From Pseudomonas kermanshahensis (GTDB taxonomy: Bacteria > Pseudomonadota > Gammaproteobacteria > Pseudomonadales > Pseudomonadaceae), in contig NZ_JABWRY020000001.1 of NCBI RefSeq assembly GCF_014269205.2, positions 2,914,001 through 2,978,000 of the forward strand: a DNA stretch of 64,000 nt. Direction: 5' to 3'. Position numbers and translations under genes: made by a program. Of this stretch, positions 1 to 64,000 are shown piece by piece (the first letter of the stretch is position 1; every line of letters begins with the position of its first letter). The notes under the pieces are model-generated. The model searched no databases. It worked only from the letters and a program-made list of their open reading frames with translations, and was not told the DNA's origin.

Positions 1-2
1 TG

Positions 3-386
3 GCGTTGGCGCTGTATTCGCCTGCTAGTGCTGGCAGCCACTTTTACGAACTGATCCATGTCGCCAGCGTGCCCGTGCTGTCACGCGCTCACCTGTTCCC
101 GGTGTACCGCGATGAAGAGCGTGAGCCACTCAAGGCGTTGGTGTCGCTGATCGACTGGATGGCCAGCAAAGGCGTGAAGGTCCAGATGCGTCGACCGGTG
201 ATCGGCGGGCAGGTGATGGATGAGCTGGTGCTGACCTCTGATCAGGACCGGGTGCTTTCGGTGTCGCTGCTGGAGCAGCCGATTGGCCCGGAGCCGGATG
301 CCGAGAACTTCAAGCGCTATGCCGACTTCAAGAGCCTGGAAACCTTCCGCAAGTATGTGGCGGGCTTCTTTATGCGTGAGCGCTAA
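3..386 (+). CDS. C-terminal part of an unrecognised protein (truncated by window edge)
   Basis: The frame is open from the window edge to a TAA, giving about 127 residues without a credible start (the first possible start, TTG, has no ribosome binding site in view), so the gene begins upstream. The visible part is soluble and mixed alpha/beta, with no membrane segment and a basic end (FFMRER). I do not recognise the family. The gene is followed directly by a REP palindrome and is convergent with ilvA. Confidence 0.6.
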   Translation, partial: ALALYSPASAGSHFYELIHVASVPVLSRAHLFPVYRDEEREPLKALVSLIDWMASKGVKVQMRRPVIGGQVMDELVLTSDQDRVLSVSLLEQPIGPEPDAENFKRYADFKSLETFRKYVAGFFMRER

Positions 387-409
387 GCACCCCAGCGCTA
401 CGCGCAACC

Positions 410-505
410 TGTAGGAGCAGCCTTACGCTGCGAAGAGGCCAGTGAACATAACCAAGATCAAGGGTGCTGTCGCCGGCCTCTTCGCAGCACAAGGCTGCTC
501 CTACA
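410..505. repeat. REP-type palindromic repeat, copy 1
   Basis: Two complementary arms of about 30 bases, opening with TGTAGGAGCAGCCTTAC and closing with AAGGCTGCTCCTACA, flank a spacer of about 34 bases. It lies between two convergent genes, where it could serve as a bidirectional terminator or stabilise mRNA 3' ends. Four more copies occur at 23434, 26556, 30568 and 32027. Confidence 0.9.
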
Positions 506-507
506 GA

Positions 508-2070
508 TCAACCCAGAAACAGCTTGTACGCTGGGTTTTCGGTCTCATCCCAATAACGGTAGCCCATCTCATCCAGCGTCTGCGGCAACGTCGCCAGCTC
601 ATCCCCTGGCACTTCCAGCGCAGCAAATACCCGCGCCTCCGCTGCACCATGGTTACGGTAATGGAACAGGCTGATGTTCCAGCGTTTGCCCAACCGCTCC
701 AGGAACCCCAACAGCGCCCCAGGCCGCTCCGGGAATTCGAAGCGCAGCACACGCTCATCCGCTCCCGGCGCCGCATGCCCGCCCACGGTGTGGCGTACAT
801 GCAGCTTGGCCAGTTCGTTGTCGGTCAGGTCTAGCACGCTGTAACCCTGCTCGGCGAGGTTGGTCAGCAGGTTTTCCCGAGGGTCGTGCAGCGGGTGCGT
901 CTGCACCCCGACAAACAAACGCGCTTCCTTGCCCGGGTAATAGCGGTAGTTGAACTCGGTGATCTGGCGTTTACCCAGTGCCTGGCAAAATGCGCGGAAA
1001 CTGCCTGGCTGCTCAGGGATGGTCACGGCGATGATCGCCTCGCGCTGCTCACCCAGCTCGGCCCGCTCCGCCACATGGCGCAGGCGGTCGAAATTGACGT
1101 TGGCCCCGGAGTCGATCGCCACCAGGGTTTGGCCCTGCACGCCTTCGCGGGCCACGTATTTCTTGATGCCGGCCACGGCCAGGGCACCGGAAGGTTCAGT
1201 GATCGAGCGGGTGTCGTCGTAGATGTCCTTGATGGCTGCGCACAGTTCGTCGCTGTTGACGGTGATCACTTCATCGACGAAGTGCCGGCACAGCTCGAAG
1301 CAGTGCGCCCCCACCTGCGCAACCGCCACGCCATCGGCAAAGGTGCCGACTTGCGGCAGGATCACTCGCTCGCCCGCGGCCAAGGCAGCCTGCAGGCAGT
1401 TGGAGTCTTCCGGCTCGACGCCGATCACCTTGACCTCGGGCCGCAGGTATTTTACGTAGGCCGCAATGCCCGCCACCAACCCACCACCGCCCACCGGGAC
1501 GAAGATCGCATCCAGTGCACCTGGGCGCTGGCGCAGGATCTCCATGGCCACGGTGCCTTGGCCGGCGATCACGTCCGGGTCATCGAACGGCGGCACGAAG
1601 GTAGCACCTTCGCTGTCGGCCAATTGCAGGGCGTGGGCCAGTGCATGGGGGAAGCTCTCACCGTGCAGCACCACATGGCCACCGCGCGAGCGCACCCCTT
1701 CCACTTTCAACGAGGGCGTGGTGGTTGGCATGACGATGGTGGCTTTCAGCCCCAGGTGCGAAGCCGCCAGCGCCACGCCTTGGGCATGGTTGCCGGCCGA
1801 CGCGGTGATCACCCCGCGCTCGCGCTGGGCGGGGGTCAGCCGTGACAGGCGGGTGTAGGCACCGCGGATCTTGAACGAGAAGGTGGGTTGCAGGTCTTCA
1901 CGCTTGAGCAACACTTGGTTGCCCAGGCTAGCGGACAGTGCTGGCGCTGCCTGCAGCGGCGTTTCGATGGCCAGGTCGTACACGGGTGCAGCGAGAATAC
2001 GCCGTACCTGTTCCGACAGCAGTTGCTGTGGCGTGACAGGGGTACGCAGGTTGGCGCTGAAGCTGGTCAT
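508..2070 (-). CDS. ilvA: Threonine ammonia-lyase, biosynthetic (threonine deaminase)
   Basis: A PLP enzyme that converts threonine to 2-oxobutyrate, the first step committed to isoleucine. The 520-residue length matches the biosynthetic, allosteric class (E. coli IlvA is 514). The N-terminal fold shows the PLP lysine in TFSFKIRG (about residue 67), the SAGNHAQG loop and the phosphate-binding GGGGLVAG loop. The C-terminal third holds two ACT-like regulatory repeats (EQPGSFRAF and ERPGALLGF), which sense Ile and Val in this family. I chose the ATG at 2070 rather than an upstream in-frame ATG at 2094, because AAGGAG lies six bases before it. An Ile-rich leader peptide and terminator precede the gene. 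Confidence 0.95.
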   Translation of the reverse strand: MTSFSANLRTPVTPQQLLSEQVRRILAAPVYDLAIETPLQAAPALSASLGNQVLLKREDLQPTFSFKIRGAYTRLSRLTPAQRERGVITASAGNHAQGVALAASHLGLKATIVMPTTTPSLKVEGVRSRGGHVVLHGESFPHALAHALQLADSEGATFVPPFDDPDVIAGQGTVAMEILRQRPGALDAIFVPVGGGGLVAGIAAYVKYLRPEVKVIGVEPEDSNCLQAALAAGERVILPQVGTFADGVAVAQVGAHCFELCRHFVDEVITVNSDELCAAIKDIYDDTRSITEPSGALAVAGIKKYVAREGVQGQTLVAIDSGANVNFDRLRHVAERAELGEQREAIIAVTIPEQPGSFRAFCQALGKRQITEFNYRYYPGKEARLFVGVQTHPLHDPRENLLTNLAEQGYSVLDLTDNELAKLHVRHTVGGHAAPGADERVLRFEFPERPGALLGFLERLGKRWNISLFHYRNHGAAEARVFAALEVPGDELATLPQTLDEMGYRYWDETENPAYKLFLG

Positions 2071-2115
2071 CGATGACTCCTTGGCTATTTTCACGTTGTC
2101 CAGGAGTCAGAGAGT

Positions 2116-2140
2116 AAAAACCCGCCTCCAGGGCGGGTTA
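2116..2140 (-). terminator. Attenuator terminator of ilvA
   Basis: Reading the minus strand, AACCCGCC-ctgga-GGCGGGTT forms an 8-bp GC-rich stem with a 5-base loop, followed by a T run. It sits after the leader peptide stop (2155) and before the ilvA start. Its left arm CCCGCC is exactly complementary to GGCGGG (2159-2164), which lies in the last codons of the leader ORF. That gives mutually exclusive terminator and antiterminator pairings. Confidence 0.85.
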
Positions 2141-2154
2141 GGTGCACGTACGCG

Positions 2155-2217
2155 CTAGCCCGCCAAACTGATAATGGCGGTAATAATAATGGCGTTCACG
2201 TGCGAGAAGGTGTTCAT
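2155..2217 (-). CDS. ilvA leader peptide (20 residues, Ile-rich)
   Basis: ATG at 2217 opens a 20-codon ORF ending in TAG at 2155. It carries three consecutive isoleucine codons (ATT ATT ATT), then Thr-Ala-Ile-Ile, plus Val and another Thr. These amino acids are the ones expected to control an isoleucine pathway. The final codons (TTG GCG GGC TAG) contain the GGCGGG segment that can pair with the left arm of the downstream terminator. In the classical model, a ribosome stalled at the Ile codons leaves GGCGGG free (antitermination), while a ribosome reaching the stop covers it (termination). The ORF lacks a good Shine-Dalgarno. The function is inferred. Confidence 0.8.
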   Translation of the reverse strand: MNTFSHVNAIIITAIISLAG

Positions 2218-2227
2218 GGGGTAGGAA

Positions 2228-2255
2228 CTTATCCCGCCGCAGGGCAGCAAGTCAA
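2228..2255 (-). promoter_or_regulatory. Predicted sigma-70 promoter of the ilv leader transcript
   Basis: On the minus strand, TTGACT (2250-2255) and GATAAG (2228-2233) are 16 bases apart. The -35 overlaps the stop codon of the upstream PACE gene. A transcript from here would start near 2221, only a few bases before the leader ATG at 2217. That would explain the absence of a Shine-Dalgarno. Confidence 0.45.
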
Positions 2256-2683
2256 CACTTTGCCTGCTGCGCCGAAAGCGGTACATCGAACACCTTGTCG
2301 AACCCCCACTGGAAAACGAACGCATACACGAAGAAGAACACGAACAGCGCCAGGTTGGTCAAGAAGGCCGCCCACAGGCTGACATCGAGCCACCACGCCA
2401 CCAGCGGCAACAAAATCACTACCAGCCCGCCTTCAAAGCCCAAGGCATGCAAGACCCGGCGCATGAAGGTACGTTCGCGTTGCGGCTGACGCGCCTCCCA
2501 ACGCTCGAAGCCCCAGTTGAATGCCATGTTCCAGCTCATGGCGATCCCTGACATAAGGACGGACAACACCGCCGATTGAGCCATCCCGGCGCCAAACGCC
2601 AGTTCCAGCGCGGGTGCCACGCAGGCAACAGCGATGGCTTCGTAAAGAATGGCCTGGACGATCTTGCGGGCCTTGCCTTGCAT
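2252..2683 (-). CDS. PACE-family (BTP domain) multidrug/biocide efflux protein
   Basis: This 143-residue inner-membrane protein has four predicted membrane helices arranged as two similar hairpins, the layout of the bacterial transmembrane pair family. Typical family residues are visible: an early glutamate in ILYEAIAVA, NMAFNWGFERWE, a second HALGFEGGLV motif, and the closing VYAFVFQWGFDKVFD. Members such as AceI export chlorhexidine and probably polyamines. The ATG at 2683 is preferred because GGGAG precedes it; an in-frame GTG/ATG extension to 2731 lacks this. The gene lies directly upstream of the ilv leader promoter on the same strand. Confidence 0.85.
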   Translation of the reverse strand: MQGKARKIVQAILYEAIAVACVAPALELAFGAGMAQSAVLSVLMSGIAMSWNMAFNWGFERWEARQPQRERTFMRRVLHALGFEGGLVVILLPLVAWWLDVSLWAAFLTNLALFVFFFVYAFVFQWGFDKVFDVPLSAQQAKC

Positions 2684-2770
2684 GTTCAACTCCCTGAAAA
2701 ACGATCTGCCAAACGACACGATTTGGCCCACAAGAGTACCAGTGCCGCGTGCGCGGGCAAACCGGCACTG

Positions 2771-2925
2771 GGGCAGATCGACACCGACAATTTCAATAAG
2801 GGCAACCTGCCCGGGTGGACAACGCAGAGACCCTGACCATGATGCCGGTCAAGGCCGACCAGGCGCTGTATAAGGCTAAGCGCAGTGGCAAGGATCGGTT
2901 TGTGCTACGCACAGAGCGGCCTCAT
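2771..2925 (+). pseudogene. Remnant of a GGDEF (diguanylate cyclase) domain
   Basis: Two short pieces in different frames resemble GGDEF protein. QIDTDNFNKGN resembles the metal-binding D-x-D-x-F-K-x-x-N-D motif near the domain start. ADQALYKAKRSGKDRF matches the conserved C-terminal A-D-x-A-L-Y-x-A-K-x-x-G-R-N motif. In an intact domain roughly 100 residues separate these motifs, so the middle has been deleted and the frame shifted. No complete gene can be rebuilt from the window. Confidence 0.7.
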
Positions 2926-3019
2926 TATCAACTGCGTTTACCTAGCACTACTGCTAGGCGACAGATCAATGCACAAATTGCTCTGCTATGGGCTAAGGAC
3001 TTCCATAGGAGCAGGACAT

Positions 3020-4735
3020 GTGAAAACGATCATCAACAAAGCATGGCTGGTTATTGCAGGGTGCGCATTGCTCGCAGCCTGTTCGTCGGTTACACCAACT
3101 AAGCGCGAAAACACAAGTACTGCAACACAGCTCTTTACGCTTGAGCCAACACCAGACCGCGCGACATTGAAGAAAAACGCGACCGGGTACTTGGCATCGT
3201 TACTGGCGGATCCTGAAAATCAGGAAATCACCTTGATCAAGGCCGACCTGGAGGTCGTCAGCAATACTCATCACGCGCTTGCGGTAACGCTACCGAGTGG
3301 TAAAACAGCTCTATTCCAATTGCGCCGTTTCAGTACAATCACCCCTGGCTTTGATGGGTGGATAGGTTACGTGCCCTCGGCCTGGAAGCAGGCGCACCCA
3401 TCGGTTCCAGGAGAGATCGACTACGATCCGCTCTACGCCCTGTCACTCGTTCGTGTTGGAGAGAAACTGGTGGGCAGGGTATTGGTCGACGGCCAGCCTT
3501 ATCGAATCGACTCTGTAAGCACGGGACAACATGTGTTGATCAAGGTTGATGAGTCTAACGACCTAACGGATGCAAAGCCGCTGCTGCCGGGGGCGACAGC
3601 GTCAAGCAAAGCCAAGGCAGCGACAACCCCCTACAGTGAAATCGACGTGATGTTCGTCACGACAAATCAGCTAAGGGCCAAGAAGCCGAATAACCGCGCT
3701 GAACTGACGCAAGCATTGAATGACGCTAATCAGTCCATGCAGGCCAGCCAGACGCCCATTACTTTCCGCTTGGTGGGCTTTTATGATGCTAACTACGATG
3801 AAGGCGGAAAAACACTAGGCCAGCAATTTAGCGAACTGACAACAGGTACGCCCACTTCTGCTGACATACTAAAGGAGCGTAATGCGCTACGTGCAGATCT
3901 GGTTGTCGTGTACTCTGCCAAGTATGAGCCAGGCTCGAGCGGAATAGGGGTTATCCTCCCAGGAAAAAGCAATGCTGTCACCGCCATCATTTCACAACTT
4001 TATAGTCTGACGCATGAACTTGGGCACAATCTGGGTATCCACCATGATCGGTATTCGGATCCCGGCGCGGTGAACCCCAATTACGCTCGCGGATGGACGC
4101 ACGATATGTACCCAGGCTTCCATACGATAATGGGTTATGGATGTGCTCGAACCAGCCCATGCGCGCCAATCCCCGAATTCTCGGACCCCATGAGGACTCT
4201 TATGGGAATTCCATTGGGAGACCCAGCCGCTGGGCACGCTACACGGCGCTTGAACGAAACGCGGGATCAAATAGCCAATATCTATCCCCTCCTGCCAGTG
4301 CCTCCGACGTTCAAGAAAATCAGGAGTGTGCAACGTAAGAACGCGAATCTTCCAGCGTGCTTGGCCCAAACAAGAGACGGCATCGCATTTGTGAAGTGTG
4401 AAGATGACCCAGGTGAAGCACAAACGCAGCAGCGCTATTGGGAGTATCAAACGGTGGGTATTTACACGTCTATTCGGAATTATTTCGCCACAGGCGAAGG
4501 CTGGAAACCGTGCCTGAAATTTGAAATGAATAGCCGCCGCCCAGACTTTGCCAATTGCCCTGCCACCGCGGCGGAAGCACGTCAGGATAAAACTGGGTGG
4601 TACCGAACTGCAGGTCAAATTATTTATTCAGACTTACTGCTGTCCGCTTGCCTGACTGCCGAAGAGGGTAACAATACGCCAACAATGGACTTCTGCCGTT
4701 CCAACACGAACCAGCAGTGGGAGACCATACCCTGA
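3020..4735 (+). CDS. Secreted reprolysin-like zinc metalloprotease lipoprotein
   Basis: A 571-residue protein from a GTG at 3020, preceded by AGGAGC. The N-terminus is a lipoprotein signal with lipobox LLAAC. The extended zinc motif HELGHNLGIHHD (His332, Glu333, His336, His342) plus a Met-turn (M371 in IMGYG) place it in the metzincin clan, close to reprolysin-like bacterial peptidases. Residues 30-230 form a prodomain-like region. The last 140 residues are Cys-rich and end in NTNQQWETIP, recalling the Q-x-W motif of ricin-type lectin domains. Base composition is less GC-rich than its neighbours, which suggests acquisition. The substrate is unknown. Confidence 0.85.
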   Translation: MKTIINKAWLVIAGCALLAACSSVTPTKRENTSTATQLFTLEPTPDRATLKKNATGYLASLLADPENQEITLIKADLEVVSNTHHALAVTLPSGKTALFQLRRFSTITPGFDGWIGYVPSAWKQAHPSVPGEIDYDPLYALSLVRVGEKLVGRVLVDGQPYRIDSVSTGQHVLIKVDESNDLTDAKPLLPGATASSKAKAATTPYSEIDVMFVTTNQLRAKKPNNRAELTQALNDANQSMQASQTPITFRLVGFYDANYDEGGKTLGQQFSELTTGTPTSADILKERNALRADLVVVYSAKYEPGSSGIGVILPGKSNAVTAIISQLYSLTHELGHNLGIHHDRYSDPGAVNPNYARGWTHDMYPGFHTIMGYGCARTSPCAPIPEFSDPMRTLMGIPLGDPAAGHATRRLNETRDQIANIYPLLPVPPTFKKIRSVQRKNANLPACLAQTRDGIAFVKCEDDPGEAQTQQRYWEYQTVGIYTSIRNYFATGEGWKPCLKFEMNSRRPDFANCPATAAEARQDKTGWYRTAGQIIYSDLLLSACLTAEEGNNTPTMDFCRSNTNQQWETIP

Positions 4736-4834
4736 TTTCATAACCCGTGTAGATTCCGTACTACAGGCAATAGATTAGCCTTTGGGATGCACATAGGTAA
4801 TCGTGGGTTTCACTACAGGGCGGACGCAGCTAGC

Positions 4835-6136
4835 TTAACTACCCGCAGGCAAACGAATCCTGAACTGCGCCCCGCCCAGCGCCGATTGCGCCACCGTCAC
4901 TGTGCCACCCTGCCCTTCGATGGCCCGTCGACTGATTGCAAGCCCCAAGCCAAACCCGCCGGTATTGCGGTCACGGCTACGGTCCAACCGGTAGAACGGT
5001 TGGAAAATCCGCTCACGCTCCTCGACCGGGATACCAATCCCGTCATCCTCGACCGTCAGCAGGCAGGCACCGTCATCCTCAAGCCGCAACCTCAGCAGCA
5101 GGCTTTCGTCGCAATAACGCATCGCGTTGCGCACCAGGTTCTGCACGGCCCGCGCGGTCAACCGGGGGTCGAGCACAAAGCGTGGCAGCTCACGCTCGGC
5201 CCGCACTTCCCATTGGATACCACGGCTGTCGAGCTCTTCGGCAAAACTGCCCAGCACGCTGTCTACCAGCTCCAGCAGCGATACCTCGACCCGCTCACGC
5301 GCCTGGTCGGCGTTGTACAAACGGCTGTAGGACAACAGCTCCAACACCAGCTCATCCAGTTCACGCACATGGCCGACCAGCTCCAATAGCCGCTTGCGGC
5401 TGGCAGCCGGCACTTCGTCGAACAGCAGCACCAGGCCGAAGTCCAGGCGGGTCAGCGGGGTGCGCAGCTCGTGGGACACGGCATTGAGCAGCTCGCGCTG
5501 CTGGTTGACATGGCGTTCCAGGTCGCTGGCCATGGTGTCGAACACCCCGGCCAGTTCACCGATGTTGGAATGCGGCGAGATGTGCGTACGCTCGGCCATC
5601 TGCCCCTGCCCCAGGCGTCGGGCGGTTTCCTTGAGCCGCTCCAGGTCACGCCAGTGCGGCCACACCCACAGCAGCAGGCAGCCAAGCATGGCTGCACCGA
5701 TCAACACCGTCACGCCCCAGGACAGCACGTTGATGTCCAGTGGATCAGGCGGCGCATGCAGGCGCACCAGCCAGTCCTTGTCGAGCGGTGCCAGCACCGT
5801 CTCGTAATAACCCCAGTCTGCGATGCGCACGGCGTACAAGCCATGTTCCAGCCGGGCCCGTTCATCCGCGCTGAGGTCGGCCTGGTCCATGCGCAGCAGC
5901 TTGACCTCAAGCGGTGCGAAGGCATCGGCCAGGTCTCGCTCCACCGCTGGCCACTGCTCTTGCGGGGCCTGGTAGAACTGGCGGACGATCAGCGACTGCA
6001 CGCCTTTGGTCTGGTCCAGGTTGTACGCCATGAAGCGTTCATGGAACAGGCCGACGATGGAGTCAGGGATGAACAGCAGCGCACCGGCGTAGGCGACGAT
6101 GATCAGCAGGTACAGGCGCACCAGGATCTTCAGCAT
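4835..6136 (-). CDS. Sensor histidine kinase, RstB-like
   Basis: 433 residues: membrane helix about 7-25, a periplasmic domain of about 110 residues, second helix about 142-158, then HAMP linker, HisKA and HATPase domains. The phospho-accepting His222 is in AVSHELRTPLTR. The N box (NLVRNAMRYC) and G boxes (DDGIGIP, GGFGLGLAI) are intact. The gene follows its response regulator with a 6-base gap in one operon. Divergence from an RND pump suggests, but does not prove, that the pair controls efflux. The RstB assignment rests on overall layout and is tentative. Confidence 0.9.
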   Translation of the reverse strand: MLKILVRLYLLIIVAYAGALLFIPDSIVGLFHERFMAYNLDQTKGVQSLIVRQFYQAPQEQWPAVERDLADAFAPLEVKLLRMDQADLSADERARLEHGLYAVRIADWGYYETVLAPLDKDWLVRLHAPPDPLDINVLSWGVTVLIGAAMLGCLLLWVWPHWRDLERLKETARRLGQGQMAERTHISPHSNIGELAGVFDTMASDLERHVNQQRELLNAVSHELRTPLTRLDFGLVLLFDEVPAASRKRLLELVGHVRELDELVLELLSYSRLYNADQARERVEVSLLELVDSVLGSFAEELDSRGIQWEVRAERELPRFVLDPRLTARAVQNLVRNAMRYCDESLLLRLRLEDDGACLLTVEDDGIGIPVEERERIFQPFYRLDRSRDRNTGGFGLGLAISRRAIEGQGGTVTVAQSALGGAQFRIRLPAGS

Positions 6137-6142
6137 GCTCGG

Positions 6143-6844
6143 TCAGCACTCCCACTCGACACGGCTGAACAGGTAGCCTTTGCCCCACACGGTCTTGATC
6201 TTGCGCGCCTCGCCAGCACTGTCGTCGAACTTGCGGCGCAGCTTGGAGATGGCGACGTCCACCGAACGGTCGGTGCCGTTGAACTCAATGCCGCGCAGTT
6301 GCTGCAGAATGCGGTCGCGGTTCAGCACTTCGCCCGCGTTGCGCGCCAGCACCACCAGCAAGTTGTACTCGCCGCTGGACAGTTCCACCTCTTCGCCGCG
6401 CCAGCTGACGGTGCGCTCGGCCAGGTCGATGCGCAGGCCGCCGATCTGGATCAAATCGCTGTCCAGGCGCGGCTCATTGACGCTGCTGCGGCGCAACAAC
6501 GTGCGCACACGGGCCAGCAGCACACGGGGCTCGCAGGGCTTGGTCACGTAATCGTCAGCGCCCATTTCCAGGCCCAGCACCTGATCGTGGCTGTCGTCAC
6601 GGGCGGTCAGCATAAGGATCGGCAAGCTCTGCGATTCCTGGCGCAGCAAGCGGCACAGTTGCAGGCCATCGATGCCAGGCAGCATCAGGTCGAGGATCAC
6701 CAGGTCAGGCTTTTGCCGGCGAAACGCGTCCAGCACGTGGTCGCCGCGAGCGATCACCTGGACATGGAAATCATTGCGTTGCAGGTAGCTGGCGATCAGT
6801 TCGGACAAGGCACTGTCGTCTTCGACCAATAAAAGGTTTGGCAT
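6143..6844 (-). CDS. OmpR-family response regulator, RstA-like
   Basis: 233 residues: an N-terminal receiver with acidic pocket (VEDD) and phospho-acceptor Asp52 in VILDLMLPG, followed by a C-terminal winged-helix DNA-binding domain (GEYNLLVVLARNAGEVLNRDRIL ... RSVDVAISKLRRK). It is the first gene of a two-gene operon with the sensor kinase. It is transcribed away from the RND adaptor across a 157-base intergenic region, which probably holds both promoters. Confidence 0.93.
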   Translation of the reverse strand: MPNLLLVEDDSALSELIASYLQRNDFHVQVIARGDHVLDAFRRQKPDLVILDLMLPGIDGLQLCRLLRQESQSLPILMLTARDDSHDQVLGLEMGADDYVTKPCEPRVLLARVRTLLRRSSVNEPRLDSDLIQIGGLRIDLAERTVSWRGEEVELSSGEYNLLVVLARNAGEVLNRDRILQQLRGIEFNGTDRSVDVAISKLRRKFDDSAGEARKIKTVWGKGYLFSRVEWEC

Positions 6845-7001
6845 AAGCGCTTTGACACAAGAGGAAGTCCAGGCAGGATATAGAATCCTGCGCCGAGGCA
6901 GGACGCTTCTTCACACTTTTTCACACTCGCCCTACAGGTATTAACAGCCACCAAGGGAACGCCTGCCGTAGCATACACCGCGTCATCATCGGAAGATCCG
7001 T

Positions 7002-8189
7002 ATGCCTACTAGCCTCCCCCCTCGCCTGCGCCCCGTGGCGCTTCTGGCGTTTCTGAGCATATCCCTGGCCGGCTGTGGCGACAGCGCCGAGCAGGACGAA
7101 AAAGAGCCCACCCCGCAGGTGCGCGTCGAAACCCTGCAACTGCAGCCGCTGGCCATCAGCAGCGAACTCAGCGGCCGTATCCTGGCACCGCGGACTGCGG
7201 AGGTGCGCGCACGTGTAGCTGGCGTGGTGCTCAAGCGGGTCTACCGCGAGGGCAGCGACGTCAAGCAAGGCGACGTGCTGTTCCTCATCGACCCGGCGCC
7301 GTTCAAGGCCGACCACGACAGCGCCCGCGCCACCCTGGCCAAGGCCCAGGCCAACCTGTATCAAGCGCGCCTGCAAGAGCAACGCTACCGCGAGCTGGTC
7401 GACGACAAGGCCGTGAGCCGCCAGGAATACGACAATGCCCGGGCCAGCTTCCTGCAGGCTGATGCCGAGGTCGCCGAGGCCAAGGCTGCCCTGGAGCGCG
7501 CCCGCCTTAACCTGGGTTATGCCACGGTGACCGCGCCGATTTCCGGGCGCATTGGCCGCGCACTGGTGACCGAAGGTGCACTGGTCGGGCAGAACGAGAC
7601 CACACCCCTGGCCACCATCCAGCAACTGGACCCGATTCATGCCGACGTTACCCAGTCGACCCGCGAGCTCAACGCCCTGCGCCGTGCCCTGCGAGCCGGC
7701 GAGCTGCAACAGGTCGGCGACGGCCAGGCTCGCGCCACGCTGATTCAGGACGACGGCAGCGCCTACCCGCTGCCCGGCAAGCTGCTGTTCTCTGACATCA
7801 GCGTCGACCCGAGCACCAACCAGATCACACTGCGCAGCGAGTTCCCCAATCCAGACCTCGACCTGCTGCCGGGCAGCTATGTGCGCGTGCGCCTGGAGCA
7901 AGCGGTGCAGCCAAAAGGCCTCAGCGTGCCGCAGCGCGCAATCCTCCGCGACAGCGCCGGTGTGCCGAAAGTGCTGGTGGTCGACCCGCAGGCCCGCGTC
8001 AGCGACCGTCAGGTCGTGCTGGGCAGCGCCCAGGGCGACCGCTGGGTGGTCAGCGAAGGCCTGGCGCCGGGTGAACAAGTGGTTATCGAAGGCCTGCAAC
8101 ACGTCAAGGCCGGCGACCAGGTGCAGGTCGAAGCGAGCCAGGGCTCAGCGCCCGGCGCGCCGCCCATCGCACAGCACAACCGCCAGTGA
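7002..8189 (+). CDS. RND efflux periplasmic adaptor (membrane fusion protein), AcrA/MexA family
   Basis: 395 residues with a lipoprotein signal (lipobox SLAGC, Cys25). A lipoyl/barrel-sandwich half-motif (GRILAPRTAEVRARVAGVVLKRVYREGSDVKQGDVLF) is followed by an alpha-helical hairpin (about 95-165), the second lipoyl half (TAPISGRIGRALVTEGALV) and the beta-barrel domain. It links the inner-membrane pump encoded 11 bases downstream to an outer-membrane channel. No outer-membrane factor gene follows, so the pump probably uses a shared channel. Confidence 0.93.
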   Translation: MPTSLPPRLRPVALLAFLSISLAGCGDSAEQDEKEPTPQVRVETLQLQPLAISSELSGRILAPRTAEVRARVAGVVLKRVYREGSDVKQGDVLFLIDPAPFKADHDSARATLAKAQANLYQARLQEQRYRELVDDKAVSRQEYDNARASFLQADAEVAEAKAALERARLNLGYATVTAPISGRIGRALVTEGALVGQNETTPLATIQQLDPIHADVTQSTRELNALRRALRAGELQQVGDGQARATLIQDDGSAYPLPGKLLFSDISVDPSTNQITLRSEFPNPDLDLLPGSYVRVRLEQAVQPKGLSVPQRAILRDSAGVPKVLVVDPQARVSDRQVVLGSAQGDRWVVSEGLAPGEQVVIEGLQHVKAGDQVQVEASQGSAPGAPPIAQHNRQ

Positions 8190-8200
8190 GGGGCTGATTG

Positions 8201-11200
8201 ATGCCGCACTTTTTCATTGACCGCCCGGTGTTCGCCTGGGTAGTCGCGTTGTTCATCCTGCTTGCCGGCGCCTTGGCCATTCCGCAATTGCCGGTGGCCC
8301 AGTACCCCAACGTGGCCCCGCCGCAAGTGGAAATCTACGCCGTGTACCCAGGCGCCTCGGCGGCGACCATGGACGAGAGCGTGGTCAGCCTGATCGAGCA
8401 GGAACTCAACGGCGCCGACAACCTGCTGTATTTCGAGTCGCAAAGCAGCCTGGGCAGCGCCACCATCACCGCCACCTTCGAACCTGGTACGCACCCGGAC
8501 CTGGCCCAGGTCGATGTGCAGAACCGCCTCAAGGTGGTTGAGTCGCGCCTGCCGCGCCCCGTGACCCAGCAGGGCCTGCAGGTGGAGAAGGTGTCCACCG
8601 GCTTCCTGCTGCTGGCCACCCTGACGTCGGAGGACGGCAAGCTCGACGAAACCGCCCTGTCGGATATTCTCGCGCGCAACGTGATGAACGAGATCCGCCG
8701 CCTGAAGGGCGTCGGCAAGGCTCAGCTGTATGGTTCTGAGCGTGCCATGCGGATCTGGATCGACCCGAGCAAGCTGATCGGTTTCAACCTCACGCCTAAC
8801 GATGTGGCTGATGCCATCGCCGCGCAAAACGCCCAGGTCGCCCCAGGCAGTATTGGTGACCTGCCCGCCCGCGGCACCCAGGAAATCACCGCCAACGTGC
8901 TGGTCAAGGGCCAGCTGAGCACGCCAGAGGAGTTCGCGGCCATTGTCCTGCGCGCCAACGCGGACGGCTCCACGGTGACTGTCGGCGATGTCGCCCGGGT
9001 CGAGATCGGCGCCCAGGAGTACCAGTACGGCACGCGCCTTAACGGCAAACCCGCAACCGCATTCAGCGTACAGCTGGCCCCCGGCGCCAACGCCATGGAA
9101 ACCGCCGACCTGGTGCGGGCCAAGATGCAGGAGTTGTCGCGCTACTTCCCGGAAGGCGTCAAATACGACATCCCGTATGACACCTCGCCCTTCGTCAAAG
9201 TGTCGATCCAGCAGGTGATCAACACGCTGTTCGAAGCCATGCTGCTGGTGTTCGCGGTGATGTTCCTGTTCCTGCAGAACCTGCGCTACACGCTGATCCC
9301 GACCCTGGTAGTGCCGGTGGCGCTGATGGGCACCTTCGCCGTGATGCTGGCCATGGGCTTCTCGGTCAACGTGCTGACCCTGTTCGGTATGGTCCTGGCC
9401 ATTGGCATTCTGGTCGACGACGCCATCGTGGTGGTGGAAAACGTCGAGCGGATCATGGCCGAAGAAGGCCTGCCGCCCAAGGAAGCCACGCGCAAGGCCA
9501 TGGGCCAGATCAGCGGGGCGATTGTCGGCATTACCCTGGTGCTGGTGGCCGTGTTCCTGCCGATGGCCTTCATGAAAGGGTCGGTGGGCGTGATCTACCA
9601 GCAGTTCTCGGTGTCCATGGCGGTGTCGATCCTGTTCTCGGCGTTTCTCGCCCTGAGCCTGACCCCAGCACTGTGCGCGACTTTGCTCAAACCGTTGGGC
9701 AAAGGCGAGCACCACGAGCGCAAGGGCTTCTTCGGCTGGTTCAACCGACGCTTCGACAGCATGAGCAACGGCTATCAGCGCTGGGTGGTGCAAGCGCTCA
9801 AGCGCAGCGGTCGCTACCTGCTGGTGTACGGCGTGCTGCTGGCCGTGCTGGGCTATGGCTTCAGCCAACTGCCCACGGCGTTCTTGCCCACCGAAGACCA
9901 GGGCTACACCATCACCGACATCCAGCTGCCGCCAGGCGCCAGCCGCATGCGCACCGAGCAAGTAGCGGCGCAGATCGAAGCGCACAACGCAGAGGAACCC
10001 GGTGTCGGCAACACCACGCTGATCCTCGGCTTCAGCTTCTCTGGCAGTGGGCAGAACGCGGCACTGGCGTTCACCACGCTCAAGGATTGGTCCGAGCGCG
10101 GTGCCGATGACAGCGCCCAGTCGATTGCCGACCGCGCCACGATGGCCTTCACTCAGCTCAAGGACGCCGTGGCCTACGCCGTGCTGCCACCGCCCATCGA
10201 TGGCCTGGGCGAGTCGACCGGTTTTGAGTTCCGTCTGCAGGACCGTGGCGGCATGGGCCACACCGCGCTGATGGCCGCCCGCGATGCGTTGCTGGCGGGT
10301 GCAGGCAAAAGCAAGGTGCTGACCAACGTGCGCGAAGCGTCGCTGGCCGAAAGCCCGCAGGTGCAACTGGAAATCGACCGTCGCCAGGCCAATGCCCTGG
10401 GGGTGTCGTTCGCCGACATCGGCGCGGTGCTGGATACCGCCGTCGGCTCCAGCTACGTCAACGACTTCCCCAATCAGGGCCGTATGCAACGGGTGGTGGT
10501 GCAAGCCGAAGGCGACCAGCGTAGCCAGGTCGAAGACCTGCTGAAAATCCATGTGCGCAACAGCAGTGGCAAGATGGTGCCGCTGGCGGCCTTCGTCCAG
10601 GCGAAGTGGGTCAGCGGCCCGGTGCAGCTGACCCGCTACAACGGTTACCCGGCGGTGTCGATCTCCGGTGAACCGGCGGCAGGCTACAGCTCGGGTGAAG
10701 CCATGGCCGAAGTCGAGCGCCTGGTGGCGCAACTGCCTGCCGGCGCAGGCCTGGAATGGACCGGCCTGTCGCTGCAGGAGCGGCTGTCCGGCAGCCAGGC
10801 GCCGATCCTGATGGCGTTGTCACTGCTGGTGGTGTTCCTGTGCCTGGCTGCGTTGTACGAGAGCTGGTCGATCCCCACCGCCGTACTGCTGGTGGTGCCG
10901 CTTGGGGTACTCGGTGCGGTGCTGGCAGTCACCCTGCGGGGCATGCCCAATGACGTGTTCTTCAAGGTCGGCCTGATCACCCTGATCGGCCTGTCGGCCA
11001 AGAACGCGATCCTCATCATCGAGTTCGCCAAGAGTTTGGTGGACCAGGGTGTCGATGCCGTCGATGCCGCGGTACAAGCCGCCCGCCTGCGTCTGCGGCC
11101 GATTGTGATGACCTCGCTGGCATTCATCCTCGGCGTGGTGCCCCTGGCGATCGCCACCGGCGCCAGCTCGGCCAGCCAGCAGGCGATTGGCACGGGTGTG

Positions 11201-11329
11201 ATCGGCGGCATGCTCAGCGCCACCCTGGCGGTGGTGTTCGTGCCGGTGTTCTTCGTCGTGGTGATGCGCCTGGCCGGGCGCGGTCGCGGCGCTAAAGCCG
11301 AGGCGACTCCAGCGCTTGACGCACGCTGA
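8201..11329 (+). CDS. RND multidrug efflux permease (HAE-1, AcrB/MexB-like)
   Basis: 1042 residues, the usual length for a proton-driven HAE-1 transporter with 12 membrane helices and two large periplasmic loops. The N-terminus MPHFFIDRPVFAWVVAL and the helix-4 proton-relay motif GILVDDAIVVVENVER are diagnostic. The C-terminal half repeats the fold (LIGLSAKNAILIIEFA). Start: ATG at 8201, preceded by GAGGGG. It forms an operon with the adaptor and ends at a strong terminator (11356-11389). The substrate range cannot be read from the sequence. Confidence 0.95.
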   Translation: MPHFFIDRPVFAWVVALFILLAGALAIPQLPVAQYPNVAPPQVEIYAVYPGASAATMDESVVSLIEQELNGADNLLYFESQSSLGSATITATFEPGTHPDLAQVDVQNRLKVVESRLPRPVTQQGLQVEKVSTGFLLLATLTSEDGKLDETALSDILARNVMNEIRRLKGVGKAQLYGSERAMRIWIDPSKLIGFNLTPNDVADAIAAQNAQVAPGSIGDLPARGTQEITANVLVKGQLSTPEEFAAIVLRANADGSTVTVGDVARVEIGAQEYQYGTRLNGKPATAFSVQLAPGANAMETADLVRAKMQELSRYFPEGVKYDIPYDTSPFVKVSIQQVINTLFEAMLLVFAVMFLFLQNLRYTLIPTLVVPVALMGTFAVMLAMGFSVNVLTLFGMVLAIGILVDDAIVVVENVERIMAEEGLPPKEATRKAMGQISGAIVGITLVLVAVFLPMAFMKGSVGVIYQQFSVSMAVSILFSAFLALSLTPALCATLLKPLGKGEHHERKGFFGWFNRRFDSMSNGYQRWVVQALKRSGRYLLVYGVLLAVLGYGFSQLPTAFLPTEDQGYTITDIQLPPGASRMRTEQVAAQIEAHNAEEPGVGNTTLILGFSFSGSGQNAALAFTTLKDWSERGADDSAQSIADRATMAFTQLKDAVAYAVLPPPIDGLGESTGFEFRLQDRGGMGHTALMAARDALLAGAGKSKVLTNVREASLAESPQVQLEIDRRQANALGVSFADIGAVLDTAVGSSYVNDFPNQGRMQRVVVQAEGDQRSQVEDLLKIHVRNSSGKMVPLAAFVQAKWVSGPVQLTRYNGYPAVSISGEPAAGYSSGEAMAEVERLVAQLPAGAGLEWTGLSLQERLSGSQAPILMALSLLVVFLCLAALYESWSIPTAVLLVVPLGVLGAVLAVTLRGMPNDVFFKVGLITLIGLSAKNAILIIEFAKSLVDQGVDAVDAAVQAARLRLRPIVMTSLAFILGVVPLAIATGASSASQQAIGTGVIGGMLSATLAVVFVPVFFVVVMRLAGRGRGAKAEATPALDAR

Positions 11330-11355
11330 CTGGACAAGCACCGCATGACATGGGA

Positions 11356-11389
11356 GGGTTCCTGGCATTGACTGCCCGGAACCCTTTTT
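11356..11389 (+). terminator. Rho-independent terminator of the RND operon
   Basis: GGGTTCC and GGAACCC form a 7-bp stem around a 15-base loop, followed immediately by TTTTT. The mobA ATG begins two bases after the T run. Confidence 0.8.
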
Positions 11390-11390
11390 C

Positions 11391-11966
11391 ATGCCTGATG
11401 CCCTGCCCCCCTGCTCCATTCTCATCCTCGCCGGTGGCCGCGGCCAACGCATGGGCGGCCGCGACAAGGGGTTACTGGCCTGGCAAGGCGAGCCATTGGT
11501 GGCGCATGTGCAACGCGTGGTACGCCCGCTGAGCGATGACCTGATCATTTCCTGCAACCGCAACCAGGACGCCTATCGAGCCTATGCTGACCAGTTGGTG
11601 GGCGATGCAGCCCCCGATTTCCCTGGGCCGTTGGCCGGGGTGATCGCAGGCCTGGCGGCGGCGCGGCACGCATGGGTGGTGGTGCTGGCCTGCGATGCAC
11701 CGCTGATTGATCGGCCGTTGATCGAGGACCTGCTGCGGCTGGCGGTGGCCGGCGACAGTGCGGCGATGGTGCGCCAGGCAGGCTACTGGCAGCCGATGTT
11801 CAGTGTGCTGCCGCGCAAGGTGTTGCCGGTGCTGGAGCAGGCGTGGGCGGCCAATGAGCGAAGCTTGCAGAAGGCCCTGCTGAAAGGGGCTGTGCAAGCG
11901 CTGGTGTGTGCCGAGGATGATCCGCGTTTGAGCAACTTCAATAGCCCGGAAACACTGCAAAACTGA
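11391..11966 (+). CDS. mobA: Molybdenum cofactor guanylyltransferase
   Basis: 191 residues that begin with the nucleotide-binding signature LAGGRGQRMGGRDKGL typical of MobA. The family transfers GMP from GTP to molybdopterin-Mo, forming the guanine dinucleotide cofactor used by enzymes such as the formate dehydrogenase encoded 7 kb downstream. VLACDAPLID is the conserved metal-binding D-x-P region. No Shine-Dalgarno is visible because the start abuts the preceding terminator; no later in-frame ATG preserves the motif. The start is therefore slightly uncertain, the function is not. Confidence 0.9.
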   Translation: MPDALPPCSILILAGGRGQRMGGRDKGLLAWQGEPLVAHVQRVVRPLSDDLIISCNRNQDAYRAYADQLVGDAAPDFPGPLAGVIAGLAAARHAWVVVLACDAPLIDRPLIEDLLRLAVAGDSAAMVRQAGYWQPMFSVLPRKVLPVLEQAWAANERSLQKALLKGAVQALVCAEDDPRLSNFNSPETLQN

Positions 11967-12034
11967 CGCACGCCGCACGGCAAACTTGAGCCCAGACGGT
12001 GTTAATGCCCCAGCCCCTCACGTAAAGTCTGCCC

Positions 12035-13681
12035 ATGGACAAATACGCCCCCCGCCAGTGGCTCCCCCACGAAAAACCCAGCCTGCCCGGATCGCCGTCC
12101 ACGCCTTTGCACTCGCCCGCCAAACGCCTGGCCTTTGGCCTGGTGGGCCTGTTGGTGGCGATCACCGGTGGGTTGGGTAACGCGCTGGTAACAGCCAACC
12201 TGGTGTTCCTGCAGGGTGCGCTGGGGGCGACCACCGCCGAAATGGCCTGGCTGCCGGCCGCCTATGTGATGACCAACGTGTCCATCAACCTGCTGCTGGT
12301 CAAGTTTCGCCAGCAGTTCGGCCTGCGTGCCTTCACCGAAGTGTTCCTGGTGCTTTATGCGCTGGTCACCTTTGGCCACCTGTTCGTCAATGACATCAAC
12401 TCGGCAATTGCCGTTCGCGCCGCCCATGGCATGGTTGGCGCCGCGCTGAGTTCGCTGGGCCTGTACTACATGATCCAGGCGTTCCCCGCGCAGTGGCGGC
12501 TCAAGGCCATGGTGCTGGGCCTGGGCGCCTCGCAATTGGCCTTGCCGCTGGCGCGGCTGTTCTCTGAAGACTTGCTGCAGATCGCCGAATGGCGCGGGCT
12601 ATACCTGTTCGAACTCGGCTTGGCGTTGGCCGCACTGGGCTGCGTGCTGATGCTCAAGTTGCCACCGGGCGACCGCTTCAAGACCTTCGAGCCGCTGGAT
12701 TTTCTCACCTTCACCCTGATGGCCAGCGGCACCGCCCTGCTCTGCGCCGCGCTGTCGCTGGGGCGCATTGACTGGTGGCTGGACACGCCCTGGATCGGTG
12801 TGGCACTGGCCGCGTCGATTGGCCTGATATTCAGTGGGCTGGCCATCGAGCACAATCGCCAGAACCCGCTGCTGATGACCCGCTGGCTGGGCAGCGGCAC
12901 GATCATCCGCCTGGCCCTGTGCGTGATTCTGATCCGCATGGTCACCTCGGAGCAGTCCACCGGCGCGGTCGGTTTTCTGCAAGTGTTGAACATGGGCAGC
13001 GAGCAGATGCGCACGCTGTACGCGATCATGTTGTTGGGTGCAGTGGCGGGCCTGGCAACCAGCGCCCTGACCATCGACCCCAAGCACCTGGTGATCCCGT
13101 TGCTGGTGTCGCTGCTGGCGATGGCCACCGGGGCGTTCATGGACAGCAGTTCAAGCAACCTCACGCGCCCGGCGCAGATGTACCTGAGCCAGTTCCTGCT
13201 GGCCTTCGGCAGCACGTTCTTCCTGGGCCCGTCGATGGCCCTGGGCATCAGCCATGTGCGCGCCAACCCGCGCAACCTGGTGAGCTTTTCGGTGCTGTTC
13301 GGCATCTGCAACAACCTCGGCGGCCTGATTGGCGCGGCGCTGCTCGGCACCTTCCAGACTTGGCGCGAGAAATTCCACTCCAGCCACCTGATGGACCGCC
13401 TCAGCTACCTCGAACCCCTGGTCAACGCCCGGGTGCAAAGCGGCGGTGGCGGCTATGCCGGCCTCCTTGCCGACCCCGCGCTGCGCAGCGAGGCCGGCAT
13501 GCGCGTGCTGGCCAGTGCGGCCACCCGCGAGGCCAACGTGATGGCCTACAACGATGTGTTCATGCTGATCGGCAGCATCGCTATCCTGACCATGATCTGG
13601 ATCTGCATCCGCAGCACCTGGCTCTGGTACACGGCCCGCAAGGCCACCTTCCCTGACTCTAGCCGCGGCGCGCCTACCTGA
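12035..13681 (+). CDS. MFS drug efflux permease, DHA2 (EmrB-like) family
   Basis: 548 residues with about 14 hydrophobic helices, fitting the 14-helix DHA2 drug:proton antiporters. The N-terminal 30 residues are polar and cytoplasmic. The stop overlaps the start of the adjacent HlyD-family adaptor by one base (TGATG), so the two are translationally coupled and probably make an EmrAB-type tripartite pump. The exported substrate cannot be inferred. Confidence 0.85.
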   Translation: MDKYAPRQWLPHEKPSLPGSPSTPLHSPAKRLAFGLVGLLVAITGGLGNALVTANLVFLQGALGATTAEMAWLPAAYVMTNVSINLLLVKFRQQFGLRAFTEVFLVLYALVTFGHLFVNDINSAIAVRAAHGMVGAALSSLGLYYMIQAFPAQWRLKAMVLGLGASQLALPLARLFSEDLLQIAEWRGLYLFELGLALAALGCVLMLKLPPGDRFKTFEPLDFLTFTLMASGTALLCAALSLGRIDWWLDTPWIGVALAASIGLIFSGLAIEHNRQNPLLMTRWLGSGTIIRLALCVILIRMVTSEQSTGAVGFLQVLNMGSEQMRTLYAIMLLGAVAGLATSALTIDPKHLVIPLLVSLLAMATGAFMDSSSSNLTRPAQMYLSQFLLAFGSTFFLGPSMALGISHVRANPRNLVSFSVLFGICNNLGGLIGAALLGTFQTWREKFHSSHLMDRLSYLEPLVNARVQSGGGGYAGLLADPALRSEAGMRVLASAATREANVMAYNDVFMLIGSIAILTMIWICIRSTWLWYTARKATFPDSSRGAPT

Positions 13682-14814
13682 TGACCGACGAAACCCGCAC
13701 GACCACCACCACTGCCCTTGCTGAAACTCCAGAGGGCACGCCGCCGCCCAGTGAACCGACCAGCCCGGTACGCTCGCGCCGGATGCGCATCCTGTCGTCG
13801 ATCAGTTTTGCCTGTGTGGCCCTGGCCGGCATCCTGCTGGTGCTCTACGCCTGGCGCCTGCCCCCGTTCGGCAGCGCCATCGAGAGCACCGAAAACGCAC
13901 TGGTGCGCGGCCAGGTGACGATCATCGGCCCGCAACTGAGTGGTTATATCGTCGATGTGCCGGTGCATGACTTCCAGTTCGTCAAGGCAGGCGACCTGCT
14001 GGTGCAACTGGACGACCGCATCTATAAGCAACGCCTGGCCCAGGCCATCGCCCAGTTGCAACAGCAGCAGGCGGCACTGGCCAATAACCTGCAGCAACGC
14101 AACAGCGCCGAAGCCACCATTGCCCAGCGCCAGGCGGCCATCGGCGATGCAACGGCCCAGGCGGCCAAGGCCAAGGCCGACCTCAGCCGTAACCAGGCGC
14201 TGGTCAGCGACGGTTCGGTGTCGCGCCGCGAGCTGGACCTTGCCCGTGCCAGCCAGGCGGCTGCTGTCGCCAGCCTGGCTCAGGCCAAGGCTGCCCTGGA
14301 AATCGCCCGGCAGGACCGGGAAACCGTGGTGGTCAACCGGGCCGCGTTGCAGGCCTCGGTGGAAAATGCCAAGGCCGCCGTCGAGCTCGCCCGTATCGAC
14401 CTCGACAACACCCGCGTGACCGCCCCACGTGATGGCCAGCTGGGGCAGATCGGCACGCGCCTGGGGGCCTACGTGAATTCCGGTGCGCAACTGATGGCGC
14501 TGGTGCCTGATACCCTGTGGGTAATCGCCAACATGAAGGAAACCCAGATGGCCGCGGTGCGCATCGGCCAGCCGGTGAGTTTCACCGTGGATGCGCTGAA
14601 CCACCAGAAGCTGTACGGCCATGTGCAGCAGATTTCGCCGGCCACCGGCTCCGAATTCGCCCTGCTGCAGGCCGACAACGCCACCGGCAACTTCGTCAAG
14701 ATTGCCCAGCGGATCCCGGTGCGCATCACCGTGGATGCCGACCAGCCAGAGGCGAAGCGGTTGCGGCCAGGGATGTCGGTGGTGGTCAGCATCGACACCC
14801 GGGATGCGCAGTAA
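13681..14814 (+). CDS. HlyD/EmrA-family efflux periplasmic adaptor
   Basis: 377 residues: a cytoplasmic tail of about 38 residues, one membrane helix (about 40-60), then a barrel-sandwich domain (STENALVRGQVTIIGPQLSGYIVDVPV). A long Ala/Gln-rich coiled-coil hairpin (about 115-235) and a second lipoyl half (VTAPRDGQLGQIGTRLGAYV) follow. It would bridge the upstream MFS permease to an outer-membrane channel. The two genes are coupled by a one-base overlap. Confidence 0.9.
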   Translation: MTDETRTTTTTALAETPEGTPPPSEPTSPVRSRRMRILSSISFACVALAGILLVLYAWRLPPFGSAIESTENALVRGQVTIIGPQLSGYIVDVPVHDFQFVKAGDLLVQLDDRIYKQRLAQAIAQLQQQQAALANNLQQRNSAEATIAQRQAAIGDATAQAAKAKADLSRNQALVSDGSVSRRELDLARASQAAAVASLAQAKAALEIARQDRETVVVNRAALQASVENAKAAVELARIDLDNTRVTAPRDGQLGQIGTRLGAYVNSGAQLMALVPDTLWVIANMKETQMAAVRIGQPVSFTVDALNHQKLYGHVQQISPATGSEFALLQADNATGNFVKIAQRIPVRITVDADQPEAKRLRPGMSVVVSIDTRDAQ

Positions 14815-14843
14815 AGTCCAACTTGCCTGCGCTGCAATATGTG

Positions 14844-14944
14844 GGGCTGCTGTGCAGCCCATCGCCGGCAAGCCAGCTCCCACAGGTGCGGCGCTAGACT
14901 GGGAGGCTACATCGTTCGGGTGGGAGCTGGCTTGCCAGCGATGA
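14844..14944. repeat. Palindromic intergenic repeat, second family
   Basis: ATCGCCGGCAAGCCAGCTCCCAC (14861-14883) and GTGGGAGCTGGCTTGCCAGCGAT (14920-14942) are near-perfect complementary arms around a 36-base spacer, with a small hairpin (GGCTGCTGTGCAGCC) at the left edge. It lies between convergent genes and differs in sequence from the five GTAGGAGC repeats. Confidence 0.85.
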
Positions 14945-14960
14945 GCCGCGTAGCGGCCTC

Positions 14961-15836
14961 CTACATCCACCCCGCCAGCACAATCGGCAGCCAGGCGAAT
15001 GACAGCACCGTTGAACACATCACCAGGTTCGCCACCTGCTCCGGCGAGCGGTTGGCGCGCACGGCCATGAGGTAATTGAACACCGCCACCGGCATCGCCG
15101 ATTGCACCATCAATACCGCACGCTCCAGCGTATCCATGCCCAAGGCCACGCCAACCGCCCACCCCACCCCCGCGCCCAGGCCGATGCGCAAACCACCCAG
15201 CAGCATCCCGCTGCCCACATGGCGCAGGCGAATGCTGGCCAGCGAAACGCCCAGGGTCAGTAGCATCAGCGGGATGGTCATACCGCCGAGCAGGTTCACC
15301 GTGTTGGCCAACCAACGCGGCAATTCGAAATCCAGAAAGATGATGGGCATCGCACCCGCCAGGCTGATCACAATGGGGTTGCGGACCAGCGCCTTGAACG
15401 AAGCTGCCGTGCCGGAGATGGCCATGCCGACCGTGAACTGCACGATCGACAGGGTCAGGAAAAACGCCACCGCCAGGGCCAGGCCGTGCTCGCCGAAGGC
15501 ATACAGGCTGATCGGCAGGCCCATGTTGCCGGTGTTGGGAAACATGAACGCCGGCAGTAGCACACGCCAGTGTTGCCCCGAGGCACGGCTGACCAGCAGG
15601 CCTGCCAGGGCCATGCCCAACGTGCACAACAGGCAGGCCAGCGCCATGCTGGTAAATGCCGTCGGGTCCAGTTCCGTGCGGCTCAAGGTCGACAGTACCA
15701 GCGACGGTGTGCCGACCGTCATCACCAGCCTGGCGATGAACTCAGTGGGGTAGTCCAAGCCTTTGCGGGCCCAGGCAAAACCAATGCCGGCAACGATGAA
15801 CACAGGTGCCAGAACGGCGAACAACGATGCCAGCAT
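14961..15836 (-). CDS. AEC (auxin efflux carrier) family transporter
   Basis: 291 residues, almost wholly hydrophobic, with about ten predicted helices in two halves. The family's polar breaks are visible (PSLVLSTLS in the first half, SAMPVAVFNYLMAV in the second). Bacterial members export or exchange small carboxylates or amino acids; the substrate here is unknown. An AAGGT ribosome site precedes the ATG at 15836. Confidence 0.85.
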   Translation of the reverse strand: MLASLFAVLAPVFIVAGIGFAWARKGLDYPTEFIARLVMTVGTPSLVLSTLSRTELDPTAFTSMALACLLCTLGMALAGLLVSRASGQHWRVLLPAFMFPNTGNMGLPISLYAFGEHGLALAVAFFLTLSIVQFTVGMAISGTAASFKALVRNPIVISLAGAMPIIFLDFELPRWLANTVNLLGGMTIPLMLLTLGVSLASIRLRHVGSGMLLGGLRIGLGAGVGWAVGVALGMDTLERAVLMVQSAMPVAVFNYLMAVRANRSPEQVANLVMCSTVLSFAWLPIVLAGWM

Positions 15837-15892
15837 GAGCCTTACCTTCCTGGTGTGCGAAAGGCGTCAGTATGCCGCAGTCCTACGCTGCT

Positions 15893-16795
15893 TCAACCCG
15901 GAAACATAAATGGGTTGAGACTGCTACGGGCAAAGCCTTGCCCTTCAAGCTCGGCATCCAACTGCAAGGAGGCCAGGTCATCGGCGACAGGCTCCAGTGC
16001 CGGGTCGTGCTCGTAATAAAAGGCCTTCAGGTAGCTTTCGCAGTCACCGCAGCTTTCCGCCTTGACCGCACTGTCCTGACGCTCCAGCGACCAATAGTCC
16101 AGCTTACCGGTGTGCTCGCAGTTGCTGCACTTTACCCGCACCATGTGCCAGCGACTCTCGCACAACCCGCAATGCAGGTAGCGCAGCCCAGCACGCTTGC
16201 CAGTGAGGATGACGCTGGCCACCGGCGCGCTGGCGCACACTGGGCAGAACTGGCGATGCTCGCCCACTGCCGCATGCGCATGCGCCGGCAAGGCCGCAGC
16301 CAGTTGCACGAAGTACAGCCCCAGGGCGGCCCACAAAAACACCGCCTCGCCGCTGTTCACCTTGCCATATTGGCCCCGCAGCAAGTCTTGGGCGCAGGCT
16401 TCGCGCTGATCGGCGCTCAGCGCGGCGAGCCTGTCCAGGGCCGCGCATACCGGGTCGCTGGCTTCAGTGCGCAGGTCCTCGAGCAGATGCTCGAGCATTT
16501 GCTGCCAGTAACCTGAGTGCAACTGCGTCGATAATGGCGCCTCAGCGCCCAGCCGCTCAGTCAGAGCCTCAAGCACGTTGGCCGGCACGGGAAAATGATC
16601 GAGCAAACGCTGCTGGGCCTGCGCGATGGTGGCGGCGAACTCCAGATAGTCGGCGTGCTCATGCCCCTGTGCCAAGTGACGCAAACGCGCCGCGCGCTTG
16701 GCGAAGTGCTGGTCCAGTTGCGGCAACAACAAGGCGCTGATGGTGCCCACGCCCCCGGTGGGCTGCTCGACAGCCGTCAGTTTGATGCTGCTCAT
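15893..16795 (-). CDS. fdhE: Formate dehydrogenase accessory protein FdhE
   Basis: 300 residues. Four Cys-containing knuckles are visible (CPVCASAP, LHCGLCESRW, VKCSNCEHTG, CGDCESY), the rubredoxin-like metal site of FdhE. FdhE is needed for activity of respiratory formate dehydrogenase, probably by acting on its cofactor or assembly. The frame is open to 17017, but the ATG at 16795 fits family length and overlaps the fdoI stop by four bases (ATGA). It is the last gene of the fdo operon. Confidence 0.93.
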   Translation of the reverse strand: MSSIKLTAVEQPTGGVGTISALLLPQLDQHFAKRAARLRHLAQGHEHADYLEFAATIAQAQQRLLDHFPVPANVLEALTERLGAEAPLSTQLHSGYWQQMLEHLLEDLRTEASDPVCAALDRLAALSADQREACAQDLLRGQYGKVNSGEAVFLWAALGLYFVQLAAALPAHAHAAVGEHRQFCPVCASAPVASVILTGKRAGLRYLHCGLCESRWHMVRVKCSNCEHTGKLDYWSLERQDSAVKAESCGDCESYLKAFYYEHDPALEPVADDLASLQLDAELEGQGFARSSLNPFMFPG

Positions 16796-17427
16796 TTCTT
16801 CTCGCTCTTGCTGTTGATCTGCTGATACCAGCGATCGTGGTGCGACTTGGCCCAACTGCGTGAGACATAGCCGGTGATCATGCCGCGAATCGAACCTTTC
16901 ACCCAGAACGCCAGGTACGCATGGCCGATGATCAACAGGATCAGCGAGATGCCTGCCAGTGCGTGGGTAAACAAGGCAATCCGAATCAGCGGGATGCTGA
17001 AGTAGTCGGCAAACCACGGCCGCCAGATGATCACGCCACTGAGCATCAGCAAGGTGATCAGGCCCATGATCCCCCAGAACAGGATCTTCTGACCGGCGTT
17101 GTATTTGCCGATGCGCAGCGGCTGGCTATGGTCGCCTGCCAACACGCGCTTGACGTTGCGAAACCAGATGCCGTCTTCACGCTCGGGCAGGTTGTACCTG
17201 ACGAAGCGCACGAACAGGAACATCAGCACCACGAACACCACCACCCCGAAAAACGGGTGAAGGATGCGCGCCAGCTGCGGTGTGCCAAACACGCCATTCA
17301 GCCAGTTCAACGACGGGAAAAACCACGACAGCCCCGACATCGCCACCAGGAAGAAGCAGATGACCATGAACCAGTGGCTGGCCCGGTCGATGAAGCGCGT
17401 GCGCAGAATCAATCGGTCCTTGTTCAT
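16792..17427 (-). CDS. fdoI: Formate dehydrogenase cytochrome b556 (gamma) subunit
   Basis: 211 residues with four membrane helices. Histidines expected to ligate two b hemes are visible (RASHWFMV in helix 1, [10 protein letters not shown] in helix 2, [20 protein letters not shown] in helix 4). It anchors the complex in the inner membrane and passes electrons from the iron-sulfur subunit to quinone. Its start overlaps the stop of fdoH by four bases. Confidence 0.93.
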
Positions 17428-18308
17428 ACCAGGGTCTCCTTGTCGTCTTCCTCGACTTCGTTGGGGCCAACGCCGATGTAGTGGAACACCGTGCCCGCCA
17501 GGGTGGCGAAGAATGCCGCGGCGGCTACCGGTTTGAGCCAGCCTTTCCAGCCCTCGATCGCACTGCTGATACGCGGGTCTGGGTTGAGCTTGTGGTACAG
17601 CTGCGGCTTGTCGGCGTGTTGCAGCACGTAGAACACATGGGTGCCACCGACGGCCTGCGGGTCGTAAATGCCGGCACCGGCGAAGCCGCGGCCTTGCAGT
17701 TCACTCACGCGTTCTTCGGCCTGCACCAGCATGTCAGCCTTGCTGCCGAAGTTGATCGCGCCGGTCGGGCAGGTTTTCACGCAGGCCGGTTCCTGGCCGA
17801 CGCTGACCCGATCAACGCACAACGTGCACTTGTAAGCCTTGTTGTCCTTCTTGCTGATGCGCGGTACATCGAACGGGCACCCGGCCACGCAGTAGCCGCA
17901 GCCGATGCAATGCTCGGACTGGAAATCGACGATACCGTTGGCGTACTGGATGATCGCCCCCGGTTGCGGGCACGCCTTGAGGCAGCCCGGGTCGGCGCAA
18001 TGCATGCAGCCATCCTTGCGGATCAGCCACTCCAGCTTGCCGCTTTCGTCCTGGTGCTCGTCAAACCGCATCAGCGTCCAGGTGTCTGGCGTGAGGTCGG
18101 CCGGGTTGTCGTACACGCCGACGTTGTGGCCTACCTCGTCACGCAGGTCGTTCCATTCGTTGCAGGCCACTTGGCAGGCCTTGCAGCCGATGCAGATGCT
18201 GACGTCGATCAGCTTGGCCACCTCGGCCTGGTGATCGCGGGCACGCGGCGCGGGGGTGAAGGCGTTGGTCGCCGAACGGCGAATGATGTCTTGGGATTGC
18301 AGGGACAT
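17424..18308 (-). CDS. fdoH: Formate dehydrogenase iron-sulfur (beta) subunit
   Basis: 294 residues with four ferredoxin-type cysteine clusters ([62 protein letters not shown]), enough for four [4Fe-4S] centres. A single C-terminal membrane helix (about 245-270) attaches it to the gamma subunit. It carries electrons from the catalytic subunit to the b hemes and starts 13 bases after fdoG. Confidence 0.95.
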
Positions 18309-18321
18309 GTGCGTCGCTCCG

Positions 18322-21300
18322 TCAGGCCTTTTCCACGTTCACCAGGAACGCCTTGTATTCCGGGGTATTGGTGTTGGAGTCACCCACCCCCGGGGTCAGC
18401 GTGTTGGCCAGGAAGCCTTTGCGGGTGGCACCTTCGAAGCCCCAGTGGCACGGGATGCCGATGGTGTCGACCATCTGGCCGGCGACCTCTAACCGCTGGA
18501 CCCGCTTGGTCACTACCGCCTTGGCCTTGATGTAGCCGCGCTTGGTGCTGACCCGCACCAAGTCGCCCTGGACGATGCCTTTTTCCTTGGCCAGCACTTC
18601 GCCGATCTCGATGAACTGCTCGGGCTGGATGATTGCGTTGAGCCGCGAATGCTTGGTCCAGTGACGGAACAACTCGGTGATCGAGTAGGTGGTGGCCACG
18701 TAAGGGAACTCCTCACGGCTGCCCATCCGCGCACGGTCGCTTTCGTACAGGCGTGCGGTCGGGCTCTTGCTGACATTGGGGTGCAGCGGGTTGGACGCCA
18801 GTGGGCTTTCGATCGGTTCGTAATGCTCAGGGAACGGCCCATCGTTCATGGCGCCAACCGAGAACAACCGGCCTACCCCTTCGGGCAGCATGATGAACGG
18901 GTTGACGTTGCTGCCTGGCGCGGCGGTTACCGGATAGTCCGGGACATCGCTGCCGCTCCAGCGGCTGCCATCCCAGGCAATGATCTGGCGCTTCGGGTCC
19001 CAGGCGTTGCCCTGCGGATCGGCCGAGGCACGGTTGTAAAGAATGCGCCGATTCTGCGGCCAGGCCCACGCCCAACCTGGGGTGCAGCCCAGGCCGCTGT
19101 CAGCGTTGTCGCGGCGGGCCATCTGGTTGCCGGCCTCGGTCCAGGAGCCGGCGAACACCCAGTTGAAGCAGGCGGTGCTGCCGTCATCGCGCAATTGGGC
19201 GAAGTTGTCCAGCAACTGGCCTTTGCGCAGCACCAGGTTGCCCTTGTCGTCATGCAGGTCCGCCAGGGCGTAGCCGTTGGACTCTTTGGCGACTTCTTCT
19301 GGCTCTGGATCGTAGGGGTTCTTGTAGTCCCAGGCCATGTTCAACACAGGCTCGGGGCATACGCCGCCCTCGTCGCGGTACAGCTCGCGCAGCTTCATGA
19401 ACAGGTGGCCAAGGATCTTGCCATCGTGCCAGGCCTCACCGGGCGGGGCCGCCCCGGCCCAGTGCCATTGCAGCCAGCGGCTGGAGTTGACGATCGAGCC
19501 GTTTTCCTCGGCAAAGCAGCTGGAAGGCAGGCGGAAGACCTCGGTCTGGATCGCCGCGGGGTCGACGTCGTTGGACTCTCCGTGGTTCTGCCAGAAGCTC
19601 GACGTCTCGGTCGCCAGCGGGTCGATGATTACCAGGAACTTGAGCTTGGCCAAGGCCTCGGCGGCCTTGTTCTTGTCCGGGAAGGCCGCGATCGGGTTGA
19701 AGCCCTGGGCAATGTAGCCGTTGACCTTGCCTTCATACATGCGGTTGGAATAGTTGAGTACGTCGTAGCTGTCGTCCCACTTGGGCAACCAGTCGAAGCC
19801 CCAGTTGTTCTCAGGGGTGGCCTTGTCGCCCCACAGGCTCTTCATCAGGCTGATGAAAAATTTGGGCGTGTGCTGGTAGTAGTTGACCTGCCCGGGCAGC
19901 TGGGCGCTGGGCGTGGTTTCTTTCAGGTAGGTCTCGACCGTGGTCTGGTTGTCGGACGGCAGGTTCATATAACCCGGCAGGCGTTGCGACAGCAGCCCCA
20001 GGTCGGTGTAGCCCTGGATGTTGGAGTGCCCGCGCAGGGCGTTGACGCCGCCACCAGCCATGCCGATGTTGCCCAGCAGCAGTTGGATCATGCCCGAGCC
20101 GCGAATCATCTGGGCGCCCGTGGTGTGGTGGGTCCAGCCCAGGGCATAGAGGAAGGTGGCGGTCTTGTCCGGTGCGCTGGTGCTGGCAAGGATTTCGCAG
20201 ATCTGCAGGAAGTCGTCCTTTGGCGTACCGCACAGCTCGCTGACCCGCTCCGGGGTGTAGCGGCTCACATGCTGCTTGAGCAGGTTGTACACGCAGCGCG
20301 GGTGGCTGAGCGTCACGTCACGTTTGGCAAAGCCCTGCTCGTCGAGTTCATAGGCCCACGAGCTGCGATCGTAGCGCCGGGTGTTGGCGTCGTAGCCGCT
20401 GAACAGGCCGTCGTCGAAACTGTAGTCGCTGCGCACGATCAGGCTGGCATTAGTGTAGGCGCGCACGTACTCGTGCTGGATACGGTCATGGCTGATCAGG
20501 TAGTTGACCACCCCCATCAGGAAGGTGATGTCGGAGCCTGCGCGAATGGGCGAATACAGGTCGGCCACTGCAGCGCTGCGGTTGAAGCGCGGGTCGACGA
20601 CGATCACCTTGGCACCGTTGCGGATCTTCGCCTCGATCACCCATTTGAAGCCTACCGGGTGCGCCTCGGCGGGGTTGCCGCCCATGATCAGTACGACGTT
20701 GGCATTCTTGATGTCCACCCAGTTGTTGGTCATGGCGCCACGGCCAAAGGTGGGTGCCAGCGCCGACACCGTCGGGGCGTGGCAAACCCGCGCCTGGCTG
20801 TCGGTACCGAGGATACCCAGGGCGCGGGTAAAGCGCTGGTCGAGCGAGCCGGTTTCGCTGCTGGCCGCCGAAGAACACAGCATGCCGGTGGACAGCCAAC
20901 GATTGACGGTAACGCCCTTGGCGTTTTTCTCGATGAAGTTGGCGTCGCGGTCAGCCTTCATCAGCCGGGCGATGCGCTCGATGGCATGGTCCCAGGTGAT
21001 CCGCTGCCACGTGTCCGAGCCTGGCGCGCGGTACTCCGGGTACAGCAGGCGCTGTTCGCTGTGGATGTAGTCCACCAGCCCTGCCCCTTTCGGGCACAGC
21101 GAACCTCGGCTGACCGGGTGGTCCGGGTCGCCTTCGATGTGGAAGATGCGTGCCTTGGCGTTTTTCGCGCCGTCGCCCAGGCTGTACATGAGGATGCCGC
21201 AGCCTACCGAGCAGTAGGTGCAGTTGTTGCGGGTCTCTTTGGCGCGCAACAGCTTGTATTGGCGTGACTGGCTGGCATTGGCCACTGCCGGGGCAAAGCC

Positions 21301-21372
21301 CAGCGACACGGTGGTCGCTGCCGCCGCACCGGCCGTGCACAGTTTGAAAAATTGTCGTCTGCCAAGTGCCAT
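18322..21372 (-). CDS. fdoG: Formate dehydrogenase catalytic (alpha) subunit, Cys variant
   Basis: 1016 residues. The N-terminus carries a twin-arginine signal (GRRQFFKL), so the folded enzyme is exported by Tat. The [4Fe-4S] site is [12 protein letters not shown]. The molybdopterin-guanine dinucleotide domains match the FdnG/FdoG type ([32 protein letters not shown]). The residue that ligates Mo, selenocysteine at position 196 of the E. coli enzyme, is here a plain cysteine (TGC at 20782-20784, residue 197, in ARVCHAPT). The gene therefore needs no UGA recoding, and no selA/selB lies nearby. It oxidises formate in the periplasm. Confidence 0.95.
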
Positions 21373-22127
21373 GGGATCTCCTCATCTCGGCCCGGTTAAA
21401 TACCGGGCACACAGGCGTTACTTATCAACGGGTGTTATCGGCTGGTCGTTCTAATTCGGTGACGGGCACAAGCCAGGGGCAATAGAAATCTACAGCGCGT
21501 TATAAAAACGCAACTTCTTTTGCAACTACTAAATGGACAGCGGCATCACACGTTTATCAAGGCGCCCCTTGCGGGCCGCGCCCGCCATTGTAGTGGCAGG
21601 ATGCCGCAGGGACCAATTGAGCGGCTTGATTGCTTGATAAGTTCTGTCGATCAACAGGCTGATACGGTAATTAATTACGTACCTGTATTGATCCAGATCA
21701 ATAAATACTCACTGCCCGCCGCCAAAACAATGAATCAATACGACTAAAGTTATTTTTCTGTACAAATTATTATTAAGCGGGCGAATTAAGCCTGTACGTC
21801 GCGACGCCCTGCGGCGTCTCGTCGCAGGCCAATGCCCCTTGGGCAAAAGGTTGCAAGCACGTAGAATCGCGGTTCCTTTTCGCCCGTCGCCTTGAACGGT
21901 GGCAACCGGCAGCAATGACAGAGTCCGCGCCTGAACACATGACCGCCCATGTGAAATAGGCTCAACCGACCCCGCCCGGCCCAGCTCCCTTACGGCCCAG
22001 CGGTTGAGTCTTGCCCAGGTCGCATCCAGCCCAGGCACATCCGTGCAGCCTCTTGGCCCCCTTTCGGGCCCAGTTGGCGTGCGCGTCCGAAGAGGCGCTC
22101 ATTCCGCTCATCCAACTTGAGGTACGT
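21373..22127. other. Intergenic regulatory region between fdoG and an MFS gene
   Basis: About 750 bases with no convincing gene. It lies upstream of both divergent genes. The middle (21480-21780) is AT-rich compared with the flanks and contains an FNR/ANR-type site at 21688. Two half-sites TTGAT and ATCAA also occur further apart at 21631-21651. The right half is GC-rich, with a small hairpin at 21801-21826 (GCGACGCC/GGCGTC). Confidence 0.6.
21688..21701. promoter_or_regulatory. FNR/ANR-type binding site
   Basis: TTGATCCAGATCAA is a perfect TTGAT-N4-ATCAA palindrome, the consensus for the oxygen-sensing regulators FNR and ANR. It lies about 316 bases upstream of fdoG and 427 upstream of the divergent MFS gene. 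Control of the formate dehydrogenase operon by oxygen is the natural reading, but the distance is long and no -10 box was fixed. Confidence 0.65.
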
Positions 22128-23423
22128 ATGTCTCCGCGTTTGCTGGCCATGGCGCTGGCGCCCCTGCTCGGGCTTTTCATCATTGCCCTGGGCAACGGTT
22201 TCATGTCTTCCCTGACCACCCTGCGCCTGGGCGCGGCCGGTGAATCAGCCACCACCATCGGTATTGTGTCGTCCAGTTACTTCATTGGCTTGACCCTTGG
22301 CGCGATCTTCAATGACCGGCTGATCCTGCGCATCGGCCATATCCGCGCCTACACCAGCTTCGCCTCGCTGATCGCCGCGACCATCCTGTTGCAAGGGCTG
22401 TTTTACGACACTACGTGGTGGTCGATCCTGCGCCTGATCAACGGCTGGGCTGCGGTGGGCGTGTTCCTGGTGATCGAGAGCTGGTTGCTGCTGGCCGGCG
22501 ACGCGAAAATCCGTGGCCGCTTGCTGGCGCTGTACATGATTGCCTTCTACGGCGCCGGCGTTATTGCCCAGGCAGGCCTTGGCGAAATCACCCGCCTGGG
22601 CGACACCGCGCCGTTCATGCTCGCGGGCATGCTGGCGGCGCTGTCGGTGCTGCCGATCGTGATCCTGCCGCGGGTGTCGCCACTGCTGGACCAGGTCGAA
22701 CCGCTGAAGCCCCGCCAACTGCTGGGGGTGGCGCCGTCGGGTTTGGTCGGCTGCTTCGGTTCGGGGGTGGCGATTGCCGGCATTTATGCGCTGCTGCCGC
22801 TGTACCTCCAACGTATTGGCCTGGACGTGGGCGAGGTCGGCAGCATGATGGCCTGGGTGATCCTGGGTGCGATGCTGCTGCAGTACCCGGTTGGGCGCTG
22901 GTCCGACCGCAAGGACCGCCAGGATGTGCTGATTGCCCTGGCCGGCCTGTGCGTGGTGCTGTCGTTGATTACGGTGTTCTTGCCGTCTGAATCGTCATTG
23001 CTGCCCGCAATGCTGTTCCTGCTGGGTGGCGGCGTGTTCGCCCTGTACCCGGTAGCGGTCAGCCACGCTGCCGACCGTGCACCGTCCGACGCGCTGGTGC
23101 CGATGATCCAGGGCCTGCTGCTGATCAACTCGCTGGGTTCGGCGCTGGCGCCGCTGGCGATTTCGCCGATGATGACGTCGTTTGGCGAGGCCGGGCTGTT
23201 CTGGGCCTTTGCAGCGGTCAACCTGGCCATGGTCAGCTTCTTCCTGTGGCGCCGAGGCAAGCGCCCGGCGGCCGAGCACCCGGCGCCGTTCGCGGCCTCC
23301 ACCACCTTCTCGCCCACTGGTGCCGAGTTGCGGGTGACTGAAGACCTGATGCATGCCGCGCAAGAGCATCCGCCGCTGGAGCCGGTGCAAGGCACAGGGG
23401 CAGCGCAAGCCGAAACCCGATAA
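22128..23423 (+). CDS. MFS transporter, 12 helices
   Basis: 431 residues with about 12 hydrophobic helices and the MFS loop motif between helices 2 and 3 (GAIFNDRLILRIGHIRAY). The tail of about 60 residues is polar and cytoplasmic. The frame opens at 22011, but the ATG at 22128 has a GAGG ribosome site and starts at the first helix (MSPRLLAMALAPLLGLFIIALGNG). The substrate is unknown. A REP palindrome follows the stop. Confidence 0.85.
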   Translation: MSPRLLAMALAPLLGLFIIALGNGFMSSLTTLRLGAAGESATTIGIVSSSYFIGLTLGAIFNDRLILRIGHIRAYTSFASLIAATILLQGLFYDTTWWSILRLINGWAAVGVFLVIESWLLLAGDAKIRGRLLALYMIAFYGAGVIAQAGLGEITRLGDTAPFMLAGMLAALSVLPIVILPRVSPLLDQVEPLKPRQLLGVAPSGLVGCFGSGVAIAGIYALLPLYLQRIGLDVGEVGSMMAWVILGAMLLQYPVGRWSDRKDRQDVLIALAGLCVVLSLITVFLPSESSLLPAMLFLLGGGVFALYPVAVSHAADRAPSDALVPMIQGLLLINSLGSALAPLAISPMMTSFGEAGLFWAFAAVNLAMVSFFLWRRGKRPAAEHPAPFAASTTFSPTGAELRVTEDLMHAAQEHPPLEPVQGTGAAQAETR

Positions 23424-23433
23424 CCCCACCTCG

Positions 23434-23527
23434 GTAGGAGCAGCCCTGTGCTGCGAAGAGGCCAGTGATAGCAGCGAAGATCTGTTGTGTGGTCACCGGC
23501 CTCTTCGCAGCACAAGGCTGCTCCTAC
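23434..23527. repeat. REP-type palindromic repeat, copy 2
   Basis: Same family as copy 1: GTAGGAGCAGCC left arm, GGCTGCTCCTAC right arm, and a spacer that again starts AGTGA and contains AAGATC in the middle. It sits just after the MFS gene stop. Confidence 0.9.
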
Positions 23528-23630
23528 ACAGAAAACGCGTGTTCCTGGGTGACCACCCGTCGCCCAGAGGGCACCGCGCCGCCCTGCTCCAGCCAAACGA
23601 ATGACAGATCATCCGCACGGGAGATTCATC

Positions 23631-23936
23631 ATGATCCGCATTCGCCCCCTTTCGCTGTGCCTGGCCTTGGCCCTGGGCGCCATCACCGGCACCAGCTTCG
23701 CTGCCACCGAACCCACCAATACCGACACCCGCCCACAAACCGACCAGTCCGGCGGCAAGACCGCAGGTGACGGAAGCAGCGTCAACAGCCCCGGCAGCGG
23801 CCAGGACAACGACAGCAGCAACACCGGCACCGATGCCGCAGACGGCGCCAGTGGCGGCTCCAACAGCACCGGCGAAGCCACAGGTTCCGGTGCCGGCTAC
23901 GATGGCGGTACCGCTGAGGACCAGGACAGCCGTTGA
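23631..23936 (+). CDS. Small secreted Gly/Ser/Asp-rich protein of unknown function
   Basis: 101 residues from an ATG preceded by GGGAG. A clear signal peptide (MIRIRPLSLCLALALGAITGTSFA) is followed by about 75 residues of low complexity, rich in Gly, Ser, Thr, Asp and Asn, with no cysteine and no hydrophobic core. The mature part is probably disordered in the periplasm or outside. The gene is 48 bases upstream of the PEBP gene and may be cotranscribed with it. Confidence 0.7.
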   Translation: MIRIRPLSLCLALALGAITGTSFAATEPTNTDTRPQTDQSGGKTAGDGSSVNSPGSGQDNDSSNTGTDAADGASGGSNSTGEATGSGAGYDGGTAEDQDSR

Positions 23937-23984
23937 GGCTCGGCTGGACTACACTGCGCTCCATCGCCCTGCCAAGGAGTTGCC

Positions 23985-24536
23985 ATGAACGCCAAACCCT
24001 GGCTGCTCGCTGCCCTGCTGCCTTTCAGCGTACTGGCCGCCGGGCCGGGCTCTGGCGCACTGTCGATCAGTTCTTCCTCCTTCACCGACGGTGGCGTGAT
24101 TGCCCTGCAACAGGTCGGGCCAGACCCGGCCTGCGGCGCAGGTGAAGAACGCACCCCGCAACTGAGCTGGGACAACCTGCCCGCCGGGACGCGCTCGCTG
24201 GCGCTGGTGATGTTCGACCCGGATGGCGGCAAAGGCCTGGGGGTGGTGCACTGGGTCGCCTATAACATCGACCCAGGCCTGGATGGCTTGAAAGAAGGCG
24301 TGGCCGGACTGACCAGCCCTGCCGTGACGGTGGGACGCAACTCCCGCGGCACCGCCAGCTACCGTGGCCCATGCCCGCCCGCCGGGGACAACCCGCACCA
24401 CTACGCGCTGACGTTGATTGCAACCGACCTCGAACCCGGCATCCTGCCAGCAGACCTGGACCGCAATGGGCTACTGCAGTTGCTGCAAGACCATGCCTTG
24501 GGCGCGCAAACCTTGGTGGGGCGTTACGGCCACTGA
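23985..24536 (+). CDS. Periplasmic YbhB/YbcL-type PEBP family protein
   Basis: 183 residues with a signal peptide (MNAKPWLLAALLPFSVLA) and the phosphatidylethanolamine-binding fold signature: PQLSWDNLPAGTRSLALVMFDPDGG, VVHWVAYNI, and the RGPCPPAGDNPHHYALTLIA pocket. Bacterial members have no firmly established role. AAGGAG precedes the ATG. Confidence 0.88.
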   Translation: MNAKPWLLAALLPFSVLAAGPGSGALSISSSSFTDGGVIALQQVGPDPACGAGEERTPQLSWDNLPAGTRSLALVMFDPDGGKGLGVVHWVAYNIDPGLDGLKEGVAGLTSPAVTVGRNSRGTASYRGPCPPAGDNPHHYALTLIATDLEPGILPADLDRNGLLQLLQDHALGAQTLVGRYGH

Positions 24537-24588
24537 ACAGGCCATGGCCCCCATTACCGGCAATGATCAACGTCATTGCATTTACCCA

Positions 24589-24618
24589 TTGAACGCCGCG
24601 CCTGATCTGAAGTAAGCT
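24589..24618 (+). promoter_or_regulatory. Predicted promoter of the aroF leader transcript
   Basis: TTGAAC (24589-24594) and TAAGCT (24613-24618) are 18 bases apart, a reasonable sigma-70 pair. Transcription would start near 24625, shortly before the first leader ORF. Confidence 0.4.
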
Positions 24619-24642
24619 CGGGCTCATTCACTGGAGAGCAAC

Positions 24643-24762
24643 ATGCCGAAACGCACCTGCAATCATGCCAATCACACCGGTCGCACCCTGCGCCCTGTGC
24701 TGGCCGTTGCCGGTTGCAAGGCTCCTGTCAGCTTTTATTTTGGGTATTGGTTTAGCCACTAG
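24643..24762 (+). CDS. Aromatic-rich leader peptide 1 upstream of DAHP synthase
   Basis: A 39-codon ORF with a good ribosome site (GGAG seven bases before ATG). The last ten residues are SFYFGYWFSH: three Phe, two Tyr and one Trp in a row interrupted only by Gly and Ser. This is the signature of an attenuation leader for an aromatic amino acid gene, as in the phe and trp leaders. The stop codon is immediately followed by hairpins and a strong terminator, and the next large gene is DAHP synthase. The regulatory role is inferred. Confidence 0.8.
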   Translation: MPKRTCNHANHTGRTLRPVLAVAGCKAPVSFYFGYWFSH

Positions 24763-24860
24763 GCGCCGCTGATACCCACACGGCGCCCACTTTCGAGGGG
24801 CCGCCGAACATGAGAATACTCAAACCCCCGGTCGGCTCCCCGACCGGGGGTTTTGCTTTT
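24762..24860 (+). terminator. Attenuator region with strong terminator before aroF
   Basis: AAACCCCCGGTCGG (24822-24835), loop CTCC, and CCGACCGGGGGTTT (24840-24853) form a perfect 14-bp stem followed by TTTTGCTTTT. Alternative pairings exist: GGGTAT inside the leader's Gly-Tyr codons (24742-24747) with ATACCC (24772-24777); GGCGCCG (24762-24768) with CGGCGCC (24781-24787); and GGGGCCGCCG (24797-24806) with CGGCTCCCC (24833-24841). The last pairing would break the terminator. These are the parts expected of a ribosome-controlled attenuator. Confidence 0.8.
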
Positions 24861-24901
24861 CAGGCTTTTGAACATTACCGATTTACCTTGAGGACAGATT
24901 C

Positions 24902-25051
24902 ATGAACTACGCCACTTATTACTGCGCAAACACCTATGCCTGGCGATTTAGCCAATCCCGTTCGGGCCAGCCTGCCGCCTCCGATCGGTCCTTCAAGGGT
25001 GGCAACGCTGCAGCCAACACACCTACAACGATCTGTCGAACACCTCGATAG
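24902..25051 (+). CDS. Aromatic-rich small ORF 2 (possible second leader peptide) upstream of DAHP synthase
   Basis: A 49-codon ORF with GAGG eight bases before ATG. The first 16 residues (MNYATYYCANTYAWRF) hold four Tyr, one Trp and one Phe; the rest is polar and unremarkable. It lies after the first terminator and ends 48 bases before aroF. A GC hairpin follows (GACGCGGG/CCCGCCGTC, 25057-25080) but has no T run. It may add a second level of translational or transcriptional control responding to tyrosine. This is an inference from composition and position. Confidence 0.6.
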   Translation: MNYATYYCANTYAWRFSQSRSGQPAASDRSFKGGNAAANTPTTICRTPR

Positions 25052-25099
25052 GGCCGACGACGCGGGCCAGAACCCGCCGTCCGCCCAGGGAAAAACGCC

Positions 25100-26161
25100 A
25101 TGCAAGCCTCGAACCTCGCCCTGCCCCTGAACCAACCGCAAGCTGCCAATACTACCGTCAGCCAGCGCCTGCCCAGCCCCCACCTGCTCAAGCAGCAAAT
25201 GCCGCTGTCCGCTGAGCTGACTCAGCAAGTCCATGCCCACCGCCAGGCCATCCGCGCCATTCTCGAAGGCCGCGACCAACGCCTGTTGGTAGTGGTAGGC
25301 CCCTGCTCGATTCACGACCCTCGCTCGGCGCTGGAATACGCCGACCGCCTGGCCGCGCTGAGCCGCGAAGTGGATGACAAGCTGCTGCTGGTGATGCGCG
25401 CCTACGTCGAAAAACCCCGCACCACGGTGGGCTGGAAAGGCCTGGCCTACGACCCGCACCTCGATGGCAGCGATGACATGCACGCCGGTATCGCCTTGTC
25501 GCGCGGCCTGATGCTGAACATGATCGAGCGCGGCCTGCCCATTGCCACCGAGCTGCTGCAACCGATGGCCGCGGGCTACTTCGACGACCTGCTGGGCTGG
25601 GCCGCGATCGGTGCACGCACCACCGAGTCGCAGGTGCACCGTGAAATGGTCAGTGGCCTGGAACTGCCTGTGGGCTTCAAGAATGGCACCGACGGCGGGA
25701 TTGGCGTCGCCTGCGACGCCATGCGCAGCGCCGCGCACCCGCACCGCCATTTCGGCATGGATGCGCAGGGCTACCCGGCCATCATCGAGACCCTGGGCAA
25801 CCCCGACACCCATTTGGTGTTGCGCGGCGGCCATAAAGGCCCGAACTACGATGCCACGAGCATCGCCCAGGCCCGCCAAGGGTTGGCCAAAGTGGGGTTA
25901 CAGGCGCGGATCATGGTCGATTGCAGCCATGCCAACAGCGGCAAGGACCCAGCGCAGCAGCCCGCGGTATTCGAGAACGTGCTGGCACAGCGCGTGGCCG
26001 GTGACCGTTCGATTGTCGGCGTGATGATCGAAGGGCACCTGTTCGATGGCTGCCAGTCCCTGGGCAAAGGCGCACTGAAGTACGGCGTGTCGATCACCGA
26101 TGGCTGCCTGGGTTGGGCGTCGACTGAAACCCTGTTGCGCGAGGCGGCACAAAAACTGTAG
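25100..26161 (+). CDS. aroF: 3-deoxy-7-phosphoheptulonate (DAHP) synthase, class I
   Basis: 353 residues, the length of the AroF/AroG/AroH type. It condenses phosphoenolpyruvate and erythrose 4-phosphate in the first step of the shikimate pathway. Conserved blocks are present: VVGPCSIHDP, MRAYVEKPRTTVGWKGL, GARTTESQ(V)HREM, GFKNGTDGG, LRGG and DCSHANS. The N-terminal extension of about 35 residues is where this family senses Phe, Tyr or Trp; which effector applies here was not determined. The symbol denotes the isozyme family. Two aromatic-rich leader ORFs and a terminator lie upstream. Confidence 0.93.
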   Translation: MQASNLALPLNQPQAANTTVSQRLPSPHLLKQQMPLSAELTQQVHAHRQAIRAILEGRDQRLLVVVGPCSIHDPRSALEYADRLAALSREVDDKLLLVMRAYVEKPRTTVGWKGLAYDPHLDGSDDMHAGIALSRGLMLNMIERGLPIATELLQPMAAGYFDDLLGWAAIGARTTESQVHREMVSGLELPVGFKNGTDGGIGVACDAMRSAAHPHRHFGMDAQGYPAIIETLGNPDTHLVLRGGHKGPNYDATSIAQARQGLAKVGLQARIMVDCSHANSGKDPAQQPAVFENVLAQRVAGDRSIVGVMIEGHLFDGCQSLGKGALKYGVSITDGCLGWASTETLLREAAQKL

Positions 26162-26240
26162 GAAGCCGCTAGCAAGCCTTGCGAGACATTTCCCGAACAA
26201 GTGCGCTAGGCTTGCGTTTTTACCCTAAGGAGCAGTACCC

Positions 26241-26522
26241 ATGGCACGTGCCACCGCCCGCCACATCCTGGTCAGCAGCGAAGACAAATGCAACGAACTG
26301 AAAGCCCAGATCGAAGCTGGTGCCGATTTCGCCGAAGTCGCCAAGGCCAACTCCACCTGCCCATCCAGCCGCCAAGGCGGTGACCTGGGCTCGTTCGGCC
26401 CGGGCCAGATGGTGCGTGAGTTCGATACCGTGGTCTTCAGCGCGCCGCTGAACGTTGTCCAGGGCCCCGTGAAAACCCAGTTCGGTTATCACCTGCTGGA
26501 AGTGACCAGCCGTCAGGACTGA
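26241..26522 (+). CDS. ppiC: Parvulin-type peptidyl-prolyl isomerase C
   Basis: 93 residues forming a stand-alone cytoplasmic parvulin domain: ARHILV at the start, CPSSRQGGDLGSFGPGQMVREFDTVVF in the middle, and VQGPVKTQFGYHLLEV near the end. E. coli PpiC is the same size. AAGGAG precedes the ATG. A paralogue is encoded at 34146. Confidence 0.93.
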   Translation: MARATARHILVSSEDKCNELKAQIEAGADFAEVAKANSTCPSSRQGGDLGSFGPGQMVREFDTVVFSAPLNVVQGPVKTQFGYHLLEVTSRQD

Positions 26523-26555
26523 TACCAGGTTGTTCCTCAGGAACGACTCAGCCTC

Positions 26556-26644
26556 TGTAGGAGCAGCCTTGCGCTGTGAAGTGGCCCGGCCGGGCAATTT
26601 CGTTGACCGTGCTGACGCCTTCGCAGCACAAGGCTGCTCCTACA
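26556..26644. repeat. REP-type palindromic repeat, copy 3 (divergent middle)
   Basis: The outer arms TGTAGGAGCAGCCTTGCGCTG and CAGCACAAGGCTGCTCCTACA are conserved, but the spacer is unlike that of the other four copies. It is inserted immediately upstream of the yejA-like gene; that gene's frame stays open through the repeat. Confidence 0.88.
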
Positions 26645-26649
26645 AGGGC

Positions 26650-28485
26650 TTGTATCGCCTGGGCTGGCTGGTTTTGTTTCTGTGCTTTTCCGTCAACACC
26701 CACGCTGCACCCACCCACGCGTTGACCGTCTACGGCGAAGCCCCCCGCTACAACCAAAACTTCCACCATTTCGACTACACCAACCCCAACGCCCCCAAGG
26801 GCGGCATATTGCGCCGCTCGGCCATGGAGATTGGCCAGTTCGACCATGTTCTGCCGTACATCGACAAAGGCATCGGCGTCAACGAAGTCGATGGTTGGCT
26901 GTACGCGCCATTGGCCGTGCGCTCATTCGATGAACCCTACACCGTCTACGGCCTGATTGCCCGGCGCATGGAACGTGGCCCGGACGATGCCTGGCTGCGC
27001 TTCGAGATCGACCCCCGCGCCACCTTCGCCGACGGCAAGCCGGTGCGCGCCGAAGACGTACGCTTTACCTTCGAGCTGCTGATGAGCAAAGGCAGCCTCA
27101 AGTACCGCACCCAGTTCGCCGAGGTCGCTGGGGTTACCGTAGAGGGCCCGCATCGCGTGCGCTTCGACTTCAGGCAACCCCATGGCCGCACCCTGCCCTT
27201 GGACTTGGCCAGCCTGCCGGTGCTGCCCGAGCATGACTGGCAACAACGCGATTTCGCCAACGGCGCCGGCTTCGACAAACCGGTCGGCAGCGGCCCGTAC
27301 CGCATCGGCCAGATCGACAATGGCCGCAGCATCAGCTTTGAACGTGACCCAACCTGGTGGGCCAAAGACCTCCCCGTCAGCCGTGGCCGCTACAATTTCG
27401 ACACGCTGCGCATCGAATACTTCGGCGACACCGAAGTGGCGCGGCAGGTGCTGAAAGGGGGCGGCTACGATTACAACCGCGAGTTTTCTGCCACGGCCTA
27501 CACCCTCGGCTACAACGGCGCGCAGCTGGACGACGGCCGTCTGCAGCGCGCGCACCTGGGCCCGGCCAAACCGCAGGTTGCCCAAGGTTATGTGTTCAAC
27601 CTGGACAAACCGCCGTTTCGCGACCGCCGCGTGCGCCAGGCGCTGGGCATGCTCTGGGACTACGAGTGGAGCAACCGGCAGATGATGCGCAACCTCTACA
27701 TCCGCCAGCAGAGCGTGTTTTCCAACACCCCACTGGCCGCCCGCGTATTGCCCGACGTCAGCGAACTCGAACTGCTGGAGCCATTACGCGGCAAGGTGCC
27801 AGATGAGGTCTTCGACCGCGTGTTCACCGCCCCGGTCACCGATGGCACGGGCATCATCCGCACGCAACAGCTGCAAGCGTTGGCCTTGTTGCAGCAAGCC
27901 GGCTGGCACCCCGAGGGTGACCGCCTGGTGAACGCCCAAGGCGAGCCGCTGGAATTCACCTTCCTCAACGGCCAGGCTGGCCTGGAACGCCTGCTGCTGC
28001 CATGGAAGCGCAACCTGGCGCAGATCGGCGTCACCCTGAACATCCGCAATGTCGACTCGGCCCAATACGTCAACCGCCTGATGGCGCGTGACTACGACAT
28101 GATCGTGACCGGCTACCCAGTCACGCTGTCGCCGGGGGCCGAGCTGTACAACTACTTCGGTTCGGCAGCGGCCCACGACCCCGGCTCGAACAACCTGATG
28201 GTGCTGCAGGACCCTGCAGTGGACAGCCTGATCGACGGCCTGGTACGCGCCAGCACGCAAGCCGACATGCTGCGCCATGCCCATGCCCTGGACCGCGTGC
28301 TGCAGTGGAACTACTACTGGATCCCCAACTACTACCCGCCCGGCAGCTCCACGGCCTGGTGGAACCGCTTTGGCTTGCCCAAGGTTCAGGCCACCTATGA
28401 CGAAGGCCTCGACACCTGGTGGGAAGTCAGCCCTACCCCGCTGACCAACGCGCAGATGGCCGAACGCCTGAAGGCCTCACCATGA
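26650..28485 (+). CDS. ABC transporter extracellular solute-binding protein, family 5 (YejA-like)
   Basis: A family 5 peptide-binding protein of about 611 residues. [20 protein letters not shown] is a signal peptide, after which [30 protein letters not shown] matches the YejA start. The start codon is uncertain: the frame is open from 26530, but the part before 26650 is translated REP sequence. The TTG at 26650 is the first codon that opens directly on the signal peptide, yet it has no well-spaced ribosome site. Four-base overlap with yejB. In E. coli YejABEF imports peptides such as microcin C. Confidence 0.85.
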
Positions 28486-29540
28486 CGGCCTATATTCTGC
28501 GGCGCCTGTTGCTGATCATTCCGACGCTGCTGGCGATCCTGCTGGTCAATTTCGCGATCGTCCAGGCGGCGCCTGGTGGCCCGGTGGAGCAAGCGGTGGC
28601 GCGGCTGCAGGGTATCGGCGGCGGCGCACCAGGCGCCCGGGCCGAGGTGGCGCATGGCGAGTCACGGGCCACCCGCGGCCTGGACCCCAAGCTGATCGAG
28701 GCGATCAAACACCAATACGGTTTCGATAAATCAGCCCCCGAGCGCCTCTGGCTGATGCTCAGCCAGTACGCCCGCCTCGACTTCGGCCAGAGCTTCTTTC
28801 GTGGGGCCAAGGTCACCGACCTGATCCTCGACAAGCTCCCGGTCACCCTGTCGCTCGGCTTCTGGGCCACGCTCATCACCTATCTGGTTTCTATCCCCTT
28901 GGGTATCCGCAAGGCGGTGCGCCATGGCAGCCGCTTCGATGCCTGGAGCAGCGCACTGATCGTGATCGGCTACGCCCTGCCCTCGTTCCTGTTCGCCCTG
29001 TTGCTGATCGTGCTGTTCGCCGGCGGCACGTCGCTGAACTGGTTCCCGGTGCGCGGCCTGGTGTCGGAAAACTTCGACCAGCTCAGCCTGCTGGGCAAGG
29101 TCGCCGACTATTTCTGGCACCTGGTGCTGCCGGTCGGCGCACTGGTGATCGGCGGCTTCGCCACCCTGACCCTGCTGACCAAGAATGCATTCCTTGACGA
29201 GATCTCCCGCCAGTACGTGGTCACCGCCCGGGCCAAGGGGCTGAGCGAGCGGCGCGTGCTGTACGGCCACGTGTTGCGCAATGCCATGCTGCTGGTGGTG
29301 GCCGGGCTGCCCCAGGCACTGATCACGGTGTTTTTTGCAGGTTCGCTGCTCATCGAAGTAATCTTCTCCCTCGATGGCCTTGGCCGGATGAGTTACGAAG
29401 CCGCCGTGTCGCGTGACTACCCGGTGGTCTTCGGCACGCTGTTCATCTTTACCCTGGCGGGCTTGTTGATCCGTCTGATCGGCGATGTGTGCTACACCCT
29501 GCTCGACCCGCGTATCGACTTCGACACGAGGGCCAACTGA
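28482..29540 (+). CDS. yejB: ABC peptide transporter permease, YejB-like
   Basis: 352 residues, six predicted helices, with the DppB-type N-terminus ([34 protein letters not shown]) and the EAA loop near the end ([23 protein letters not shown]). The ATG at 28482 overlaps the yejA stop (ATGA). It forms the membrane channel with the next gene. Confidence 0.92.
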
Positions 29541-30556
29541 TGCTCTCGCCCGTGTCACGCCGCCGCCTGCAACGCTTTCGCCGCAACCGCCTCGGCTGGG
29601 TATCGCTGTGGCTGTTCGCAGCGCTATTGCTGCTGAGCCTGGGCGCAGAGCTGGTGGCCAACGACAAGCCCTTGCTGCTGGGTTACAAGGGCGAGCTGTA
29701 CACCCCGGCGCTCAAGCGTTACACCGAACAGCAGTTCGGCGGCCAATTGCCGTTCCAGCCAGATTACCGCAGTGCCTACGTGCGCCAATTGATCGAGGCC
29801 CAGGGCGGCTGGATGCTGTTCGCCCCCATCCCCTTCAGTGCCGACACCCCTAACTACGACCTGCAAGTGCCCACCCCCAGCCCACCCAGTACCAGCAATT
29901 GGCTGGGCACCGACGACCAGGGGCGCGATGTGCTGGCCCGGGTGCTGTACGGTACCCGAGTGTCGCTGCTGTTCGCCTTTGCCTTGACCCTAGTCAGCGT
30001 GCTGATCGGCGTGACGGCCAGAGCCTTGCAGGGCTACCACGGCGGCTGGGTCGACCTACTGGGGCAGCGCTTGCTGGAGGTCTGGTCGGGGTTGCCGGTG
30101 CTGTACCTGTTGATCATCCTTAGCGGCTTCGTCGAGCCTGATTTCTGGTGGTTGCTGGGGATCATGGCGCTGTTTTCGTGGCTGACCCTGGTCGATGTGG
30201 TGCGCGCCGAGTTTTTGCGCGGGCGCAACCTGGAATACGTCAAAGCCGCGCGGGCGCTGGGCCTGCCAGACAGCCAGGTGATGTTGCGGCACATTCTGCC
30301 CAACGCCATGAACGCCACGCTGACCTATGTGCCGTTCATGTTGACCGGGGCCATTACCACCCTGACTGCGCTGGACTTCCTGGGCTTCGGCATGCCGGCC
30401 GGCAGCGCCTCGCTGGGCGAGCTGGTGACCCAGGGTAAGCAGCACCTGGAAGCGCCCTGGCTTGGCTTTACTGCGTTTTTCGCGTTAGCGGTGATTCTGT
30501 CGCTGCTGGTGTTCATCGGCGATGCGCTGCGCGAAGCGTTCGATCCACATGGTTAA
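29540..30556 (+). CDS. yejE: ABC peptide transporter permease, YejE-like
   Basis: 338 residues. A YejE-type insert of about 90 residues follows the first helix (YKGELYTPALKRYTEQQFGGQLPFQPDYRS), then five helices and an EAA loop (VKAARALGLPDSQVMLRHILPNAM). The ATG overlaps the yejB stop by one base (TGATG). No ATP-binding gene follows; a REP repeat and an unrelated dehydrogenase come next. Confidence 0.92.
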   Translation: MLSPVSRRRLQRFRRNRLGWVSLWLFAALLLLSLGAELVANDKPLLLGYKGELYTPALKRYTEQQFGGQLPFQPDYRSAYVRQLIEAQGGWMLFAPIPFSADTPNYDLQVPTPSPPSTSNWLGTDDQGRDVLARVLYGTRVSLLFAFALTLVSVLIGVTARALQGYHGGWVDLLGQRLLEVWSGLPVLYLLIILSGFVEPDFWWLLGIMALFSWLTLVDVVRAEFLRGRNLEYVKAARALGLPDSQVMLRHILPNAMNATLTYVPFMLTGAITTLTALDFLGFGMPAGSASLGELVTQGKQHLEAPWLGFTAFFALAVILSLLVFIGDALREAFDPHG

Positions 30557-30567
30557 TGCACGACCCC

Positions 30568-30663
30568 TGTAGGAGCAGCCTTGCGCTGCGAAGAGGCCAG
30601 TGAAACCCCTGTAAATCTTAGCTGCTTCCACCGGCCTCTTCGCAGCGCAAGGCTGCTCGTACA
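30568..30663. repeat. REP-type palindromic repeat, copy 4
   Basis: Arms TGTAGGAGCAGCCTTGCGCTG / CAGCGCAAGGCTGCTCGTACA around a spacer beginning AGTGA. One arm-end change (CTCGTAC instead of CTCCTAC). Located between yejE and hbdH. Confidence 0.9.
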
Positions 30664-30696
30664 AAAAGACCCACAACCTGCACTGGGAGCATTCGC

Positions 30697-31467
30697 ATGA
30701 CCCTCAAAGGCAAGACTGCACTCGTCACCGGTTCCACCAGCGGTATCGGCCTTGGCATCGCCCAGGTGCTGGCCCGTGCCGGGGCCAACATCCTGCTCAA
30801 CGGTTTTGGCGACCCGGCGCCGGCCATCGCCAGCATTACCAGCCATGGCGTGAAGGCCGTCCACCACCCCGCCGACCTGTCGGATGTAGCCCAGATAGAG
30901 GCCCTGTTCGCCATGGCCGAGCATGAATTCGGCGGTGTCGACATTCTGGTCAACAACGCCGGTATCCAGCACGTGGCGCCGGTCGAACAGTTTCCCGTGG
31001 AGAGCTGGGACAAGATCATCGCCCTCAACCTGTCGGCGGTGTTCCATGGCAGCCGCCTGGCCCTGCCCGGCATGCGTGCACGCAACTGGGGGCGGATCAT
31101 CAACATCGCTTCGGTGCACGGGCTGGTCGGCTCGACCGGCAAGGCCGCCTACGTGGCAGCCAAGCATGGCGTGGTGGGCCTGACCAAGGTCGTGGGCCTG
31201 GAAACGGCCGCCAGCAATGTCACTTGCAACGCGATCTGCCCTGGCTGGGTGCTGACCCCGCTGGTGCAAAAGCAGATCGACGACCGCGCCGCCAAGGGTG
31301 TAGACCCGCAGCAGGCGCAACACGACCTGTTGGCCGAGAAGCAGCCTTCGTTGGCCTTCGTCACCCCCGAGCACCTGGGCGAGCTGGTACTATTTCTGTG
31401 CAGCGAGGCCGCAAGCCAGGTCCGTGGTGCCGCCTGGAATGTCGACGGTGGCTGGCTGGCCCAGTGA
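30697..31467 (+). CDS. hbdH: 3-hydroxybutyrate dehydrogenase
   Basis: 256-residue short-chain dehydrogenase. NAD-binding GSTSGIG at residues 12-18, NNAG at 86-89, and the catalytic Ser139, Tyr152 and Lys156 (YVAAK) are all visible. GIQHVAPVEQFP and the C-terminal NVDGGW are typical of bacterial HBDH, which interconverts 3-hydroxybutyrate and acetoacetate. With the acetoacetyl-CoA synthetase 700 bases downstream it completes a route from 3-hydroxybutyrate to acetoacetyl-CoA. Start ATG at 30697 follows a GGGAG site. Confidence 0.93.
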   Translation: MTLKGKTALVTGSTSGIGLGIAQVLARAGANILLNGFGDPAPAIASITSHGVKAVHHPADLSDVAQIEALFAMAEHEFGGVDILVNNAGIQHVAPVEQFPVESWDKIIALNLSAVFHGSRLALPGMRARNWGRIINIASVHGLVGSTGKAAYVAAKHGVVGLTKVVGLETAASNVTCNAICPGWVLTPLVQKQIDDRAAKGVDPQQAQHDLLAEKQPSLAFVTPEHLGELVLFLCSEAASQVRGAAWNVDGGWLAQ

Positions 31468-31524
31468 GGGCCGGCCACGACCTGGCAATGGTCTTGCACC
31501 CTTTTCAACTGCAAGGAGGCCTAC

Positions 31525-32004
31525 ATGCGCCCACGCCCACTGTCCGCGATCCTGACCTTGACCCTGGCTGCCGCCGCCCCGGCGATGGCTGCCAGCTTGA
31601 AGGATATCGCGCCCTATCCTGAGGCGGAAAAAGGCTTCACCCGGCAGGTCATCCACCTGCCGGCCCAGGCTGACGAGTCGGCCTATAAACTGGAAATTCT
31701 CGCGGGCAAGACGCTGAAGGTCGACTGCAACCGCCAGCGCTTGGCGGGTAGCCTCGAAGAACGCACGCTCGAAGGCTGGGGCTACAGCTACTACCGCCTG
31801 GATAAGGTCGGCGGCCCTGCGAGCACCCTGATGGCCTGCCCGGATGGCAAGAAGACCGATGCGTTCGTGCCGGTGGTCGGCGAAGGCTTCATGCTGCGCT
31901 ACAACAGCAAGTTGCCGGTGGTGGTGTATGTGCCCAAGGACGTCGAGGTGCGCTACCGCGTGTGGTCGGCCTCGCAAGACGTGCAGAAGGCTAAAGTGGA
32001 ATAA
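31525..32004 (+). CDS. eco: Ecotin, periplasmic serine protease inhibitor
   Basis: 159 residues with a signal peptide (cut after about residue 23). Ecotin blocks are conserved: [50 protein letters not shown] and [15 protein letters not shown]. The two cysteines (68 and 105) correspond to the ecotin disulfide. The reactive site reads S-T-Leu102-Met103-A, so P1 is Leu where E. coli ecotin has Met. It protects the cell against trypsin- and elastase-like proteases. Its place between ketone-body genes appears incidental. Confidence 0.93.
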
Positions 32005-32026
32005 GAAGCTCGCATCACGCTGACAG

Positions 32027-32120
32027 GCAGGAGCAGCCTTGCGCTGCGAAGAGGCCAGTAATAGCGCCGAAGATTTACAGTGTCTTCACTGGCCTCTTCG
32101 CAGCGCAAGGCTGCTCCTAC
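32027..32120. repeat. REP-type palindromic repeat, copy 5
   Basis: Arms GCAGGAGCAGCCTTGCGCTG / CAGCGCAAGGCTGCTCCTAC, spacer starting AGTAATAG and containing GAAGATT. Located between eco and the acetoacetyl-CoA synthetase gene; the reading frame of the latter happens to be open through the repeat. Confidence 0.9.
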
Positions 32121-32149
32121 CCCCCTCCCGCAACAACTGGAGGTTCGCC

Positions 32150-34108
<1,959 letters not shown>

Positions 34109-34145
34109 TGGCGCCCTTTTTTTTACCCCGAAGCACAGGTGTCCC

Positions 34146-34421
34146 ATGAAAGCTCAAGCCCGCCACATCCTGGTCAAGACCGCTGACGAAGCCGAAAAGC
34201 TCAAGCAGCGCATCGCCAATGGCGAGGCTTTCGACGTGCTGGCGAAGAAGTTTTCCACCTGCCCGTCGGGCAAGCGCGGCGGTGACCTGGGTGAGGTGCG
34301 GCCTGGCCAGATGGTCGGCGCCATCGACCAGGTCATCTTCAAAAAGCCGCTGCGCGTGGTGCATGGGCCGATCAAGAGCAAGTTCGGCTACCACTTGGTG
34401 CAAACCTTCTACCGCGACTGA
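34146..34421 (+). CDS. Parvulin-type peptidyl-prolyl isomerase (second copy)
   Basis: 91 residues, a single parvulin domain (QARHILVKTADEAEKLKQRI, FSTCPSGKRGGDLGEVRPGQMVGAIDQVIF, VHGPIKSKFGYHLV). It is clearly paralogous to the protein at 26241 but diverged, and is more basic. A run of seven or more T bases lies just before the start region (34118-34126) on the plus strand and may be the terminator tail of the previous gene. Confidence 0.92.
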   Translation: MKAQARHILVKTADEAEKLKQRIANGEAFDVLAKKFSTCPSGKRGGDLGEVRPGQMVGAIDQVIFKKPLRVVHGPIKSKFGYHLVQTFYRD

Positions 34422-34567
34422 CAGCACCTAGGTAGCAACAGGCCACCTAGCATTATTGCCAGTTGTTCAACGTCAGGCATTTCCCTACAACTCAGGCAGG
34501 ACCGATACGGTGCGCCTAAGCGCCGCGTCAGGCAGTGGTCCCCTTCTGAGGACACGGAGACCTGCCG

Positions 34568-36901
34568 ATGCGTTATCACCGCCTGCTTGCCCCTGCCGCG
34601 TTGCCACTGCTCGCACTGCCGACGCTTGGCTACCCTGATTCACTGACCGTCATGCCGGGCGACAGCCTGGGGGCGATCTCGCAAACCCAACAGGTCGACA
34701 CCTTCACCATGAGCGGGGGCACGGTCCAGTCGCTGAACCAGGGCCAAGGGTTCGATACTTTCACAATGTCGGGCGGGCGCATTATCGGTGCGTTCGAGGA
34801 TGGCGATCATGCAATCTTTTCGGGCGGCCAGATAGGGCGAGTCGACTTGAAGCTCGCTGACAACTACTTCGAAATGTCCCAGGACACTGCCGTTGCAACC
34901 GAGATCGACGGCAACCTGGTGAGCGGCTTTGGCAACGACACGATCCTGCTGCGCGGGGGCTCGATTGGCGGCAATATCAGCACCAGCGGCGGCCAGGACC
35001 GCATTACCATCAGTGGTGGTTCGCTCAAGGGGAATGTGCTCGCCAGCGCCGGCAACGACACCTTCACGTGGTCCGGCGGCAGCATCGGCGGCCGGGTCGA
35101 TATGGGTATTGGCGATGACTCCGCGACAATCGACAGCCTCGATGCCAAGGCCTTGAACATCAGCGTCGACGGCGGCGCTGGCAATGACACCCTGGTGTTC
35201 AACCGCAGCCAGGTGACGCGCGGTGGGTTGTACACCAACTGGGAATCCGTGGCGTTGACCAACGCCAGCCGATTCACCCTCGACGACACCCTCACCTTGG
35301 GCGACCTAGGCACCGACACACTCCCCGCGACCGGTACAGGCAGCTTCAAAATCGATGCGAGCAGCGCGCTGATCGCACGCCAAGGCAGCATCGTGAGTAT
35401 CCAAAACGGCAACAAGGTGTCGGTCGAAAACGCCGGCACGATAGACCTGTCGCAGGGCAACGATGCCCAGGGGCGCTTGAGCATTCAAGGCGATTACACC
35501 GGCAACAACGGCACCCTGCGCGTGAACAGCGTGCTGGCCGGGGATGGCGCGGCCTCCGACCGCCTGGTCGTCAGCCGCGGGGTTATCGCTGGCAGTACTG
35601 GCCTGCTGGTCAATAACTTGGGGGGCGCAGGCGCGGCGACCACACAGAACGGTATCCAAGTAGTCGAAGCCCGCGAAGGCGCTGTCAGCCGGAACGACGC
35701 TTTCGTCCAGACCCAGACGCTTTCGGTTGGTGCCTACGACTATCGCCTGTTCAAGGGTGGTATCACAGCAGGCAGTGAAAACAGCTGGTACCTGCGCTCG
35801 ACCTTAGTCGCCCCGCCCGCTCCGGCGCCGGCACCGCAGCCCGGCGAGCCACCCGTGATCGAACCGGCAGCGACCCCGCCTGTGGTTGCGGCGGCGCCCG
35901 GGCAAGCTGAACTGCCTGCGCCCGTACAGGGCAAGCCCTTGGCGCTGTACCGCCCCGAAGTCCCGGTGTACGCCGCTGCCCCTAGAGGCGCCGCGATCAT
36001 CGCCCGCCAAGCGTTGGGCACCTTTCACCAGCGCCAGGGCGACCAGCAGTTGTTGGCCGGCCAAGGCGGGCTCCCCGCCAGCTGGGGGCAGGCCTACGGC
36101 GGCACGCTGCGCCAGCAATGGACCGGCACGGTCAGCCCCAGCCTGGACGGTGACCTGTATGGCTTCAAGGTCGGCCAGGACGTGTATGCCAAGGTCAATG
36201 ACAGCGGCTATCGCCAACAGGTCGGCGTGTATGTCAGCCACAGTCGCCTGGACGCCGACGTCAAAGGGTTTGCCCTGGCCGTACAAGACCGCAGCGTCGG
36301 TGACCTGAAGCTCGATGGCGACAGCGTCGGCGCTTACTGGACGCTGGTCGGGCCGCAGCGCGGGTACCTGGATGCCGTGCTGCAGTACACCGACCTGGAT
36401 GGCCGGGCGCGCTCGCACCGTGGTGACAAGCTGAACATCAAGGGCCATGCCTGGACAGCGTCACTGGAGTCCGGCTACCCCATCGCCCTGTCGCAACGCT
36501 GGGCCGTGGAGCCGCAAGCCCAGTTGATCGCCCAGAAGGTCTCGCTGGACACCGCTCGTGACAGCGTCTCGCGCGTCAGCCATGACGCCCAGGTTGAACT
36601 AACGGCGCGCTTGGGTGCGCGCCTTGAAGGCACCTTCACTGGCACCCGTGGACGCCTGCTGCAACCTTATGCGCAGGTCAACCTGTGGCACGGCGACGGT
36701 GGCCGCGACACGCTGACGTTCGATGACCTCGACACGATCAAGACCGACTACCGCTACACCTCGGTGCAACTCGAAAGCGGTGTGGTGGTGCAAGTGAGTG
36801 AAGCGCTGAGCCTGCACGGCGGCGTGCAGTACAGCGCTAACTTGGACAGCCGCCAGCAGGAAGCCAGCGGCGTGAACCTGGGTGTGCGCTGGCAGTTCTA
36901 A
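34568..36901 (+). CDS. Autotransporter outer membrane beta-barrel protein
   Basis: 777 residues: a short signal peptide; a passenger with degenerate repeats of about 22 residues between about 40 and 190 (TFTMSGG, AIFSGG, ILLRGG, ITISGG, FTWSGG); a beta-helical region to about 410; a Pro/Ala-rich linker (VAPPAPAPAPQPGEPP); and a C-terminal barrel of about 280 residues ending in Phe. The passenger stays attached or is surface-exposed. No protease or lipase motif was seen, so an adhesive or structural role is more likely. Confidence 0.9.
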   Translation: MRYHRLLAPAALPLLALPTLGYPDSLTVMPGDSLGAISQTQQVDTFTMSGGTVQSLNQGQGFDTFTMSGGRIIGAFEDGDHAIFSGGQIGRVDLKLADNYFEMSQDTAVATEIDGNLVSGFGNDTILLRGGSIGGNISTSGGQDRITISGGSLKGNVLASAGNDTFTWSGGSIGGRVDMGIGDDSATIDSLDAKALNISVDGGAGNDTLVFNRSQVTRGGLYTNWESVALTNASRFTLDDTLTLGDLGTDTLPATGTGSFKIDASSALIARQGSIVSIQNGNKVSVENAGTIDLSQGNDAQGRLSIQGDYTGNNGTLRVNSVLAGDGAASDRLVVSRGVIAGSTGLLVNNLGGAGAATTQNGIQVVEAREGAVSRNDAFVQTQTLSVGAYDYRLFKGGITAGSENSWYLRSTLVAPPAPAPAPQPGEPPVIEPAATPPVVAAAPGQAELPAPVQGKPLALYRPEVPVYAAAPRGAAIIARQALGTFHQRQGDQQLLAGQGGLPASWGQAYGGTLRQQWTGTVSPSLDGDLYGFKVGQDVYAKVNDSGYRQQVGVYVSHSRLDADVKGFALAVQDRSVGDLKLDGDSVGAYWTLVGPQRGYLDAVLQYTDLDGRARSHRGDKLNIKGHAWTASLESGYPIALSQRWAVEPQAQLIAQKVSLDTARDSVSRVSHDAQVELTARLGARLEGTFTGTRGRLLQPYAQVNLWHGDGGRDTLTFDDLDTIKTDYRYTSVQLESGVVVQVSEALSLHGGVQYSANLDSRQQEASGVNLGVRWQF

Positions 36902-37521
36902 CGGCGCGCTGCCAGCAGACCGAGGCCAGCGCAGCCCAGCAAGGAGGCGCTGACCCGGTTGAACATCCGGCGCGGCCCAGGTTGGCTGAACCAGCGCTGC
37001 ATATAGGCGCCAAGGCCCGCATAGATGGCGATGGCGGCCCACTCCAGCAGCAGGAACAGCACGCCAAGCCACAGGAACTGCTCACTGACCGGGGTAGCAC
37101 CGCCGACCGAGACGAACTGCGGCAGGAAGGCTGTGAAGATCAGGATGGCCTTCGGGTTGCCCGCCGCCACCCAGAACTCCTGCCGCGCCAGGCGCCAGGT
37201 GCCGCGTGGGTGATCACCCGCCACCACGGCTTCACCAACAGGGGCCCGCCACAGCTGCCAGGCAATGTAGAACAGGTAGGCAGCACCAATCACCTTGATG
37301 GCGAGGAACAAGTATTCACTGGTATGCAGCACCACCGCCAGGCCCATGGCCGCCAGCGCAATCATGCCGCTGAAAGCGACAATGCGCCCGCCACCGGCCA
37401 CGCAGGCCGTGCGCAGGCCGTAGCGGCTGGCATTGTGCAACGACAGCAGGTTGTTGGGCCCGGGCGCCATGTTGAGGGCGAAGCACGCGGGGATGAACAG
37501 CAGCAAACTGGCAAGATCCAT
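36898..37521 (-). CDS. LysE/RhtB-family amino acid exporter
   Basis: 207 residues, six predicted helices, with the family start FALNMAPGPNNLLSLHNASRYG and the conserved NPKAILIFTAFLPQF. Members export amino acids such as homoserine, threonine or lysine; the substrate here is unknown. It is convergent with the autotransporter gene (four-base overlap of ends) and divergent from an AraC regulator, which probably controls it. Confidence 0.9.
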   Translation of the reverse strand: MDLASLLLFIPACFALNMAPGPNNLLSLHNASRYGLRTACVAGGGRIVAFSGMIALAAMGLAVVLHTSEYLFLAIKVIGAAYLFYIAWQLWRAPVGEAVVAGDHPRGTWRLARQEFWVAAGNPKAILIFTAFLPQFVSVGGATPVSEQFLWLGVLFLLLEWAAIAIYAGLGAYMQRWFSQPGPRRMFNRVSASLLGCAGLGLLAARR

Positions 37522-37651
37522 TTTTATTGTCCTCTGACATCAAGCGCTTATTTCGACCGCAGACGCGCACAGGGTCAAGTTACAGCCAGCCGAAAAAACT
37601 GTACGGGTCCCCTGCTACTGGTAAGCTTTTGCTCCTGTCGAGGACCCTTTC

Positions 37652-38461
37652 ATGCCCCGCTCACAAGCCCGCGTCTGGCGCGATACTGCCCTGCCCTTCG
37701 TCGAAAGCCGCCGCGCCTGCCACAGCCGCGCCTGCTACAAGGCGCATAGCCATCCGACCTTTTCCATGGGCGCAGTGGATGCCGGCTTCAGCCTGTTTAC
37801 CGGCGCAAGCGGTGGTCAGCAACGCCTGACACCCGGCACTTTGGTGATGGTCCCGGCAAAGCGTGTGCATGCGTGCAATCCGGCGCCTGGCCAGGCCTGG
37901 AGCTACCAGATGCTGCACGTGGATGCCGACTGGCTGTCGCAACTGCGCCTGGAGTCTGGGCTGCGCGGTGCGCAGGCGGGTGAGCCTGCACGTATCAGCC
38001 ATGTGCCCGCCTTGTACGGCCAGTTCTGCGCGCTGAATGCCTTGTTGTTCTCCAGTGCGAGCAACGGCGAGAAAGAGGCGGCGCTGATTGCTTTCATGGG
38101 GGACCAGGACTTCTGCTCGCACCCGACGCTGGAGGCGACACCGGCGCTGGGCGCCTCCCTGCTCAGTGGCCTGGTCGAGCGGATCGAGGCTGAGGACCCT
38201 GCGCAACTGAGCCTGACGTTGTTGGCCCAGGAGACGGGATTGGGGCGTTATCAACTGATCCGGGCGTTTCGCGCAGCCACCGGCCTGACGCCCCATGCCT
38301 ACCTGCTCAACGCCAGGGTCAATCGCGGTCGGCTTCTGTTGAACCAGGGCCTGGCGCTGGCAGAGGTCGCCTATCAGCTTGGGTTTGCCGACCAAAGCCA
38401 CTTTCAGCGGGTGTTCAAGGCGCACGTGGGCGTAACGCCCGGGCAATACCGAGGCCATTGA
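37652..38461 (+). CDS. AraC-family transcriptional regulator
   Basis: 269 residues. An N-terminal cupin-like sensing domain (KAHSHPTFSMGAVDAG, LTPGTLVMVPAKRVHACNP) precedes a C-terminal double helix-turn-helix (LAQETGLGRYQLIRAFRAATGLTPHAYLL ... LAEVAYQLGFADQSHFQRVFKAHVGVTPGQYR). It lies between two LysE-type exporter genes, one divergent and one 80 bases downstream on the same strand, so it is a likely regulator of amino acid export. Confidence 0.92.
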   Translation: MPRSQARVWRDTALPFVESRRACHSRACYKAHSHPTFSMGAVDAGFSLFTGASGGQQRLTPGTLVMVPAKRVHACNPAPGQAWSYQMLHVDADWLSQLRLESGLRGAQAGEPARISHVPALYGQFCALNALLFSSASNGEKEAALIAFMGDQDFCSHPTLEATPALGASLLSGLVERIEAEDPAQLSLTLLAQETGLGRYQLIRAFRAATGLTPHAYLLNARVNRGRLLLNQGLALAEVAYQLGFADQSHFQRVFKAHVGVTPGQYRGH

Positions 38462-38541
38462 GGCCCCGCGCAATAATCTTCAATACGGGCTCCAGGCTCG
38501 ACGCCAGACTGCGGTTTTCCCCTGCCGGAGTCGTCCCGCCC

Positions 38542-39156
38542 ATGGAGCAGTTCCTGATCGTCGCCCTCGCCCACTTCCTAGCCCTGCTGTCACCCGGCCC
38601 GGACTTTTTCCTGGTTGCCCGCACCTCCATCAGTGGCGGTTGGCGCACCGCCAGCGGCGCGTGCCTGGGTATCGCGTTGGCCAATGGCGCCTTCATTGCC
38701 ATGGCCTTTACCGGCCTGTCGATTTTGCGCGAAGGCAGCACGTTATTCATTGCTTTGCAACTGGCCGGTGCGGCTTACCTTTTGTACATCGGCACACAAT
38801 TCTTGCGCTACGCCGGGCATTCCAACCTGGCCGCAGTGGCCGGCAATGGCGCTGTACCAAGTGGGTGGCGCAGCCTGGCGATGGGCTTTTTGTCGGGCAT
38901 TCTCAACCCCAAGAACGCGCTGTTCTACGCCAGCCTCGCCAGCATGGTCGCCAGCAGCAGTGTCGGCTGGAAGGTGGTGTATGCGGGCTGGATGTTCTGC
39001 ATCGTGCTGCTCTGGGACCTGCTGGTCGCCGTGGCCATCGGCAACCAGCGCGTGTTGCAGCGCTTCGCCCGCGCCTTGCCCTGGCTGGAGCGGGCTTCGG
39101 GGGTCATGCTGATGGTGTTGGCCGGGGGGTTGCTTGTGCACCTTGCGCTGGGCTGA
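38542..39156 (+). CDS. LysE/RhtB-family amino acid exporter (second)
   Basis: 204 residues with the family start FLALLSPGPDFFLVARTSISGG and GILNPKNALFYASL. ATG at 38542 follows CCGGAG; the frame open from 38458 is not needed. The last 53 bases overlap the 3' end of the convergent phosphatase gene. Confidence 0.9.
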   Translation: MEQFLIVALAHFLALLSPGPDFFLVARTSISGGWRTASGACLGIALANGAFIAMAFTGLSILREGSTLFIALQLAGAAYLLYIGTQFLRYAGHSNLAAVAGNGAVPSGWRSLAMGFLSGILNPKNALFYASLASMVASSSVGWKVVYAGWMFCIVLLWDLLVAVAIGNQRVLQRFARALPWLERASGVMLMVLAGGLLVHLALG

Positions 39157-39829
39157 CCAGCTCAAGGGTGGCCAGGTCGAGCAGGCTGAAATGGCCGCTG
39201 GCCCAGCCGCCGGTGTCCAGGTGCCAGACATTGCCCAGCTGTTTGACCTGCAGCACGGGTGTATGCCCGACCAACAAGGCACGGATGCCGTGCACAGGCC
39301 GGGTGTCGCCCTCCTTCAGCCGGCGCCGCGACCATTGGCAGACTTCGCGTACCTCGGGGTCGTCATCCAGTTCCAACCAGCTACGTAACACGGGCCAATC
39401 GGCGAAGGGGCTGTCGGCATGCAACAGACCGATCAGGCCCGCTGCACTTTCAACTTCCATGCCGATCGGCAATTGCTCGAAGCGTTCGACAAAGCGTCGC
39501 TGCTCGGCCTTGGGCAGCTCAAGAAACCAGCCACCACCGGCGGCGTGGTACATCTCCAGGTCGAGCCGGCCACCGCGCAGGTAGGTAACCGCCAGCGCCT
39601 CATGGTTCCCCTGCACGGCATGAAACCAGGGCAGGTCCAGCCATGCCAGCGCCGCGTGGCTGAGCGGACCGCGGTCGACCAGGTCACCGACGCTGAACAG
39701 GCGGTCCACTGCGGGGTTGAACCCAACCGCTTGCAGGCACCGAACAAGGCGCCCGAAGTGCCCGTGGATATCACCCACCGCCAGGTCTCGACCCAGGGGG
39801 TTGGCGGCTACCCGCCGAAACCGACTCAT
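39104..39829 (-). CDS. PPP-family serine/threonine-type metallophosphoesterase
   Basis: 241 residues with the three PPP motifs in order: GDIHGH (about 19-24), GDLVDRGP (about 47-54) and GNHE (about 74-77), plus a later GHTPV. It resembles the bacterial PphA/PrpA protein phosphatases and the related diadenosine tetraphosphatases; motifs alone do not separate them. The 3' end overlaps the convergent LysE gene. Confidence 0.88.
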   Translation of the reverse strand: MSRFRRVAANPLGRDLAVGDIHGHFGRLVRCLQAVGFNPAVDRLFSVGDLVDRGPLSHAALAWLDLPWFHAVQGNHEALAVTYLRGGRLDLEMYHAAGGGWFLELPKAEQRRFVERFEQLPIGMEVESAAGLIGLLHADSPFADWPVLRSWLELDDDPEVREVCQWSRRRLKEGDTRPVHGIRALLVGHTPVLQVKQLGNVWHLDTGGWASGHFSLLDLATLELVSPAQGAQATPRPTPSA

Positions 39830-39904
39830 TACAAACTTCCTCTGCGGGTGCTGTCATGGCAGGCGTAGAATAAAAGGACACGTCTTTCACCTTGGAGGTG
39901 CATC

Positions 39905-40420
39905 ATGCGTACCGCCCTCGTGTGTGCCGTGCTCGTGGCGCTGTCATTGAACAGCATGGCACAAGGTGCTCCGGCTGCGCAGGTCGAGGTGCGATTCGAC
40001 CATCCCGAAAAATTTCGCGATGCCAGCCTCGACAGTGCCGGCTACGAACGGGGTGCCGATGCCTATGTCATGAAGGCCCTGACCGAGTACCTGCAGAAGC
40101 TCGGCCAGCGTTACTTGCAAGCTGACCAGCAGCTGGTTATCGACATCCGTGACATCGACCTGGCCGGGCGCTTCGAGCCTTGGCACAGCAATGCCTACGA
40201 TGTGCGCTTCATGCGCGAAATCACCTGGCCGACCATCGACCTCAGCTACACCCTCAGCCAGCCCGGCAAACCTGCCCAGCAAACGCAGGAACGGGTCAGC
40301 GACAAGATGTACCTCAGCCGCCCAGGGCGGGTGACCAGCAGCAGCGACCGCCTGTATGCCGAAAAGGCCATGCTGAACGACTGGTTCCGCCAACGCTTCG
40401 CACCGCACGCGCCTTCCTGA
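39905..40420 (+). CDS. Secreted DUF3016 family protein
   Basis: 171 residues with a signal peptide (MRTALVCAVLVALSLNSMAQG). The conserved parts FDHPEKFRDASL, LVIDIRDIDLAGRFEPW and DVRFMREITWPTIDLSYTL match the DUF3016 group of periplasmic proteins, whose function is not known. TTGGAGG precedes the ATG. Confidence 0.82.
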   Translation: MRTALVCAVLVALSLNSMAQGAPAAQVEVRFDHPEKFRDASLDSAGYERGADAYVMKALTEYLQKLGQRYLQADQQLVIDIRDIDLAGRFEPWHSNAYDVRFMREITWPTIDLSYTLSQPGKPAQQTQERVSDKMYLSRPGRVTSSSDRLYAEKAMLNDWFRQRFAPHAPS

Positions 40421-40496
40421 AAAACCCTTCACTGGTACAGGTGTTGCGGCCAGGCGTATGCTCGGCCCTTGACTTGTACCAGGGAAGGAGCTGTTG

Positions 40497-41240
40497 ATGA
40501 AGATTTGCGCCGTGCAACTGGCGTCGCTCAAAGGCGATATTCAGGGCAACCTTGCGCGTCATCTGTATTGCATCGAGCAGGCTGCGGCGCTGGGTGCTGA
40601 GCTGGTGGTGTTTCCTGAACTGTCACTGACCGGCTATGAGCCGACCTTGGCCCGCCAGCTCGCCCTGCCGTTATCCACCCCACGGCTAAAGCCACTGCAG
40701 GCACTGTGCGACCAGCATGCTCTCACAGTCGCCGTGGGCCTGCCCTTGCCAACGCCTCACGGCATTCGCATCGGCATGCCGATCCTGAGCCCAGGCATGC
40801 CCCGCCAGGCGTATGCCAAACGGCGCCTGCACGGCGATGAACTGCCCTACTTCGCCGCCGGCGATCAGCCCTTGGTACTCGAGGTGGCCAAGCACCGGGT
40901 AGCGCCTGCCATCTGCTACGAGTCGATGTTCATCGAACATGCTGCCGAGGCGCGGGCACAGGGCGCGCAAGTGTACCTGGCCAGTGTGGCGAAAACGGCC
41001 AAGGGCATTGGTGAGGGCTACGAGCATTACCCGGAGGTCGCCCGCACGCTGGGCCTTACCGTCTTGTTGGCCAACTGCGTGGGGCCTGCCGATACGTTCA
41101 TCGGCGCAGGTGGGTCTGCGGCCTGGGATAACCAGGGTCGGCTGCTGGCCAGCCTGAATGACACCTGCGAAGGGCTGATTCTGCTGGATACCACCCACTC
41201 CAGCGCGACCGCTGTGCCACTGAGGGTGCTGACTGCGTGA
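40497..41240 (+). CDS. Carbon-nitrogen (nitrilase superfamily) hydrolase
   Basis: 247 residues with the Glu-Lys-Cys triad of the superfamily: Glu41 in VVFPELSLTGYE, Lys108 in YAKRRLHGDE and Cys140 in AICYESMF. It probably cleaves an amide; the substrate is not predictable. It begins at the ATG at 40497 after AAGGAG and overlaps the next small gene by four bases. Confidence 0.9.
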   Translation: MKICAVQLASLKGDIQGNLARHLYCIEQAAALGAELVVFPELSLTGYEPTLARQLALPLSTPRLKPLQALCDQHALTVAVGLPLPTPHGIRIGMPILSPGMPRQAYAKRRLHGDELPYFAAGDQPLVLEVAKHRVAPAICYESMFIEHAAEARAQGAQVYLASVAKTAKGIGEGYEHYPEVARTLGLTVLLANCVGPADTFIGAGGSAAWDNQGRLLASLNDTCEGLILLDTTHSSATAVPLRVLTA

Positions 41241-41479
41241 AGTATCTGTTGTTGACGCTGGCGAGCTACGCATCCACGCATTACTTGGTTGGGCTGTTGA
41301 TCCAGGGTCAATTGGCCGAAATCGCCGAAGGCCTGCGCCATCGACCGGGTGCGCCCACCGCTGGCGAATACTTGCGAGAGGTCCGGCCCCATGCCCGGCG
41401 GGCCCACCGTCAGTACACCTTGATGGCCGGATCAGCGCTGGCGCTGGTGGCCTGCCTGGTCGCCAACTGGATCTTTTAG
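41237..41479 (+). CDS. Small membrane protein of unknown function
   Basis: 80 residues from a GTG that overlaps the previous stop (GTGA). A hydrophobic N-terminal segment (KYLLLTLASYASTHYLVGLLI) and a C-terminal helix (MAGSALALVACLVANWIF) flank a basic middle. Coupled translation with the hydrolase suggests a shared task. I do not recognise the family. Confidence 0.7.
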   Translation: MKYLLLTLASYASTHYLVGLLIQGQLAEIAEGLRHRPGAPTAGEYLREVRPHARRAHRQYTLMAGSALALVACLVANWIF

Positions 41480-41490
41480 GTTTGCCGGGC

Positions 41491-41991
41491 TCAGAGTGCC
41501 AAGGCCAGGCTTTCTCTGCCTTCCAGCGCCAGCAGGTATTGCTTCGCCTGAAGCCCTCCGGCAAAGCCGGTGAGGTTGCCTGAAGCACCAATTACCCGGT
41601 GGCACGGCGCAATGATGGAGATCGGGTTACGGCCATTGGCCGCGCCTACCGCACGGACCGCGCTAGGGTTGCCGATCTGCCGGGCAATGTCGCCGTAACT
41701 GCGGGTTTCACCGAAAGGAATGGTCAGCAATGCCTCCCACACCTCGCGCTGAAACGGCGTACCGGCAAAATCCAACGCCAGGTCGAAGTGTCGCCGCGTG
41801 CCGGCAAAGTACTCGCCTAGCTGGCGGGCGGTGTCCAGCAGTACCGGGCACCGGTCATCACGATGGAGCTCACCGAGCCGCACGCGGTTTTCCCGCTCCT
41901 CCTCCCAGAGCACGGCTGCCAGCCGTTCGCCACGGGCGACCAGCGTCAGCGTGCCAACGGGGGATTGCATGAAGGTGAAGGCGCTGGACAT
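41491..41991 (-). CDS. ogt: Methylated-DNA-protein-cysteine methyltransferase
   Basis: 166 residues. The acceptor cysteine is Cys130 in the diagnostic PCHRVIG, with AVRAVGAANGRNP upstream and GFAGGLQAKQYLLALE downstream. It repairs O6-alkylguanine and O4-alkylthymine by a single-use methyl transfer. The absence of an Ada regulatory domain makes it the Ogt type. Confidence 0.94.
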   Translation of the reverse strand: MSSAFTFMQSPVGTLTLVARGERLAAVLWEEERENRVRLGELHRDDRCPVLLDTARQLGEYFAGTRRHFDLALDFAGTPFQREVWEALLTIPFGETRSYGDIARQIGNPSAVRAVGAANGRNPISIIAPCHRVIGASGNLTGFAGGLQAKQYLLALEGRESLALAL

Positions 41992-42066
41992 TGGGGGCTC
42001 CTGCAGGGTGCGAGATGGTCAGCGCACTCTACGCAGGCGCAAGGCCACACGCACCCGCTTTCTTGC

Positions 42067-42867
42067 TCAACCAATCCCGCAGCCGGCAATCCGCCTGGCT
42101 TCTGACAGGTTGACCTTGGGGATCAGTTCGGCCGGGATGCGCGACGCCGCCGACAGGTTGTAGACGTGAAAATGCTCATTGACCACTTGCCGCGCCATCA
42201 ATGTCAGTGACGGCAGGATGCGGCTGTCCCAATGCTGGTCCAGTCCGCACGGTGAATGTTGCCCTTCTTCGGTCTCGTAGAAGCGCCCCACCGTCTGGTC
42301 AAGGTCGACCCCCACCAGCAGCACCTCTTCGAACCCCAGGTGATAAGCCAGTTGCAGCGCCACGTAGGCGACTGTGCGGGCATCGAAAAAACCCTGCGAC
42401 AAGTCTTTGCTGAAGGCGATCGACCGTGCCCGTTTGCTCCACAATGCGCGGCTGCAGACGCAACTGTCACCGTGCCCGCGCACACCGTCGAGCAGGCCGG
42501 GTGTGTGCGCCTTGTGCAAGGTATAGCATTCGCTAGCAGCTGGTATGTCGGCACCCTCGAATTGCTCTGGCCACAGCGCGAGCCGTTGGCTGTCACGCAG
42601 GGCGGTGGCAAACAGATCAGGTTGCTGCAGGCCGAAGCTTTTGTCGGTGCACACGTAGAAAAACGGTTTCACGCCATGCTCTGCTGTCATGGCGACTGAA
42701 CCGTTCATGGCAATGATCGGCAGATGGGCAAAATCAGCCAGCGGGAAATGCCTGGCTGAAGCACCCGAGGCCAGAATCACCACGGGGCCTTGCTGAGTAT
42801 TGCGACACGCCTCGAAACTGGAGAACGCCCCGCGTTCAGCACTGGGCTGCGACGGAAGTGTGTTCAT
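42067..42867 (-). CDS. DUF115/glycosyltransferase-like protein, possibly LPS-related
   Basis: 266 residues. The N-terminal half has a Rossmann-like nucleotide-binding look (GPVVILASGASARHFPLADFAHLPIIAMNGSVAM, YVCTDKSF), as seen in the DUF115/MptE-like and sialyltransferase-like families that act on surface polysaccharides. VLLVGVDLDQ and a final NLSAASRIP motif also fit those families. No signal peptide or membrane helix. The assignment is by resemblance only; an LPS core role is one possibility. Confidence 0.5.
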   Translation of the reverse strand: MNTLPSQPSAERGAFSSFEACRNTQQGPVVILASGASARHFPLADFAHLPIIAMNGSVAMTAEHGVKPFFYVCTDKSFGLQQPDLFATALRDSQRLALWPEQFEGADIPAASECYTLHKAHTPGLLDGVRGHGDSCVCSRALWSKRARSIAFSKDLSQGFFDARTVAYVALQLAYHLGFEEVLLVGVDLDQTVGRFYETEEGQHSPCGLDQHWDSRILPSLTLMARQVVNEHFHVYNLSAASRIPAELIPKVNLSEARRIAGCGIG

Positions 42868-43219
42868 CGTTTGCTACTTTGGACTGGACAGTACAAACAC
42901 GATACCGGTCCTTGTATGCACAACGGACGCTTTTACAAAAACCTTACACAAAGCGACTGATGGGTCTAAATCTGTCCAAAAGTGGAAGAAATGACAGCGC
43001 CCTTCTCCACACAAGCGCAGTGTTTCTACAGACCCGTAGTCTCGGTCGTTGTTCACCCGCCTGCAGGCCTGGCAGGCGCTTTGCCCCCACTGTACCGACG
43101 AACGGGCGTGCAATCACTGGTGTCATGCCCCGGGCTATTCGTCGCTTGCTCATGAGCCAGCTTGATGGTTACCAACTGCCCGACTAATACTTAGGTCTCT
43201 GCCTGGGGAGGCACGAAAC
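42868..43219. other. Intergenic stretch, no gene recognised
   Basis: About 350 bases with no ORF that has both a start with ribosome site and a plausible protein. A 41-codon open stretch (43047-43169) encodes CPHCTDERACNHWC, which looks like a zinc-knuckle fragment, but has no start codon with support and ends at once. Confidence 0.5.
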
Positions 43220-43426
43220 ATGCAACCAAGATTCGTTATCGTTCCGGCGGTACCCATCGAAAAGGAGTCATTCCGCGTCGGTAGCCGGTACTACGCAGCG
43301 ACCGTATGCGGTGGGTTCGACATTTATGACAACCTGGCGAAGGAGCGGCTCAAACCCAGTTACCCGAACAGGACCGATGCAGAAGTGCAATGCCAGCGGA
43401 TGAACACAAAACTCGAAGCACGCTGA
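43220..43426 (+). CDS. Small hypothetical protein
   Basis: 68 residues, preceded by a strong GGGGAGG site. Basic, soluble, with a likely short beta-sheet (RYYAATVCGGFDIYDN) and a charged C-terminal helix (RTDAEVQCQRMNTKLEAR). No family recognised. It opens a run of small accessory genes that reaches the integrase remnant at 47 kb. Confidence 0.65.
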   Translation: MQPRFVIVPAVPIEKESFRVGSRYYAATVCGGFDIYDNLAKERLKPSYPNRTDAEVQCQRMNTKLEAR

Positions 43427-43569
43427 GGGGAAGTCGCCGAAGCAGGTGCGCGCCGCACACGGCGGCTGCCTCGGGGGTCGCTGCGCGGCCCCATTCACCG
43501 CCGATGACGCTTAACTGACTGGCAGCCAGCTACCAACATGGGCGGTATGGGCAGCTCAGGTTACTGAGC

Positions 43570-43899
43570 TCATTCCAGGCACTCTCTTGCAGCCTGGCGC
43601 AGTTTGTCGCCCGAAAGGAAGCTGCCTTTATAGAACGTGGCGCGGCTGCCGTCGCGCGACTCAACCACCTCGAGGACATCGTCGGAGGCCACTGCGCTTG
43701 GCGCGGTCAATCGATAGCCGTGGGCAATCGATTTCTGGTTGGCGAGGGGCGCCAGTGCTTGCCACTTGGGCATTACACAGGCGGCATATTGTGCAGGGGT
43801 TTTGGAGGTCAGCTTACTGGCTGTGGGGTTACCCGGTGTTGCGCAACCGGCAAGGCTGGCAGTCAACAAGGTGCAAACAAAGATACGAAATGTAGGCAT
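43570..43899 (-). CDS. Small lipoprotein of unknown function
   Basis: 109 residues from the ATG at 43899, which begins directly on a lipoprotein signal (MPTFRIFVCTLLTASLAGC). An in-frame ATG at 43929 is possible but would add ten polar residues ahead of the signal. The mature part is short, with two further cysteines (AACVMPKW, ARECLE) that could form a disulfide. No family recognised. Confidence 0.7.
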   Translation of the reverse strand: MPTFRIFVCTLLTASLAGCATPGNPTASKLTSKTPAQYAACVMPKWQALAPLANQKSIAHGYRLTAPSAVASDDVLEVVESRDGSRATFYKGSFLSGDKLRQAARECLE

Positions 43900-44118
43900 T
43901 TGCAATTGACCAATAGAGATACAGGGCATTCTACCCAGCGTCGCAACTTAGTTCCAATCAACCAAGGTCGTGGTGCGTTTTGCTTAGCGTGAAGATTTTA
44001 TCGGAGCTTCATTAGAGCGGTCACCTGTTAATTCTGCTAGTAGCCATAGTCGTGAAGCGGGCACAGAGTAGCCCGTGCAGATACTCATAAGCGTGGTGCA
44101 TTACAAGGAGCGCTCCCC

Positions 44119-44334
44119 ATGCCATCCAACCGTACGCAATTTTTCTATCAGAATGGTCACCTGCACACGCTGAAAACAGGTGAAGAAAGCCGCGCTATCT
44201 TTCGGGGTGCAGCGAACATCGCGCATGCAGAGCTGAACGCCGCCAACGCACAAAGTGGCTTATTGGCAACGGACGATAAAGGCTCAGTTTTACAGGTACA
44301 AGGTAATGAATCAGGTAAGTCGGACACTGACTAG
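44119..44334 (+). pseudogene. Truncated RHS-type protein (N-terminal fragment)
   Basis: The 71 residues (FFYQNGHLHTLKTGEESRAIFRGAAN ... GLLATDDKGSVLQV) resemble the start of small Pseudomonas RHS-repeat toxins, where the reading normally continues into a YSPYG-type core and a variable toxin tip. Here the frame ends a few codons after SVLQV. The upstream region is intact, with AAGGAG before ATG, so a short peptide may still be made. The core and toxin are missing. Confidence 0.65.
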
Positions 44335-44418
44335 CCTTAGCATGAAAAACTTCACTTGCGTCTCCACTTGAGGGTTGTGTCATGATGCGCTGAACAGGTA
44401 CTACCGTGCAGGATGCCC

Positions 44419-44880
44419 ATGCCTCAATTTGATTGGCTCGCGAATCACATGAACCATTGCAACGCCTTCGCTCAGTGGATTCATCAGCAATTCACGTATG
44501 AGTTCGACGGCATCGACCTTTCGCGATGGCAGCACGAGTTCGCAGAAGGCCAGGGCAATGGTGACTGGCAATGCCTGATTGCCCTAGAGCAAGGCCAGTT
44601 GTTGGGCGGTGCCGCTCTAGCAGCCCAAGACTTGCCTTCCCGCCCGGACCTCGGCCCTTGGCTTGCCTGCGTGTTCGTTGACCCGGCAGCCAGAGGAGCC
44701 GGTATCGCCGAGCACCTGATTGAGCGCCTATGTGCCCATGCGCGCACTGCCGGCTTCGAAACCTTGTACCTGCACACCCATGATAAACAGGCTTACTATG
44801 AGAAGCGTGGCTGGACGGTCATTGAGCAGTTCGAGGCGTGGGGCAACAAGCAGTGGCTGATGTCACGCACGCTTCGCTGA
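44419..44880 (+). CDS. GNAT family N-acetyltransferase
   Basis: About 153 residues with the acetyl-CoA binding region VFVDPAARGAGIAEHLIERLCAHAR (the R/Q-x-x-G-x-G/A loop) and a C-terminal TLYLHTHDKQAYYEKRGWTVIEQ, typical of GNATs. The ATG at 44419 has AGGA six bases upstream and is preferred; an in-frame ATG lies two codons earlier (44413). Substrate unknown. Confidence 0.85.
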   Translation: MPQFDWLANHMNHCNAFAQWIHQQFTYEFDGIDLSRWQHEFAEGQGNGDWQCLIALEQGQLLGGAALAAQDLPSRPDLGPWLACVFVDPAARGAGIAEHLIERLCAHARTAGFETLYLHTHDKQAYYEKRGWTVIEQFEAWGNKQWLMSRTLR

Positions 44881-44930
44881 ACGGCCAGACAGGGTTGTAG
44901 ACGCACACTTCAAGGAACGCACTCACGCTC

Positions 44931-45140
44931 ATGGAACCGCTTCATACCATCAAAGCCGATCTCGTCAAAACCGCCGACCACCTGAATGAACTCAGTAAAG
45001 CCATGACCGGGCACGCCAAGTTCATGGAAGCCCGGGCGACCGCAGACAGCGAGATCGATGTACGCGCTCATATCAAGTCCATCGATGGGGTTGCCAGTGA
45101 GCTGAGGTCCGTCGCAGCAAAGATCAAGGATGAGCCCTGA
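44931..45140 (+). CDS. Small helical hypothetical protein
   Basis: 69 residues, predicted all-helical with heptad-like spacing (IKADLVKTADHLNELSKAM, IDGVASELRSVAAKI). AAGGA lies somewhat far (about 15 bases) before the ATG. No family recognised; gene status is moderately supported. Confidence 0.5.
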   Translation: MEPLHTIKADLVKTADHLNELSKAMTGHAKFMEARATADSEIDVRAHIKSIDGVASELRSVAAKIKDEP

Positions 45141-45174
45141 CCTACGCCCAACCCGCGGCAACCTTCAGAGCTCG

Positions 45175-45474
45175 CTACTTAGCGCAGGCGAACTGTTCGG
45201 CCACGGGAATCGCATCGCTTGCTATCCGCCGTGCCCTGCCCACGCCCCACGCCAAGGCACGGGTCATCGATTCGCCTGGACGCGAATCGAATGCTTCTTC
45301 ATGAATGGCCATGCCACTAGGGGCATAAACCCCGATGAACATCTGCGTATTGCCTGTTCGCGACAGTCGCACCTGGACATCGATGTAGCTGCCGTCACAT
45401 AACGTTTCGTCGTGAGTCCGATGGTGAAGCGTCGGGTCAGCCCAGCCCCAGAAAACGTCGCCGCGAATCCGCAT
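45175..45474 (-). CDS. Hypothetical protein
   Basis: 99 residues, with a strong AGGAGGGG site before the ATG. It looks like a small beta-rich domain (YIDVQVRLSRTGNTQMFIGVYAPSGMAIHEEAF) followed by a helix with Arg/Ala pattern. No signal peptide. Family not recognised. Confidence 0.7.
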   Translation of the reverse strand: MRIRGDVFWGWADPTLHHRTHDETLCDGSYIDVQVRLSRTGNTQMFIGVYAPSGMAIHEEAFDSRPGESMTRALAWGVGRARRIASDAIPVAEQFACAK

Positions 45475-45747
45475 GTCGCCCCTCCTACGACTTTAGTTGT
45501 ATACCTAAAGCCACCATAGCCAAAGGCAAACGGCGCGCAACTGTACTCAGTCGAAATGTGAGCTGAATCGGACAACTGGCAATCACCAGTAAACAAAGCG
45601 TTATTCGTTTGCCCACGCAGGCCATCACGTCATGCCAAATCAAGCACCGACCGTCGACGCCAGAGGTCGCTTGCACGGTGAATTTATGGCAATCTGCCGC
45701 GAAATCGAAAAGCAAAATCATGGAAACTAAATTTCAAGAGCACGCTA

Positions 45748-46461
45748 ATGCCAGAAATTTCAGCAGATAACGCCAGCCTTATTCACAGCATTGCTACAAC
45801 AACCGCCATCATTGCCGCCTTAGTCTCGGCCTGCGCGGTCATACTGGCGCACCTGACGTCCGAGGTGCAAAGCAGCGAGTCCGACAGGTCCATGGCCGAG
45901 GCCAGCCAACTGATCGCCACAGCCAACCAGTCCGCCGCCCAGTCCCAGTTGAAAATCGAAGAGCTCCTGCAACAGAACGCGGCGTTGACGGCACAACTGG
46001 ACGCCGCGAAAAAAGAGCGCCAGGCCATTGAACATCGCCTGCGGCCTAGAAAGCTGACAGCGCAGGCACAGGCCGCGTTCCAGGCATTGGCGGCAGCGCT
46101 CGCAAAAGACAAAGTAGCCCCAACCGTACTGCTCAATATCGTCAGAAACGACGACGAAGCGTTGGCGTTCTCCAAGCAGATCGCCGTTGCCCTGACCAAA
46201 GCAGGCGTGCGGGTACAAATAAAGCAGTTGATGCTCACCAAAGAGGCCACGGGCGTTCAGGCAGTGCTGTATGACAGCCCGGGAAGCCAGCAAATCGAAC
46301 GTGCGCTGAGGGCCGCTAATTTTGCAACGGACATCAGTCGATCGTCGCAAACACCGAAGATCAATATCGATGATGACGACAAGCCTGTTATTAGTGCGTT
46401 TATCAACGTGTTTCCAAAAGAGATGTCGTTAACGGACACTGCAGCGCCGCACGCAGACTAA
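45748..46461 (+). CDS. Membrane-anchored coiled-coil protein of unknown function
   Basis: 237 residues: one N-terminal membrane helix (about 12-35), a long coiled coil (about 38-98, ASQLIATANQSAAQSQLKIEELLQQNAALTAQLDAAKKERQAIEHRL), then an alpha/beta domain of about 110 residues (VLLNIVRNDDEALAFSKQIAVALTKAGVRVQI) that looks like a small receiver-like or nucleotide-independent fold. Such layouts occur in scaffold or sensor proteins of accessory islands. I do not recognise the family. Confidence 0.75.
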   Translation: MPEISADNASLIHSIATTTAIIAALVSACAVILAHLTSEVQSSESDRSMAEASQLIATANQSAAQSQLKIEELLQQNAALTAQLDAAKKERQAIEHRLRPRKLTAQAQAAFQALAAALAKDKVAPTVLLNIVRNDDEALAFSKQIAVALTKAGVRVQIKQLMLTKEATGVQAVLYDSPGSQQIERALRAANFATDISRSSQTPKINIDDDDKPVISAFINVFPKEMSLTDTAAPHAD

Positions 46462-46612
46462 AACTAACGATCATGACTGGCCACCCATCCAGCATGGACG
46501 CAAAGCCAGTAACTAACACGCCCGGCTCCGTAGTAGCGTTGCGCATTCTACGAACTTCCAGGTCCGTTAACTGCAAGCCCACGGACCTGGGCGATTCAGA
46601 CCAGGAGGTCAA

Positions 46613-46867
46613 ATGCGTGTTGAGGTGATAGACCAAGCGGCGATAGATTCGGCGCTGATTGCGTTTGCCCGCTATAAAATCGGAGAAACAAAAATCTTCG
46701 ACCTAGAGCGTGCAATGAGCTTTGAAGTGGGTGAGGCTTTGTCCAAGAGCGGACTGGTGAGGTTCACCATTACACAGTCAGTGTCCGGCCGCTACCGCAT
46801 CAGCGATGAAGGCGAAAACGCCATCACGGACGCTGGGCGGGCGCGCCTTAAGGTGATCCGAGGGTAA
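46613..46867 (+). CDS. Small hypothetical protein, DUF1488-like size
   Basis: 84 residues with a strong AGGAGGTC site before the ATG. Mixed fold with no signal or membrane helix; RYRISDEGENAITDAGRARLKVIRG at the end could be a basic nucleic-acid-binding tail. The size comparison in the title is only descriptive; I do not assign a family. Confidence 0.6.
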   Translation: MRVEVIDQAAIDSALIAFARYKIGETKIFDLERAMSFEVGEALSKSGLVRFTITQSVSGRYRISDEGENAITDAGRARLKVIRG

Positions 46868-46891
46868 GCCCGCTTTTATGATCCGGTACAA

Positions 46892-46952
46892 ACAGCTTCA
46901 CCTCGGGCACTAAGGGCAACGCACGTTCCACTTACCCTAGAGGTGAAGCTGT
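46892..46952. repeat. 13-bp inverted repeat with 35-base spacer
   Basis: ACAGCTTCACCTC (46892-46904) and GAGGTGAAGCTGT (46940-46952) are perfect complements. It lies between a small hypothetical gene and the integrase remnant. It could be a transcription terminator without a T run, a regulatory hairpin, or the ends of a decayed element. Confidence 0.75.
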
Positions 46953-47051
46953 GCTTCGGCGTGCGTCAAGAGGCATTGCACAACGCACACGGTCCTTTGG
47001 TGATATCGCCTGCCCGAGGCCCTTCGTGGTCCAACCAAGCAAAGGTGGGCT

Positions 47052-47339
47052 GTGGAGCTGCGATGCAAGTGTTACAATCCCCCCATTCAAATCAGCGCTC
47101 AAGCGCTGGACATCCGTGATCGCCGTCAGTACGACACCCGCCACACCTACGCAACCCTGTGCCTGATGCCTGGGATGAACCCTGCGTTCATCGCGAATCA
47201 GCTCGGCCATAGCGTTGAGATGGTGCTCTCTACCTACGCGAAATGGATCAGCTCCTCCTCGGACTGGAGGGAGCTGGAGAAGCTGCCGCCCCGCGTCGAA
47301 TTGGCCCAAAATTGGCCCAAAACTGACACGAGGGCCTAA
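47052..47339 (+). pseudogene. C-terminal remnant of a phage-type tyrosine recombinase (integrase)
   Basis: The 95-residue ORF retains only the C-terminal catalytic motifs: YDTRHTYATL (the R/H part of H-x-x-R), QLGHS, and the nucleophile region MVLSTYAKW. The N-terminal DNA-binding and the first catalytic Arg are absent, and no in-frame extension upstream encodes them. An earlier element was probably integrated nearby and has decayed. Confidence 0.8.
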
Positions 47340-47848
47340 ATACACCTCTGGAACCCCCGCAGGACAAGCACTTGATTTCTACCGCCAACATCACCATGCA
47401 GTTTTTCAGGGGTTTTTGGCGGTGCTAAAAGGTTGATTTTATTGGGCGAAACGCCCCTCCGCCCCCCTTCTTCCCCCATCAGTGGTATCAAAATTGGTAT
47501 CACCTGGTAGCTGTCGCTGACTGTCCGCTTTCGACCCAAAGCGGACGTTGATGCGAGGGTTTCAGCCAGTACCCATCCTTCCTTGCAAACACGGGTCCGG
47601 CGCCTGACGCCACGTCTGCAAGGTGGGAAACACCGTTGCTGCGAGGGTCATACATTCCGTCAGAAAGCGGAAAGGGAGAATGCCAAGGCTATGTCATGGG
47701 ACTACTCGGATACTGCACGGGTTGCCTCGGTCTCAAGTTCATTTAGAGCCCAGGATGCTTGTCTAGCGCGTGCTGCCAAAAATCCCATATTGCCAGGCAC
47801 CACTCGCCCAACTAATAATAAGAGCAATTCCTATTTGAGATAGCTTTC
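47340..47848. other. Intergenic stretch, no confident gene
   Basis: About 500 bases between the integrase remnant and the fecI-like gene. It holds a GGTATCAAAATTGGTATCACC direct-repeat-like motif (47483-47503) and a small hairpin GTCCGCTTTCGACCCAAAGCGGAC (47521-47544). An 86-codon ORF at 47583 has no ribosome site and looks spurious. The AT-rich stretch at 47812-47845 could hold the fecI promoter and a Fur site; neither is clear enough to place. Confidence 0.5.
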
Positions 47849-48364
47849 ATGTCGGCCGACTCGCCTGCCTCAAACTCTGTCGGCTCGCTCTACGCTGAGC
47901 ATAGCCCTTGGCTCCTCGGCTGGTTGCGCAAACGCATGGGCAACCATTGCGATGCTGCCGATTTGGTACAGGATACGTTCGTCAAACTACTGAAAGCACG
48001 AACAGTGGATGAGATCCGCGAGCCGCGGCACTACCTGTCTAAGGTAGCCAAAGGCTTGATGATCGACCTGTTCCGCCGTCGCTCGCTCGAACAGGCGTAT
48101 CTGGAGGCCTTGGCCAGCCTGCCTCCCGATCATGTTCCAAGTTCCGAGGCCCAGGCGATGATGTTCGATACCCTGGTCGAGCTGGACCGTATGCTGGCCG
48201 GCCTGGGTGCCAAGGTACGGGAAGTGTTCGTGCTGGCACAGTTAGAGGGCATCCCTTATGCGCAGATTGCTGAACGCCTGCATATTTCACTGCGCTCGGT
48301 GAACAACCATATGGCCAAGGCCATGGAGCATGTCTGCCTGATGCAGTGGGAGCAATTCGAGTGA
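47849..48364 (+). CDS. ECF sigma factor, FecI-like (iron signalling)
   Basis: 171 residues with sigma region 2 (CDAADLVQDTFVKLLKA ... PRHYLSKVAKGLMIDLFRRR) and region 4 (VREVFVLAQLEGIPYAQIAERLHISLRSVNNHMAKAM). The next genes are a FecR-type regulator (four-base overlap) and a TonB receptor with a signalling domain. The set forms a cell-surface signalling system that switches on uptake of a particular iron chelator. Confidence 0.93.
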   Translation: MSADSPASNSVGSLYAEHSPWLLGWLRKRMGNHCDAADLVQDTFVKLLKARTVDEIREPRHYLSKVAKGLMIDLFRRRSLEQAYLEALASLPPDHVPSSEAQAMMFDTLVELDRMLAGLGAKVREVFVLAQLEGIPYAQIAERLHISLRSVNNHMAKAMEHVCLMQWEQFE

Positions 48365-49314
48365 GTAGCGTGCCGACGGCACCCCAGCGCCAGGCCATTC
48401 GTGAGGCGGCGCGGTGGTATACGCGACTGTCAGCCGAGGAGGCCGACAGGGATGATCAGGCGCGATGGCAGACTTGGTACGACAGCAGCCCGCTGCATCG
48501 TGAGGCGTGGCTGCGTATGCTGGCCGTCAGCGACAGCTTTTCCGGCTTGCCGGGCCGCCTTGCTGCGTCAACCTTGTTGGAGGCTGGGCATGCTCGTCGG
48601 CAAGTACTGTACGGGTTGGCCGTCCTGCTTGGCGGTGGCGTGCTCGGCGGCCTTGGCTGGCGCAGCGACGCACGCCAAGCCTGGACTGCTGACTACCGCA
48701 CCGGTGTGGGAGAACTGCTTACATTGCGGTTGGGCGATGGCAGCCAGATGTCGATGGATACCGACACAGCCGTGGACCTTTATTTCGATGACCGGCAGCG
48801 ACGCTTGGTAGTTCGCCGCGGCCAGGTGCTGATCAGCACGGCCCGCGATAGCATTGCCCGGCCGTTCATGGTGGACACCCGCGATGGCCGGGTGCTCGCG
48901 CTGGGTACTCGATTCATGGTCAGTGTCGACGACCTGAACAGTGAAGTGGCGGTGCTGGAAAAGGCCGTCGAGGTTTCTGCAAGCGGTAGGCATGGCGTGC
49001 GCCTGGAAGCCGGCCAACGGGCAACGTTCGGGCCGCAGGGAGTGGGTCCGCTGCGTGCCAACGATGCCGCTGTGGCTGCTTGGGCGCAAGGCAGCCTGGT
49101 GGCCATCGACACGCCATTGGCAGAGTTGCTGGCGCAGCTGTCACGCTACCGTCCCGGTTTGTTGAGTTGCGACCCGGCAGTGGCGCGAATGAAAATCTCC
49201 GGCGCATTTCCCATTAGCGACACCGATCTGGCCCTGACCGCGCTGGAAAATGCCTTTCCACTCAAAGTCCTACGGCGCACTCGCTTCTGGGTGACTGTGG
49301 TGCCAAACAGCTGA
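48361..49314 (+). CDS. FecR-type anti-sigma/sigma regulator
   Basis: 317 residues from a GTG overlapping the fecI stop (GTGA). An N-terminal cytoplasmic DUF4880-like domain (AIREAARWYTRLSAEEADRDDQARWQTWY) is followed by one membrane helix (about 78-98) and a periplasmic FecR domain (TGVGELLTLRLGDGSQMSMDTDTAV). It passes the signal from the ligand-bound receptor to the sigma factor. Confidence 0.92.
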   Translation: MSSVPTAPQRQAIREAARWYTRLSAEEADRDDQARWQTWYDSSPLHREAWLRMLAVSDSFSGLPGRLAASTLLEAGHARRQVLYGLAVLLGGGVLGGLGWRSDARQAWTADYRTGVGELLTLRLGDGSQMSMDTDTAVDLYFDDRQRRLVVRRGQVLISTARDSIARPFMVDTRDGRVLALGTRFMVSVDDLNSEVAVLEKAVEVSASGRHGVRLEAGQRATFGPQGVGPLRANDAAVAAWAQGSLVAIDTPLAELLAQLSRYRPGLLSCDPAVARMKISGAFPISDTDLALTALENAFPLKVLRRTRFWVTVVPNS

Positions 49315-49419
49315 CCGCTGCTCGCAGATGAAATATTTTTTTGGCAGTTTGCACTTTTCTGGCCGCTCGTTCGGCTTTTCCTCCCATATGTTCAATTGAA
49401 TGTTCCTGGGGAGGGAAAC

Positions 49420-51849
49420 ATGAGCACCACGCAACATCCAGCACTGGCGTTAGCGGTTCACCTGGCCGTGGCTGGGCTGTGCACCGGTCTGGGCAGTGCA
49501 ATCGCTGCACCGGCAACTTACGAGCAGACCCGCACCTACGACATAGCGCCCGGCCTGCTGACCGAGGTATTGGGACAATTCGCAAGCGCCGCCGGGGTAG
49601 TGCTGTCGTTCGACGGGGCCAACACCTCGGGGCGACGTTCCGCCGGGCTTAAGGGCAGCTATAACGTCGAAAGCGGTTTTGCCACTCTACTTGCCGGCAG
49701 CAACCTACAGGCAGTGCGCCAGGCGAACGGCGTTTACTTGCTGGTAGCGGGAGGGGAAGGTGCTGTAGTGCTTGGTGCTACTAGCATCACCGGGCAGGCG
49801 CTAGGCAGTACCACCGAAGGAACGGGTTCTTACACTACGGGCGCTTTGCAGAGCGCCACCAAGTTGCCTCTGTCCATACGCGAAACACCCCAGTCGGTAA
49901 CGGTCATTACACGCCAGCGCATGGACGATCAGTCAATGCGCAGCCTTGATGATGTGGTGCAAGCCACGCCTGGCCTGCGTATGTCGGCGGCACGCCCTGC
50001 CAACAGTGAATACTTCTCGCGCGGTTTTCCCATCACCAATCTGATGTTTGACGGTCTGCCGACCACCTACAACGCTGACTGGGTTGCAGCGGCTGACATG
50101 GCCCCTTACGACCGCGTCGAGATCGTGCGCGGCGCTACCGGCATGATGCAGGGCGCGGGTAACCCGTCGGCGGCCATCAACATGGTGCGCAAAAGGCCCA
50201 CCCAACAGTTCCAGGGCAGCATTACCGGCTCGGCGGGTAGTTGGGACAACTACCGAGGTGAACTTGATCTCAGTGGCCCGCTCAACGAAAGCGCTAGCGT
50301 GCGTGGCCGTTTCGTGGGCGCTTACCAAGACAAGGACAGCTATCAGGACTACTCAGGCCGTGAGCGGGGCCTGTTCTATGGCATCACCGAGTTCGACCTG
50401 ACCGACAGCACTACGCTGACCTTGGGTGCATCGAATCAGAACGACAATAACAACATCAACTGGGGTGGGCTGCCGGTCAACCGGGACGGCAGCCACGTCG
50501 GTTACTCCCGCTCCACCAACGTCGGTTACGACTGGAGTTATCAGGATATCGACAACACGACGGTGTTCGCTGAGCTTGATCACCGATTTGACAACGACTG
50601 GCGCCTGCACCTGGCAGCGTCCAAGAACTGGTCCGATTTCGCTATGCAGGGGGCAGTGTTCGAGCGCACCGGCACGCCTGCTGCGGAGGTCTTTCGCCAG
50701 CGGGTGTTCAACCAACGTCGCGACTACGATCAATCCACGTACGATCTGTATGCCACCGGGCCGTTCAAGCTGTTCGATCGTCAACATGAACTGGTGGTGG
50801 GTGCCAGCAAGCGTGAAGTCAAGACCAGCGCACACGGCGGCACAGTATTCCTGCCTGTCGACAACCTGTTCAGCGTCAATTCCGGCGGTGTAAGCAAACC
50901 TTCCGTGGCTGATATTTACACCCTCAGTGAGCATGTCGAACAGGAAGGGGTGTATGCAACCACACGACTGAGCCTTGCTGACCCGCTCAAGCTAATTGTG
51001 GGCGCGCGCCTGGACTGGTACGACAACCAGTCGGTGTACAGCGAGATCAACGATGGTTACTACACCAACGCCGACTACAAGGTCACCCGTAATGTTACCC
51101 GCTACGCTGGCGTCATCTACGACTTGGACGATCATCACTCGGTCTACGCCAGTTACACCGATATCTTCATGCCCCAGTCGGAACTCGCACGTGACGCCTC
51201 CATCATCCGACCGATCGAAGGCAAGAACTACGAAATCGGTATCAAGGGTGAATACTTAGATGGCGCGCTCAATGCCAGCATGGCCATCTTCCAGATCGAC
51301 CAGGAGAACCGTGCGGCAGAGTCGTCGGACCAGGCCGGCTGCACCGTCTTCACCTGCTACGAAGCATCCGGAAAAGTTCGGACGCAAGGTATCGACCTGG
51401 AATTGATGGGGGCGTTGAGCCCAAATTGGCAAGTTGCCGCTGGCTATACCTACTCGCAAACCCAGTACCGCAAGGATGCCGACAACGCCAAAGAAGGCAC
51501 CAAGTTCGACACCGATCTGCCCGAGCACCTGTTCAAGCTCAGCACCACCTACACCTTGCCGGGTGATCTGCATAAGTGGCGTATCGGCGGCAATGTCTAT
51601 GCCCAAAGCAGCATTTTCAACAAAGGTTCGAACGCGTTCGGCAACTACCACATCGATCAGGGAGCCTACGCTGTTTATGGGCTGATGGCCGGCTACAAGG
51701 TAAGCGAGAAGCTCGACACACGGCTGAACGTCAACAATGTGTTCGACAAGAAGTACTATCAGGGGATTGCCAGCAATAACACGTGGAGCCCCTACGACGT
51801 TTACGGTGAGCCACGCAACTTCACCGTGACGGCCAAGTACAGCTTCTGA
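49420..51849 (+). CDS. TonB-dependent siderophore receptor with STN signalling domain
   Basis: 809 residues. After the signal peptide comes an STN domain (YDIAPGLLTEVLGQFASAAGVVLSFDGAN, LLAGSNLQAV), then a TonB-box/plug region (LSIRETPQSVTVITRQRMDDQSM) and a 22-strand barrel ending AKYSF. The layout matches FpvA/FecA-like transducers. ATG at 49420 follows GGGGAGG. The ferric chelator cannot be named; the gene order supports regulation by the two upstream products. Confidence 0.93.
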   Translation: MSTTQHPALALAVHLAVAGLCTGLGSAIAAPATYEQTRTYDIAPGLLTEVLGQFASAAGVVLSFDGANTSGRRSAGLKGSYNVESGFATLLAGSNLQAVRQANGVYLLVAGGEGAVVLGATSITGQALGSTTEGTGSYTTGALQSATKLPLSIRETPQSVTVITRQRMDDQSMRSLDDVVQATPGLRMSAARPANSEYFSRGFPITNLMFDGLPTTYNADWVAAADMAPYDRVEIVRGATGMMQGAGNPSAAINMVRKRPTQQFQGSITGSAGSWDNYRGELDLSGPLNESASVRGRFVGAYQDKDSYQDYSGRERGLFYGITEFDLTDSTTLTLGASNQNDNNNINWGGLPVNRDGSHVGYSRSTNVGYDWSYQDIDNTTVFAELDHRFDNDWRLHLAASKNWSDFAMQGAVFERTGTPAAEVFRQRVFNQRRDYDQSTYDLYATGPFKLFDRQHELVVGASKREVKTSAHGGTVFLPVDNLFSVNSGGVSKPSVADIYTLSEHVEQEGVYATTRLSLADPLKLIVGARLDWYDNQSVYSEINDGYYTNADYKVTRNVTRYAGVIYDLDDHHSVYASYTDIFMPQSELARDASIIRPIEGKNYEIGIKGEYLDGALNASMAIFQIDQENRAAESSDQAGCTVFTCYEASGKVRTQGIDLELMGALSPNWQVAAGYTYSQTQYRKDADNAKEGTKFDTDLPEHLFKLSTTYTLPGDLHKWRIGGNVYAQSSIFNKGSNAFGNYHIDQGAYAVYGLMAGYKVSEKLDTRLNVNNVFDKKYYQGIASNNTWSPYDVYGEPRNFTVTAKYSF

Positions 51850-52111
51850 TTCGGAGCGAATGCGGATGTTTGGGTAGCCGCTAACGATGCAACGCTGACA
51901 ACTGGGTAAGTGGGCCGCTTTGCGGTCCGGCGCTGCCTAACTCGGCACCCACAGGTACAGCGCAGGTCTGGCGACTGATGCGCTTCCTGTGGGCGCTGGA
52001 TTGCCGGTGGTGAGGCTGATAAGCCAGCGCGGTGGGTCAGTGTCCGCTATGGGTCGATAGCTGTCACTTGCTACCCTTTGCCTTCTCCACATAGCCGTTC
52101 ACAAAGACGGC

Positions 52112-52333
52112 TCAAGCGACCTCCTCATGCTCGATCAGCGCCCACAGCCTGGCCGACTCGGTGAACTCCAGCATGTCAGCCAACTGGTCTGCGTCAACGT
52201 CGCTGCGTCGGTGCGCTGAAATCGCTAGCTCAACGAGCAGCGCGGCCCTGCCATCGGGATCGGTCAACAAGGCAGGCTGGTCATTCAACTCGGCCAGCCA
52301 ACCCGATGGCAGGCTCAACACTTCACCGTCCAC
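52112..52333 (-). CDS. Small acidic protein coupled to umuC
   Basis: 73 residues from a GTG lying 19 bases inside the 3' end of umuC, so translation is probably coupled. Strongly acidic and helical ([28 protein letters not shown]). No family recognised. It is the last gene before the putative prophage border. Confidence 0.6.
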
Positions 52334-53589
52334 AGCTGATCGATCCTCGTCGTGTAGGATTGACTCATCATCTCCCTCCTCATTCCCCAGTCTGGCGTCG
52401 CTGGCACGCTCGCGGCCCGCATTGTCCCCCTCCCCCAGCGCTCGTTGATGTCATCCATCACCTGCATCAGTCGGTCACATGCCACTGATTGCTTAAGCGC
52501 AAACAAGTCCTCTGAAAATTCACCCGGTTGCCGCAGGTCCATCAGCAGTACCTCGGCCTTGCTGTACCGAAATCCGGGCCTAAAGATACGGTCGACCGCT
52601 TCTGTTGCCAACCGGGTCATCAGCAGCGTGTCGCAGGTGGGATATGGAAGCTCAACCAGGGCGCCCTGAGCGTGGTGCGCCTCGTCCGGGTTGAACATGC
52701 CGGTGCGGATGCTGACGCGCATGCGCTTGCACACTGAACCCTGGGCCCGGAGCTTTTCCGCTGCTCGGCCAACGTACGTAGCCACTGCCTGCTTGATGGG
52801 CGCCAGCTCAGTAAGACGCTTCCCGAACATTCGGCTGCAGCAGATTTCCTGTTTCGGGGGCTCGGCCTCGTCCAGCTCCAAGCACGGCGTACCAGCCAGC
52901 TCGCGGGCAGTCTTCTCCACCACCACACTGAATTTCTGTCGCAGCGTCCAGGCATCAGCCTTGGCTAGATCCATCGCCGTGTGGATGCCCATCGCCTCGA
53001 GGTGGGCGGTCATCCGCCGGCCTACGCCCCACACCTCTTTCACTTCGGTATTCCGTAGTACCCAGTCGCGCTTGAACGGATCGGTGATATCCACCACTCC
53101 TCCGGTTTGTGCCTGCAGTCGTTTGGCGGTGTGATTGGCTAGCTTCGCGAGTGTCTTTGTGCCGGCAATGCCGACACCCACGGGGATTCCGGTGCACTGG
53201 AGAATCCTAGACCGCAGCTTTCGCCCGAACTGGGTCAGGTTTTCCTGAATACCCGATAGGTTTGCGAAGCACTCGTCGATGCTGTAGATCTCGGTGGCAG
53301 GCACCATCGACTCAATCAGCGTCATGACGCGCTCGCTCATGTCACCGTACAGCGCGTAGTTACTGCTGAAAGCCATGATGCCGTACCGGCGTAGCTTGTC
53401 CTTCGCCTGGAAAAACGGTTCGCCCATCTTCACGAAAGGCTTTGCATCGTATGACCTGGCAATCACGCAGCCATCGTTGTTGCTCAGTACGACGATCGGG
53501 GTCTTGGCCAGGTCTGGTCGAAACACTCGCTCGCAACTCGCGTAGAACGAGTTGCAGTCGATAAGCGCAAACACCTGGTCACTGCGCAT
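52315..53589 (-). CDS. umuC: DNA polymerase V catalytic subunit UmuC
   Basis: 424 residues of the Y-family translesion polymerase. Catalytic motifs are present: [16 protein letters not shown] (first Asp) and [14 protein letters not shown] (second Asp-Glu). The helix-hairpin-helix ([19 protein letters not shown]) and the little-finger domain follow. The ATG at 53589 overlaps the umuD stop by 11 bases. Expressed with umuD from a LexA-controlled promoter. E. coli UmuC has 422 residues. Confidence 0.95.
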
Positions 53590-54007
53590 GATCACGAACG
53601 CTGTAACGCACAACGCCCCATACGACGAGATCATCGCCTTCCATGATGTACCGAGGCGGATACGCCGGATTCTCCGACTTGAGGATCACCACGCCGTCGC
53701 GTCGGTGCAAACGCTTGCACACCGGCTCGCTGTTAACGGCAGCAATGACAATGTCGTCGTGCTCTGCCTCACGGCCGCGGTCTACGATGACGAGGTCGCC
53801 AGAGTAGATGCCAGCGCCTTGCATGCTGTCGCCTTCAACTTTTACCAGATACACATGGGGCGCGCGGAGGTCGAATAGCTCATCAAGGGAAATATGACCT
53901 TCCAAATGGTCCGCAGCAGGCGAAGGGAAACCGGCTGGGACGTGAAACGAATACAGCGGTAGCGGTTCGGTACCGCCAGTGGGCGTACCAAGAAATGTGA
54001 TGGTCAT
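53579..54007 (-). CDS. umuD: UmuD, LexA-like autoprotease subunit of DNA polymerase V
   Basis: 142 residues. Self-cleavage site Ala25-Gly26 (HVPAGFPSP), catalytic Ser61 (VEGDSMQGAGI) and Lys98 (VCKRL) fit the UmuD/LexA S24 fold. The frame extends further upstream, but the ATG at 54007 matches family length (E. coli 139). A perfect LexA box lies 21 bases upstream. Confidence 0.94.
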   Translation of the reverse strand: MTITFLGTPTGGTEPLPLYSFHVPAGFPSPAADHLEGHISLDELFDLRAPHVYLVKVEGDSMQGAGIYSGDLVIVDRGREAEHDDIVIAAVNSEPVCKRLHRRDGVVILKSENPAYPPRYIMEGDDLVVWGVVRYSVRDHAQ

Positions 54008-54027
54008 GATGGAAGGTCCAATGCAAA

Positions 54028-54043
54028 CTGTATGCATATACAG
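54028..54043. promoter_or_regulatory. LexA (SOS) box between umuD and the SRAP gene
   Basis: CTGTATGCATATACAG is a perfect CTG-N10-CAG palindrome. It lies 21 bases before the umuD ATG (minus) and 66 bases before the SRAP ATG (plus), so one operator may govern both divergent genes. The box may be bound by the host LexA or a phage-encoded repressor. Confidence 0.92.
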
Positions 54044-54108
54044 TAAATCCGGCATCGGTCGCCCGGTCAATCCTAGGCGGCGAAAATTCTGACGGGCGAG
54101 AGGTAGAT

Positions 54109-54828
54109 ATGTGCGGACGGTACTCGATCTACGAGTCAATGGATCACTACCTGCGCCAGCTATCGCTGGACCTGGTCGTGATAAATGGCTACGACCACGA
54201 GCCAATCAGTCGCTACAACGTGGCGCCGACTACCCGCGTCGAGGTCATACGCCAGGTAGATGGTGGACTGTGCGTGGATCGGGTCAAGTGGGGATGGTCG
54301 CCATTTTGGGCGAAGGGGAAACGTCCTGATCCGATCAATGCTCGGGCCGAGACAGTGGTGACAGGAAAATTCTTTAAGGGCCTGTGGCCGAACGGCAGAG
54401 CCCTGGCGCCTGCAAATGGCTGGTTTGAGTGGCTCCCTGATCTAGCGGACCCGAAGCGCAAACAGCCCTACTACATCACGGGCGCCGACGGCGCCCCGCT
54501 GTACTTCGCTGCACTTGCTGAGGTGCACCAGAGCCTCGAGCCGGATGAGCACGATGGGTTCGTGATCATCACAGCAGCAGCCGATCAAGGGCTCGTAGAC
54601 ATCCACGACAGAAAGCCCCTAGTGCTGACGCCAGAAGTGGCCAAGGAATGGTTAGACCCAGCCACAACGCCTGAGCGCGCGGCGGAGATCGTCGAGGCAG
54701 GATGCCGGCCCGCTCAGGATTTTCGCTGGTTCCCTGTAGGTAAAGCGGTCGGCAACGTGCGCAACCAAGGGCCAGAACTGATTGAACCGGTCAGTGAGGA
54801 GAGCCGCCAGGGCGACCTAGAGCTCTAA
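54109..54828 (+). CDS. SRAP (SOS response-associated peptidase, YedK/HMCES) protein
   Basis: 239 residues beginning MCGRY, so Met removal exposes Cys2, the residue that crosslinks to abasic DNA in this family. Other signature parts are INARAET, the Glu-containing NGWFEW, and VDIHDRKPLVL with the conserved His. SRAP proteins shield abasic sites in single-stranded DNA. GAGAGGT precedes the ATG. The last 38 bases overlap the convergent small gene. It sits divergent to umuDC across a LexA box. Confidence 0.93.
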   Translation: MCGRYSIYESMDHYLRQLSLDLVVINGYDHEPISRYNVAPTTRVEVIRQVDGGLCVDRVKWGWSPFWAKGKRPDPINARAETVVTGKFFKGLWPNGRALAPANGWFEWLPDLADPKRKQPYYITGADGAPLYFAALAEVHQSLEPDEHDGFVIITAAADQGLVDIHDRKPLVLTPEVAKEWLDPATTPERAAEIVEAGCRPAQDFRWFPVGKAVGNVRNQGPELIEPVSEESRQGDLEL

Positions 54829-54997
54829 GCTGGTAGTCGGTGACTGCCTGGAATTGGGATTCTGCGATCAGTCGTAGTCGCTCAATCTCAAGGGGTGACG
54901 CGCCATCGGTCTGTGCTTGGTGATAACGCTTCAGTGCTTCGACTGCATCGGTGTACATCGGATGATCTGGGAACAGTACCGAAGGAGCTGTTGACAT
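54791..54997 (-). CDS. Small helical protein, tandem paralogue A
   Basis: 68 residues, with the stretch IERLRLIAESQFQAVTDYQLRALGRP. The same pattern (RLRLxAxSxxxAVxDxQL) occurs in the next gene at 55026, so the two are diverged tandem duplicates. AGAGGG precedes the ATG. Function unknown; the 3' end overlaps SRAP by 38 bases on the opposite strand. Confidence 0.7.
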   Translation of the reverse strand: MSTAPSVLFPDHPMYTDAVEALKRYHQAQTDGASPLEIERLRLIAESQFQAVTDYQLRALGRPGGSPH

Positions 54998-55025
54998 TAC
55001 GGAGCCCTCTTTCAGCAGTCGCTTT

Positions 55026-55238
55026 TCAATGGATAGTATCAGGCGGATGTTTGGCTTCGATCAGCTGAAAATCGATGACTGCATGGTAGAGGGAGTCCGC
55101 GACAAGGCGTAGCCGCTGCACCTCTTCAGCAGGCGCCTTAGCGGCCTCAGCTGCCCGGAGCTCCCTCATGGCGTCGATCGCCTGCTGAATCAGAGCCTCG
55201 CCGGCCTCAACAATCCCAATGAAAGAACGCTTGACCAC
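55026..55238 (-). CDS. Small helical protein, tandem paralogue B
   Basis: 70 residues from a GTG preceded by AGGAG. It carries VQRLRLVADSLYHAVIDFQLIEAKHP, homologous to paralogue A. The first 35 residues differ (IQQAIDAMRELRAAEAAKAPAEE), again helical. It lies 77 bases after the methylase stop and may share its transcript. Confidence 0.7.
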   Translation of the reverse strand: MVKRSFIGIVEAGEALIQQAIDAMRELRAAEAAKAPAEEVQRLRLVADSLYHAVIDFQLIEAKHPPDTIH

Positions 55239-55315
55239 AAGTCACTCCTAGCAGCTGATAACAAGCATAGGGTAAAACGAGCCAAGCATCTGCAAAGGAC
55301 AAAAAACTCTGTATT

Positions 55316-56110
55316 TCAGAACAGTTGCCCCAACTCCGCTGGCGTCCAGTTCATGATAATTAACTCACCGGCCATCTCAGCCTTGCCCTGACGCTGGTTG
55401 GTCGTTGTGTAGCGAATATCCACGCACTCAAAGTGGAAGCCATCGAAAACACGGCGAATATCAGGGTGATCGTTGATGCTCACCATCACCTTGCCTTTGC
55501 ATGTGCGCATGAACTCGGCCATGCGCTCATATTGATCGAACGGGAAGTCGACCCCATATCCTGCGGTCTGCCAATAAGGCGGATCCATGTAGAAGAACGT
55601 ATGCGCTCGATCATAACGCTCAGCGCAGTCGAGCCATGAAAGGTTCTCCACGTAGGTGCCGGCCATCCTTTGCCAGGCTGCAGAAAGGTTCTCTTCTATG
55701 CGCAGCAGGTTGATGGCAGGGCCAGTGGTGGCGGTACCGAATGTCTGCCCAGTAACCTTCCCAGCGAAGGCGTGCTGCTGCAGATAGAAGAAACGGGCCG
55801 CGCGCTGGATATCGGTCAGCGTCTCCGGTCTCGCCATCTTTTTCCACTCGAAGATCTGCCGTGACGACAGCGCCCATTTGAACTGCCGGACAAATTCCTC
55901 CAGATGGTTCTGGACTACTCGGTATAGATTCACCAGGTCGCCGTTGAGATCATTCAAGACCTCCACTTGGGCGGGTTGCGGGCGCATGAAATAGAGGGCG
56001 GCGCCGCCGGCGAAGACCTCGACATAGCATTCATGAGCAGGGAAAAGCGGAATCAAGCGGTCGGCCAGGCGGCGCTTGCCGCCCATCCAAGGGATAATTG
56101 GGTTAGTCAA
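55316..56110 (-). CDS. D12-class DNA adenine N6-methyltransferase (Dam-like, phage)
   Basis: 264 residues. Motif I-like PWMGGKRRLADRLIPLFP and VEVFAGGAALYFM bind S-adenosylmethionine. The catalytic motif is DPPYWQTAGYG. Size and layout match Dam/phage T4 Dam rather than the longer restriction enzymes. The start is a TTG at 56110 with AAAGG ahead; no ATG suits. A LexA-box-like site lies 14 bases upstream. Target sequence unknown; GATC is a guess by family only. Confidence 0.9.
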   Translation of the reverse strand: MTNPIIPWMGGKRRLADRLIPLFPAHECYVEVFAGGAALYFMRPQPAQVEVLNDLNGDLVNLYRVVQNHLEEFVRQFKWALSSRQIFEWKKMARPETLTDIQRAARFFYLQQHAFAGKVTGQTFGTATTGPAINLLRIEENLSAAWQRMAGTYVENLSWLDCAERYDRAHTFFYMDPPYWQTAGYGVDFPFDQYERMAEFMRTCKGKVMVSINDHPDIRRVFDGFHFECVDIRYTTTNQRQGKAEMAGELIIMNWTPAELGQLF

Positions 56111-56124
56111 TTTGCAAACCTTTA

Positions 56125-56140
56125 CTGTATGGATAAACAG
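56125..56140. promoter_or_regulatory. LexA-box-like site upstream of the adenine methylase
   Basis: CTGTATGGATAAACAG keeps CTG-N10-CAG with the left half-site intact (CTGTAT) and a degenerate right half. It is next to the ribosome site of the methylase gene, where bound repressor would block transcription. Its position and resemblance to the perfect box at 54028 suggest damage-inducible expression. Confidence 0.6.
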
Positions 56141-56275
56141 GTGCTAGGCTCGCCGTGCTTTGTGCACAGAGCGGGAGCCTTGGCTGGGCTTGCAGGTATG
56201 GTCTGCGGGTTCGGCGGTCAGCAGGGATGTTGACGCATCCCCGGTGGCCGCTCTCTTTGCATGAAGCTTTCGAAT

Positions 56276-56818
56276 TTATTCGCGGGCACTTACTGCCGCC
56301 CGCTTTGCGACTAGGGCGTCATACTCACGCTCGCACTGCTGGCCGGCAACTCTGGCCTGGTCAAGCGCTGCCGCCAGCTCTCCCGCTCTTTCGTCAGCCC
56401 GTGCGAGCAGGTCGGAGAGCACCATGGCGGCGCGGGTGGTTGCCTGGCCTCGGCCGACAGCGGCGGTATCCAGGCCGGGGCAACTGACGGCGGCGGCGAA
56501 CTGGCCGGCTTCACTGCGCAACCGCTGGCCAGCAGAATCGGCGCCAGCAGCACCAGCATAAGCAATCGTTCGTTCTTCATGGGCATGGGCTCTCGCCTCC
56601 TCCTGCGCTTTGGCGCGTCGTTGCTCTTCCTGCCTTGCCTGTGCTGCAGCTCGCTGGTCACGCTCGGCCACCTCCAGGCGGTAGTCGGCCATCTGGCCGC
56701 GCGCGGCACCGGTTTCACCCTGGGCGACCAGGACGCGATACTGCTGACCAGCGGCGACAAGCAGCAGCGCTGCCAGCCACCAGCGCCAGGTCAGCACAAG
56801 CCTCAACAACTGCGCCAT
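56276..56818 (-). CDS. Phage inner-membrane spanin (Rz-like)
   Basis: 180 residues: one N-terminal membrane helix (about 10-26), then a long charged coiled coil (about 40-90) and a second helical part. This is the i-spanin layout, acting with Rz1 to fuse the inner and outer membranes at lysis. The ATG at 56818 gives the helix at the proper place; the next gene (DUF6527) overlaps by 16 bases. Rz1 is nested in another frame. Confidence 0.85.
   Translation of the reverse strand: MAQLLRLVLTWRWWLAALLLVAAGQQYRVLVAQGETGAARGQMADYRLEVAERDQRAAAQARQEEQRRAKAQEEARAHAHEERTIAYAGAAGADSAGQRLRSEAGQFAAAVSCPGLDTAAVGRGQATTRAAMVLSDLLARADERAGELAAALDQARVAGQQCEREYDALVAKRAAVSARE
56311..56586 (-). CDS. Phage outer-membrane spanin lipoprotein (Rz1), nested in Rz
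   Basis: 91 residues in a different frame wholly inside Rz. The start ATG at 56586 has AGGAGGAGG nine bases ahead. The signal MPMKNERLLMLVLLAPILLASGC gives a lipidated Cys23, and the mature part is proline-rich (ASSPPPSVAPAWIPPLS, QPPAPPW), as in lambda Rz1. Being embedded in Rz is the classic arrangement. Confidence 0.85.
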   Translation of the reverse strand: MPMKNERLLMLVLLAPILLASGCAVKPASSPPPSVAPAWIPPLSAEARQPPAPPWCSPTCSHGLTKERESWRQRLTRPELPASSASVSMTP

Positions 56819-57120
56819 GACGCCTCCCAATCCGGCAGGTCCACCGTCTGGCCGGCCAGCGCGTGGGTGCAGTCGGCGAGGTACTGGATGCGACCATCGG
56901 TGACGAACGAGTGGCACACCTTGGCCTCTTCCCACTCATTCCAGCGCACCAGAACCGACGGGGTGAAGGTCGGAGCCTCGGGGTTCTCGTTGTAGCCCCA
57001 GCGCGGACCTGGTCCCAAGCCGACCTTCACACTGTGCGGCTGGTCACAGCCCTTGCAGAAGAACCACAGCGAGCCGTCATGGGCCTGGCCCAGGCAGCGG
57101 CCTATCGTTTTGATGGTCAT
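56803..57120 (-). CDS. DUF6527-like phage protein
   Basis: 105 residues with Cys/His residues spaced as in a small metal site (FCKGCDQPHSV, CHSFVTDGRIQYLADCTH) and the stretch PRWGYNENPEAPTFTPSVLVRW. The pattern matches an uncharacterised phage family commonly found in lysis regions. It overlaps the endolysin stop (ATGA) and the Rz start. Confidence 0.75.
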   Translation of the reverse strand: MTIKTIGRCLGQAHDGSLWFFCKGCDQPHSVKVGLGPGPRWGYNENPEAPTFTPSVLVRWNEWEEAKVCHSFVTDGRIQYLADCTHALAGQTVDLPDWEASWRSC

Positions 57121-57605
57121 GACAGCCCCCCGCCAAGTTCGACCCAGCGCCCAAGCAGCTTGTCCAGGCGGTACGGGTTCTGGCCGTAGTTGTTGCCGGG
57201 AAAGCTCGCCCAGATGTTCGAGCACTTGGCGACGGCCTGCTGGATGCGGCCTGCCTTGATGTCGTCCAGGGCCTTGCGCTCTCGGATCTGCTGCAGCGCG
57301 ATACGGTCCTGGTTCTCCGGCGTGAATCCGCCAGCCAGGTGTAGGCTCACCCGGTACGCATCCCAGTAGCGCTCGAGCAGTTGGTACCGGCCTGCTGCCG
57401 TGCTGGTCACCGGCTTGCCGTTGATGGGGAAAGTCAGCCTGCGCCGCGGGTGATCGGCATAGCCTTGGAACAGGCCGCCGCCGTACAACACGTTGTACCC
57501 GTCGTCGCTTGCCCTCACGATTGAGGTGCCTTCAAAGAAAGCGATGAGGTCTAGAAACCGGAGCACGTTCGCGCCTCCGGCCTGGGTTTCGGTGAGTCTG
57601 GCCAT
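57117..57605 (-). CDS. Phage endolysin, lambda R-type
   Basis: 162 residues aligned with lambda R: FLDLIAFFEGTS (catalytic Glu about 25), YNVLYGGGLFQGYADHPRR, GRYQLLERYWDAYR, IALQQIRERKALDDIKAGRIQQAVAKCSNIWASFPGNNYGQ. Lambda R is a peptidoglycan transglycosylase. There is no signal peptide, so a holin is needed; none is recognisable in the adjoining genes. The start is the ATG at 57605 with CTGGAG before it. Confidence 0.92.
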   Translation of the reverse strand: MARLTETQAGGANVLRFLDLIAFFEGTSIVRASDDGYNVLYGGGLFQGYADHPRRRLTFPINGKPVTSTAAGRYQLLERYWDAYRVSLHLAGGFTPENQDRIALQQIRERKALDDIKAGRIQQAVAKCSNIWASFPGNNYGQNPYRLDKLLGRWVELGGGLS

Positions 57606-57620
57606 GTTTTCTCCAGGCAC

Positions 57621-57643
57621 AAAAAAACCCGCGCTTGGCGGGC
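57621..57643 (-). terminator. Intrinsic terminator upstream of the endolysin gene
   Basis: On the minus strand CCCGC-CAAGC-GCGGG forms a short stem followed by TTTTTTT. It lies right before the endolysin ribosome site. Confidence 0.65.
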
Positions 57644-57661
57644 TGCATGAATTTCAGGCAC

Positions 57662-57690
57662 AAAAAAACCGCTCAAGGCGGCCGCTTTTT
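57662..57690 (-). terminator. Intrinsic terminator after the tail lectin-like gene
   Basis: On the minus strand CCGC-CTTGA-GCGG is followed by TTTTTTT; the opposite strand also has a T run, so it may act in both directions. The sequence GTGCCTG follows it, as it does the next terminator. Confidence 0.6.
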
Positions 57691-57701
57691 CCTGGCTTGG
57701 A

Positions 57702-58529
57702 TCAAGCAATATTGTAGTAGGTTTTCAACTCACCAACCAAAGCCTTCAGCTGTGATGCGCCCAGCTCGGTCGAAAGCAGCGATTCACCAAATGTGTACAC
57801 GTCACCCACTTTAGAGTTGCGCAAGCTGTTGTTGCTGTTGCGGTAACCAATTTCCAGCACGGCGGCTGCTGAGGGCGTCGGTGTCGCCACCGTTTCCGTG
57901 GCCCGGGTGAATGTGTCAGCGTCGTTCATCGATAGGGAGATGACCCGGGTTTCATGGTTGTAGTCGGCGACAAAGATGCCCCACTCTGTGGCCGGGATTT
58001 CTTCAGAGACCGACGTGAACTCACCAGAGCCCGTCACCAAGTTATTGCGCACATCGACCACGGCGTATTGCATCCCATAAGCACGGAAGACGCGGCGCGT
58101 AGGCGCGCCGCCGTCGAAGCCCAAGATAAAATTCGTTAGGTAGTTGCCAAGGCGATCCGCCGAGTCAAGCGAGCATGCTGCGACGACCGTGTAGGAGCGA
58201 GTCAGGCTGCCTGCCGGTAATGCGATCGATGCTGCAACACCTTGGCCACCCGATGCTGCGGGACCGGAGTAAAGCCCTTCGCGCCCACCCACGGTCACAA
58301 TTTGCCAGCGATCGGCTCCGGCACCCATCGGGGTGAGAGGCTGGCCGGTGAGGCGGCACCGCCCTGAAACACCGCCACCGCTCAGCGGGGTCATACTTCT
58401 GGCGCTGACTACGTGCTTGAGCGAAGCAATCTGAGTGGCCACGGCATCCGGCCCGGTCATGATGATGCGAGGTGCTCCAGCTGCCGCAGCGGCGGTAACT
58501 CCTGGTAAGCGAATAAGTTGACCAGCCAT
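57702..58529 (-). CDS. Phage tail-associated protein with a lectin-like domain
   Basis: 275 residues. The C-terminal 170 residues look like a concanavalin-type beta-sandwich (SYTVVAACSLDSADRLGNYLTNFILGFDGG, EWGIFVADYNHETRVISLSMNDAD, VLEIGYRNSNNSLRNSKVGDVYTFGESL) of the kind found at the tips of tail fibres. The N-terminal 100 residues are Ala/Gly-rich. It directly follows the fibre gene (29-base gap) and probably assists host binding. Confidence 0.65.
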   Translation of the reverse strand: MAGQLIRLPGVTAAAAAGAPRIIMTGPDAVATQIASLKHVVSARSMTPLSGGGVSGRCRLTGQPLTPMGAGADRWQIVTVGGREGLYSGPAASGGQGVAASIALPAGSLTRSYTVVAACSLDSADRLGNYLTNFILGFDGGAPTRRVFRAYGMQYAVVDVRNNLVTGSGEFTSVSEEIPATEWGIFVADYNHETRVISLSMNDADTFTRATETVATPTPSAAAVLEIGYRNSNNSLRNSKVGDVYTFGESLLSTELGASQLKALVGELKTYYNIA

Positions 58530-58558
58530 TGATTTTTTCCTTCAGTCGGTAATCGGTA

Positions 58559-60496
58559 TTAAGCAGCTTGAACTGCAATGCGCTGGTGACAGGCCCAGTT
58601 GTAGACAGGTCGCCCGTGGCCGTCTCGGTCTTGGCTGTTATCGCGCAGACAGGAGCGAGCGCCGGTGGTCGGGCCTAGTGGCTGTCCCGGGATGCCGGCG
58701 TCAGCAATACCGATGTAGGGGTTTGCTCCGGTCGGTACCGCGCTCAGGGTGATCTCCAGCAAGTTCCCGCCAAGTAGGCGAACCTTCGTCACGTTCGCGC
58801 TTCCTGCATCGTCCACGTAGCGCACGCCCCAGTTGCCAGGGTCACTGACATTGCCAGTGTCGACAGTCAGTGCACCGGAGGGCGTGTGGAACCGAACAAC
58901 GATCAAGTTGCCGGTCCTGACGGCCGACATGGCGTGCGTGGGCAGCCAGCGCCCGCCGCGGCTCAGCGTCTCCGCCGCGCGCATGTGCATACAGCCGATG
59001 CGGGTATAGCTATCACCAGTGAGGTGTGTGCCGTCGACGTTACTGGGCACCCAGTACTTTGGGCCAGCGCAGACGAAGCATTCCGGGTAATCCAGCGCTG
59101 CCTGTAGTTGCGCGAGCGGCACGAAGCTGCTTGCCATCCCGTAGTTGGTGAAGTTGCTCATCTGATCGAGCAGCAAGGGTACGGTCCTTCCTTGGACAGC
59201 TGCCGCGCGGATGTCGGTGTCGAGGTCAGACTGCAGTTGGAGCAAAGCGCTAAGGTATGCAGCCTGGGACAGGTTGCGATCGGCCTCGCCCTGTATCCAG
59301 TCAACGAATGGAACCTCGTATCCGAGACCAAGCCGGGTCGCTTCCGCTTTTGCCGAAGCGACGGCTGTCAGGAGGTTGTTGTAATACAGCGTGCCCTTAC
59401 TAAGCTGCGCGATGCTCCGCCCGTTGCGCCCGTGTGCACTCGTAAGCAGGCCAGCGTTTGCTGGGATTCCGCGCAGGCGGTTGAGCTGCCCAGACAGTTG
59501 CACCACCGGGACCTCACGAACCGAGCTGATCAGCGGCCTGAAAGGGGCAACCATCGCATCAGTCAGAGTGGTGTCCTGGTCCGCTAGCATCACCCCACTC
59601 TGAATAGTCAGCAGCCGATTCGCCGTGGGCGGCTGCGTGGTCTGTACGACACTGGTGTCGCCCATCGCCAATGACTGTCCATACCCAATGATATGCAGCA
59701 GGGTCTGCACGAAGGGCGCCAGCGACCCCGCAATCGGAACGTCTACGGTCACCGATGAGACCGATCCGCTGCGCCTGACATAGGACAGTCGGCCACTCGA
59801 TACCTGAGGCGAGAAGTTGTCGCCGCTGGAAGTGACCTGATATGGGGCGCCATCCACCAGCACCCAGATATCCTGGCCGCCTACAGGGCCGTCTGCGTAA
59901 GCAGCCACGGTGCCGGTGCTTTGGCCGAACGTAACAACCTCCCCGCTCCATTTGATGCCAAGGAGCACTACTCCTTGGGAATCGACCACTGCCCAGGCGT
60001 AGTCACCCAGCAGGTCCAAGCCCGGCAGAGTGTCGAGAAGCGCATGAGCTGCTCCGTTTTCCTTGACGCCAAGGATGGCTCGATAATCCTTGTCCACTAC
60101 CGCCCATGGCATGCCGTCAACCAATGAGCGTGGCGGAATCTGGCTGAGTGCAGTATTGGCAAGTCCAATGGCGCTCCGGGTGGTTTCAGTGTTTGGGTAG
60201 CTATCGACGTAAACTGCGCCTCCGGCGACGTTCCTGTATACCTTCACATACTCATCTTGAGCGCTGGAGAGCACGCTGAAGTTGGTGCCATCAACTGTCC
60301 CTACCAGTCCCTCTTCAACGGACGTATACGGCATCGCACCACCCAGCAAGGTCGACAGGTTAGCCATCACCATTGCATGGGAGGGGCGGAACATGCCGGG
60401 CGACACCTCCACCATCTTTACTTCCGGCGACAGTAGAAGCTCGTCTGTCTTGTCGATCGTTTGGGTCAAGCGCGCGAGATCTTCGGCTCCGCTCAT
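58559..60496 (-). CDS. Phage tail fibre with SGNH/GDSL esterase domain
   Basis: 645 residues. The N-terminal 265 are fibre-like and include a duplicated segment (DGMPWAVVDKDYRAILGVK at 128-146 and GDYAWAVVDSQGVVLLGIK at 164-182). The centre is an SGNH hydrolase: Ser275 in IGYGQSLAMGD, WIQGEADRN, and the Asp488/His491 pair in DGTHLTGDSY. It may remove acyl groups from host surface glycans. Start: ATG at 60496 with CTGGAG ahead. The C-terminal end has two unusual cysteines. Confidence 0.85.
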   Translation of the reverse strand: MSGAEDLARLTQTIDKTDELLLSPEVKMVEVSPGMFRPSHAMVMANLSTLLGGAMPYTSVEEGLVGTVDGTNFSVLSSAQDEYVKVYRNVAGGAVYVDSYPNTETTRSAIGLANTALSQIPPRSLVDGMPWAVVDKDYRAILGVKENGAAHALLDTLPGLDLLGDYAWAVVDSQGVVLLGIKWSGEVVTFGQSTGTVAAYADGPVGGQDIWVLVDGAPYQVTSSGDNFSPQVSSGRLSYVRRSGSVSSVTVDVPIAGSLAPFVQTLLHIIGYGQSLAMGDTSVVQTTQPPTANRLLTIQSGVMLADQDTTLTDAMVAPFRPLISSVREVPVVQLSGQLNRLRGIPANAGLLTSAHGRNGRSIAQLSKGTLYYNNLLTAVASAKAEATRLGLGYEVPFVDWIQGEADRNLSQAAYLSALLQLQSDLDTDIRAAAVQGRTVPLLLDQMSNFTNYGMASSFVPLAQLQAALDYPECFVCAGPKYWVPSNVDGTHLTGDSYTRIGCMHMRAAETLSRGGRWLPTHAMSAVRTGNLIVVRFHTPSGALTVDTGNVSDPGNWGVRYVDDAGSANVTKVRLLGGNLLEITLSAVPTGANPYIGIADAGIPGQPLGPTTGARSCLRDNSQDRDGHGRPVYNWACHQRIAVQAA

Positions 60497-60510
60497 GTTT
60501 ACTCCAGGCG

Positions 60511-60533
60511 TAAAAAAGCCCACCGAAGTGGGC
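60511..60533 (-). terminator. Intrinsic terminator with UUCG loop upstream of the tail fibre
   Basis: On the minus strand GCCCAC-TTCG-GTGGGC-TTTTTT: a 6-bp stem, a stable UUCG tetraloop and six T. It separates the tail tip genes from the fibre gene. Confidence 0.85.
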
Positions 60534-60539
60534 AGAGAA

Positions 60540-61022
60540 TTAGGTAACCGAGGCGCCGGGCCAAGAACGTGTGTACCAACGCTCCAGCAAGGCGCGCAGC
60601 TGGGCGGTCATCACCTTGATCGGCATGCCGGCCAGCAATGATGCGAACTCAGCCTCATCAACAATGGGTAACTCATAAATTTCGAGGGTGGCCGTGTAGC
60701 GCCAAAGGTCATCACCAACAAACTCGGGCCCCGTGTAGATGTCGGTGAACCTAGCGCGGTGGGGCTTCAGCCCCAGTGGTGTTCGAAGCGGGCAGAGAAA
60801 CCAGTCCGCCCATCCGATGCCCCATTTGCACCAGCCCTCAAACAACTGCGCCTCGGCCGAAGAGAGCAGCCAGGAGACCGGCAAAATCGTGGGCACGCTG
60901 CCGAATCTTCGGCGCTGCATGGCTCGGCCGCTCGACATCGTTGTCCTGACTATCGGGCTCACGGGTTTGAATCCGTAGCCATCTCCCACTGGCAAGGGGA
61001 GACCATCCGGAACAGAAAGCAT
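60540..61022 (-). CDS. Phage tail protein of unknown specific role
   Basis: 160 residues, beginning two bases after the TipJ stop (GAGG within that overlap region). Aromatic and basic, with RARFTDIYTGPEFVGDDLWRYTATLEIYELP, a segment common in small tail proteins encoded after tail tip genes. Precise function not known. Confidence 0.65.
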   Translation of the reverse strand: MLSVPDGLPLPVGDGYGFKPVSPIVRTTMSSGRAMQRRRFGSVPTILPVSWLLSSAEAQLFEGWCKWGIGWADWFLCPLRTPLGLKPHRARFTDIYTGPEFVGDDLWRYTATLEIYELPIVDEAEFASLLAGMPIKVMTAQLRALLERWYTRSWPGASVT

Positions 61023-61024
61023 CC

Positions 61025-64000
61025 TCAGGCATCCTCAGGGGCAAAGTTGTCGTCATCCGCGTAGACACGCGCGTCGTAGTTGACCGCCTCCATGTCGGCC
61101 GAGTAATCCCCCGGCTCGATAGAAGTGACGATCACCGGATAGCACCACCTGTTCGATACACCGAACAGCAGATGCGGCGGTTCTATCTCCTGGGAGAGAT
61201 CAGGCTCGAAGTCGATCGTTGGAATAACCACTCGATAATCGTCCAGCCTTGCAGCAGCCCAAGGCCCGCTGACCGAGCCGTCAGGCCTGCGCACAGCCAG
61301 GACGTGGGCTTTTCCGGCTTCCCAGGTGAATGGTTCGCTGCTCTCGATGACCACCGGCCCTTCCCCTTCGGAGAAAGCGACCATCACGGCGGACTGGGCG
61401 TAACCAGGTATATCGTCTGCCACGGCGTCGTAGCTGAGATACCCACTGTTCAGGGCCGATAGCTCTGTGCTCCAGCTGTAGCTCTTGGTCTGGTATACCT
61501 GCGCACGGCGCTGCCGCATACCGTAGCGCCAGGCGCGATCGCGATCAGTGACACCATCGAGCGTGATTTCCTGAACCCTTAGGAAGGAGTCGCTGCTCAG
61601 CTTGCACTTCACTGTTTCTTCAGCCCAGGTCTTACCGTCCCGATACTTGATGAGCACTCCGTCGTAATCATCAGGAGCCGGAAGCGTGAATGCGCGCTTC
61701 AAAGAGCTGGTCATGCTCAGTGGCGTGTACATCTTGCCGATTTGGGTGCGCAGCTCATCCCGAACAGGGGTAATTTGGCCGCGCTCCAGCGTGAACTTTG
61801 CATAACCAGCCTTCAGCGCATCATTCAGAGTTTCCTTGACCGTGCCTACCTCCTCGACTGCGAAGTCGAAAAAGTCCTCCCGGGCACGCCAGATGGCGTC
61901 ATAGCGGGAAAACTCTTCGGTATCCACATCATCATCAGTAGCGCCCGCATCCGTCGAAACGTAGTGAACCCACGGCTCAATATCGCGGGTAGCAATGGGC
62001 TCGGACCGTGCACCATCCACCAGCACCGGAAGCTTCCGCGTGCCAATAACAGACACCTGGTTCTCGGACTGAGCTGACAGCTTGGTGCCACCGCGCGCGT
62101 ACACAGCGATGGTGGTGACGCCCTGGTAGCGGGTAGGCGCCTTGTCGATGCGAGCCCTCATGCCATACCACTGCACGCGATCCTGCCTGGTGTTGGCGGT
62201 CGACTCCTCGCCGATTCGACGAACCTGGATTTCCCCTCGCATATAGGCCGGAAAGGTGATGGCTCTGGTGAAAGCGATCTGGTCACGGCGAGTGGCGGTG
62301 AACGTCCAAAACACAGACGTCCAGTCTCCAGCCGTGCTGACATCACGATACTGAGCCTCAACCCTGATGCTGACTGGGCGCTGGTTGCCGTTCTTTTCCG
62401 TGTAGCGGATCAACCCGCTTGGGAAGAAGAAGTCCAGCTCGACCCGGCGCACCTCTTCACCGTACGGGCAGACCACAAAGGGACCCGCCCAGTCGCCTTC
62501 GGTGGTAGAGCCATCGAGGACGGCGGTCACGCCATTGGTTTGCAGCGCATCGAAACCGCCCCAGGCCGCATCGATGGCACCGGTGTCGGTCATCCGGGCA
62601 ACGGTAATCGCCGAAGGACCATGGCTCTCGTCTTCAGGGGTTTCTTCGTCATCTTCCACCGAGTCGTCTGAAACCTCCGTAATGCGGTACCGCATGCCCC
62701 TGAATCCGATGGAGGATAATAGCTCTCCGGTCTGGAGGCCGACCGCCGGCGCGCCACCGTCGTACTCCATGGTCATCTGCGCGTACTGGCCTTCCGTGGC
62801 AGCTTCGGTCTTCACGCCGGTCACAAACGCCGGTGCCGACCCAAGGATATCCACCACCGAGCCAGTCACGGTCAGCGCAGTCCCGGTAAATGGGGAAGCC
62901 TGCTCAGCAACCCTCAAGCGCCCGCCCACCGCACTGGCCACCAACGGCGTGCCGGCCAGGGACGCATTCACAGCTGACACCAGCCCCGCGAGATTGACGG
63001 TACTGGTGGTCAAGGACACTGGGAAGTCGCTCGCACCGCGGGAAATCGTGAAGCTTAGCGGCGTCACGTCAAAGTTAAAGCGCGACGGGGCAGCATTGCC
63101 GGTGACCATCGAGGCGCTGCCCGGTACTGCTGGCGTTCCAGGAACCGCTGGCGTGTAGCTGGCAACAACATACTCGCCGGCATTGGCGCCTGTAATCTCG
63201 ATGCGCATACCCACGGAAGGCTTAAGCATCGGGATGTGTGGGCCGCTTACCACTGTGGCGCTGCCATCAACTGGGGCGGTGAAGGTGTACGGGTAAGGCA
63301 CCTCGATGCGGGCGATCATTCCGCTTTCCCAACCGAACGGGAACCAGCCGGCGCCTTCCGGGACAGTCAGCACTTTGTCAGCCACCAGCACAGAAGACCC
63401 GGTGAACTGCTGGGCAACTGCAATGGTGGTAGTGAGCGTGAGCCCTGCCCCGCCGGTGCTGGTCGACCCGACCTCGGTAGAGTTGTGCCACCACAGGCGG
63501 GCCGGCTCGGCAGACAGCGATTCGCCTGGACCATAAATACGGTACCGCGCGGAGCTGCCAAGCGATGCGATGGACGTATCGCCAATCTTCACATCGGTGG
63601 GATTGATCTCGAACTCACCGACGCCAATGCACAACAGCATCTCCACCCACTGCTCCGTCTCGTTGACGAAGTAGTGCCGAGGCGGCACCAGGTAGTCGGG
63701 GAAGATTCTTGTGCGGCCGGCGACCTCCCGGATTATGTCCCCTACCTTCACCTGGTTGCCGGTGGTCTTCGCCAGGTTAAGGCTCTGCCCTTTTTGCGAC
63801 TTGTTCGTCGGGGTGGCCAGCGGCTTCTGCGTGAGCATGATGACGCCGACAGCCACCACGGCGGCCACCACGGCCCACACAGCGACCTCAAGGCCTGTGC
63901 CCTTGGGCTCCGGGTAGATACGGACGGTGTCCATCGGGGAAAACTCGGCCTTTCCCCAATGGGCAGGTGCAATGAAAACCCCATTTACCTCTATGCTGAT
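61025..64000 (-). CDS. Phage tail tip/host specificity protein, TipJ (lambda J-like), start outside window
   Basis: At least 991 residues, open to the window edge: the frame continues upstream of the internal ATG at 63934 (SIEVNGVFIAPAHWGKAEFSP), which matches the usual beginning of TipJ proteins. So that ATG is not the real start. One membrane-like segment (AVWAVVAAVVAVGVIML) is followed by GDIIREVAGRTRIFPDYLVPP, typical of the family. It forms the baseplate hub and recognises the host. Confidence 0.88.
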   Translation of the reverse strand: MSIEVNGVFIAPAHWGKAEFSPMDTVRIYPEPKGTGLEVAVWAVVAAVVAVGVIMLTQKPLATPTNKSQKGQSLNLAKTTGNQVKVGDIIREVAGRTRIFPDYLVPPRHYFVNETEQWVEMLLCIGVGEFEINPTDVKIGDTSIASLGSSARYRIYGPGESLSAEPARLWWHNSTEVGSTSTGGAGLTLTTTIAVAQQFTGSSVLVADKVLTVPEGAGWFPFGWESGMIARIEVPYPYTFTAPVDGSATVVSGPHIPMLKPSVGMRIEITGANAGEYVVASYTPAVPGTPAVPGSASMVTGNAAPSRFNFDVTPLSFTISRGASDFPVSLTTSTVNLAGLVSAVNASLAGTPLVASAVGGRLRVAEQASPFTGTALTVTGSVVDILGSAPAFVTGVKTEAATEGQYAQMTMEYDGGAPAVGLQTGELLSSIGFRGMRYRITEVSDDSVEDDEETPEDESHGPSAITVARMTDTGAIDAAWGGFDALQTNGVTAVLDGSTTEGDWAGPFVVCPYGEEVRRVELDFFFPSGLIRYTEKNGNQRPVSIRVEAQYRDVSTAGDWTSVFWTFTATRRDQIAFTRAITFPAYMRGEIQVRRIGEESTANTRQDRVQWYGMRARIDKAPTRYQGVTTIAVYARGGTKLSAQSENQVSVIGTRKLPVLVDGARSEPIATRDIEPWVHYVSTDAGATDDDVDTEEFSRYDAIWRAREDFFDFAVEEVGTVKETLNDALKAGYAKFTLERGQITPVRDELRTQIGKMYTPLSMTSSLKRAFTLPAPDDYDGVLIKYRDGKTWAEETVKCKLSSDSFLRVQEITLDGVTDRDRAWRYGMRQRRAQVYQTKSYSWSTELSALNSGYLSYDAVADDIPGYAQSAVMVAFSEGEGPVVIESSEPFTWEAGKAHVLAVRRPDGSVSGPWAAARLDDYRVVIPTIDFEPDLSQEIEPPHLLFGVSNRWCYPVIVTSIEPGDYSADMEAVNYDARVYADDDNFAPEDA

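Follow-up and report, generated by a model that had tools for sequence, protein, structure and literature searches.

The DNA ahead of a type I DAHP synthase gene (AroF/G/H family; NCBIfam NF009395 and TIGR00034 above cut-off) in Pseudomonas kermanshahensis raises the question whether and how this gene is controlled by the supply of aromatic amino acids. The gene occupies positions 25100-26161 of the window, the 64,000-nt stretch of DNA that was analysed, and all coordinates given here refer to the + strand unless stated otherwise. A preliminary description had proposed a well-initiated 39-codon ORF ending in SFYFGYWFSH, followed by a perfect 14-bp terminator and located right upstream of the enzyme. 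ORF and terminator are present as described. The ORF, leader peptide 1 (LP1, MPKRTCNHANHTGRTLRPVLAVAGCKAPVSFYFGYWFSH), extends from an ATG at 24643 to 24762 with the stop codon at 24760, and the ATG is preceded by the Shine-Dalgarno sequence GGAG at 24633-24636. The intrinsic terminator, formed by segments E and F at 24822-24853, consists of 14 pairs with a 4-nt loop and is followed by a T tract. The position relative to the enzyme has to be corrected: about 250 nt separate the end of the terminator from the DAHP synthase ATG at 25100, and this gap contains a second ORF with aromatic codons, leader peptide 2 (LP2).

Part of the region proved to be catalogued already. Positions 24729-24850 match the Rfam family RF00627, 'Pseudomonas sRNA P15', with 115.4 bits (E 6.2e-23; gathering cut-off 70 bits). 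At this level of similarity, 115 bits, sequence and structure of P15 and of the leader in the window are the same, but Rfam types P15 as a gene, and neither a leader ORF nor control codons nor an alternative structure are given in its entry. The consensus structure in Rfam is composed of two helices, A:B and C:D, and the terminator. This is the termination conformation, and the Rfam entry therefore describes the terminated form. We take P15 most plausibly to be the leader of the DAHP synthase mRNA in its terminated form, which is present in Rfam without the attenuator explanation. Of the literature passages that mention it, one names P15 as an sRNA that Livny et al. found in P. aeruginosa (PMC2375449), and another proposes a possible riboswitch on the basis of its synteny with a TPP riboswitch (PMC2527527). 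A term search of a 2010 survey of premature terminators (PMC2965389) returned neither P15 nor DAHP. Another Pseudomonas sRNA of Rfam, P9, was matched at 2117-2190 on the minus strand of the window (84.6 bits).

P15 was found in 244 of the 298 Pseudomonadaceae genomes examined, in 10 of 145 genomes of an order sample, and in 5 of 274 class genomes, the source genome being counted and three of the five matches being below cut-off. A subset of all P15 loci, 128 in total (68 plus 60), was studied, of which five (L065-L069) are from outside Pseudomonadaceae; L061, an antisense echo of another match, was dropped before all counts. A DAHP synthase gene is located downstream in all 128 loci, and in 126 of them the LP1 search anchor lies upstream in the same orientation. 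A core set of 123 loci omits L039, L057, L058, L092, and L094, which did not match the anchor or terminator pattern or, in the case of L057, had the upstream DNA cut off; LP1 and LP2 are nevertheless visible in L039 and L058, and LP2 in L092. Within the order sample, 12 genomes contain an orthologue of the enzyme with at least 60% identity, and all 10 P15 matches are among these. None of the 133 genomes of this sample devoid of the orthologue has P15, and in the two orthologue genomes negative for P15 (G423 and G368) a leader of this type was recognized by eye. For 20 of the 54 P15-negative genomes of the family, the enzyme region was checked. Each of them yielded a single enzyme match, the paralogue, with 52-55% identity; an LP1 or LP2 motif was detected upstream in none of the 20, and a short ORF with aromatic residues passed a loose filter in five.

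A scan of named records with the P15 core pattern revealed at least 80 loci. Among the matches listed, 75 have enough flanking sequence, and these contain the enzyme motif in 75, the terminator pattern in 73, and LP2 in 74 cases. According to the record titles, the matches listed are nearly all from Pseudomonas or Stutzerimonas; they also include an unclassified gammaproteobacterial bin and a bin assigned to Alcanivorax (L213), in which LP2 was not found. One of the class matches below cut-off, L181, has the leader, the terminator, and a 58% identical enzyme, with no LP2 evident, while the weakest, L182 (28 bits vs the 70-bit cut-off), has no such enzyme within its 3 kb. In family f20 (L163-L166), a different, highly aromatic leader (VFFWWFGYGFYFSQ in L163) and a terminator directly precede a more distant DAHP synthase gene, and no LP2 is evident in these four loci.

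These data bear on the possibility that P15 is a trans-acting sRNA which is located before the DAHP synthase gene by chance and contains the ORF incidentally. Its typing as a gene in Rfam and the passage reporting its detection as an sRNA in P. aeruginosa (PMC2375449) would fit such a role, but P15 is linked to one DAHP synthase orthologue in the loci examined, and it combines a conserved ORF and Shine-Dalgarno sequence with nearly invariant aromatic codons and mutually exclusive pairings, which makes a purely trans-acting RNA very unlikely. A role in trans of the released leader could be compatible with attenuation.

The closest PDB sequence to the DAHP synthase is the Tyr-sensitive enzyme 6agm. 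The genome from which the window is derived carries the genes for both the orthologue and the paralogue, and both proteins have Gly at the putative Phe-/Tyr-sensitivity site, a position which we take to separate Phe-sensitive from Tyr-sensitive DAHP synthases, so that this residue does not assign the enzyme to a feedback class. With the filter used, no aromatic leader was detected at the second type I DAHP synthase gene (G000:C1:3769800-3770813). The Rfam sRNA P14 (L091, 3195-3339) is located about 0.7 kb downstream of this second gene. On both sides of the locus in the window, at about 23350-23500 and at 26530-26850, ORF translations on both strands repeat the phrases VGAALCCE.. and AAQGCSY, which suggests dispersed palindromic repeats.

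LP1 is readable with an in-frame ATG in 123 of the 128 loci, and a full GGAG precedes it in 120 of these. Its first two thirds are free to vary in sequence and length, and its end, [YF][YF][FY]GYWFS, is nearly constant, the YWF part having doubled as search anchor. Phe, Tyr, and Trp are all present near the C-terminal end in each of the 123 readable peptides. Codon usage in LP1 differs from that of the enzyme gene: TTT accounts for 77% of the Phe codons vs 10%, and TAT for 86% of the Tyr codons vs 17%. The sequence TTTAGC follows the aromatic codons in both leaders (24751-24756 and 24947-24952) and in many relatives; read in the -1 frame, this sequence gives an immediate TAG. Upstream of LP1, a putative promoter was recognized by its match to the consensus, TTGAAC (24589-24594) and TAAGCT (24613-24618) with a spacer of 18 nt, 54 and 30 nt 5' of the LP1 ATG. 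In 114 of 123 scored loci, the best-scoring -10-like box precedes the ATG by 28-32 nt, with scores of only 6-9 of 12, and a stricter promoter scan of the window found no promoter.

Comparison and computation yield a conserved ORF, a promoter-like box, a terminator, alternative pairings, and linkage to one gene. Judged from sequence and modelling, LP1 and the P15 region appear to control the DAHP synthase gene as a ribosome-mediated transcription attenuator built like that of the his operon, a reading to which we assign a probability of about 0.84. Segment A (24741-24751), which contains the control codons, is predicted to pair with B (24768-24778), and segment B' (24762-24771) is predicted to pair with C (24779-24787) if a ribosome stalls on the aromatic codons. 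Segment C (24779-24788) may therefore have B' as partner upon stalling or D (24796-24806) upon termination, and D is predicted to pair either with C or, as antiterminator, with E (24829-24838). Transcription would start just before LP1. A shortage of Phe-, Tyr-, or Trp-tRNA would stall the ribosome on F-Y-F-G-Y-W-F, where it would cover segment A; B' would then pair with C, D would pair with E, the 5' arm of the terminator, and the RNA polymerase would proceed into LP2 and the DAHP synthase gene. With all three aromatic amino acids plentiful, the ribosome would reach the stop codon and leave, C:D and then the terminator E:F would form, and a short RNA would be released, the one catalogued as P15. 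Without translation of LP1, A:B and C:D would form and the terminator would win. Stalling, switching in the cell, and release of P15 by attenuation are what we infer from the arrangement.

The competing pairings claimed in the preliminary description were recovered when RNAs ending in the 5' arm of the terminator were folded either free of ribosomes or with the Tyr codon or the stop codon occupied by one: in these truncated leaders, A:B, B':C, C:D, and D:E each form in different predicted ribosome states. For 67 non-redundant leaders (L051 and L068 were left out) compared with 268 dinucleotide shuffles, A:B was predicted without a ribosome in 55 leaders vs 109 shuffles, B':C on stalling in 61 vs 66, D:E on stalling in 58 vs 52, and C:D at the stop codon in 65 vs 59. 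The composite switch was obtained with 28 of the 67 leaders vs 2 of the 268 shuffles, the strict composite being missed by 39 leaders, and upon inclusion of the untranslated state with 23 leaders vs none of the shuffles. An unspecific antiterminator measure, which counted any pairing of E, gave no separation between leaders and shuffles, and helix-specific measures were used instead.

The position of the stalled ribosome was then varied codon by codon in the 67 leaders, and readthrough pairing was defined as B':C and D:E with at least three pairs each. At A-site offsets from -12 to +6, seven codons representing the aromatic run plus one Gly, it was predicted in 35 to 58 leaders, at offsets from -21 to -15, the three codons before the run, in 7 to 15, and from +9 onward in none. 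The predicted readthrough window is therefore strongest over the conserved [YF][YF][FY]-G-Y-W-F codons. In a cruder scan of 26 loci of a further family, f36, the peak was at Tyr and Trp (25 of 26), with 7 of 26 at +6; the upstream edge was not sharp, 17 of 26 being positive already at -21. A different sensor has to be considered, since the synteny with a TPP riboswitch had led to the proposal of a riboswitch, as stated in the passage on P15 (PMC2527527): a metabolite-binding riboswitch or a protein-binding leader would control the terminator, and LP1 would not be involved in sensing. This explanation is highly improbable, since the conserved residues are encoded by codons for the products of the pathway, all in a single reading frame and at the centre of the stall window, and since none of the riboswitch families attained its cut-off in the window. 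The attenuation by Phe, Tyr, and Trp proposed before receives support from the conserved run, pairings, and downstream gene and from the overlap of the readthrough window with the codons. The proposal was incomplete; identity with P15 and the presence of LP2 had been missed. A lack of conservation of the aromatic run or of the alternative pairings, named as an observation against the proposal, was looked for and did not occur.

The stop-codon state turned out to depend on the ribosomal footprint. With a mask up to +12, C:D was dominant, being predicted in 65 of 67 leaders and D:E in 23. D:E rose from +13 on, to 46 of 67 leaders at +13 and 58 of 67 at +15, so that a ribosome lingering at the stop codon would not favour the terminator. 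The model consequently requires that the ribosome leaves the stop codon or that its footprint is short, and because of this dependence the probability of the LP1/P15 attenuator was slightly lowered, from 0.87 to the value given above. The stop codon of the leader in the window (24760) is located 9 nt earlier than in most relatives.

Covariation, recommended as a check by the preliminary description, was detected for one helix. In a fixed register, the terminator has 14 cells with changes on both sides, a number reached in none of 300 shuffles. No covariation beyond that of shuffles was found for A:B, B':C, C:D, and D:E in this register, in which the alternative helices are nearly invariant; B':C, for example, is 83% paired and has one both-side cell, which was reached in 179 of 300 shuffles. 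Segment A differs in 15 of 125 loci. A clearly matching change in B is present in six (L058, L060, L068, L069, L138, L142), a slight one in two, and none in seven, among them L054, L056, and L059, in which A:B is very weak. RNAalifold applied to a MAFFT alignment recovered only parts of the leader helices because the loops shift.

The second ORF, LP2 (MNYATYYCANTYAWRFSQSRSGQPAASDRSFKGGNAAANTPTTICRTPR, 24902-25051), follows the Shine-Dalgarno sequence GAGGA at 24890-24894. It is present between terminator and enzyme gene in 126 of the 128 P15 loci, 124 being detected by motif and two by eye, and is missing from L065 and L067, both of family f43. At least four of the five GAGGA positions are matched in 122 of the 124 loci. 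In the window, many Tyr codons are followed by Trp-Arg-Phe codons at 24941-24949. Among the 124 peptides, aromatic residues amount to 30% before the Trp-Arg-Phe search motif (37% including the motif) and to 1.5% after it, 123 contain Phe, Tyr, and Trp, and the median number of aromatic codons is six. In the aromatic part, residue order differs between peptides and composition is retained; TGGCGATTT is nearly invariant, partly because it served as search motif. CGA represents 289 of 702 Arg codons in LP2 vs 78 of 2220 in the enzyme gene. Database searches revealed 42 homologues of LP2, the named ones being hypothetical or uncharacterised. Long forms of LP2 have a conserved tail, RSxQxA(S/T)S(D/G)R..GG, which is lost in short forms. 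The stop codon is TAG in 113 of 124 loci, and CGAACAC is found within the last 24 nt in 98 of 124 (in the window, for example, at 25037-25051); together this looks like a constraint at the nucleotide level close to the stop codon.

From these properties we infer that LP2 may act as a second aromatic-codon sensor after the terminator. LP2 could also be a short coupled ORF, or encode a small functional protein, whose role is to sustain translation of DAHP synthase without sensing anything. The tail conserved in long forms fits this view, as does the spacing in f36, where the LP2 stop is -4 to 5 nt from the enzyme start in 13 of 18 loci with an assigned start. Such a function leaves unaccounted for that aromatic residues are enriched before Trp-Arg-Phe only, that all three aromatic amino acids occur in 123 of 124 peptides, and that composition is kept while residue order changes; moreover, the tail is gone from short forms, and its RNA forms helices of its own. 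It is regarded as somewhat unlikely.

These helices, X and Y, belong to a predicted pseudoknot-like element inside LP2 at 24959-25003, in which X (24959-24965 with 24981-24987) has six of seven pairs in the window and Y joins 24974-24979 with 24998-25003. The element is best seen in f36, possibly Halomonadaceae by our guess, from which 30 loci were sampled in 41 genomes. LP1 plus terminator was found by pattern in 28 of them, LP2 in 27, and both in 25. Nine nucleotides after the LP2 Phe codon, an H-type pseudoknot with interleaved helices X and Y is predicted. The alignment comprises 25 of the 27 LP2 loci, the other two not fitting the search pattern; 99.4% of the cells are paired in these 25 sequences vs at most 56% when the arms are slid, and the covariation score was reached in 1 of 500 shuffles. 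Changes on both sides are confined to two cells, a number attained by 2 of 500 shuffles, and a slid control, +3, has four such cells, so that the support for the pseudoknot comes mainly from conserved complementarity. Among the P15 loci, 51 long LP2s were counted, 50 from Pseudomonadaceae. In these 50, Y is kept at the same distance throughout, and X has one (42) or two mismatches (8); the sole perfect X among the 51 is that of L068 from f36. By inspection, the X/Y element is absent from short LP2s.

A hairpin, Z, occupies 25051-25086 between the LP2 stop codon and the Shine-Dalgarno sequence of DAHP synthase (25087-25091). In loci in which 30 nt or more separate the LP2 stop from the enzyme ATG and Z fills the gap to the Shine-Dalgarno sequence, 99 distinct sequences gave a mean z of -3.2, with 83 of 99 below -2. 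In L058 to L060, the distance between LP2 stop and enzyme is only 15 nt, leaving no room for Z. A scan of the window found no second intrinsic terminator after LP2. A Rho site in the LP2 tail was set aside, since by our own reasoning it would act in the direction opposite to that expected of a biosynthetic gene; an excess of C over G of at least 0.2 was seen in 44 of 73 short forms and only 2 of 51 long forms. LP2 might also attenuate at the level of translation, with a ribosome stalled on it exposing the Shine-Dalgarno sequence of the enzyme via secondary structure. In 49 of 118 loci, the Trp-Arg-Phe region of untranslated LP2 is base-paired with the stretch from the Shine-Dalgarno sequence to the AUG; stalling raises the openness of the AUG region from 0.53 to 0.71, and the f36 element contains an anti-Shine-Dalgarno-like CCTCCG. 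However, accessibility of the Shine-Dalgarno sequence itself showed no consistent change with ribosome position, being 0.50 without a ribosome, 0.44 upon stalling, and 0.44 at the stop codon, and a further folding profile was flat, which renders this mechanism unlikely.

That the presumed LP2 sensor acts on translation of DAHP synthase in some way is a guess, to which we give a little less than even odds; an action at this level would be the most likely one because LP2 is located 3' of the one terminator detected and near the start of the enzyme gene. Taken together, we tentatively propose two successive codon-reading sensors in Pseudomonadales, LP1 acting on transcription, and a pause on LP2, with its Tyr-rich part, Trp-CGA-Phe, and the pseudoknot of the long form, gating translation or stability of the enzyme message. 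If so, the pseudoknot and a slow CGA codon may amplify the sensitivity to the charging of three tRNAs at once. With the attenuator, a catalogued 'sRNA' common to 244 of 298 Pseudomonadaceae genomes gains a testable function, and the entry into the pathway may respond to all three aromatic end products through one peptide. If LP2 is a second sensor, one gene would be read twice, before and after a terminator; we know of no amino acid biosynthesis gene for which this applies. Searches of the open-licence literature brought up no description of the P15 leader as an attenuator, of LP2, or of a gene read twice.

The arrangement of LP1 and P15 shares control codons, alternative hairpins, and a terminator with the his, phe, and trp leaders of enterobacteria, and the chain of segments A to F resembles the his leader. 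The Rfam family His_leader (RF00514) gave a weak, chance-level match in the window (20 bits, cut-off 49). Unlike the enterobacterial leaders, LP1/P15 contains codons for three amino acids instead of one, precedes the gene for the entry enzyme, and is followed by a second leader in tandem. Judging from the passages on aroR-aroF of Corynebacterium glutamicum (PMC4046766, PMC11802643), this is the closest described case: a DAHP synthase gene preceded by a Phe-Tyr-Phe leader and subject to attenuation, with induction under Phe limitation according to a review passage. Likened by description, both systems have mixed aromatic codons and attenuation before DAHP synthase. C. glutamicum is an Actinobacterium, however, and these passages mention neither a Trp codon nor a second leader, in contrast to the P15 locus. 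The kind of attenuator is known, a sensor for three amino acids is unusual, and the tandem LP2 with the predicted pseudoknot of its long form makes the whole arrangement new.
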